This document shows, piece after piece, positions 1 through 36,207 of a DNA stretch of 36,207 nucleotides. A program made the translations under genes and the position numbers. Positions within the stretch are counted from its first letter, which is position 1; every line of letters begins with the position of its first letter. A model generated the notes under the pieces. That model saw only the letters and a program-made list of their open reading frames with translations. It searched no databases and was not told where the DNA came from. The stretch lies in the IMG/VR virus record IMGVR_UViG_3300018421_000084, positions 1 to 36,207 of that record; one strand, 5' to 3'. This DNA is from a virus.

Positions 1-507
1 AATCCTCTTGTTCGATTTAAGATTGTCGAAAAGCTTAAAAACAGTAAATTTCTATATCAAGAATATATCATAGAAGAAGAAAGTGCTTCTGAAATAAGTT
101 TCAAATTTTATGGAAACGAAACTTTAGATTGGGTCATTTATGTCACGAACAATATTATTGATCCAAAATATGACTGGCCTCTAGGTTATCGTGATTTTAA
201 TAATTTCATTATAAAGAAATACGGTTCTGTTGAAAACGCTTCAAGAGAAACTACTACCGATAATATCCATCATTATGAGTGGATTGTTCAACAACAACAG
301 GTTTTATTTGACGGCACAAAAATACCAGAAAAAAGGTTGATTATCGATAAGGCCAAATACGACACTTTGCCTGTCAGCGAAAGGGATATTGTTAGAAATT
401 TTGAATACGAACAAAGATTAAACGATGACAAAAGAAATATAAAACTACTGAGAGAGGAGTTTTTACAACAATTTTTATCTGAAGTGAGAAGCGCGCTTTC
501 ATCATGA
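1..507 (+). CDS. 53: Baseplate wedge protein gp53, 5'-truncated by the window edge
   Basis: Base 1 is already in frame, and 168 codons are visible before the TGA at 505-507. T4 gp53 is 196 aa, so only the N-terminus is missing. Visible residues 43-61 read DWVIYVTNNIIDPKYDWPL, which matches the gp53 core, where a Trp-rich segment is followed by an N-x-I-D-P and W-P-L motif. In T4, gp53 joins wedges to each other and to the hub late in baseplate assembly. The stop overlaps the next start (ATGA at 504-507), so the two genes are probably translationally coupled. The C-terminal half is charged and helical. The family call rests on this motif and on the adjoining hub, spike and gp25 genes. Confidence 0.85.
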   Translation, partial: NPLVRFKIVEKLKNSKFLYQEYIIEEESASEISFKFYGNETLDWVIYVTNNIIDPKYDWPLGYRDFNNFIIKKYGSVENASRETTTDNIHHYEWIVQQQQVLFDGTKIPEKRLIIDKAKYDTLPVSERDIVRNFEYEQRLNDDKRNIKLLREEFLQQFLSEVRSALSS

Positions 508-2165
508 CGCAAGAGAATTACAATAATACATTTCAGGTTGATTTACAATATTGTGTTTTATTTAATTATTTAAATGCTCCTGAAAATATAGAAGTAATAG
601 TAGATTCTATAGATATAGGGTATGATTTATTTCAAAATGCCATTAACTGTAAAATTCAGGTTACAGATCCAGCTGCTTTTCTTGAAAACTTTCCTATTAT
701 AGGTGATGAGACTTTAGTTTTAGGGTTTAAAACTCCTCTGTTAGAAATAAATCCCACTATTACCAAATTCGATAAACTATTGACATTTGTTTTTAGAATT
801 TACAGAATAGAAGATAGAAAGCAAACTGCCAACAGAGCTTCACTTTATACTCTTTACGGAATATCTTCAGAAGCAATTAATAATATGCGGTATTCTGTCA
901 ATAGAACTTATTATGATTGGAGAGGTGAAAATGTTGTTCAGGATATTTACGATAATTATCTGAAACCTAGTCCTATCGAATATGATTTAATTAAACAGGT
1001 CGATGAAACTGCTAGTGGCAAAAAACTAAAGAGATTACCGAGTGGTGAAAATATATGTTTGAATTTTTCTAACTTTCGGCCTTTAGATGCGATTAACCGA
1101 GTTTGTTTTGAAACTCAGGACATAGACAATACTTTAGTCACACAAAAGATAAAGTATAATAGTAATGCGTCTAGTAATACTCAGTTTCAACAGCCTCCTA
1201 AAAAAGAATATACGGTAGACATAACGGAAAGAACTAAAAGTACAAAATCTTCTAATTTCATTTTTTATGAAAATGATGATGGTTGGAATTTTGTAACTAT
1301 AGATCATTTACTCTATAGAGACAGAACATTAATAGACGGTGGTGGATTAGTACAAGATTTTTACTTTTTAGACAGTAGAGTTGATCCTTCCACAAGTAAG
1401 TCTATTTTCGGCAAAAATATTAGGCAAGATCAAAGAATATTAGAATTAAATTTTATTAGGCAGATGGATAATGCTGAAAATATGGATAGAGGTCTATATT
1501 CCAGCACTCTAGTTTCTCTTGACCCTCTAACAAAAAGAATAGAGTTTGATCCCTTTATTTACGATAGAGATTATAAAGATATAGCTCATCTAGAAACAGA
1601 TTTAGAAGGTCCTCAAAGAGTAGGTATATTTTCGGAGACTTCGCTCTACACAGAGTCTAAGGTCAACAACCATAAAACTAAATGTGATGAATTTCAACAT
1701 AAAAATTATGTTATTACGAATTTAGGACCTGAATATGATGATACAGATGGTGTTTTCAAAAATGCAAGAGCCCGTGATCATCAATTGAGAAATCCTAAGA
1801 AATTTCATGAATTTCTGAAATATGATTACGCCTCGAAAGTACAGTTTAACAATATCATCATATCCTTTACGATACCAGGAAACAGTGATATACAAATTGG
1901 TCACATGGTCAATCTAAACATTCTTTCTAATAACATTGACGATTTTGAACAAAAACAATTATACAATCGACTTTTTGGTAACGAAAACTTTGGAGGTTTC
2001 TTTTTAGTAACAAAGGTTAATCACACAATATTATTTGCAAATAAATCTTATGTGACGGAAATTGAATGTGTGAAGGACACTTATGCTACAACTAAATTCA
2101 GAGATACGGATAAAGTAACAGCTAGAAGACGAGAAGTTCAAACTCAGGTGGACACTTTTGGATAA
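504..2165 (+). CDS. Baseplate hub protein, gp27-like
   Basis: This is a 553-aa protein directly upstream of the gp5 spike gene and downstream of gp53. T4 gp27 (391 aa) is a trimeric hub that connects the tail tube to the gp5 spike and resembles the tail protein D/VgrG N-terminal fold. Here the N-terminal part (about residues 1-160) has the short beta-strand pattern expected of such a hub, with stretches such as YTLYGISSEAINN and YYDWRGENVVQDIYDNYL. The C-terminal part (about 440-530) resembles a second beta-barrel with IPGNSDIQIGHMVNL, typical of hub proteins that end in an OB-like domain. Length and position support the hub role. Sequence similarity to T4 gp27 is not obvious by eye, so the name is given by position and fold-like features. 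Confidence 0.62.
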   Translation: MTQENYNNTFQVDLQYCVLFNYLNAPENIEVIVDSIDIGYDLFQNAINCKIQVTDPAAFLENFPIIGDETLVLGFKTPLLEINPTITKFDKLLTFVFRIYRIEDRKQTANRASLYTLYGISSEAINNMRYSVNRTYYDWRGENVVQDIYDNYLKPSPIEYDLIKQVDETASGKKLKRLPSGENICLNFSNFRPLDAINRVCFETQDIDNTLVTQKIKYNSNASSNTQFQQPPKKEYTVDITERTKSTKSSNFIFYENDDGWNFVTIDHLLYRDRTLIDGGGLVQDFYFLDSRVDPSTSKSIFGKNIRQDQRILELNFIRQMDNAENMDRGLYSSTLVSLDPLTKRIEFDPFIYDRDYKDIAHLETDLEGPQRVGIFSETSLYTESKVNNHKTKCDEFQHKNYVITNLGPEYDDTDGVFKNARARDHQLRNPKKFHEFLKYDYASKVQFNNIIISFTIPGNSDIQIGHMVNLNILSNNIDDFEQKQLYNRLFGNENFGGFFLVTKVNHTILFANKSYVTEIECVKDTYATTKFRDTDKVTARRREVQTQVDTFG

Positions 2166-2170
2166 TAACG

Positions 2171-4315
2171 ATGCATAATATAGGTACAGATTTTGTTTGG
2201 TTTATGGGTGTAGTCGAAGATAGAAACGACCCGCTGCAGATGGGTCGTGTTCGTGTTCGCACCCATTGGCAAACAGCCGACAAAGATATTTTGCCTACGG
2301 AAGATTTGCCGTGGGCTCAAATAACTGTACCTTCTTCCGCTACTTCTGGTGATGTTGGCGGCACATCCACTGGTTATGCAGAAGGTTCATGGGTTGTTGG
2401 TTTTTTTATGGACGGAGAACATAAACAACACCCACTAATACTCGGTGCGATATCAGGTATACCAACAAAATATCCAGATTCGACTTGTGGTTTCAATGAT
2501 CCTAGAGGTGTCTATCCTCAAAGAGTAAATGAACCTGATATGAATCGTTTGGTTCGCACAAAAACGATACGGGAAGAATCTGTAAAACTTTTAAGAACCG
2601 AAGAAGAAACAAACGCTAATTTGCATCCCTCGATTGCGTTTAGAAATCAATATGTGGACGATTTGACAGGAGAACCTGTACCGAGTAGAAACAGTGAGTA
2701 CCCATATTCACAAGTAAGAGAAACCGAATCTGGCCATATACAGGAATTTGATGATACACTAGGCGCCGAAAGAATTGCTACCATGCACCGTACAGGTACA
2801 ATGGAAGAATATCATCCTGACGGCAGCCGTGTAAATCGCACTATGAAAGATAATTATCACATCACTTATGGTGATGATTATGTGAGAGTCCGTGGTGTTT
2901 CAAAAGTGTATGTTGATGGTGATGCGTCTTTATATGTCAGAGGAAAATTAGTCACGCAAGTTGACGGTGATATGGAAACATATGTCGCTGGAAACTACAC
3001 CATGGATGTGGGCGGTAGTATTAATGTGACTACAGATGGCAGTCACACATTGGAGGCCAAACAAGCTATAAGTCAAACTACCACATCTACCTATACATCT
3101 TTATCGTCTGGTAAAATGACCTTTAGCACAAAAGACCAACTACTCGCTCAGTCTGAAAAGAATTTTGATATCAACACGAAAGATGAGTTTAGAGTTCGTT
3201 CAGGTGAAATTGAACTGCATTCTTCGGATGGTGGAAATATCACATTTTATTCTGCGAAAAATATTACTGGTTTTTATTGTGACAATACGGACTTCTTAAA
3301 AGTTTGTGTTTTCGAGTCTCCTGATAATATTGCAGCTGTTACTGTACCAGACGCATTAATTCTGGAGTCTTATGCTCTGAATGAATACCCTAGTATATTC
3401 CCTAGGTATGGTAGAAAATTAGATATAGGAAAAGGTTTTCAAGATGTTTATCGAGAAGATTTAGGCTCAACGCCTGGCGGTGAACAAAGCGGTTTTGCAC
3501 CAGACGATTCAGGCCAAGATTCAAACTCATCTTCTAAGTACGAAACTGATGTTACCACTTCAAACGAAGCGTTAACTACAAGCAGAGCTGTCGGTAATAG
3601 TGGCGTAACAGATTCTAATAATAGACCTACAGGACAACAAGTTGAAGACCAAAATGCTCATGGTAAAGATAAACCGCATTCAAATGTTTTAGATGTAGCA
3701 CTTTCAGCAAAAGATTTAGGTCCTGATGCATGGGTAGACGGCGACGCAGCTGAAGGTCGAGCTAAGTATTCGAATCCAGGAAATCCAAACATAATAAGAT
3801 GTTTTGAGGATATGGGATGCTTAGGAGTCGCTAAGTCAATTAATCCTTTGAGATATGATAAAACTGCATGGTGTGCTGCTTTTGCTGGCGCAATGCTTCG
3901 TAGATCCGGTAATAAATACCTAAAGACTTTATCTTCTAGAGCATATGAGCAAAATGCGAGTAAAATCGGCATTTTAATTTCGACTACTTATGAACCCGAT
4001 AAAATGAAACCTGGCGATATACTTGTTTTTGGTCGTAGCGGTAAGAGTGGTAAACCTTTTAGGTCTTCCCCTTACGGACATATAGGATTTTGGACAGGTA
4101 ATAAGAACGCTCCTGCTGGTAAAGTCATGTGTTTAGGAGGCAATCAGAGCAACAAGGTCACGGTTAGACCTTATTCGATAGAAAAGGGAACAGAATTCGG
4201 ATTAGTTGCAGTAATACGGCCTGTATCTGGAAATGACGGTAAAACACCTCAACCAGATCCAGGTTCAATCAGAGAAATAGTAGCAGACCAAGGCGGATCA
4301 GACAGAGTAACATAA
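2171..4315 (+). CDS. 5: Baseplate central spike gp5 homologue with a C-terminal NlpC/P60- or CHAP-like peptidoglycan hydrolase domain
   Basis: This 714-aa protein pierces the outer membrane and opens the cell wall during injection. Residues 1-105 form the gp5/VgrG OB-fold, with GVVEDRNDPLQMGRVRVR near the start and HPLILGAISGIP near its end. Residues about 190-350 hold the spike repeats (VDGDASLYVRG, VDGDMETYVAG), as in the triple-stranded beta-helix. Residues about 435-500 are a Ser/Gly/Asp/Thr-rich linker. Residues about 520-695 resemble the TIGR02594-type cysteine hydrolases: WCAAFAG with Cys568, YGHIGFW with His637 and LGGNQSNKV with Asn658 as the probable catalytic set. T4 gp5 (575 aa) instead carries a lysozyme domain between the OB-fold and the helix, and nothing like it is visible here. 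The gene lies 5 bases after the hub gene and 1 base before gene 25. Confidence 0.93.
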   Translation: MHNIGTDFVWFMGVVEDRNDPLQMGRVRVRTHWQTADKDILPTEDLPWAQITVPSSATSGDVGGTSTGYAEGSWVVGFFMDGEHKQHPLILGAISGIPTKYPDSTCGFNDPRGVYPQRVNEPDMNRLVRTKTIREESVKLLRTEEETNANLHPSIAFRNQYVDDLTGEPVPSRNSEYPYSQVRETESGHIQEFDDTLGAERIATMHRTGTMEEYHPDGSRVNRTMKDNYHITYGDDYVRVRGVSKVYVDGDASLYVRGKLVTQVDGDMETYVAGNYTMDVGGSINVTTDGSHTLEAKQAISQTTTSTYTSLSSGKMTFSTKDQLLAQSEKNFDINTKDEFRVRSGEIELHSSDGGNITFYSAKNITGFYCDNTDFLKVCVFESPDNIAAVTVPDALILESYALNEYPSIFPRYGRKLDIGKGFQDVYREDLGSTPGGEQSGFAPDDSGQDSNSSSKYETDVTTSNEALTTSRAVGNSGVTDSNNRPTGQQVEDQNAHGKDKPHSNVLDVALSAKDLGPDAWVDGDAAEGRAKYSNPGNPNIIRCFEDMGCLGVAKSINPLRYDKTAWCAAFAGAMLRRSGNKYLKTLSSRAYEQNASKIGILISTTYEPDKMKPGDILVFGRSGKSGKPFRSSPYGHIGFWTGNKNAPAGKVMCLGGNQSNKVTVRPYSIEKGTEFGLVAVIRPVSGNDGKTPQPDPGSIREIVADQGGSDRVT

Positions 4316-4316
4316 C

Positions 4317-4718
4317 ATGTTTGTAGAATCAAAAAATAAAGTTTATTCGGACATACCATTATCGTTTACAGCTCATCCTGTAACTGGTAATGTTAAAGCT
4401 GTCAAAAATGCAGATTCAATTATACAATCTGTTAAGAATATTGTTTTGACTAATTTTTTTGAAAGACCTTATGAACCATATCTTGGTGGTAATATTTACA
4501 ATCGTTTATTTGATAATGTCGAATCTACTTATACACAATTTCTAATTGCTGAAGATATCACCACATCACTTGAAAACTATGAACCAAGAGCAGATATACT
4601 AAATGTTTCTGTATTTCCAGATGCAGATCGAAACACACTTAAAATAACAGTAAAATTCATTCCAGTAACCTCAGCAGAGCCCGTGACTGTCGATGTTATC
4701 GTAGAAAGAGTAAGATAA
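4317..4718 (+). CDS. 25: Baseplate wedge protein gp25 (GPW/gp25 family)
   Basis: At 133 aa it is almost the same length as T4 gp25 (132 aa). In the wedge, gp25 sits in the inner baseplate with gp53 and gp6 and has a lysozyme-like fold without known activity. The sequence shows the family pattern: an N-terminal SFTAHPVTGNVKAVKN segment, an amphipathic helix containing IIQSVKNIVLT, the hallmark FFERPYEPYLGG turn (about residues 46-57), and a C-terminal beta-hairpin (LKITVKFIP). The start ATG is one base after the gene 5 stop, and the next gene starts one base after its stop, so expression is coupled to the surrounding baseplate operon. This is one of the safest calls in the window. Confidence 0.95.
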   Translation: MFVESKNKVYSDIPLSFTAHPVTGNVKAVKNADSIIQSVKNIVLTNFFERPYEPYLGGNIYNRLFDNVESTYTQFLIAEDITTSLENYEPRADILNVSVFPDADRNTLKITVKFIPVTSAEPVTVDVIVERVR

Positions 4719-4719
4719 A

Positions 4720-6555
4720 ATGTCACAAATAGATGTAACAGAATTAGATTTTAGTAAAATAAAACAATCGATCAAAGATTACATATCAGACCAAGATGAG
4801 TTCAAAGATTATAACTTTCAAGGGTCTGTAGTTAATCTTTTATTGGATATGCTTGCATACAATTCGTACCAGAATGCTTTCTATACGAGTATGATAGGTA
4901 ATGAAATGTTTCTTGATTCAGCACAACTCAGAGACAGTGTTGTTTCAAGAGCTAAGATGCTTGATTACATACCCGCGTCCGTAAGGTCTGCAAGAACAAG
5001 TATGAATATTACATACAACGAAACCGATGATTCAGATGTTGTGACGATACCGAAAGGAGAAATTTTTAAAGTTACTTCCGACACAGGCGAAGTTTTACAG
5101 TTTGTCACAGGTCAAGCTTACAATGTTTATAAGACTCTGAACTACACAACCGATATTGATGTTTTTGAAGGAATATATGTCGATCAAACCTTTACTGTCA
5201 GTGATTCAAATCCTGTAAAATATGTTTTAACGAATACTAACATAGACACCGCATCAATAACCGTCACAATTCGACAGACTCTAGGCTCGACAAACACAGA
5301 AATCTTTACTTTAGCAAATAATATCGAAGAGGTAAAATCAACTTCAGCGGTTTACTTCCTACAAGAAGTGACAAATGGCACATACGAACTTTATTTCGGT
5401 GATGATAACATAGGTAAAAAATTAACAGATGGTAACATTGTCGAAGTGAATTATAGAGTATCGGTGGGAGATGATGGTAATGATGTTAGAACCGATTCTT
5501 CTTGGTCAGCTGTAGACCCTGATATCACAATAAACAGCGTTTCAAATCAAACATATGATGGTGCTGATATAGAGACAATCGAATCAATAAAATATAATGC
5601 TCCTAAAAATTATGAAACACAGAATCGCGCCGTATTAGCTGAAGATTATAGAAGAATATTACTCAGAGATTTTCCAGGTTTAATCAATTCTTTGCGTATT
5701 TGGGGTGGTGAAACAAATGATCCTCCTGTTTATGGTAAAGTATTTGCTAGTATTCAACCAAAGGGTTCTAGAACTCTTTTATCGACTAATCAAAAGGATG
5801 ACATAAGAAAGCAATTAAAAAGATATAATGTTATGACAAATGAAATTGAATTCATTGACCCTTCATATAATTATATCATACCAAGTATAACGGTTTACTA
5901 TGATAGTAATGCCACTTCCTTAGACGCAGGACAAATTGCAAATAAGGTGGCCACTACTGTACAGAATTTCGAAACGACCTATTTGGGTAATTTTGAAAAT
6001 AGATATTTCCGTTATTCACTCTTCTCTAGGCTTATAGACCAAACTGACCCGTCTATACTCTATAGTGACACGAAAATACAATTACAAAAAAGATTTACTC
6101 CTTTACAGAGTTTAAAATCTAAGTATACGATTAACTATTCGAAAAAACTAATTAATATTTCAGGTCAATCAAATATTTCATCTTCTTCTTTTACCGTAGG
6201 TGGTAGAAAAGTCTTTTTTGATGACGATTCAAATGGAAATTTAAGATTGTATTATTTTAACGATCTGAATCAGGTTGTGTATACGGATAATAATATAGGA
6301 ACAATTGATTACGAAAATGGTATTTTAACTTTACCTAATTTCGGACCTGATAGTGTATCGGGAAATGAAATAAAAATAAACGCTACTCCAGTAGATTCTA
6401 ATTTAGTTACATCTAAATATTTAATCATGTTATTGTCCGATACTAAAATAACTGTCATAGACGATAGACAACAAGAAACTTCAAGTTCTATAACAGTTAC
6501 AACAACAGGCTCAGTAACACAAATTAATGAAACAAACCTCGGTACAATTATATGA
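4720..6555 (+). CDS. 6: Baseplate wedge protein gp6 (Baseplate_J-like)
   Basis: This 611-aa protein corresponds to T4 gp6 (660 aa), which forms the inner ring that holds wedges together and triggers the baseplate conformational change. The N-terminus, DFSKIKQSIKDYISDQ followed by GSVVNLLLDMLAYNSYQN (about residues 9-55), is the classical gp6/J-like opening. Later, AEDYRRILLRDFPGLINS and GKVFASIQPKG (about 305-350) are the conserved core of J-like proteins. The C-terminal about 100 residues are beta-rich. Gene 25 ends one base upstream. The next gene overlaps the stop by four bases (ATGA at 6552-6555). No truncation or frameshift is seen. Confidence 0.93.
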   Translation: MSQIDVTELDFSKIKQSIKDYISDQDEFKDYNFQGSVVNLLLDMLAYNSYQNAFYTSMIGNEMFLDSAQLRDSVVSRAKMLDYIPASVRSARTSMNITYNETDDSDVVTIPKGEIFKVTSDTGEVLQFVTGQAYNVYKTLNYTTDIDVFEGIYVDQTFTVSDSNPVKYVLTNTNIDTASITVTIRQTLGSTNTEIFTLANNIEEVKSTSAVYFLQEVTNGTYELYFGDDNIGKKLTDGNIVEVNYRVSVGDDGNDVRTDSSWSAVDPDITINSVSNQTYDGADIETIESIKYNAPKNYETQNRAVLAEDYRRILLRDFPGLINSLRIWGGETNDPPVYGKVFASIQPKGSRTLLSTNQKDDIRKQLKRYNVMTNEIEFIDPSYNYIIPSITVYYDSNATSLDAGQIANKVATTVQNFETTYLGNFENRYFRYSLFSRLIDQTDPSILYSDTKIQLQKRFTPLQSLKSKYTINYSKKLINISGQSNISSSSFTVGGRKVFFDDDSNGNLRLYYFNDLNQVVYTDNNIGTIDYENGILTLPNFGPDSVSGNEIKINATPVDSNLVTSKYLIMLLSDTKITVIDDRQQETSSSITVTTTGSVTQINETNLGTII

Positions 6556-9323
6556 CGACCGATAATAGAACTTCTGTTTTTATAGAGGACCAATTTCCTC
6601 TCTTTGCTAGGTTATCTGGCCAGAAGCTCATTCAATTTATTAAGAGATATTACGAATCTCAAGAACAGGCCAATAATTATATTGAGGCTGTACACAGTCT
6701 TTTAGACTATCAAGACATTGATACTGCACCAGAAGATTATTTTGATTATATTGCTCGTGAAATTATACCAAGCATACCTGAAAGATTAATTGCAAATAGA
6801 GATTTACTTGCGAAACACATCAAAGAAGTTTATAAAGTAAGAGGTTCACCGGTAGGTTATCGTATTCTTTTCCGTGCTTTGTTCGGAGAAGAGATTGAGA
6901 TTTACAATCCTGGTGACGATTTACTTCGTGCGTCTGATGGTCGTTGGGTACAAGAAGTCGCAATTAAAGTAGAATACGTTGTGAATGGTGAACCTTCAGA
7001 TTTGCCAGGCGTTAGATTAATTGGAGAATCTTCTGGTTCTTCTGCGATTGTTAACCGCATTGAATTAATCGAAGACCAAGGTGTAAAATTATACCTTGTT
7101 TATCTGATCAATCGAATTGGTGAATTTGAATTAGGCGAAAAATTAACAAGTTCTGATGGTAAACTTTCCGTTGATCTGCAACCTGCTGATGTAGGTCCCG
7201 TCATATCTGTTGCAATGACCGCTGATGGTGGTTATGGTCACGAAGTTGGCGACCGCTTATCTTTGACTGGCGACGGTAGTGGTACAGGAGGACAAGCCAC
7301 GGTACTAACAACTCGTGCCGATTCTGCTGTCGAGTTCTTTGTCGCAAATGGTGGTTCTGGATATGCTGTAGGTGATATTGTATCAACTTCAAACGAACCA
7401 CAGGTAATTGGCGGTAGCGGACAAGAAGCTTCGTTTATTGTTTCTCAAGTTGGTCCGCCCTTCGTCGAATATCCAATCTTTGATGATTTTATTGAATATG
7501 CACTTGATGTTGTTCCTGGTCAAAGTAATACCGGCGCTAATGTCACCTTTGTTCAAGCTTACGATTCAAATTGTACATTCGATGCTACATCAAATACGAT
7601 CATCAAAACTGGCCACGGATTTGAAGATAACGATGTTGTGAGATTCTTTTTCATAACAGGTAATACACAATATATTGGTGTTGATGATAATGTAAGTGGT
7701 TATACTGGACCTGGTTCTAGTTTTACTGTAAATACGAGTGCGAATTCTTATGTAGTAACCGATTCTACTACAAATACATTTAAAGTTAAAGATGGTCTAT
7801 TTTTTGGAATTAGACAAGAGATTTTTGAAGGTGGTCCTGGAATACATGGCCGCGTTTCTAGATTATCTGCTAACCTTGCTTTATCGAATGTTAACTCAAC
7901 AATTGTTAGTGCTTTAGGAACATCGATTGTAAATACCGGAACAATTACTTCAGTCACAACAACCGATTCTGGTTTTGGTTACAATCCTTTGAGACCTATT
8001 GGTAGAGTTAGATATGATTTCTTAGCTGATCAAAATATAGCAAACAATGCTGGTCTTCCTGGAGGTATACTTGGGTTTAACGCTGATATTCAAGCAGTGT
8101 ATCGTTCAGGAACGATTGCAAGTGTTAGAGTAGATCTTCAAGGCGATAACTATGTTACGGGTAATGAAGTGACTCTTGATAACCTAACAAGGGAACAAAC
8201 TGAACCTGGTGTGGGTATCACGACCTCATCATCAATTATTCAATTCTTGGGTCGTTATACAGATACAAAGGGTTGGTTGAGTTGGGATAAGTATTTACAA
8301 GATAACTATTATTATCAAGAGTTTTCTTATGAAATAAGATCTGATCAAAACTTAACTTCTTATAGAGACACTGCCTTAAACACAATGCATCCTGCTGGTA
8401 TGAAATTGTTTGGTGGTGTTTATCTTTCAGATACACTGGATCAATCATTAGAAGAAGATAATGAGATTCTAATTAAATTTGAAATTCTGGATGCGAATCT
8501 GTCTATTGAAGTAAGTAAACCATCGATAAACACAATCGCTTTGGCTCAGGTCACTTCAAACACTGGTGACACAATATCTTCAAATAACAATATTTTCCAA
8601 AATGTTCAAGCCAACGATAAAGTAGAAATAACAGGTTCTTATCTTTCAGACGGAGTTTACACGGTCAAAAGTGCTATTGACTCAAACACGATATCTGTAT
8701 TCGATACTAGAAGAACCGTTAAACTTTCGCCTTCTTTACATCAAGATGTTGGATTTGGTTTTGCAACTGGTAATGTTATTATCGCCAACACATCTATTCG
8801 TGGTGTTGCAAATGTTGGTGATACGATTAATATCTCCAAGGCTATCAATAAACAAAACAACGGTGGCCCATTCTTGATTACAAATAAAGTTGGATCAAAT
8901 GTCGTTGTTCAAACTTATTATGGCGGAAATGTAACTCCGTTTGTTGCATATACTGGAGATAAAACTGCGAAGATATCGATAGATAAAAACTTTGCGTTCC
9001 TTGCTAATACAAATGCAAATGTGACATTTACAGCTACTGGTAATCTAGTCACAAGAAATTCTCATGAGTTCTCAAACAATGATAATGTTATCTTCTATAA
9101 TATTGCAAATACCTCTGCTGCAAATATAAATATAGTAGACGGAACAACATACTATGTGTTGAACACCACGACGAACACCTTCCAGATTGCTGCGAATAGT
9201 ACTACAAATACCGTGATTAATATTCAATCAGATGGTACGGCTCGTCTCGAAGCCAACACTTACAACATCGTTATTTCTCGATATGCGAACACATATCCTT
9301 TCAGTAACACTACTGTTTTGTAA
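6552..9323 (+). CDS. Large baseplate protein in the gp7 position (wedge initiator-like)
   Basis: This 923-aa protein lies between clear gp6 and gp8 homologues, which is where T4 has gp7 (1032 aa), the wedge assembly initiator. Its helical N-terminus (about residues 1-120) contains FARLSGQKLIQFIKRYYES and VRGSPVGYRILFRALFG. I recall this as the opening of the large structural proteins placed after gp6 in marine T4-like phages. Residues about 223-290 carry two Gly-rich repeats (GGYGHEVGD and GGSGYAVGD). Residues about 352-420 and 830-905 are two related beta-domains with the pattern (G)H-x-F, N/D-D-x-V-x-F, then NTF. These domains look like surface or fibre modules rather than T4 gp7 sequence, so the gp7 name rests on synteny and the N-terminus. 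A perfect late promoter follows its stop and serves gene 8. Confidence 0.62.
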   Translation: MTTDNRTSVFIEDQFPLFARLSGQKLIQFIKRYYESQEQANNYIEAVHSLLDYQDIDTAPEDYFDYIAREIIPSIPERLIANRDLLAKHIKEVYKVRGSPVGYRILFRALFGEEIEIYNPGDDLLRASDGRWVQEVAIKVEYVVNGEPSDLPGVRLIGESSGSSAIVNRIELIEDQGVKLYLVYLINRIGEFELGEKLTSSDGKLSVDLQPADVGPVISVAMTADGGYGHEVGDRLSLTGDGSGTGGQATVLTTRADSAVEFFVANGGSGYAVGDIVSTSNEPQVIGGSGQEASFIVSQVGPPFVEYPIFDDFIEYALDVVPGQSNTGANVTFVQAYDSNCTFDATSNTIIKTGHGFEDNDVVRFFFITGNTQYIGVDDNVSGYTGPGSSFTVNTSANSYVVTDSTTNTFKVKDGLFFGIRQEIFEGGPGIHGRVSRLSANLALSNVNSTIVSALGTSIVNTGTITSVTTTDSGFGYNPLRPIGRVRYDFLADQNIANNAGLPGGILGFNADIQAVYRSGTIASVRVDLQGDNYVTGNEVTLDNLTREQTEPGVGITTSSSIIQFLGRYTDTKGWLSWDKYLQDNYYYQEFSYEIRSDQNLTSYRDTALNTMHPAGMKLFGGVYLSDTLDQSLEEDNEILIKFEILDANLSIEVSKPSINTIALAQVTSNTGDTISSNNNIFQNVQANDKVEITGSYLSDGVYTVKSAIDSNTISVFDTRRTVKLSPSLHQDVGFGFATGNVIIANTSIRGVANVGDTINISKAINKQNNGGPFLITNKVGSNVVVQTYYGGNVTPFVAYTGDKTAKISIDKNFAFLANTNANVTFTATGNLVTRNSHEFSNNDNVIFYNIANTSAANINIVDGTTYYVLNTTTNTFQIAANSTTNTVINIQSDGTARLEANTYNIVISRYANTYPFSNTTVL

Positions 9324-9331
9324 TATAAATA
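9324..9331 (+). promoter_or_regulatory. T4-type late promoter box (TATAAATA) for gene 8
   Basis: This is an exact TATAAATA in the 35-base gap before gene 8, starting 35 bases before the ATG. It is the same spacing as for gene 15. It is followed by AAATAAATAA and then a GGAG Shine-Dalgarno at 9348-9351. T4-like phages read this box with a phage sigma factor (gp55) and the sliding clamp. Confidence 0.75.
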
Positions 9332-9358
9332 AATAAATAAGTTTTTCGGAGTTTGTAA

Positions 9359-11152
9359 ATGCCTGCAAAAGTAACAAGATTTTTAAGAAGTGACAATGCT
9401 CAGCACTTCATTGATAACTTTGCTGAAGAAGGCAGTTACTATTTGTTTATAGGCAACACTCAAGAATGGCTTTGGGACAGTGACCCGCCTGATGAATCTT
9501 TTAGGGATCCGCCGAATCCTACCGAAGGTGTAGAATCAATCGATTTTGACATTTGGGACAGAATCGTTGCAATGAAACGAATCGACGTAACTGATTTATC
9601 ATTAGCGATTCCAAGATATAATTGGACTTCTGGTACAGTATATTCCAAGTATAAAGATAGTGTGGATTTATTTGCCAATACAACAAATCCATTTTATGTA
9701 ATCACTTCCGATTTTAGAGTTTATAAGTGCATCGACAACAATAAAGGCACACAATCAACTGTAGAACCAAGACAAACAGAACTGACCGATACTGTTATTA
9801 CCGACGATGGTTATGAATGGAAATATATGTACCCTGTCGTTGGGTCTGATATCGAAAAGTTTTTAAGCTCTGAATATATTCCAATCAAGAAAGCTACTGT
9901 TCTCGATAACTTTAATGCAGACCAATTTAACATCCAAACAGCAGCCACAATTGGTACAGTAGATAGTATTGATGTTATCAGTTCAGCAAATGGATTTATT
10001 AACTTCTCTGGATTCATTAAAGAGTATATAAATACCTCTACAATTATTTTGCCTACAGAAGCAAACGCTGTAGATGATCAATACTATAAAGACTGTAATG
10101 TATTTGTAGAAACCGGTGACGGTTCTGGACAATTAAGAAAGGTCTCGAATTATGCAGCGACAACAAGGACAATAACTTTTGAAGATCCTTTAAGCTTACC
10201 TTTATCTAACACTGCTCCAAATCCTAGTTATATTGTTTTGGGACCTAGAGTGGAAGTTCTTGCTGATGGCGACGGAACTCCTACTGCTTATGCGAATATC
10301 AATCCTCTAGCGTCAAATAGTATTAATTACATTAATATGATTAATAGAGGCAGAAACAATACGACTGCTACCGCAATAGTAAAAGATGGATTTTTTAATA
10401 ACCCTGCTAATCTTGTGTCGGTAACGACAACTGCTTTACCAAACATTTCGCCACCAGGTGGCCATGGTTCAGACGCGGTTAGAGAATTGCATAATGGCGA
10501 TTTAATGTTCAGTATTAAGTTATCGAAAACTGAACAAGAAGAATTTTTAGAGACAAAAGATTTCAGAACATATGGAATATTACAATACCCTAGATATAGG
10601 TCTAACAATGCTTTAATCACTGAAAGAGCGGTAGATAATACCTTAAAACTTAAATTAAAACAAATTAGGGGATTATCAAATACAACATTTGAAGCTTATG
10701 GTTCAAATAATTCTGGAATGTTAGCTGTAGGCATGGTAAGTTTTGATGAATTCGCTAAGAATTACGAACTTGCTAATAGTGCTGCCGCTGGGGCATTAGA
10801 TGCAGAATTATACGCACAGGTGAATAGAGCTTTTGCTATTGATTATGTTTCAAATACATCAGCGACAGGTATACTATCACTTACTTCTCCTAGATACAAA
10901 GATGGTTACATCTTTTTAGACGAGGGAGAAGGTAATAGTGGAGAATTGATTAGACTAAAACACGACAGCGCGGCCATAGATTGGCCGATTGATGCAGAAG
11001 CTACTTCTTCTGAATATGAAGGCATTGTTGAAGAAGTTATATATCCTGTTGTCAAGAAGGGTAGTGGCGATATACTTTATATAGAAAATAGATTTCCAAT
11101 AATTAGAGATTCAGATCAAATCGAAGATCTGAAAATGATAATAACATATTAA
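9359..11152 (+). CDS. 8: Baseplate wedge protein gp8
   Basis: This 597-aa protein is longer than T4 gp8 (334 aa), which is a wedge dimer contacting gp7, gp10 and gp6. The N-terminal third has the gp8 pattern: YYLFIGNTQEWLWDSDPP (about residues 27-44), a conserved W-x-x-G-T-x-Y (NWTSGTVYSKY, about 88-98), YVITSDFRVYKCIDNN, and then DDGYEWKYMYPV (about 150-161). The middle inserts beta-rich segments not found in T4 gp8. The C-terminus (about 450-597) is a further beta-domain ending in ENRFPIIRDSDQIED. It has its own late promoter and a GGAG ribosome site seven bases before the ATG. The gene-8 call is from these motifs and its place after gene 6 and the gp7-position gene. Confidence 0.85.
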   Translation: MPAKVTRFLRSDNAQHFIDNFAEEGSYYLFIGNTQEWLWDSDPPDESFRDPPNPTEGVESIDFDIWDRIVAMKRIDVTDLSLAIPRYNWTSGTVYSKYKDSVDLFANTTNPFYVITSDFRVYKCIDNNKGTQSTVEPRQTELTDTVITDDGYEWKYMYPVVGSDIEKFLSSEYIPIKKATVLDNFNADQFNIQTAATIGTVDSIDVISSANGFINFSGFIKEYINTSTIILPTEANAVDDQYYKDCNVFVETGDGSGQLRKVSNYAATTRTITFEDPLSLPLSNTAPNPSYIVLGPRVEVLADGDGTPTAYANINPLASNSINYINMINRGRNNTTATAIVKDGFFNNPANLVSVTTTALPNISPPGGHGSDAVRELHNGDLMFSIKLSKTEQEEFLETKDFRTYGILQYPRYRSNNALITERAVDNTLKLKLKQIRGLSNTTFEAYGSNNSGMLAVGMVSFDEFAKNYELANSAAAGALDAELYAQVNRAFAIDYVSNTSATGILSLTSPRYKDGYIFLDEGEGNSGELIRLKHDSAAIDWPIDAEATSSEYEGIVEEVIYPVVKKGSGDILYIENRFPIIRDSDQIEDLKMIITY

Positions 11153-11164
11153 GAGAGATAGTCA

Positions 11165-14100
11165 ATGGCATTAGCAAATACAGGAACATTGCAAACTAAT
11201 TTTAATGTAGATCCTTACTACGACGACTATGATGAATCGAAGAATTTTCATCGAGTTTTGTTTAAGCCAGGTCTTGCTGTTCAAGCTCGTGAATTGACTC
11301 AACTTCAAACAATTCTACAAAACCAGATTGATCGCTTCGGTGAACACGTCTTTAAAGAAGGCAGTGTCGTAAGAGGCAACGCTGTTTCTGTTGACGATAA
11401 AATTCAATGGGTTAGATTATTAGATGAACAATCTGGAACCACAGTAGATGTTAGTGATTTTCTAGGAAAATCGATTACAGGAGGAACTTCTGGATTAACA
11501 GCAGTTGTTTTAGATACCGCTGATGGTGTAGAAGCTTCTTTACCAGATACCAAAACTCTATTCGTTAAAACAACAAACTCGGGTTCAAATAGTTCAGTAA
11601 AAATATTTAGAAGTGGAGAAACTATTACCTCAAATACAGGTGTTACTGCTACTTTATTAAGTGCAAATGCGTCTGGTTATGGTTATCAGGTAGTTATAAA
11701 CGAAGGTATACTTTTTGCTAAAGACCATTTTATACGAGCTGATAGACAATCGATAATTGCGTCGAAGTATAATAACAGACCAAGTGTAAGAGTTGGTTAT
11801 ACCATAGACGAAGAAATTGTATCATTTACAGACGATAATACTCTTTTAGATCCAGCACAAGGCGCATATAACTATGCTGCTCCTGGTGCAGATAGACTAA
11901 AACTTACTCCAACTATTAAAGTTTTAAATGAAGGCGAATCCATTAGCGATAATTTTATAGAAAGAGTTGTTGTTGAAGATGGTTTTATTAAAGAAAAATA
12001 TGATAAAACAGTTTATTCTGCTATTCGCGATTATCTAGCTGAAAGAACATATGATGAGTCTGGAGATTACATTGTTAGTGGATTAAACTTGACCATTAAC
12101 GAACATTTACAAGGAACAGGTAATAGAGGGATATGGAGTGGTACAACACAAAATGGTAATACAGCACTTTTAGCAGCAGGCGTTTCTCCTGGTAAAGGTT
12201 ATGTTTCTGGTTATGATTTTGATATATTAAAAACGTATTATGTTAATGTTGAAAAGGGTATTGATATAGAGTCAATTGAAGGAACAACTCAATATGCGAA
12301 TATAGGTAATTATGTTGTTGTTGATCAATTGTTAGGAGATTTTGATTATGATGAACATAAGACGGTACAACTACATGATGTTGCAGCAAATGCTGTTCTT
12401 GAATCTGCAAAATCTGCTGGAGTAAGTCCTCCTGCTTCACAAATAGGTTCAGCTAAAATTCGCGGATTAGAATGGCAATCTGGAGTAAAAGGTAGTTTTG
12501 ATGCTCGGTATAGGATGTATTTGTACGATGTTCAGATGACAGCAAATTCTTTTGCTCATGTAAGATCGATATACACGCCGACTTCTCCAGCATCTTATGC
12601 AGATGTGGTTCTACAAGACGGTGTATTAGGATTTTCAAATACTGCTGCTCTAGAAGATACGAATCTCAATAGTTATTTAATTAATTTGCCTGCTGAAGAT
12701 CTAGTAACCGATACTTCATCTTATGAGGCCATTGACAGTGTTGCTTTAGAGAATCAATCGTATCAAACAAAAAGACATATTACAGGTACATGGAGTTCTA
12801 CCACAGGTACTGTAGGAATTGGAGATTTATCTGGTGCTAGTTTTGTGGAAACTGCTAGTCAACAAGTTGGATCTTCTGGCGTTAGAACGAGATGGCAAAT
12901 AACGTCTGATCAATCAGTTGAAGCTAAATATGCTTTAGATACTTCAGCTACAAGAGATGCAGGATCAAATACATTTGTTTTATCCGGCGCAACGGCACCT
13001 TCTGCCTATTTAAATATTGGAGACCAATTTAGAATAGTGGGTGATACCGCTAACTCTTTTGTAGTAAGTGCTTTTAGGACAGGTAATAAAGTAGATGTAT
13101 CTGGTCCTACTAGAACATTTGGTTCTTCAGGAACAGTTGTTCTTAAAAAGGTTTTTAGAGCTGGTCAAGTGATACCTCTCGCAGATGGTTTTGGTGATGC
13201 TCCTGGCGGAAATAACACCGTACAATCAGATAGATCTATTACAATGGGTACTGTTTTAACTGGTACAGGAAGTGAACCTACTATAGATTTGGTAGATATT
13301 CCAAATGGTGATATAAGTGTTAATGTATCAGTAGTTGTAGAAAAGGATCCAGCAGGCGCTAAAACTAAACTTTTACGCGACAACCGATATGTTAAGATAT
13401 CTATGGCCACCCATGGTATAACTGGACCTTATCCTTTGGGTGTTCCAGACGTTTTTAATATTAAGAACGTATATTTAAAGAAAAGTGATTTTACAGGTAA
13501 CGCTTCTGATTTGACCGATACTGTTGATGTTACTAGATTCTTCGCCCTAGACACTAATCAAACTGATAATTATTATGGTACGTCAAAAATAAAACTTTTA
13601 CCTGGTTTGACTTTAGAGGCCACTGATTATTTGATGGTTAAATTTGATTATTTTGAGGTTAGTGGTGGCGGAAATTTAGGTTATTTTAGTGTCGATTCTT
13701 ATCCTTTAAATGATGTAAACACAGCTTCAGATGAAATTAGATCTGAACAATTGCCTGTTTATATTAACAGTAATGGAGATAGAATTAAATTAAGAGATGT
13801 TGTTGATTTTAGACCATACACATCAAACACTGTTTATCCTCTGATTTCCTCAAGTCCTGCTACAACTGTTCCTACAGGAGTAAGTACTACAATTAATGGT
13901 GTTGGAGGATTAGATTCTATACACGCAGATAAAACTTTCAATACAGACGTTAGTTTTAATCTACCGAGAAAAGATTTAGTAATAATCAATAAGAATGGAC
14001 TTCCTAGTGTGATACAAGGTGTTCCTTCTTTGAATCCTCAGACGCCTAGACATAACATGAACGATGGTTTATTGTTAGCTACAATTGATATTCCTGCTTA

Positions 14101-15505
14101 TCCTTCCATGTCGCCTTATTATGCCACTAAACAACAAAAGACTCCTGATGGTGTTCGTGTAAAACAGAATAGACAAGTTCGTTTCACAATGAGAGATATA
14201 GGAACATTAAAACAGAGAATTGAAAATATCGAGTATTACTCTAGCTTAAATCTATTAGAAAAAAGTTTAACAGACCTTCAGATAGCCGATGTTAACGGAA
14301 TAAATCGTTTTAAAAACGGATTTTTCGTTGATCCATTAAGAGGTCATAGTTATGCGGACGTGACGAATAGAGATCATACTGCTGCTGTAAGTAAAGTCAG
14401 AAATGAATTGTCTCCAGCAGAATTAAACTTTGATGTTAATATGGATGTCGATCTTTCCGGTAGTTCAAATTATAAACAAAAAGGAGATTTTATTTTTATT
14501 GACTATGATGAGGTTCTTATGCAAGAACAACCTTTTGCGACCACATCAACACTTCTTTCAGCTTTGAATTATCAATATAATGGTGTTCTTGTTTTAGATC
14601 CTCCTTCAGATTATTTCAATGAAACTAAAATTGCTCCAGATAGAAATGTAACTCTTGATAGCGGAATGGGCGAAGTTTTTCAAGATATTTCTGATGGAAT
14701 TAAACAAGTTGCTGAATCTACTGAATTAGTTAATTCCGGCGTGAGTCAAACTGTATCTGGAAATAAAGTAAAAACTACTTTAACAGAAACTTTTGAGACG
14801 ACTGATGTTGATATTGAAGTCACATCTGGAATACAATCTGCTCAACATTTAGGCGATTTTGTTATTGATACTTCTTTGATACCTTATATGAGGTCAATTG
14901 AAATTAAGTTTAAAGCAACTGGCATGAAACCTGGAGCAAGATTACAACCATATTTTGACGGATTTAGTGTTACAAATGATGTGTTACAAACAGACACAAA
15001 TTATTCTATATTATCCACACAACCATTTGAAAATACAGGCGGCGGCGTCAAGGCTGCTAGTGCAGATGATGATATTGCTACAGGATATAAATCAGGAGAA
15101 GTTTATGGAATATTCACCATTCCAGCTGCAAGATTCCATACTGGCGGTTTAATATTTTCATTGACCGATAATCCTTTAAGTGCTACTCAAGATAATACAA
15201 CTTTTGCAAGTGCCAAGTTTACTTCTCATGGATTATCATCTACTACACAATCTACCAGTGTTAGCACGGTAGAATATGATATAGATTTCGATGTAACAAA
15301 AACTTTAACTACAAGTAAAACTACTAAAACTACAAAAGTTCCAGCACCTCCACCTGTTTATATCGAGGTGCCAGTTTATAATAATTATGATCCTGGTAAT
15401 GATTGGGATGGTGCTGGCGATGCCGGTTGCGGCGCAGACCCTAATGGAGACGATAGTTGTAATGACCAGGCTGGATCTGATGTGGGCGGCGGCGCAGAAC
15501 TTTGA
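11165..15505 (+). CDS. Large DUF4815-type virion structural protein (baseplate periphery or fibre)
   Basis: This 1446-aa protein starts 12 bases after gene 8 behind an AGAGAG ribosome site. The N-terminus is characteristic of DUF4815 proteins of marine T4-like phages: NFHRVLFKPGLAVQARELTQ (about residues 27-46) with QNQIDRFGEHVFKEGSVV, then GILFAKDHFIRADRQSI, RVGYTIDEEIVSF and YNYAAPGADRLKLTP (about 180-255). Long beta-rich modules follow. LKQRIENIEYYSSLNLLEKS (about 1015-1034) is a likely coiled-coil junction. The C-terminus becomes Thr-, Pro- and Asp/Gly-rich (PAPPPVYIEVPVYNNYDPG) and contains three cysteines close together. Proteins of this type are virion components thought to link baseplate and fibres, and the exact T4 counterpart (gp10 or other) is not clear. 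In several phages I recall a C-terminal module that here seems to be encoded by the separate next gene. Confidence 0.78.
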   Translation: MALANTGTLQTNFNVDPYYDDYDESKNFHRVLFKPGLAVQARELTQLQTILQNQIDRFGEHVFKEGSVVRGNAVSVDDKIQWVRLLDEQSGTTVDVSDFLGKSITGGTSGLTAVVLDTADGVEASLPDTKTLFVKTTNSGSNSSVKIFRSGETITSNTGVTATLLSANASGYGYQVVINEGILFAKDHFIRADRQSIIASKYNNRPSVRVGYTIDEEIVSFTDDNTLLDPAQGAYNYAAPGADRLKLTPTIKVLNEGESISDNFIERVVVEDGFIKEKYDKTVYSAIRDYLAERTYDESGDYIVSGLNLTINEHLQGTGNRGIWSGTTQNGNTALLAAGVSPGKGYVSGYDFDILKTYYVNVEKGIDIESIEGTTQYANIGNYVVVDQLLGDFDYDEHKTVQLHDVAANAVLESAKSAGVSPPASQIGSAKIRGLEWQSGVKGSFDARYRMYLYDVQMTANSFAHVRSIYTPTSPASYADVVLQDGVLGFSNTAALEDTNLNSYLINLPAEDLVTDTSSYEAIDSVALENQSYQTKRHITGTWSSTTGTVGIGDLSGASFVETASQQVGSSGVRTRWQITSDQSVEAKYALDTSATRDAGSNTFVLSGATAPSAYLNIGDQFRIVGDTANSFVVSAFRTGNKVDVSGPTRTFGSSGTVVLKKVFRAGQVIPLADGFGDAPGGNNTVQSDRSITMGTVLTGTGSEPTIDLVDIPNGDISVNVSVVVEKDPAGAKTKLLRDNRYVKISMATHGITGPYPLGVPDVFNIKNVYLKKSDFTGNASDLTDTVDVTRFFALDTNQTDNYYGTSKIKLLPGLTLEATDYLMVKFDYFEVSGGGNLGYFSVDSYPLNDVNTASDEIRSEQLPVYINSNGDRIKLRDVVDFRPYTSNTVYPLISSSPATTVPTGVSTTINGVGGLDSIHADKTFNTDVSFNLPRKDLVIINKNGLPSVIQGVPSLNPQTPRHNMNDGLLLATIDIPAYPSMSPYYATKQQKTPDGVRVKQNRQVRFTMRDIGTLKQRIENIEYYSSLNLLEKSLTDLQIADVNGINRFKNGFFVDPLRGHSYADVTNRDHTAAVSKVRNELSPAELNFDVNMDVDLSGSSNYKQKGDFIFIDYDEVLMQEQPFATTSTLLSALNYQYNGVLVLDPPSDYFNETKIAPDRNVTLDSGMGEVFQDISDGIKQVAESTELVNSGVSQTVSGNKVKTTLTETFETTDVDIEVTSGIQSAQHLGDFVIDTSLIPYMRSIEIKFKATGMKPGARLQPYFDGFSVTNDVLQTDTNYSILSTQPFENTGGGVKAASADDDIATGYKSGEVYGIFTIPAARFHTGGLIFSLTDNPLSATQDNTTFASAKFTSHGLSSTTQSTSVSTVEYDIDFDVTKTLTTSKTTKTTKVPAPPPVYIEVPVYNNYDPGNDWDGAGDAGCGADPNGDDSCNDQAGSDVGGGAEL

Positions 15506-15556
15506 TGAATATAATAATAACTTGTTAGACTTTTTAAAAAATTAAGGTAAAAAAAT

Positions 15557-17428
15557 ATGTCAGCATTTGAAACAAATTTTCCAGTAGCTCAAACATTTTA
15601 TGTTAGAGTTTTTGACGAGGCTATAGGTAGGCCGGCTTCTGGTGTTTATTTAACGAAAGCTACCATTTTCTTCTCTAAAAAAGATAGTGCTGGTTCAGTT
15701 TCGGTCGAGGTCAGAGTGGTCGATGCTGATACTAATAATATAACAAATTTTATTCTACCTAGATCTAAAAAGGTCTTATATCCTTCTGATATTAATGTTT
15801 CTGCGGACGGTTCTGTTGGAACAGAGTTTGAATTTGACACGCCAATATATTTACTTGGTGACAGAGAGTATGCTCTTATAGTAAAATCGGATGCTCCTAA
15901 TTATGAGGTTTGGACTTCACAATTAGGCCAAAAAGATATTGCTTCAGGCGCGCAAATCAATAAACAACCGGACACAGGCGTTTTCTTCGCTTCCTCAAAT
16001 GGTAGAACATGGGAACCTTATACAGACCAAGATTTAAAATATAAATTACATATTGCGAAGTTTAAACATGATTCTGCAACAATTAAGTTACGAAATGCTA
16101 AGAATGAATATTTTCAAACGCCTACTTCCAGATCAGGAATATCTGCTAGAATAGGACAACAAGTTGAAGGTTCTTCAGTTGTTGAATTGAATTTAGAAAT
16201 AGCAGGAGATAATCAATTCACAAACACCCAATTGATAGGTTCTAATCAAGTTAAATACGAACTTGTCGACCCTGTTGCTGGTGCAAACGGAATAATTGTT
16301 GCTAAAGATCCTTTTGGTTCTGATCCTAAAACATTTGTTGTTGCTGATCTAACTTTAGAAAATAAATTTGAAGTTGCTAATAATGTAACATTGTATATCA
16401 ATGGTTCAGCTGCGGCAAATACTGCTAATATTGTAAGTATCACAACACCTACTGGAAAACTTAGAGCTTATGATACTTCTTCTTTGAAGAAGATTGTAGA
16501 TGTGGGTATAACACAAATTGGTGACAGTAATGGTGAATGGTCTAAACCGGGCACCGGAGAATATGTTTTTCAAGATATGAAACAGTTTTATAAATTACAG
16601 GAAGATGGAATAAGAGCTCCTGTTGGCGCTTTATTGGCTCAACCTATTCATAAAAGTGTTAATCTGTTTTCAGGTTTAACGCCTGAAGGTTCTTCTATGT
16701 CCTTCACCGGACAGTTTTCTCAAGCTAAGGCCTTTAATAATTATAACTTAACTGGAAATTATAAACTAAATTTAAATGTTCCCAATTATTTCACAAGAGA
16801 GGATGTTTTTGTCAAATCTCATTCCATGGAAAAATCTGGCGACATTGCATCTGGATCTGTACAAGTAACAGGAAATTTAAGTAGAGATATTAATAGTTTC
16901 CATGGACCTGCTTTAGATACCAAAAGAACTGCCATTTTAGCGACAAGATATCTCATTAACAATGATTACACTGGCGAAGATGGTATCACCGGAGGTGAAG
17001 CTTGGGCAAAATATATTTCAAAGGTGGTAACACTTGCTGAAGGACAAGATGCTGAAGACCTAAGGGTTTATATAGATGCTTATAAACCTAATGGCACAGA
17101 TGTAAAGGTTTATTATAAAATTTTACATAGAGAGGATGACCGAGCATTTGAGGAAAGTATTAGTTGGGTTGAAATGACACAAGAACAAAATGAGTTTACT
17201 TATTCGAAGTTAGAAAAATTAGATGATTTTATTGAATATCAATTTAATATTCCTACGAATAAATTGACAGGTTCAAATGGCGAAGTAGAATACGAAAATA
17301 CTAACACCACTCCATCCATTAAATACACAGGTTTCAAAAAATTTAAAATTAAAATTGTAATGTTATCGGCAGCCTCTAGATTGTATCCTAGAGTTAAAAA
17401 TATAAGAGCAATCGCGCTACAAATATAG
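15557..17428 (+). CDS. Virion structural protein with an AQTFYV-type beta-domain
   Basis: This is a 623-aa protein after a 51-base gap and an AAGG ribosome site. The N-terminal about 190 residues have the pattern FPVAQTFYVRVFDEAIGRPA, GVYLTKATIFFSKKD, then SVEVRVVD, YLLGDREYALIVKSD and YEVWTSQLG. From memory this matches the C-terminal module of large DUF4815 proteins in related phages, where it is fused to the upstream part. The middle is beta-rich. The C-terminal about 120 residues (RVYIDAYKPNGTDVKVYYKI through YTGFKKFKIKIVMLSA) form another beta-sandwich seen in phage structural proteins. Together with the previous gene it probably forms one baseplate-attached assembly. No enzyme motif is seen. 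The alternative is an independent fibre-connector protein. Confidence 0.6.
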   Translation: MSAFETNFPVAQTFYVRVFDEAIGRPASGVYLTKATIFFSKKDSAGSVSVEVRVVDADTNNITNFILPRSKKVLYPSDINVSADGSVGTEFEFDTPIYLLGDREYALIVKSDAPNYEVWTSQLGQKDIASGAQINKQPDTGVFFASSNGRTWEPYTDQDLKYKLHIAKFKHDSATIKLRNAKNEYFQTPTSRSGISARIGQQVEGSSVVELNLEIAGDNQFTNTQLIGSNQVKYELVDPVAGANGIIVAKDPFGSDPKTFVVADLTLENKFEVANNVTLYINGSAAANTANIVSITTPTGKLRAYDTSSLKKIVDVGITQIGDSNGEWSKPGTGEYVFQDMKQFYKLQEDGIRAPVGALLAQPIHKSVNLFSGLTPEGSSMSFTGQFSQAKAFNNYNLTGNYKLNLNVPNYFTREDVFVKSHSMEKSGDIASGSVQVTGNLSRDINSFHGPALDTKRTAILATRYLINNDYTGEDGITGGEAWAKYISKVVTLAEGQDAEDLRVYIDAYKPNGTDVKVYYKILHREDDRAFEESISWVEMTQEQNEFTYSKLEKLDDFIEYQFNIPTNKLTGSNGEVEYENTNTTPSIKYTGFKKFKIKIVMLSAASRLYPRVKNIRAIALQI

Positions 17429-17438
17429 GTAAAAACAA

Positions 17439-17660
17439 ATGGCATTACTTAAAGTAAAAGAAAACAAAAATCTTGTGAGAGATAGTATAAGTAATGCTAT
17501 TCTTTCAACAAATAACGATGAGTTGGCAAAATATAGACAGAAAAAAGCAAAGAGTCGCGAATACGAAGAAGCAATAAACGATATAAATAATATAAAATCA
17601 GAATTAAGTGAGATCAAATCACTTTTAACACAATTAGTAGGAAATAACAGTGGCAACTGA
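17439..17660 (+). CDS. Small coiled-coil virion-associated protein, function unknown
   Basis: This 73-aa protein begins MALLKVKENKNLVRDSISNA with AILSTNNDELAKYRQ, then a charged helix and a C-terminal heptad-like stretch (INDINNIKSELSEIKSLLTQL). Small proteins with an N-terminal NLVRD motif sit beside fibre and neck genes in marine T4-like phages, as far as I recall, and their role is unknown. The last 11 bases overlap the GTG start of the fibre gene in another frame, which suggests translational coupling. A short trimeric coiled coil encoded just before a trimeric fibre could act in assembly or as a connector, but this is inference. Confidence 0.6.
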   Translation: MALLKVKENKNLVRDSISNAILSTNNDELAKYRQKKAKSREYEEAINDINNIKSELSEIKSLLTQLVGNNSGN

Positions 17661-20600
17661 TGGCATAAAAGTTTCAAATACCGAAATTACACAAACGTTT
17701 GACGTTTGGAGAAGAAATACCAATGACGCTGCTGATCGTCTAAACTCTATAACTACGAGCTTTGAGAACAACCGAATTACCTTAACTGGTAATGTGGAAG
17801 TAGGTACTTCGATGGCGCCGGCGAGTAATTTTGTTGTCGATTCTGGAACGAATAGGGTCGGTATTGGTACATCAACACCTGCTGTTAAATTAGACGTTGA
17901 TGGTGAAACAAATATATCGGCTGATCTAAAAGTAGATACCGATACTCTATATGTTAATTCAACTACTGATAGAGTAGGTATTAATAACGCAACTCCAACC
18001 GAAGCTCTTGATGTTACAGGTAAAGTACTTGTATCCGATGATTTGAAAGTAAGTGGTGTAGTATCAAATGTTCTTTATGTAGACACATCAATAACAGCTG
18101 TAGGTATTAATGTAGATTTGCCTACTCCTGGTTCTTTAGAAGTTTCTGGAAATGTTGTTTTACAGAACTCAGATTCTTTAAGAATTAAAACCAGTGATGG
18201 TACACTTCAAACTGTATTAACTGCAAACACTTCTAACTCTACTATACTACAAGGCTCTGGTGGTACAGAAAGTATTGTATTAGCTTCTTCAAATGGTACT
18301 TCTAGAATAACAATGACAGAAGCAGGTGTCGCTTCTTTTTCTGCTAATGCGATATTTGACACTGATACTTTGTATGTCGATTCCGTTAATGATAGAGTAG
18401 GTATTAACATAGTTCCTACAGTATCGTCTTCTTTAGAAGTAGGTGGAAATGTCGTCTTACAGAATACAGACGAATTACAAATTAAAAATAACGGTGGAAC
18501 ATCACAAACAGTATTAACTGTAAATGCTTCGGACTCTACAATACTTCAAGGTTCTGGTGGTACAGAAAGTGTTGCAATTAAATCTTCTGACGGTACTTCT
18601 AGAATAACAATGACGGAAACGGGTGTAACAGCCTTTACTGCTAATGTTTCTATACCAGATAATGAAATACTTTCGATTGGCAATTCAGAAGATTTACTCT
18701 TTTATCATGACGCGACTAATAGTTATGTTCAAAGTACTACGGGTAATTTGAACATTCAAACAACTTTCACAGATAGTATTGTAATTGAACAACTTGGTGC
18801 AGTCACTTTATATTTTAATGGTGATCCAAAATTAGCTACAAAAACCGACGGTGTAGATATCACAGGCGAACTTCAATCAGATTCTTTGGATGTTGATGGC
18901 GTTGCTGATATTCTTGGCGCTACTACACTTCAAAGTACATTGCAAGTCGATGGAATTGCCACATTTAATAACAATGTTAGCCTTCAGGATAATGATAGTT
19001 TATTGATTGGAACTGGCGATGACCTTCATCTTTATCACGATGCAAGCGATAGTTATATTAAAGAACAAGGAACAGGCGACCTCTATATTCAAAGTACTGC
19101 TGGTGCCATTCGACTTCAAACAAACTCCAGTGAGAATAGTATCGTTGCTTCTCAAGATGGCGCTGTCGATTTATACCATGATAATGTCCTAAGATTTTCC
19201 ACTACGGCTTCAGGCGTAAATGTTCCTAACACTCTAGCAACTAATTTGTTAAATGTCTCCGGAATTTCTACTTTCAGTAATGAAGTTAACGTTATTGACA
19301 ACCAAAGAATTTATTTAGGAACAGATCAAGATTTTGAGATTTATCACGACGGTACTAATGATACTCTGTTTGTTGCTACCACAGGAGATACAGTAACTCA
19401 TAAGGCCGATACATTTAATGTACAGTCTGCCACTGGTTCAGAGAATATGGCGACATTTACATTAAATGGCGCTGTTGATTTATATCACAATAATAATCTA
19501 AGATTATCCACTACGGCTTCAGGCGTAAATGTTCCTCAAACATTAACTGCTGCTGGTTTAGATATCAATGGTACAGCGGACATTTCTCAAGGCGTAACAC
19601 TGAATAGTTCTAGTGGTACCACAACTATTCAAGGTGCTACAACTATTAATGATACGCTTGATGTTAATGATACGCTTGATGTTACAGGTATTACTACTCT
19701 CTCGAATGATTTATTGGTTAGTACTGCTTCTAACGCTTCAAATACTTTGTTCGTAGATGTTTCTACACAAAGGGTCGGTATTAACAATGATTCTCCTACA
19801 CAAGCACTAGATATCGCCGGTAATATTGATTTAACAGGTATCATTAAGGCCACAAATGAAAATCCAGGATACTTCTTGACTCTGGATACCGGTGGCACAT
19901 CAATGTCATATGTTGATATTACTAATGTTTTAGCAAGTAATGGTACTGTTTCAAAACCATTAAATGCGCCATATCCAAATGCGATAGGTACTGAAAGAGA
20001 TGTAGCTACTTGGTCAAGTAATACTGTCATAACCGGTAATACAAATATGTTGACTTATGACACAGCTGCAGGTCAACTCAATGTTAAGTCAAACAGTCAA
20101 GCTTCAGCTACATTAAGTATTCAAGATTCTACTGATCACGCAGAATTCGAAAAAGACGGTTCGCTTTTAAGTATAAGATCTGGCCCTCTTGGCGGTAGTA
20201 TACTATTTTCTGGCGCTACAGACACTACTAATATTGGTAGTTTTCAAGTGCGTTTTGGTGGCGTCAATCAAGATATTTACCATTCAGGAAATCTACCGGA
20301 TGATGTAACGGTCGATGATGAAGAATCCTCTGCTTCAACACACTATTTGACATTCATAAACACATCAACCGGATCTCAATCTAGATTATATGAAGATAGC
20401 GGCCTAACATATGTTCCTAGTACAGGCACACTTACTGCTGCAGCATTCTCTGGCGATGGTTCTTCTATCACAAACATTAATGCTACTGATGTAGGAGGAT
20501 TAAATAATAATATCGTAGTCATCACTGATGGTGCTGGAGGAGATTTAACAAGTAGCGCTGTCACCGCTGATGAACTAAGTGTGTTGGATGGAGGTACATC

Positions 20601-22104
20601 TGCTATCGCTACTACGGTAGCAAACGCTGACCGTGTCGTCTTTAATGACGCCGGTACAATGAAACAAGTGGCTATGACCGACTTACATGATTATTTTGAT
20701 TCCGCTAATCATACAATAACTGGTCAGAAAACATTTGGTTCGGGTTCACTACTTAAATTTAACGATAATGTTGAATTGCAAATGGGTACTGGTTCTGGTG
20801 GTGACTTTGTAATTGATTTTAATACTAATGATTTGGTCATACATCAGAATGAATCTACACTTAACGACATATTAATAACCAACACGGCGAATGCCACTAA
20901 ATTTACCTTTGATATATCAGCAGGAGATTTAGCAGCCACGACATTTACTGGAGATTTGGTTGGTAATGCCGATACTGCTACTGACTTGTCTAGATCTGTA
21001 ATTGCTGGAGATGGTCTAACTGGTGGTGGACAATTAAACACTAATCAAACACTTAGTGTCGATACTACCGTTGTGAGAACTACTGGCACACAAACTATTG
21101 CTGGCAATAAGACATTTGGTACTGGTTCACTACTTAAATTTAACGACAATATTGAATTACAAATGGGGTCCGGTACTGGCGGCGACTTTGTGATTGATTT
21201 TAATTCGTCTGTTAATGATTTGGTTATACATCAGAATGTAAATGATGATCACGACATAATAATAACTGATACAACCGATGCCACTAAATTTACCTTTGAT
21301 ATATCAGCTGGAGATTTAAGCGCCACAACATTTACTGGAGATTTGGTTGGTAATGCCGATACTGCTACTGACTTGTCTAGATCTGTAAATGGAGGGTCAG
21401 GATTGACAGGTGGTGGACAGTTAAACACCAACCATACACTTGATGTCGGCCAAGGCGACGGTATATCTGTTACTGCTGATGCTGTTGCTGTCGATAGCAC
21501 CGTTGTTAGAACTACTAGAACTGTAACCGCAGGAAGTGGTTTAACTGATGGCGGAGCATTAAGTTCAGATATAACACTTAATGTCGGCCAAGGTGATGGT
21601 ATATCTGTTACTGCTGATGCTGTTGCTGTCGATAGTACTGTTGTGAGAACTTCCGGTACACAAACTATTGCTGGCAATAAGACATTTTCGAATACTATTG
21701 ATTTTAATGGAGCCGTTGATTTAAATGGAGCTACAACATCTAGCTTATCCTTTGTTGTTGATGGTGGTCAGTTAAGGGTAAATGATTCTGTTGAATTTTA
21801 CCTAGGTTCGAATCTCGACACTGCATTTTTCCACGATGGTACACATTTATATCTTGACTTAAATAACGATGGCATTGCAGGCGATAATCTTTATATCCGG
21901 GATAGGAACGGAGGAACCACTACAAGATTTACAATGTCTGCTGATACAGGAGATTTGACGCTTGCTACAGGAGATTTAGTTCTCACATCCGGTTCCCTTG
22001 TAGGAGATTCCGACATACCTAGAATAAGTAGTAGTTTTACAGTGACACTAAATATAAAAAATTCAGCTGGTACTACACAGAAAACATTAAAATCTATACC
22101 ATAA
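17650..22104 (+). CDS. Long repetitive tail fibre protein, GTG start
   Basis: This 1484-aa protein starts at GTG 17650, preceded by AGGA seven bases upstream. The first residues (VSNTEITQTFDVWRRNTND) match fibre N-termini of marine T4-like phages, which supports this start. Residues about 143-337 contain two copies of a roughly 99-residue repeat (VGIN, NVVLQN, ILQGSGGTES, SRITMTE). Three to four beta-motifs of the type LHLYHDASDSYI with GTGDLYIQS occur near residues 349, 458, 560 and 1392. Residues about 1025-1260 contain two further related repeats (GSLLKFNDN, FTGDLVGNADTATDLSRS), then two copies of VGQGDGISVTADAVAVDS. The fibre is probably a trimeric receptor-binding or adaptor rod. It ends in SAGTTQKTLKSIP with no S74 chaperone domain and no recognised receptor tip. 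Confidence 0.82.
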   Translation: MATDGIKVSNTEITQTFDVWRRNTNDAADRLNSITTSFENNRITLTGNVEVGTSMAPASNFVVDSGTNRVGIGTSTPAVKLDVDGETNISADLKVDTDTLYVNSTTDRVGINNATPTEALDVTGKVLVSDDLKVSGVVSNVLYVDTSITAVGINVDLPTPGSLEVSGNVVLQNSDSLRIKTSDGTLQTVLTANTSNSTILQGSGGTESIVLASSNGTSRITMTEAGVASFSANAIFDTDTLYVDSVNDRVGINIVPTVSSSLEVGGNVVLQNTDELQIKNNGGTSQTVLTVNASDSTILQGSGGTESVAIKSSDGTSRITMTETGVTAFTANVSIPDNEILSIGNSEDLLFYHDATNSYVQSTTGNLNIQTTFTDSIVIEQLGAVTLYFNGDPKLATKTDGVDITGELQSDSLDVDGVADILGATTLQSTLQVDGIATFNNNVSLQDNDSLLIGTGDDLHLYHDASDSYIKEQGTGDLYIQSTAGAIRLQTNSSENSIVASQDGAVDLYHDNVLRFSTTASGVNVPNTLATNLLNVSGISTFSNEVNVIDNQRIYLGTDQDFEIYHDGTNDTLFVATTGDTVTHKADTFNVQSATGSENMATFTLNGAVDLYHNNNLRLSTTASGVNVPQTLTAAGLDINGTADISQGVTLNSSSGTTTIQGATTINDTLDVNDTLDVTGITTLSNDLLVSTASNASNTLFVDVSTQRVGINNDSPTQALDIAGNIDLTGIIKATNENPGYFLTLDTGGTSMSYVDITNVLASNGTVSKPLNAPYPNAIGTERDVATWSSNTVITGNTNMLTYDTAAGQLNVKSNSQASATLSIQDSTDHAEFEKDGSLLSIRSGPLGGSILFSGATDTTNIGSFQVRFGGVNQDIYHSGNLPDDVTVDDEESSASTHYLTFINTSTGSQSRLYEDSGLTYVPSTGTLTAAAFSGDGSSITNINATDVGGLNNNIVVITDGAGGDLTSSAVTADELSVLDGGTSAIATTVANADRVVFNDAGTMKQVAMTDLHDYFDSANHTITGQKTFGSGSLLKFNDNVELQMGTGSGGDFVIDFNTNDLVIHQNESTLNDILITNTANATKFTFDISAGDLAATTFTGDLVGNADTATDLSRSVIAGDGLTGGGQLNTNQTLSVDTTVVRTTGTQTIAGNKTFGTGSLLKFNDNIELQMGSGTGGDFVIDFNSSVNDLVIHQNVNDDHDIIITDTTDATKFTFDISAGDLSATTFTGDLVGNADTATDLSRSVNGGSGLTGGGQLNTNHTLDVGQGDGISVTADAVAVDSTVVRTTRTVTAGSGLTDGGALSSDITLNVGQGDGISVTADAVAVDSTVVRTSGTQTIAGNKTFSNTIDFNGAVDLNGATTSSLSFVVDGGQLRVNDSVEFYLGSNLDTAFFHDGTHLYLDLNNDGIAGDNLYIRDRNGGTTTRFTMSADTGDLTLATGDLVLTSGSLVGDSDIPRISSSFTVTLNIKNSAGTTQKTLKSIP
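18076..18660 (+). repeat. Two degenerate copies of a 297-base (99-codon) in-frame repeat in the fibre gene
   Basis: The two copies are offset by 297 bases. For example, AAGGCTCTGGTGG begins at 18251 and its counterpart AAGGTTCTGGTGG at 18548. The DNA has diverged mostly at third positions while the protein pattern is kept, so this is an old duplication under coding constraint. Confidence 0.8.
19198..19536 (+). repeat. Exact 30-base direct repeat pair (19198-19227 and 19507-19536) in the fibre gene
   Basis: The 30 bases encoding STTASGVNVP occur identically 309 bases apart, with related flanks encoding VDLYH and N-N/V-LR. The exact DNA identity compared with the diverged flanks points to recent duplication or local gene conversion. 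Confidence 0.85.
19648..19683 (+). repeat. Perfect 18-base tandem duplication in the fibre gene
   Basis: Two identical in-frame 18-base units encode NDTLDV twice (fibre residues 667-678). Perfect tandem identity suggests a recent slippage or duplication event. Confidence 0.9.
20731..21388 (+). repeat. Two approximately 270-base in-frame repeats in the fibre C-terminal part
   Basis: Copies at about 20731-21001 and 21112-21388 share long identical stretches, including an exact 61-base match (20941-21001 and 21328-21388). The second copy has six extra bases. A shorter piece of the leading edge (21091-21117) recurs exactly at 21661-21687. Confidence 0.85.
21443..21635 (+). repeat. 55-base repeat pair, period 138, in the fibre gene
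   Basis: Copies at 21443-21497 and 21581-21635 differ at two silent positions and encode GQGDGISVTADAVAVDS twice. Confidence 0.85.
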
Positions 22105-22123
22105 AGTTAGAGAGGATTATATT

Positions 22124-23065
22124 ATGGCTATAAGAAGGCCTTTATATTACACAGGCGGTGATTTGCAGGAAATGAACGACACGCAATTAGCCGAGATAAG
22201 AGACCGTGCTGAGTATATGTATGGTGCTGACCCTTCTGTTGATTTAGCATATACTAGTTCAGGGGGCACTTTAACTCCTATTATGGCAGACTACTATACG
22301 AGATCGGGTACAGTAAAAACAAGTGCTACTAGCTATCCGTCTGAAGCATCGACCGGCGAACCTACAGTGACCATTCGCACCAACTATGATAGAATTAATT
22401 TAAATATTGAAAGTCTTTCTGCTCCCACAGACACGGATAATAAAAGATATCCTGTTTATTATGACGGTACCGATATTGTCGCTATGACACAAACGGATTT
22501 TTACGACACATTTATAACACAAGCAATTGACCAATTGGTCGCTACAGGCGATCAACCAGGAACCTATAGAATACATACATCAACAACTTTGGCAAATCAT
22601 ACAAATGTGAATGCTAATCCTGTTTTCGAAGACTGGTATTCACAACTTAGTTCGTTTACTACCGGTGGTATCGGCACCAGCGGTACAATTCAATCAGGTA
22701 CTCAATTGCAAAGAACTGCCTATTACCTAATGAGAACTGACCAATCTATAATGACCGCGCCTACATATACCGAACCTTACTATCTAACAAGTACAAACGA
22801 TATACAAGAGTACACCACAGCAAATTTTGATACTGTTTTACAAGAAGATATAAGATACTGGGCAACTCAGACAGGTTCTAAATTAACCTATAGTATAGAT
22901 GGATCAGGCGTTGCTAAAGGTTCTACGATGGTAGACAGTAGATATACTGGCAGTGGAACTCGTAGGACTAGATTTGTTAACGCGGATCAGTATAGATCAC
23001 AGGAGTTTCCGAGTGGATCTTTGAATACGGTTGATAGTTGGGTTTTGAGATTAGTTAGAGGATAG
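22124..23065 (+). CDS. Putative virion structural protein, function unknown
   Basis: This 313-aa protein lies 19 bases after the fibre gene behind an AGAGAGGA ribosome site. The N-terminus AIRRPLYYTGGDLQEMND followed by RAEYMYGADPSVDLAY resembles, from memory, a conserved structural protein of T4-like marine phages encoded near the fibres. It is rich in Thr, Ser and Tyr with alternating beta-strand patterns and contains two similar segments, YPVYYDGTDIVAMTQTDFYD (about residues 108-127) and YYLTSTNDIQEYTTANFDTV (about 221-240), that look like a repeated module. There are no catalytic motifs, signal peptide or membrane segment. It could be a fibre accessory or baseplate decoration protein. The function is not assigned. 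Confidence 0.62.
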   Translation: MAIRRPLYYTGGDLQEMNDTQLAEIRDRAEYMYGADPSVDLAYTSSGGTLTPIMADYYTRSGTVKTSATSYPSEASTGEPTVTIRTNYDRINLNIESLSAPTDTDNKRYPVYYDGTDIVAMTQTDFYDTFITQAIDQLVATGDQPGTYRIHTSTTLANHTNVNANPVFEDWYSQLSSFTTGGIGTSGTIQSGTQLQRTAYYLMRTDQSIMTAPTYTEPYYLTSTNDIQEYTTANFDTVLQEDIRYWATQTGSKLTYSIDGSGVAKGSTMVDSRYTGSGTRRTRFVNADQYRSQEFPSGSLNTVDSWVLRLVRG

Positions 23066-23074
23066 GAGAAATAA

Positions 23075-23599
23075 ATGAAAAATCACACCTTATTAGACGC
23101 ACACTTTTCCGATAATCAAAGAACGGTCGTTCGAATTCTTTGGCAAGATAATGACAATCCTGAAAATGTTATTGTGGAAAACGCACAGGCCGAAGAAAGT
23201 GATGCGATATGGTTAGATTTAATCGAGAATCACGGTATCGATATCGATTGGTTACATGAAAGAACATATAAACACATCAAAGAGACGCAAATAGAATTTG
23301 AAGATTATGCTATTGAAGTGGCAAAACAAAGAGGCCTCGTTTACGATAGTGATGTGGATTCGAATCTATACGGAAACTTAGCCAATTTTCTTTTTGAAAA
23401 GAGAAATGAAGAAGATGAAGAATCTTCTGAGATATACGACGAAAAATTATTCTTGTATAAACTCGCTTTATTTGAACACGAGTTAGTACAAGTATCCGAA
23501 AAAACAGAACTCAAAAAAGAATTAAGACAGTCTAAATCTATTTTAGAAGCTACTAAAAAGGTTATTGAGATTATAGAAAATAGTGAGAATACCAACTAG
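23075..23599 (+). CDS. Conserved acidic helical protein, function unknown
   Basis: This 174-aa protein starts nine bases after the preceding stop behind AGGAGA. It is acidic in the middle (RNEEDEESSEIYDEKL) and helical at the C-terminus (ELVQVSEKTELKKELRQSK). The pattern LFLYKLALFEHE followed by a charged helix is one I recall from small proteins encoded behind fibre genes in related phages. Their role is unknown, and assembly chaperone or scaffold are possibilities. It is the last plus-strand gene before the opposite-strand cassette. Its final 29 bases overlap the 3' end of the convergent gene, and a terminator-like hairpin lies within its last codons. Confidence 0.6.
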   Translation: MKNHTLLDAHFSDNQRTVVRILWQDNDNPENVIVENAQAEESDAIWLDLIENHGIDIDWLHERTYKHIKETQIEFEDYAIEVAKQRGLVYDSDVDSNLYGNLANFLFEKRNEEDEESSEIYDEKLFLYKLALFEHELVQVSEKTELKKELRQSKSILEATKKVIEIIENSENTN

Positions 23600-24134
23600 G
23601 TATTCTCATTTTATCATAGTTTTGATTAAATAGATATACTGTATAATCCCTTTCATCTTGATACGTGTGATAAGAACAGAAATTTTCTGTGTACATTTTA
23701 GGCCTGTAGTATTGATATAAAAATTCGTCCATACCATACTTAAACTTTTTAATTAATTTCTCTGGGTCACTTTTAAAAAATCTGTAAATAACGGACAAGT
23801 CTCCTTCCCAGGAAATTATACTTGAGTTTATAGGGTTTATTTTATAATACTCTTCGTGTTTTCTATGCCAAGCGTGACATACCGTTAACTCTTTTCTTAA
23901 AAAGAAATTACAGTCTCCTTTTATCAATATGTCTAGATCGAAGAATATGTTTTGGCCTTCTCTAAAATGATTGAATATTTGAATCTTATCATATACTCCG
24001 CCAAATTCTTCTTGATCTATAACTTCAAACTTATCATATTCTAAACAAGAATATTTGTCTATCATATGTTTTAGATTTTCAGTATACCAATTTGAATATT
24101 TTTCGCCAGTATTAACCGCTATTACTCTCAACAT
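23571..24134 (-). CDS. Small glycosyltransferase-like protein, last gene of the minus-strand cassette
   Basis: With the ATG at 24134 this is 187 aa. A GAAAAGAG ribosome site lies about eight bases upstream, whereas the TTG six codons earlier (24152) lacks that support. The N-terminus MLRVIAVNTGEKYSNWYTEN and IFFDLDILIKGDC with Asp66-x-Asp68 look like a GT-A type nucleotide-sugar-binding core with a DxD metal site. It is short for a full glycosyltransferase, so it may be a minimal or partner protein. It overlaps the upstream glycosyltransferase gene by 23 bases and the convergent plus-strand gene by 29 bases. The function is inferred from the DxD and from its neighbours. The sugar donor and acceptor are unknown. 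Confidence 0.6.
   Translation of the reverse strand: MLRVIAVNTGEKYSNWYTENLKHMIDKYSCLEYDKFEVIDQEEFGGVYDKIQIFNHFREGQNIFFDLDILIKGDCNFFLRKELTVCHAWHRKHEEYYKINPINSSIISWEGDLSVIYRFFKSDPEKLIKKFKYGMDEFLYQYYRPKMYTENFCSYHTYQDERDYTVYLFNQNYDKMRIPSWYSHYFL
23584..23612. terminator. Bidirectional terminator-like hairpin between convergent transcription units
   Basis: The hairpin has a perfect 10-bp stem (TGAGAATACC, five-base loop AACTA, GGTATTCTCA) followed by TTTT on the plus strand. Read on the minus strand the stem is followed by CTATTTTCT. The plus-strand stop TAG (23597-23599) lies at the loop and stem border. The hairpin is also inside the last codons of the minus-strand gene, so it could end both convergent transcripts. 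Confidence 0.65.
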
Positions 24135-24927
24135 TTCCAAAACTCTTTTCAAATTCTTTAGTGACGTGGTGAATTAAATAAGCTGCGTCTGACATTTCAT
24201 TAAACTCTTCGGTAATCATAAAATTCCATTGCATTCCTATTTCTTGTGTAGGTATGTTAAATCTTTCTATTAGATATGAAAAATACACTTCGTTATTTGG
24301 TTCCCAGTTTGAGTATATTTCAAAAGGATATAAGTTATCTATCAAACTCTCTCTGAACACTTCATTACAGTGATTCATTCTTTCTTTGAATCTTAATAGT
24401 TCTGCGGTTTTCTTACTTAATCCTATTACTCCTGTATTGACAACTTTATCTGTGGATTTTGTGTTTTCTAATAATAACATAGATTTTTTAACGCATGTTT
24501 TAACGTGCATTTCCATAGGACCCCAACAATAGTCACGTTGTTTAATTTTTATAAGCTCCTTTAAACTTCCAAATAGGCCTTCAAATTCTCTTTTTATCCA
24601 ATGACAACATATTTTTTCCTTTAGATCGTTTTTTTCAAAGAAGGAAACATTTTTATTTGGTACAACATCAAAATCTAGATACAAAACTTCATCATAATCA
24701 TTACAGAATTCCTCTAATTTATATATTTTTTCAAACTGTAACATATCATAGAAAACTTCTCTCGGATTTAATAATACATAATCCGCTTTACACGATAAGG
24801 CATAGTCTTTGTGGCTCTTTTCTATTAGGTTCCTGTATTTTTCAAATTGATTCCTTTTGAAGTCGTTTGTGGAAGTTTTATATTCTTCTATATTATCAGT
24901 ATACATACTGAAAATTAATCTTTTCAT
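24112..24927 (-). CDS. Putative GT-A glycosyltransferase, paralogue of the first cassette gene
   Basis: This 271-aa protein begins MKRLIFSMYTDNIEEYK and contains DEVLYLDFDVVP with Asp85-x-Asp87, the expected metal and nucleotide-sugar-binding DxD of GT-A enzymes (GT8-like layout). NTGVIGLSKK and a late His-containing segment (AAYLIHHVTKEFEKSF) follow, as in the 307-aa gene of the same cassette. The two share the opening MKR-x-IFS, the DEVLYLDFDVVP block and an exact 22-base DNA match (24657-24678 and 26466-26487), so they are paralogues. GGAG lies just before the ATG, and the start overlaps the radical SAM stop (ATGA). It probably transfers a sugar to a surface glycan, lipid or protein, and the substrate is unknown. 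Confidence 0.75.
   Translation of the reverse strand: MKRLIFSMYTDNIEEYKTSTNDFKRNQFEKYRNLIEKSHKDYALSCKADYVLLNPREVFYDMLQFEKIYKLEEFCNDYDEVLYLDFDVVPNKNVSFFEKNDLKEKICCHWIKREFEGLFGSLKELIKIKQRDYCWGPMEMHVKTCVKKSMLLLENTKSTDKVVNTGVIGLSKKTAELLRFKERMNHCNEVFRESLIDNLYPFEIYSNWEPNNEVYFSYLIERFNIPTQEIGMQWNFMITEEFNEMSDAAYLIHHVTKEFEKSFGNVESNSG
24143..24150 (-). promoter_or_regulatory. Ribosome-binding site that decides the ATG start at 24134
   Basis: GAAAAGAG on the minus strand lies eight bases before the ATG and favours it over the upstream in-frame TTG. It lies inside the 3' end of the preceding gene. Confidence 0.55.
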
Positions 24928-25904
24928 ACTCCGCAGAACCTTTCACACTGATATATTGGATTCTCTTTTATTGATTTTTTTAAATCTGAATTAAACCATT
25001 TATTTAATAGTATTTCTTCTAATGAATTCGAAAATACATTTAGTTCATTTTTATTGTTTTCATACTTTTTTATAATTTCATTTTCAAAAAAAGAATTATT
25101 TCGACTTGTGTAAGGATTCCCAAAATAACAACAAGGATGTACGGAACCATCGTAATTTATATTTACTTCATTTAAGTTTTCCCACTGACAAAAAACCTTT
25201 TCGATCTTTTTGTTAGGTATAAAATTTACATCTTTTGTGGACTTTTCTAAAAAATTGTCTTTGTAATGATAGATTTTTTCTTTATCAAATCTGCTACTGA
25301 ATAGTTCAACGTGTCTTTTAGAACCGTGATCGATACACATTTGTTTAATTTCTTCGAGATAATCTTCATTATGTTTAAATATTACTGTCTGTGACCATGC
25401 TTCAGCACGAAAAGCTTCAGAAAAGGCTTTCATATTATTTAATATCTTTTTCAAATTAGTGTTAACTCTATACCTTTCATGCATTTCTTGATTTAATCCG
25501 TCTATTGCAAAGATAACACTCAATTCTTCGAATTTTCTTTTTGCTAAAGATCCAAATTTCCACCACCACTCTTCATTTCTAATTGAACCATTGGTACTGA
25601 CTCTTATTTTAATATTTCTATTTACATTAAAACAGTGTTTCACCATATCATATAAATGAGGATTCATCACAGGATCTCCCCAAGTGGGAGAAAAATGTAT
25701 TTCTCCTATTCGTTTTAAATCATCTTCGCTAAAGGCCTTCGTGAAGTCTTCTATAGTCCAATTCATAAGAGGTAACCAATCTACTTTTTTCAGAGTTTCT
25801 GGAGTTGTTCTATGGCACTGAGGACATTTAGCATTACAATAAGTTGATATATCTAATTGTATCTTTAGATCTTCTATTTTCCAATGAGTATTATTTTTCA
25901 GCAT
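24924..25904 (-). CDS. Radical SAM enzyme with a SPASM/twitch-like C-terminus
   Basis: This 326-aa protein carries the canonical radical SAM cluster motif CNAKCPQC (Cys23, Cys27, Cys30). It is followed by FSPTWGDPVMNPHLYDM, equivalent to the SAM-contacting GGE region, and VSTNGS and FAIDGL strands of the partial TIM barrel. The C-terminal part has further cysteines, Cys239, Cys258, Cys259, Cys320 and Cys324 (VNINYDGSVHPCCYFG and YQCERFCGV), typical of SPASM or twitch auxiliary cluster domains. Such enzymes cleave SAM to a 5'-deoxyadenosyl radical and modify peptides, proteins, sugars or small molecules. It sits between two paralogous glycosyltransferase genes and overlaps both, so it is likely to work on the same product. 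The actual reaction cannot be told from sequence. Confidence 0.93.
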   Translation of the reverse strand: MLKNNTHWKIEDLKIQLDISTYCNAKCPQCHRTTPETLKKVDWLPLMNWTIEDFTKAFSEDDLKRIGEIHFSPTWGDPVMNPHLYDMVKHCFNVNRNIKIRVSTNGSIRNEEWWWKFGSLAKRKFEELSVIFAIDGLNQEMHERYRVNTNLKKILNNMKAFSEAFRAEAWSQTVIFKHNEDYLEEIKQMCIDHGSKRHVELFSSRFDKEKIYHYKDNFLEKSTKDVNFIPNKKIEKVFCQWENLNEVNINYDGSVHPCCYFGNPYTSRNNSFFENEIIKKYENNKNELNVFSNSLEEILLNKWFNSDLKKSIKENPIYQCERFCGV

Positions 25905-26814
25905 CTATTCGATTCCTAACAAATTCAAAATCTTTGTTTATTACATGTACTAATGCCGTGTCTTTTGGTATGTAATTCCATTTAGTTATTATGTAATGCC
26001 ATTTTTCATCTAAAAAGGTTGTTTTAACATTATTCTCTTTTGTTTTGAAACTCCATATCGTTTCGTTATCCCAACCAAAAATACCTTTCATCCAGTCTAA
26101 CCATGGACTATCTTTGTCTTCTTTTAATTGTGTCATTTCTTTAAGTAAACTATCAAAATTTTCCCAATAAGATAATTGATCTAAATATTTTTTAGAAGTT
26201 CCTATAATTCCAGTATTAAAAACTTCTACCTTTCCACCGTAACCCTTTTCTAAACATAAGGCTCTACAATTCCAGTACTTCGCCGTCGGTGAACGATTAT
26301 TAGCGATAAAATCCCTTCCTATTACCGATTCACTTTTATATCGAAAGCTGTTTTCACGAATATCATTTATCTTTTTAATTTGTTTCATTTCATTTTCGTC
26401 AGAAATTTTTATTATATTACCATTTTCTTTAATGTTCCACACATCAAAAAAACTTTCTGTTGTGGTTGGTACAACATCAAAATCTAGGTATAAAACTTCG
26501 TCGTATACTTCACACAGTTCGTAAAGTAAATGTATCTTATAAAAATTTACGATATTGTACTCAGTGATGAACGGATATTTTTCATTAAAATTTCTTTTGA
26601 AACTTAACCACTTTTCGCCATACTCGAAAATTTTGTATTCGACGCCAATGGTCTCTGCGTATTTCTCATGATTTTCTTTTAACCACGAATAGTATTCTCG
26701 CATTTTCAATTTTGTACGCAAGGTTTTAGGAATGTCGTCCTTATAAAAAGGAGGTTGGTAATCTAAATCCTTTTCTGGTATATCGATATAAAGACTAAAA
26801 ATAACTCTTTTCAT
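25891..26814 (-). CDS. Putative GT-A glycosyltransferase, first gene of the minus-strand cassette
   Basis: This is 307 aa from the ATG at 26814. A GTG two codons upstream is in frame but forms part of the GAGAGGTG ribosome site, so the ATG is preferred. It contains DEVLYLDFDVVP with Asp111-x-Asp113 and NTGIIGTSKK (Asn200), in the order of GT8-like retaining glycosyltransferases. A Trp-rich stretch (WLDWMKGIFGWDNETIW) and HVINKDFEF close the fold. It overlaps the radical SAM gene by 14 bases. It is longer than its paralogue mainly through an insertion between the DxD and NTG motifs. The sugar and target are unknown. Host lipopolysaccharide, phage virion protein or a small metabolite are all possible. 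Confidence 0.75.
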   Translation of the reverse strand: MKRVIFSLYIDIPEKDLDYQPPFYKDDIPKTLRTKLKMREYYSWLKENHEKYAETIGVEYKIFEYGEKWLSFKRNFNEKYPFITEYNIVNFYKIHLLYELCEVYDEVLYLDFDVVPTTTESFFDVWNIKENGNIIKISDENEMKQIKKINDIRENSFRYKSESVIGRDFIANNRSPTAKYWNCRALCLEKGYGGKVEVFNTGIIGTSKKYLDQLSYWENFDSLLKEMTQLKEDKDSPWLDWMKGIFGWDNETIWSFKTKENNVKTTFLDEKWHYIITKWNYIPKDTALVHVINKDFEFVRNRIDAEK

Positions 26815-26819
26815 ATTCA

Positions 26820-26825
26820 CCTCTC
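26820..26825 (-). promoter_or_regulatory. Ribosome-binding site deciding the ATG start at 26814
   Basis: GAGAGG on the minus strand ends five bases before the ATG at 26814. The alternative GTG start at 26820 would overlap this site and is therefore unlikely. Confidence 0.6.
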
Positions 26826-26830
26826 ACTTT

Positions 26831-26836
26831 ATTATA
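26831..26836 (-). promoter_or_regulatory. Possible sigma70-like -10 box (TATAAT) for the minus-strand cassette
   Basis: TATAAT lies 16 bases upstream of the cassette start codon in a 59-base divergent spacer. No convincing -35 box is seen at the usual distance. No TATAAATA late box faces the cassette. Confidence 0.3.
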
Positions 26837-26838
26837 TG

Positions 26839-26846
26839 TATAAATA
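26839..26846 (+). promoter_or_regulatory. T4-type late promoter box (TATAAATA) for gene 15
   Basis: This is an exact TATAAATA starting 35 bases before the gene 15 ATG. It sits a few bases from the opposite-facing TATAAT of the minus-strand cassette. An AGGG ribosome site follows. Confidence 0.8.
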
Positions 26847-26873
26847 TAAGACAACTGCTTTTAGGGAACATAA

Positions 26874-27617
26874 ATGTTCGGACACCAATACTATCATAGT
26901 ATCATTCGTAAGTATGTTATCACTTTTGGTAATCTCTTTAATGATATTGTAATACAAAGATTTAATAGTGCTGGAGATCGCATTCAAACGATTGCGGTTC
27001 CTTTAGCCTATTCTCCAAAAGAAAAGTTTATTGTTAGACTTCAACAAGATCCTGATATCGAAAGAGATGTGGCTATCACTTTACCTCGTATGGGTTTTGA
27101 GATTACATCATTTAACTATGCACCAGAAAGAAAACTGGCTTCGAGCCTTCGTAATATACAAGTACCGTCCGAAGGTTCATCTACTGTTAGTGTCCAATAT
27201 GTTCCTGTACCGTATGATCTAACATTTTCTCTATATTCTTTTGTAAGAAACACCGAAGATGGTACACAGATACTTGAGCAGATACTTCCATATTTTCGTC
27301 CTGAATTTACAGCAAATGTAAAGATTATACCGGAAATGAACATTTCTGCTGATATACCCGTGATACTCAATTCTGTTTCTCCAGAAGATTTATACGAAGG
27401 TGATTTTACAACAAGACAGGCTCTTGTTCACACATTTGACTTCACGCTCAAAGGTTATATGTATGGACCTGTTACGAATAAGGGTGTTATTACTCGTTCA
27501 ATTTTAAATTTCAGATCTGGTACAACAGCAAACACATCATTACCTATTGAACAAAGAGCGATAATTACCTCTTCTAGTACCACAATAGAAAATGATTTCG
27601 GTTTCTTTGATTCATAA
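26874..27617 (+). CDS. 15: Tail sheath stabiliser and tail terminator gp15
   Basis: This 247-aa protein (T4 gp15 is 272 aa) opens with MFGHQYYHSIIRKYVITFGN and LFNDIVIQR, matching T4 gp15 almost position by position (MFG, two Tyr or Phe, R-x-Y, G-x-LF, I-x-R). YSPKEKF, LPRMGF, VSQ/VSVQY, EQILPYFRPEF (about residues 138-148) and GYMYGPV (about 206-212) are further conserved points. In T4 it forms a hexamer at the top of the finished tail and binds sheath and neck. The C-terminal proline-rich tail of T4 gp15 is absent. In this window the gene precedes 13 and 14, whereas T4 has 13-14-15. Confidence 0.93.
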   Translation: MFGHQYYHSIIRKYVITFGNLFNDIVIQRFNSAGDRIQTIAVPLAYSPKEKFIVRLQQDPDIERDVAITLPRMGFEITSFNYAPERKLASSLRNIQVPSEGSSTVSVQYVPVPYDLTFSLYSFVRNTEDGTQILEQILPYFRPEFTANVKIIPEMNISADIPVILNSVSPEDLYEGDFTTRQALVHTFDFTLKGYMYGPVTNKGVITRSILNFRSGTTANTSLPIEQRAIITSSSTTIENDFGFFDS

Positions 27618-27620
27618 ATA
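27613..27620 (+). promoter_or_regulatory. Probable late promoter box with one mismatch (CATAAATA) for gene 13
   Basis: CATAAATA overlaps the end of gene 15 and lies 29 bases before the gene 13 ATG. It differs from the T4-type consensus only at the first base. Confidence 0.4.
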
Positions 27621-27641
27621 TAACTAAAAAGAGAATAACTT

Positions 27642-28385
27642 ATGGCTCTACCAACCGACAGAGAACAATTTAAAGATTATTGCCTGAGAAGACTTGGTTA
27701 TCCAGTTATTGATATTAATGTAAGCGAAGAACAAATTCAAGATCGTATCGATGATGCCTTGGTTTATTATCAAGATTATCACTACGATGCGACAGAAAGA
27801 GTATTATATCGTCATCAAATAACAGCCGATGATGTAACAAACAGATATATTACAATGCCTCAAAGCATTATTGGCGTGTCTGACATACTACCGATCAATT
27901 CTACTGGTAGTAGTAATGGTCTGTTTAACCTTGAATATCAAATTCGTTTGAATGATATGTATCACATGGCTTCTACTCCATTGTTACCTTTTTATATTGT
28001 TCAATTACAGTTGGCCAATCTACAACAAATGTTTAATGGCAAACAACCGATTCGATATAATCGTCATGTGAATAAACTTCACATCGATACAAACTGGGGA
28101 TCAAAATTAAACACAGGTGATTACATTGTTGTTGACTGTCATCAAATTGCAGATCCAGACACATACACCGATGTTTGGGCCGATAGATGGTTAGCAAGAT
28201 ATGCTACCGCATTAATCAAAAGACAATGGGGACAAAATCTCACTAAATTTGAAGGTCTTCAATTACCAGGTGGTGTTCAGTTTAATGGTCTTAAAATCTT
28301 TGATGATGCTGCGGCTGAAATACAGTTGTTAGAAGACGAAATGATTATGAAGTATTCTCTTCCTGTTGTGGATATGATAGGATAA
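27642..28385 (+). CDS. 13: Neck protein gp13
   Basis: This 247-aa protein corresponds to T4 gp13 (309 aa), a head-completion protein that joins the portal region to the neck. It shows the family pattern of marine T4-like phages: DREQFKDYCLRRLGYPVIDI (about residues 5-24), QIQDRIDDALVYYQDYHYD, QIRLNDMYHM, YNRHVNKLHIDTNWG (about 146-160), then DRWLARYATALIKRQWGQNL (about 185-204) and SLPVVDMIG at the C-terminus. The order and spacing of these blocks leave little doubt. It is followed after one base by gene 14. Confidence 0.9.
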   Translation: MALPTDREQFKDYCLRRLGYPVIDINVSEEQIQDRIDDALVYYQDYHYDATERVLYRHQITADDVTNRYITMPQSIIGVSDILPINSTGSSNGLFNLEYQIRLNDMYHMASTPLLPFYIVQLQLANLQQMFNGKQPIRYNRHVNKLHIDTNWGSKLNTGDYIVVDCHQIADPDTYTDVWADRWLARYATALIKRQWGQNLTKFEGLQLPGGVQFNGLKIFDDAAAEIQLLEDEMIMKYSLPVVDMIG

Positions 28386-28386
28386 A

Positions 28387-29187
28387 ATGGCTACTAATCC
28401 CTACTTTAATAATTTTAACTATGCAGGTGAACAAAACCTCATAGAAGAACTGGTTCTTGAATCTATCAAGATGTACGGTATTGATGTTTATTATCTACCG
28501 AGAACACTTGTGGATACAGACCAGTTATTTGGTGAAGATGTGCTTTCCAAGTTTGAAACGGCTGCGCCAATTGAAATGTACATTAAAAATGTAGAGGGAT
28601 TTGAAGGTGAAGGTGATTTTCTATCTAGATTTAATCTAGAAATTCGTGACGAAATTACATTTACAGTAGCTCGTCGCAGATGGGATCAAATTAAAACAGA
28701 AAAAATTCTTTCAGAAGAATCTTGGAATTTACTTCAAGAGGATGGTGATGAAATAAAGGTAGAAGACGCGAGTGGTAATAACTATGTTATCACAAGCTCA
28801 AGACCACTTGAAGGTGATGTACTTTATTTTCCATTAACAACAAAACTTTATGAAATTAAATTTGTAGAACACGAGCCAGTATTCTATCAAGCAGGCGCAT
28901 TACAAATGTATGACCTGCGTTGCGAGTTGTTTGAATACAGTAACGAAGAAATTGATACTGGTTACAGTGAAGTTGATGAAGTTGAAGACCTTAACTCCAC
29001 GAATGTATTGTTTTACGAGCTTTTACTTGAAGATGGTAGTAAACTTCTTAACGAAGACGGTGATTCGCTTCTTACAGAATACGATGTGGCTGATGTACAA
29101 CCAACATCAGACAATAACTTTATAGAACAAAAACAATTAGACATACTTGATTTTTCGGAGAGTAATCCATTTAGCGAGGATTGGTAG
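28387..29187 (+). CDS. 14: Neck protein gp14
   Basis: This 266-aa protein (T4 gp14 is 256 aa) completes the head and tail neck with gp13. The N-terminus NPYFNNFNYAGEQNLIEEL and YGIDVYYLPRTLVDTDQLFG (about residues 30-49) and PIEMYIKNVEGFEGEGDFL (about 61-79) are typical. FTVARRRWDQI follows. An additional acidic repeat is seen: NLLQEDGDEI (about 113-122) and ELLLEDGSKLLNEDGDSLL (about 210-228), a leucine/EDG-rich motif that I recall in several marine phage structural proteins. Its stop TAG shares its last G with the GTG start of gene 16. Confidence 0.9.
   Translation: MATNPYFNNFNYAGEQNLIEELVLESIKMYGIDVYYLPRTLVDTDQLFGEDVLSKFETAAPIEMYIKNVEGFEGEGDFLSRFNLEIRDEITFTVARRRWDQIKTEKILSEESWNLLQEDGDEIKVEDASGNNYVITSSRPLEGDVLYFPLTTKLYEIKFVEHEPVFYQAGALQMYDLRCELFEYSNEEIDTGYSEVDEVEDLNSTNVLFYELLLEDGSKLLNEDGDSLLTEYDVADVQPTSDNNFIEQKQLDILDFSESNPFSEDW
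29177..29180 (+). promoter_or_regulatory. Ribosome-binding site deciding the GTG start of gene 16
   Basis: AGGA lies six bases before GTG 29187. The in-frame TTG at 29181 directly follows the site and is too close to be used. Confidence 0.55.
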
Positions 29188-29591
29188 TGAGTAAATTTGA
29201 ACAGAATATGACGGACATCTTCAACTTACCAGAAAAGACAGTTGAAGGTGAAGTGGTAGAAGTGATTGAACAACCAAAAACAGTATCTAAGAAAGACGAC
29301 ATACAAGACGATTATGAGTATGCTCGTGCGAATCTAAGAGATACGATCAATCATGCGAAGTCAGCACTTGACGAGCTACAGAACATCGCAAGTGTAACAG
29401 AGAGTCCAAGAGCCTTTGAGGTATATTCTCAATTAACAAAAACAATTGTTGATGCGAATAAAGACTTACTTGAACTTCAAGCCAAACTGAAGCGTGTCAG
29501 AGAAGATCAACCAAAACAACAGGTTACAAACAACTCATTGTTTGTTGGTTCTACACAGGATTTATTAAAGTTAATTAAAGATAATGAATGA
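29187..29591 (+). CDS. 16: Terminase small subunit gp16
   Basis: From GTG 29187 this is 134 aa, compared with 164 aa in T4. gp16 forms rings that recognise DNA and stimulate the gp17 motor. The layout fits: a short unstructured N-terminus (MTDIFNLPEKTVEGE), an acidic linker, then a long helical central part (YARANLRDTINHAKSALDEL, SQLTKTIVDANKDLLELQAK) that would form the coiled-coil oligomerisation core, and a short C-terminus with NNSLFVGSTQDLLKLIKD. NIFNLP and FVGST motifs are common to gp16 of T4-like phages. It overlaps gene 14 by one base and gene 17 by eight bases. Confidence 0.85.
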   Translation: MSKFEQNMTDIFNLPEKTVEGEVVEVIEQPKTVSKKDDIQDDYEYARANLRDTINHAKSALDELQNIASVTESPRAFEVYSQLTKTIVDANKDLLELQAKLKRVREDQPKQQVTNNSLFVGSTQDLLKLIKDNE

Positions 29592-31272
29592 CGAACTATT
29601 AATCAATACAGATGATTTTGAAACAAGGTTAACCGACGCCGAGGCCTATCGTGCCAATCCGTTACTTAAAAAGGCTTATGTTGAAATAGAATGGACACCA
29701 GAACTCGTAAAAGAGTATGTGAAGTGTTCAAAAGACATTGCCTATTTCATTCGCACCTACTGTAAAATCATTAGTCTTGATGAAGGTCTGGTATCTTTTG
29801 ATCTATATGATTTTCAGGAAGGTATGGCTAAGACGATTGCTGATAATCGTTTTACTATCATTAAGACGCCGCGACAGGCAGGTAAGACCACTACATCAGC
29901 CGCAGTCATTCTTTGGCACATTCTTTTCAACGAACAATACACAGTTGGCATTCTTGCAAACAAACTGACCACCGCAAGAGAAATTCTGAGTCGTGTCCAA
30001 AGAGCCTATGAAAATTTACCTTCGTGGTTACAACAAGGTATCTTTAACTGGTCAAAGACGACTATAGAACTTGAGAATGGTAGTCAGGTAATTGCTGCGT
30101 CAACATCATCATCAGCTATTCGTGGTTTCTCGATTAACTTTCTGTACCTTGATGAATTCGCGTTCGTGCCAAGAAATGTTCAGGACGAGTTCTTTACTTC
30201 TGTATATCCAACAATTATCTCCGGTAAAAATACTAAGGTTGTTATTACTTCTACACCAAATGGTTTTGATTTATTCTATAAACTATGGACAAACAGTGTA
30301 GAGAATAATAACGAATATGTAAATTTTGCTGTTCACTGGTCAGATGTTCCGGGGCGAGATGAAGAGTGGAAACAAAAGACGATTGCGAACACAAGCGAGG
30401 AACAGTTTCGTCAAGAATTTGAAGCTGAGTTTATTGGTTCGCAACATACTTTACTGTCGGCTTCTACGCTTTCGAGGTTGGCATGGATAAGACCGAGGCA
30501 CACACGATTAGAGGGTACTTTAAATGTCTACAAAGAACCTCATCCTGATCATCATTATTTTTGTACTGTTGACACTGCTAGAGGTGTTGGGATTGATGCT
30601 TCTGCGTTCATTGTTTTTGACTTAACAACATATCCATATGAAGTAGTCGCGACATATTCAGATAATACGGTAGATCCACTATTGTATCCCGAGATTATTT
30701 ACGATGTTGTGAAAAGATATAACAATTGTTATACACTTATAGAAATTAATGACAACGGACAACAGATCGCCGACATTCTCCATTACGAGCTTGAATACGA
30801 GAATATTATACATACTAAGCATGGTGGCAGTCGTGGACAAGTTATAAATAGTGGGTTCGGTCAAGGCACATCTACTCTCGGTGTAAGAACAACCCAGTCC
30901 GTTAAAAGAATTGGTTGTGCGAATGTTCGTACCATGATCGAAAACGACAAGCTCTTATTAAATGATTTTGATCTAATAAGAGAATTCTCAACATTCATAT
31001 TGAAAAACAACACTTATATGGCTGAAGAAGGTGCACACGATGATTTGGTTATGTGTACTGTACTTTTGGCTTGGGCTACCAATCAATCGTTTTTTAAGGA
31101 GTTAACAAACACAAACTTTAGGCAGAAATTACTTGATGAAAAAAATGAACATGATGTGACTTATGATTTACTTCCGTTCGGTATTATAGATGATGGTCAT
31201 GGTGAAGAAGATTTAGGCGCAGAACCATTCGACCATCCGCTTTTTTATAACCATGACGATATTCGATGGTGA
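29584..31272 (+). CDS. 17: Terminase large subunit gp17 (packaging ATPase and nuclease)
   Basis: This 562-aa protein (T4 gp17 is 610 aa) pumps DNA into the prohead at the portal and cuts the concatemer. The ATPase has Walker A KTPRQAGKTT (Lys101) and Walker B FLYLDEFAF (Asp190, Glu191), and the coupling motif VVITSTPNGFD is near residues 219-229. The nuclease is RNase H-like with CTVDTARG (Asp330), TLIEINDNGQ (Glu387) and GAHDDLVM (Asp486/Asp487), corresponding to the T4 triad Asp401, Glu458 and Asp542. All key residues are present, so the enzyme should be active. It overlaps gene 16 by eight bases. It is followed by the late promoter of gene 18. Confidence 0.98.
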   Translation: MNDELLINTDDFETRLTDAEAYRANPLLKKAYVEIEWTPELVKEYVKCSKDIAYFIRTYCKIISLDEGLVSFDLYDFQEGMAKTIADNRFTIIKTPRQAGKTTTSAAVILWHILFNEQYTVGILANKLTTAREILSRVQRAYENLPSWLQQGIFNWSKTTIELENGSQVIAASTSSSAIRGFSINFLYLDEFAFVPRNVQDEFFTSVYPTIISGKNTKVVITSTPNGFDLFYKLWTNSVENNNEYVNFAVHWSDVPGRDEEWKQKTIANTSEEQFRQEFEAEFIGSQHTLLSASTLSRLAWIRPRHTRLEGTLNVYKEPHPDHHYFCTVDTARGVGIDASAFIVFDLTTYPYEVVATYSDNTVDPLLYPEIIYDVVKRYNNCYTLIEINDNGQQIADILHYELEYENIIHTKHGGSRGQVINSGFGQGTSTLGVRTTQSVKRIGCANVRTMIENDKLLLNDFDLIREFSTFILKNNTYMAEEGAHDDLVMCTVLLAWATNQSFFKELTNTNFRQKLLDEKNEHDVTYDLLPFGIIDDGHGEEDLGAEPFDHPLFYNHDDIRW

Positions 31273-31284
31273 AAATGCGTTTTT

Positions 31285-31292
31285 TATAAATA
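31285..31292 (+). promoter_or_regulatory. T4-type late promoter box (TATAAATA) for the tail sheath gene
   Basis: This is an exact TATAAATA in the 71-base gap before gene 18, 59 bases before its ATG. A strong AAGGAGA ribosome site precedes the ATG. The longer leader suggests separate regulation of this highly expressed gene. Confidence 0.8.
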
Positions 31293-31343
31293 ATATCATA
31301 AAAATAACTCCAACCAAATAGTAAATACATAAGGAGACATACT

Positions 31344-33323
31344 ATGCCGTTTCAAGTATCACCAGGTGTTAATGTAAGTGAAATCGATCTCACTACTATC
31401 GTACCTGCTGTGTCAACATCTATTGGTGTTGTTGCAGGTCGTTTTCATTGGGGTCCTATGAGTAAAAGAGTACTGGTAAACAACGAAGATGTTTTAGCGT
31501 CTAACTTCGGTAAGCCAGATAACAATAACTATCAAGAATGGTTTACTGCTGCAAGTTTCCTTTCTTATTCTAACCAACTTTATGTTGGCCGTGTTGATAA
31601 TAATGCTAACAACGCTACATCTAGTGGTAACGATGCGCGTATTCTAAATGATGACGACTATGAAGCAAAAGATGCAGCTGCTAACTTAGGTGCACATAAC
31701 TGGATCGCAAAATATCCAGGTGAACTGGGTAACTCACTCAAAGTTGCAGTATGTCAATCTGCAAACACTTGGGAATCCTTACTTTATAGGCCAACAAACC
31801 AAACTGATCCGGTACTAACTTTCACAGCTGGACAATTAGAAGCTAACACGGCGACTGCTAACTTAGCTTCTCGCGTTAGTGCTGGCGATTACCTCTATTT
31901 AGCTAACTCTACTGTTAAAATTGACTTTCAGGTGGCATCAATCACAAGTACAGCAAACGAGTCAAGGATAATTTTGGAAACAGCACCTACTACTATAGAT
32001 TTAGGAGGAACTTCATCTCTTGGTATTGCAGCGAATAATGCATCATTAGTACGCCGTTGGGAATACTACGATTGGTTTGATGGTGCACCAGGTACATCAG
32101 CATATGCTGAATCAAGAGGCGGTTCAGGCGATGAATTGCATGTTGTTGTAGTTGATGAAGATGGCGATATCAGCGGTATTAAAAATACTGTGGTCGAGAG
32201 ATTCCCTTTCGTTTCTCGTGCATTTGATGCTCGCAGAGAAGATGGTGAAACACAATACTACAAGTCAGCTATTAATAATCAATCAAACTGGATCTGGTGG
32301 GGTCAACATGATACTACACTAGGTCTGACCGCACAACAAGCTGCACCAGCAACCACAACATTTGTTAATAGTTCAGATTTAGGCGATACTACAAGAACAT
32401 CTTTGAGTAATGGCACAACAGGTAATACTCCTACTGAAGGTCAAATCACTGATGCGTATGATTTGTTTGCAAATGGTGAAGAAGTTGATGTTTCTATCAT
32501 CATGGGTGCTGATGCAACCGCGACTGTTGCTCAACACTTGATTCAGAACATTGCTGAAGTAAGAAAAGACTGTATCGTAACACTTTCTCCAGAATCAGCT
32601 GATGTTGTAAACAACTCTACTTTCTCTGGATCAGAAGTAGCAGATGTTGTTGCATTTAGAAATGCATTGAATCTTTCATCTTCTTACGGTACTATGGATT
32701 CTGGTTGGAAATACATGTACGACAAATATAACGATGTTTACCGTTATGTACCATTAAATGGAGATGTTGCCGGTACAATGGCTCGTACAGATAACCTAAG
32801 AGATCCTTGGTATTCTCCTGCTGGTTACAATCGTGGTAATATTCGTAACATTGTTCGCTTGGCATACAACCCACCAAAACCACAGAGAGACGAATTGTAT
32901 AGAGCTGGCGTTAACCCAGTTGTTACTTTCCCAGGACAGGGTACAGTGCTCTTTGGCGATAAAACATTGTTGAATCGTCCAAGTGCTTTCGATAGAATCA
33001 ATGTTCGTAGACTGTTTATTGTTCTAGAAAAAGCAATTTCAAACGCTGCGAGATTCTCTTTGTTTGAATTCAACGATGCATTCACAAGAGCTCAGTTCCG
33101 CAACTTGGTAGAACCATTCTTGCGTGATGTACAAGGTCGTAGAGGCATCTTTGACTTCCGCGTTGTCTGCGATGAAACAAATAATACACCAGAAGTTATT
33201 GATCGCAACGAATTTATTGGCGACATTTACATTAAACCTGCTCGTTCAATTAACTTTATTCAACTAAACTTTGTTGCTGTAAGAACTGGTGTCGCATTTG
33301 AAGAAGTTGTTGGCCAATTCTAA
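31344..33323 (+). CDS. 18: Tail sheath protein gp18
   Basis: At 659 aa it has the same length as T4 gp18. It forms the contractile sheath around the tail tube. The N-terminus (FQVSPGVNVSEIDLTTIVPA, about residues 3-22; GVVAGRFHWGPM) is the conserved first strand that inserts into neighbouring subunits. The C-terminal about 150 residues hold the highly conserved core: INVRRLFIVLEKAI, FEFNDAFTRAQFRNLVEPFL (about 573-592), RGIFDFRVVCD and SINFIQLNFVAVRTGVAFEE. The middle is the variable, surface-facing part. It is preceded by a late promoter and a strong ribosome site and followed closely by gene 19, so the two are probably co-expressed at high level. Confidence 0.98.
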   Translation: MPFQVSPGVNVSEIDLTTIVPAVSTSIGVVAGRFHWGPMSKRVLVNNEDVLASNFGKPDNNNYQEWFTAASFLSYSNQLYVGRVDNNANNATSSGNDARILNDDDYEAKDAAANLGAHNWIAKYPGELGNSLKVAVCQSANTWESLLYRPTNQTDPVLTFTAGQLEANTATANLASRVSAGDYLYLANSTVKIDFQVASITSTANESRIILETAPTTIDLGGTSSLGIAANNASLVRRWEYYDWFDGAPGTSAYAESRGGSGDELHVVVVDEDGDISGIKNTVVERFPFVSRAFDARREDGETQYYKSAINNQSNWIWWGQHDTTLGLTAQQAAPATTTFVNSSDLGDTTRTSLSNGTTGNTPTEGQITDAYDLFANGEEVDVSIIMGADATATVAQHLIQNIAEVRKDCIVTLSPESADVVNNSTFSGSEVADVVAFRNALNLSSSYGTMDSGWKYMYDKYNDVYRYVPLNGDVAGTMARTDNLRDPWYSPAGYNRGNIRNIVRLAYNPPKPQRDELYRAGVNPVVTFPGQGTVLFGDKTLLNRPSAFDRINVRRLFIVLEKAISNAARFSLFEFNDAFTRAQFRNLVEPFLRDVQGRRGIFDFRVVCDETNNTPEVIDRNEFIGDIYIKPARSINFIQLNFVAVRTGVAFEEVVGQF

Positions 33324-33329
33324 TAAATA
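33322..33329 (+). promoter_or_regulatory. Probable late promoter box with one mismatch (AATAAATA) for the tail tube gene
   Basis: AATAAATA starts exactly 35 bases before the gene 19 ATG, the same distance as for genes 8 and 15. An AGGAGA ribosome site follows. The position supports a real if weaker promoter. Confidence 0.45.
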
Positions 33330-33356
33330 GTTAATAAAAACAAATAGGAGACAAAA

Positions 33357-33902
33357 ATGGCATTTAACATTAACGACTTTTATTCATCGTTACAGTTTGG
33401 CGGCGCAAGACCAGCACTCTTTGATGTGCTGGTCACTTGGCCTGGAAGCACAATACCTGAAATTCAGTTTATGGCTCGAGCGACTACAATTCCTTCAGCG
33501 ACGCTGAACGTTGTAGAACAAACATATTTCGGCCGTGCTTTGAAATTTGCAGGTAATCGTACTTTCGAAGACTGGACAGTTACTATCATCAACGATGAAG
33601 ATTATACAATCCGTAGAGCTATGGAAGATTGGTCTGAATCTTTGAATGGTTTTGAAGACAACCGAAGAGATACAACTAGACTCGCTACACGGGACTATAA
33701 AGGTACTGGTACGGTTACTCACTATGGTAAAACAGGTAATATTATTGCTAGATACGAAGTTAACGGTCTTGTACCCTCTTCGGTTGCTGCAATGCCTATG
33801 GATTGGGGTACTGATGAAATTCAAACTTTTGATGTCACATTTGCTATGGACTACTGGACTACAAGAACAGAAACCTTCCAAGGTCTTAGCGAGACAACTT
33901 AA
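33357..33902 (+). CDS. 19: Tail tube protein gp19
   Basis: This 181-aa protein (T4 gp19 is 163 aa) polymerises into the inner tail tube through which DNA passes. The sequence shows the gp19 family pattern: FNINDFYSSLQFGGARPALF (about residues 3-22), IPEIQFMARATTIPSATLN (about 34-52), YFGRALKFAGNRTFEDWTV (about 58-76), a helix with RRAMEDWSESLNGFEDN (about 86-102), and a final beta-strand set ending WTTRTETFQGL. The gene lies 33 bases after the sheath gene and is followed by a strong terminator. No anomaly is seen. Confidence 0.97.
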   Translation: MAFNINDFYSSLQFGGARPALFDVLVTWPGSTIPEIQFMARATTIPSATLNVVEQTYFGRALKFAGNRTFEDWTVTIINDEDYTIRRAMEDWSESLNGFEDNRRDTTRLATRDYKGTGTVTHYGKTGNIIARYEVNGLVPSSVAAMPMDWGTDEIQTFDVTFAMDYWTTRTETFQGLSETT

Positions 33903-33933
33903 TAATTCTAACTCCTCTGTTAAGTTGAAAATC

Positions 33934-33962
33934 AAAAGAGGGACTTCGGTCCCTCTTTTTTT
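33934..33962 (+). terminator. Strong Rho-independent terminator after the tail tube gene
   Basis: An 11-bp stem (AAAAGAGGGAC paired with GTCCCTCTTTT) closes a TTCG tetraloop and runs into a T tract. The C(UUCG)G loop is the especially stable type. It separates the sheath and tube unit from the portal gene. Confidence 0.95.
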
Positions 33963-33968
33963 GCGTGT

Positions 33969-33976
33969 TATAAATA
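33969..33976 (+). promoter_or_regulatory. T4-type late promoter box (TATAAATA) for the portal gene
   Basis: This is an exact TATAAATA immediately after the terminator and 37 bases before the gene 20 ATG. An AGGA ribosome site lies between. Confidence 0.8.
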
Positions 33977-34005
33977 TATAATAGATTTCACATAGGATTT
34001 ATACA

Positions 34006-35640
34006 ATGCAGCTATTCGGTTTTACCATAACACGAGACGACGCAAAAGAAACACAACCATCTTTTGCTCCACCAAAAATAGATGATGGTGCTATTGAGAT
34101 TGCACCAGGCGGTACTTACGGTACTTACTTTGATTTTGACGGTAAGACAAAAGACGAAGGCCAGTTAATCACAAGATATCGTGATATGTCTGTCACTGCG
34201 GAATGTGACGCAGCAATTCAAGATATTGTTAACGAAGCCATTGTAGTCAGTGACGACGGTGATATTCTCGAAATTAATGTCGAAAAAGTAGATCAACCAA
34301 ATAAAGTTAAGAATGATATTCGCGAAGCCTTTGCAGAAATACTAAGACAATTAGATTTCAATAAAAAGGCTCATGACATTTTCAAGAAATGGTATGTCGA
34401 TGGTCGCATGTACTACCATATCATTGTTGATATTGAAAAACCAACCGATGGTATTAAAGAACTTAGATACATTGATCCTCGTCGTATTAAAAAGGTTCGT
34501 GAACCAATTCGCGAAAAAGACCCTAAGACTGGTGTGGTCGTAAATAAGGGTTATAAAGAATACTACATTTACAATCAAAAGGGTGTTTACAATAATCACT
34601 CTACACAAGGTGTAAAGATTGCAGCCGATTCTATCGCTTATACTCACTCAGGTATTACAGACGGAAAAACAAGCACTGTATATTCACACCTACAAAAGGC
34701 TGCAAAACCACTCAATCAGCTTCGCGTTCTTGAAGATTCAATCGTAATCTATCGCCTTGTTCGCGCACCAGAAAGACGAATTTTCTACATTGATGTTGGT
34801 AATTTACCTAAGATGAAGGCCGAACAATATCTACGCGATATGATGGTCAAACATAAGAACAAGCTTGTATATGATTCTGCGACTGGTGAAGTCAGAGACG
34901 ACCGCAGACATATGACTATGTTAGAAGATTTCTGGTTACCTCGTCGTGAAGGTGGTCGTGGTACAGAAATTACGACACTACCTGGCGGACAAAACCTTGG
35001 TGAGATTGAAGATGTTGAATACTTCCGTCGTAAACTATACAAGTCATTGAATGTACCTTTCACTCGACTTGATGTAGAAAACAGTGTATTTAACATTGGT
35101 CGTTCACAAGAAATTACAAGAGACGAAATTAAATTCAGTAAGTTTGTTGATAGACTGCGTAACCAATTTGCGACATTATTTAACAATCTTCTTGAAATAC
35201 AATTAACGCTTACAAAGAAAATTAAGCGCGAAGATTGGGAGATGATTCGTCAACAAATTGATTATGATTTTCAAAATGACAACCATTTCACCGAACTGAA
35301 AGAAGCTGAACTGTTAAAAGAAAGACTGGCACTTGTAGATCAAATCGATCAATATGTCGGTCGTTACTTCTCATTAGATTATGTTCGCCGTCAAGTATTA
35401 AGAATGAGCGAAGAAGATATTGCGTTTATAGATAAACAAATGAATAAAGAAGGCGAAGAAGTTGTAGCACCACAAACACAACAACAACAACTTTCAGTGC
35501 AACAACAGCAACAAGAACTTGAAATGCAAGCTCAACAGGCCCAACAACCACAACAACAGAAAGAAGAACTAACTTATGAGGAACGTGAATTAATGGAAAG
35601 TATGACTCGCTTTATGGACTCTATGACGGACGAAGATTGA
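34006..35640 (+). CDS. 20: Portal vertex protein gp20
   Basis: This 544-aa protein (T4 gp20 is 524 aa) forms the dodecameric ring through which DNA enters and leaves the head. The sequence shows the T4-type portal: [20 protein letters not shown] with DIVNEAIV (about residues 52-80), [17 protein letters not shown] (about 126-142), [36 protein letters not shown] (about 253-272), [20 protein letters not shown] (about 307-326) and [10 protein letters not shown] (about 381-390). After residue 485 the C-terminus becomes a glutamine-rich tail of about 40 residues, followed by an acidic helix ending in MTDED. The conserved core is complete. The next gene starts two bases after the stop. Confidence 0.97.
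35468..35566 (+). repeat. CAA/CAG-rich simple-sequence tract in the portal gene
   Basis: The region encodes a tail dominated by glutamine with several CAACAA or CAACAG runs. It is low-complexity and in frame, and prone to length change by slippage. Confidence 0.75.
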
Positions 35641-35641
35641 T

Positions 35642-36207
35642 ATGAAAATACAGGAAGCGAAGTTGTTTGCTTCCGTTCTTGCGGTTGTTAAACAACAAAC
35701 ACAGAAACTCACAGAAGATATATTAGAAAAAGTTAATATCATCGAAGGACCTTCTGGTCCAAAAGGTGATGCTGGTGAGAAAGGAGATAAAGGTGATACA
35801 GGAGCTAGGGGCGCTCGTGGTTCCAGGGGTGAGAAGGGACTACAGGGTGAAACCGGATTACAAGGTGAACAAGGTCCAATCGGCGAGCAAGGCCCAGCTG
35901 GAGAACAAGGCCTTCAGGGAGAACCAGGCGAAAAAGGAGAACCAGGCTTACTTGGCGAACAAGGAGAAATTGGACCAAGAGGTCCTCAGGGTTTACAAGG
36001 AGAACGGGGAGATCGAGGAGCACCTGGTCGAGACGGTAAAAATGGATCTGATGGTGTAAAAGGAGACAAAGGCGATAAGGGTCCGAAAGGTGATAAAGGA
36101 GATCCTGGTAAACAAGGTCCAAAAGGCGAACGAGGATTAAAGGGCGATAAGGGTCCGAAGGGCGACAAAGGTGACAAAGGTTCACAAGGTAAGATAGGAC
36201 CAAAAGG
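35642..36207 (+). CDS. Collagen-like protein, 3'-truncated by the window edge
   Basis: The ATG at 35642 opens a frame with no stop to the window end (188 complete codons). Residues 1-35 form a predicted helix ([20 protein letters not shown] then [11 protein letters not shown]), likely a trimerising coiled coil. From Gly36 to the edge the sequence is an unbroken run of 51 Gly-X-Y triplets ([16 protein letters not shown] and so on), rich in GDK, GEK, GPK, GEQ and GLQ, the hallmark of bacterial and phage collagen triple helices. Such proteins form rod-like fibres on virions. It begins two bases after the portal stop, so it belongs to the gene 20 late transcript and is probably a structural or decoration fibre. 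The C-terminal domain, which would tell its role, lies outside the window. Confidence 0.92.

Follow-up and report, generated by a model that had tools for sequence, protein, structure and literature searches.

What does a collagen-like gene do directly behind the portal gene of a T4-type virus? The gene order around T4 gene 20 is generally taken as a fixed head-building block, and its neighbourhood holds the prohead core and protease genes 67, 68, 21, and 22. The DNA analysed here, a 36,207-b stretch of a virus record (hereafter, the window), carries a T4-type virion module (head adaptor and closure, terminase, sheath, tube, and portal), and its right edge falls inside a gene that opens at 35642, behind the portal gene, and runs into collagen repeats. 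An earlier note on this DNA had called a collagen rod at this place unexpected and had suggested a head or neck fibre, or a cargo protein made with the portal. Collagen-like phage proteins as a kind are already known; as far as literature and database searches tell, the slot, the horn-type partners, and the portal peptide described here are new.

Anatomy of the rod gene

The collagen-like frame begins with an ATG that is separated from the portal stop codon (35638-35640) by 1 b, not two as previously noted (Table 1). Residues 36-188 of the window frame form 51 unbroken Gly-X-Y triplets behind a head that is probably helical. Since the completed protein of a related locus, L002, scores 105.4 bits with the Pfam family PF01391 (Collagen), for which the cut-off is 27.2, a chance origin of the Gly-X-Y match is, on that score, out of the question, and the rod read at the window edge is confirmed. 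Two contigs from other records, L105 (99.97% identity to the window over 6123 b) and L003 (99.64% over 8276 b), complete the gene. In both, the frame reaches its stop after 359 aa, and the stop codon or frameshift that the earlier note had considered just beyond the window was found in neither. The L105 protein has 58 unbroken triplets (residues 36-209); behind these it probably forms a coiled coil and continues with a cap (GGGG-ILDMDDV) and an end domain of the pattern YIGEAxPG...WRIKR...WDDRxTY. In the shaft, X positions are mainly E, D, and P and Y positions K, Q, and R, with 13 KGD/KGE and no GPP, a composition as in collagens that lack hydroxyproline. Taking 0.29 nm per residue, the figure used in PMC3368898, the 174 shaft residues would span ~50 nm if folded.

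Table 1. Features of the portal and rod locus (window positions unless L105 is named).
Feature	Position	Strand	Basis or remark
T4-late-promoter-like TATAAATA before portal gene	33969..33976	+	motif match
Portal protein gene (gene 20 type), 544 aa	34006..35640	+	phrog_213 portal, E 8.3e-200
Portal C-terminal extension, residues 495-544	35488..35637	+	without counterpart in T4 gp20
N-terminal head, putative virion anchor, residues 1-35 of collagen-like protein	35642..35746	+	head comparisons
Collagen-like shaft, 51 Gly-X-Y triplets, frame open at window edge	35747..36207	+	translation, Pfam
Complete rod gene, 359 aa	L105 5558-6637		C-terminal region = residues 210-359
Cassette, rod gene and payload, ~9.1 kb	L105, ends 14654		gene order

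PHROG names for the rod were mostly "tail fiber", but the repeats drive those matches. The NCBIfam models Scl and Lcl of LPXTG collagen-like adhesins gave 129, 125, and 115 bits, below the required 325, 400, and 500. An AlphaFold2 model of the C-terminal 126 aa (pLDDT 87.3, pTM 0.57) had no PDB match at a Foldseek E <= 0.001 and one BFVD match, at 3e-4, to an uncharacterised phage protein. The best VIA-align hit of this model (Z 5.4) covered only 49 residues and was set aside, and the AP-2 mu chains that were the sole matches in a profile search of PDB sequences (E 0.66-1.2) were taken as chance.

Pairwise comparison showed the rod gene to be under purifying selection. The dN/dS ratio was 0.11-0.23 over the gene; between L105, L004, and L005 it was 0.12-0.23 over the gene, where dS was high (0.8-1.3), 0.16-0.31 over the shaft, and 0.06-0.08 over the C-terminal region. 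Over the 35-codon head it ranged from 0 to 0.91 (from 0.18 to 0.91 in these three), a stretch of few codons in which constraint was not clear in all pairs. The proteins of L105, L003, L004, and L005 have the same length of exactly 359 aa despite compensating indels of whole triplets. Across 30 non-redundant members of the class, the median number of triplets was 54 (quartiles 41 and 57), with clear exceptions, among them the L135 group with 14.

A regular slot behind the portal gene

Far from being unexpected or isolated, the collagen gene is usual in the closest relatives found. From 530 candidate portal loci the best 80 were sampled, a choice that favours close relatives; eight of them had less than 250 b after the portal match and were dropped. 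In 68 of the 72 kept, a Gly-X-Y frame comes immediately after the portal, beginning -37 to +9 b from the portal stop, and only L027, L048, L059, and L064 have none there. These 68 loci have 44 distinct heads. An AKxL motif, with A, K, and L each at least 90% conserved, runs through the heads that were aligned (22 only), and distant loci, L135 and L152 among them, carry a different type of head. When the C-terminal domain was used as a portal-blind query, 79 loci were obtained, of which four, open at the 5' end, were dropped; 59 of the remaining 75 (contigs partly redundant) lay within 350 b behind a T4-type portal, and 56 of those 59 carry a run of 10 or more triplets. The other 16 encode mostly small proteins (67-255 aa) with no T4-type portal nearby, four of them with a gene like gp53 of Synechococcus phage Syn5.

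A 50-residue GEAxPG...WRIKR...FDKxWDDRxTY domain was seen in small proteins away from T4-type portals (L180, L184, L188, L190, L191, and others); the three examples scanned had no Pfam family above cut-off, and the best PHROG match over the end domain was to a tail fiber family (E 0.027, L180). In one of those 16 loci, L091 (= L187), a lambda-type phage with a PF05136 portal and a GpA terminase, a Gly-X-Y gene (4215-4940) with a related C-terminal end also lies directly behind the portal.

Searches of 50,697 phage records by tblastn returned no match to the window's partial protein (E 1e-5, low-complexity filter on) or to the C-terminal region (E 0.01), and a 68-aa head found none at E 10; ends of 57 and 67 aa gave weak matches only (E >= 0.9), the best to a tail protein of JenP2. 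The four cultured relatives examined, DLP6, S-H38, Mosig, and Melnitz-2, have no collagen gene behind their T4-type portals. Among the literature matches listed, in which subscription papers are little covered, none concerned a collagen gene behind a T4-type portal, and the word "collagen" is absent from the main text of the Far-T4 paper (PMC4360716). In many uncultured T4-type bacterial viruses, a collagen-like rod gene stands immediately after the portal gene as the first of an exchangeable set, some members of which are related to genes of the head horn of a single cyanophage, Syn5.

The insert and its Syn5-type genes

Behind the rod gene, L105 has genes of 874, 68, 551, 920, and 227 aa, then genes of 120 and 278 aa that occupy the place of 67 and 68 (PHROG match weak or none), and further on gene 21 (phrog_207), a gene for a gene 22-type protein, and gene 23 (phrog_138). 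The T4 gene order is intact apart from this insert of ~9.1 kb. The prohead genes that the earlier note placed near gene 20 are present, only downstream of the insert, and hence are not missing; the rod protein itself, compared with the T4 prohead core genes 67/68, is not one of them. A close relative of the second class of rod locus (see below) lacks the insert cleanly: relative to L017, 3.4 kb is absent in L027 and replaced by 83 b between the portal and the gene in place of 67, with flanks of 82.8% identity over 9.3 kb and 90.2% over 1.8 kb, and the 54-kb L027 contig, a fragment, has no collagen match. The insert is therefore accessory, the empty site being known for the second class and not for the window's own.

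Three of the L105 genes have counterparts in Syn5. The 874-aa gene, next after the rod gene, matches gp53 (BLAST, 39% over 159 aa, E 5e-26), with further colinear blocks up to the C terminus. The model of the gp53-like protein was poor (pLDDT 54.9). The 551-aa gene matches the C terminus of gp54 only (BLAST, 33% over 146 aa, E 1e-7; 2e-40 with a gp54 C-terminus profile that was trained on both sides), and gp55 is matched by the 227-aa gene, through a profile from which Syn5 had been left out (E 5.3e-25). The order 53-54-55 is common to Syn5, S-TIP28, Maribacter phage Panino (two gp54-like genes), Virus Rctr197k, and the insert; gp53 homologues occur in six of the 50,697 phage records. In Rctr197k, the gene before the gp53 homologue ends like the rod C-terminal domain (194 aa, E 3.7e-4). 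Whereas Syn5 is a T7-like podovirus, the set of the window lineage stands behind a T4-type portal and includes 68-aa and 920-aa genes as well; a relative of the latter in L009/L107 matches phrog_1645, "virion structural protein", and its cyanophage relatives (S-RIM8, S-RIM32) lie between gp16 and gp17.

The proteins of the Syn5 horn are reportedly gp53 and gp54, antibodies to which are said not to have blocked infection, both points being attributed to Raytcheva and others (J Virol, 2014); we thus take the neighbours of the rod gene to be homologues of horn genes. The horn sits on the vertex opposite the tail, as stated in PMC10575957. No run of eight or more Gly-X-Y triplets was found in the stretches examined of Syn5 (16 kb) and its relatives, so that the rod gene itself is evidently not a known part of the Syn5 horn.

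The motif TATAAATA, which we take to be the T4 late promoter, occurs in the window no more often than chance allows (8 found, mean 5.02, 14 of 100 shuffles reaching 8), and the copy before the portal gene therefore carries no weight alone. In L105, nine were found against 1.54 expected, a number reached in 0 of 200 shuffles, and a sigma-70 scan of that contig gave fewer sites than its shuffles (40 vs. 48.7).

Elsewhere in the window, four opposite-strand genes (23571-26820, minus) lie amid the virion module. One encodes a radical SAM/SPASM protein (24924-25904, minus), and the other three had no Pfam match, two of them reading by eye like glycosyltransferases; glycan or peptide modification of the virion is possible. 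A Gp5-type hub protein (Gp5_OB, 2171-4315) includes a CHAP-like stretch (24.0 bits, under the Pfam cut-off of 26) that perhaps stands in for the T4 lysozyme domain. A fibre-like protein of 1484 aa with two BppL_N stretches is encoded at 17650-22104, and the phage thus appears already to have a long fibre gene outside the rod cassette.

Two classes of rod with a similar cap

Rods that end in the WDDR-type domain were followed by a gp53-like gene in 6/6 cases (two pairs nearly alike), and those with an EVRLEFLDDVD-type cap, which lead other payloads, in 0/44, or 0/28 when at least 2.5 kb lay behind; none of 18 further rod genes, unclear in class or cut, had one. Among domain loci with at least 3.9 kb behind them, a gp53-like gene was found in 33/35 and a gp53- or gp54-like gene in 35/35, on contigs that are partly redundant and with profiles trained on Syn5 plus members of the window lineage. 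Since the heads align across both classes and a profile of the second-class cap reaches the first class (best E 6.5e-9; 69/79 at E <= 10; L105 0.0019), a similar anchor appears to carry exchangeable payloads. The same cap profile matches gp46, the tail fibre of Syn5 (E 2e-4), as well as proteins from S-SM2, P-TIM68, and Bellamy that are named "tail fiber-like" (E 5e-24 to 5e-20), with which the rods have the cap GGGEVRLEFLDDVD in common. Unlike the rod, the latter proteins have no Gly-X-Y runs, and the cyanophage slot lies between gp16 and gp17, whereas that of the window lies behind gp20. In the one second-class cassette tested, L029/L108, a neighbour protein has an Mtd_N domain.

The C-terminal tail of the portal protein

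T4 gp20 aligns to residues 10-494 of the window portal, and the extension beyond them consists of a Q/E-rich (E/D/Q/P-rich) linker and an end peptide (35578-35637). A set of 300 portals, less 9 not closed and the duplicates, gave 157 from the window's group and related ones, two of which had too little sequence behind. A profile of the end peptide, trained on 45 of the 90 portals that precede a collagen gene, matched 85/90 of these (41/45 held out) and 1/65 without a collagen gene, the single positive being the empty-site L027. A single clade, made up of relatives of cyanophage S-H38, accounts for most of the 65 (34 of the 39 retained in the tree), so that much of this association reflects ancestry. 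With rows over 95% alike removed (103 left), a tree-based test comprised six independent pairs, in which the peptide was concordant in 4.5 on average and opposite never; the association thus fell short of significance (median p 0.0625). L149, with its interrupted repeat, was scored there as "no collagen", and scoring it otherwise gave five pairs and a median p of 0.125.

The peptide and the rod head co-vary beyond portal distance (64 rows, partial r 0.27, 0 of 2000 permutations). When tails and heads were typed by eye-chosen patterns in 50 rows, eight of nine B tails went with a B head and one with another head; of nine B heads, eight had a B tail and one an unclassed tail, and 30 A tails and 10 unclassed tails went with other heads. 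L011 and L006 differ by 6% in their portal cores, yet both peptide and rod are switched between them, and the break in identity sits in the last part of the portal gene. This indicates that the unit of exchange would start inside the portal gene; since the peptide and the rod gene are ~10 b apart and move together anyway, joint switching is no sign of binding.

The motif [LI]xE is that of the T4 prohead protease. It occurs in 58/64 peptides and in 58/64 rod heads, against shuffled means of 52% and 66% and a level reached by 0 of 1000 shuffles, and in portals without a rod gene the figures were 13% vs. 17%; the rows being related, we regard the enrichment as a hint only. To the eye, C-terminal ends of gene 68-type (L105 15064-15900 and relatives) and gene 22-type (L105 16984-18081) proteins, such as SFMTMVDFAM (L027) and MDAISRTIKK (L105), bear some resemblance to the end peptide of the portal.

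What the rod may be

On balance, we lean toward an account in which the protein is a homotrimeric collagen-like rod with which an accessory virion appendage begins and by which it is anchored. The head, 35 residues long, would fasten the rod to the particle, the 58-triplet shaft would act as a spacer, the coiled stretch and cap would hold the trimer in register, and the C-terminal domain would grip partners encoded next door, i.e., the homologues of Syn5 gp53 and gp54. Rod gene and payload would form an insert, open to exchange, that separates gene 20 from the block before genes 21-22-23, and the set may be made together with the portal. Judged by its partners, the appendage would most likely be horn-like and sit on the head or neck, a location favoured by the horn homologues and by the slot. 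The head or neck fibre first proposed is likewise favoured because the neighbours are homologous to gp53 and gp54: the fibre-type gene right behind the portal and its Syn5-like neighbours stand, and the protein may be on the head, neck, or tail, or inside the head.

Known systems offer likenesses. SPP1 gp12 is coded among head genes. PMC7602432 describes it as a collagen-like capsid spike, a predicted trimer on the phage head that binds the centre of capsid hexamers, and the rod is likened to it by this description. The fibres EPclA-D of E. coli O157:H7 prophages combine, as the rod does, a coiled coil, a collagen rod, and a C-terminal trimerisation domain, and the ends of EPclA are about 50 nm apart, according to PMC3368898. 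The EPcl end domains PfN (PF08400) and PfC (PF06820) were absent from the rod, in which PF01391 alone was found at E 0.01. In the hyperplastic region g15-g18 of cyanomyoviruses, as outlined in PMC2984593, variable genes are inserted in the virion module, as they are here.

An extra tail or baseplate fibre, in which the rod and its neighbours would be receptor-binding and the slot merely convenient for host-range genes, is possible but rather unlikely. The supposed role of the g15-g18 region resembles such a host-range site, and like heads with unlike C-terminal ends and payloads are combined in the fashion of fibres. Annotation habit points to the tail as well: collagen-like phage proteins are common (958/50,697 records match a relative's protein, mainly by repeats), and among the matches listed they are mostly annotated as tail proteins. 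So do the Mtd_N domain, that of a phage tropism determinant, in the neighbour of the second-class cassette, and the occurrence of the cap in the Syn5 tail fibre and in the cyanophage "tail fiber-like" proteins between gp16 and gp17. The window's class, however, is tied to homologues of Syn5 gp53/54/55 and not to known tail genes, its slot is among head genes, and a long fibre-like gene with BppL_N stretches is present already, all of which argue against a tail fibre.

More doubtful is a proposal that concerns attachment: the portal may have acquired its flexible C-terminal tail to dock, by the end peptide, the rod head, so that tail, rod, and payload would make up one exchangeable "plug-in" unit with its boundary inside the portal gene. 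No part of the T4 portal lies further inside than its crown, which holds the C terminus (PMC4493910), and a contact between peptide and rod would therefore be inside the head. Such an interior-facing contact would argue against a horn that is simply external, and it is the chief conflict in our account.

The portal peptide would, by the T4 structure, face the head interior, which leaves some room for the idea of a cargo protein. The rod would then be a prohead-core or internal protein whose head binds the portal tail inside the prohead and which is packaged, perhaps to be ejected with the DNA, and we regard this as improbable. The unequal occurrence of the end peptide with and without a rod gene, the joint switch in L011/L006, the innermost crown, and the richness of both peptide and rod heads in [LI]xE favour it. 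Against these, sequences ~10 b apart are co-inherited whatever their function, the tree-based test was not significant, and the rod length, the protein size (up to 1604 aa), and the horn homologues better suit an outer appendage. Finally, repeats assemble badly in general and are interrupted in L149, L150, and L151, but the notion that they are an assembly error, or the untranslated remains of a decaying gene, is refuted by the identical frame in two other contigs, besides the low dN/dS and the many distinct heads, and its probability is negligible.

For T4-type phages, these results mean that a group of uncultured members regularly interrupts the gene 20 block with an accessory appendage set. 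Homologues of Syn5 gp53 are now linked to dozens of contigs with T4-type portals, and the gene set shows where horns could be looked for. The pairing of portal peptide with rod head lends itself to tests in vitro; if docking proves true, one phage lineage could swap appendages, whether a Syn5-type horn or other adhesins, by way of a matched pair.
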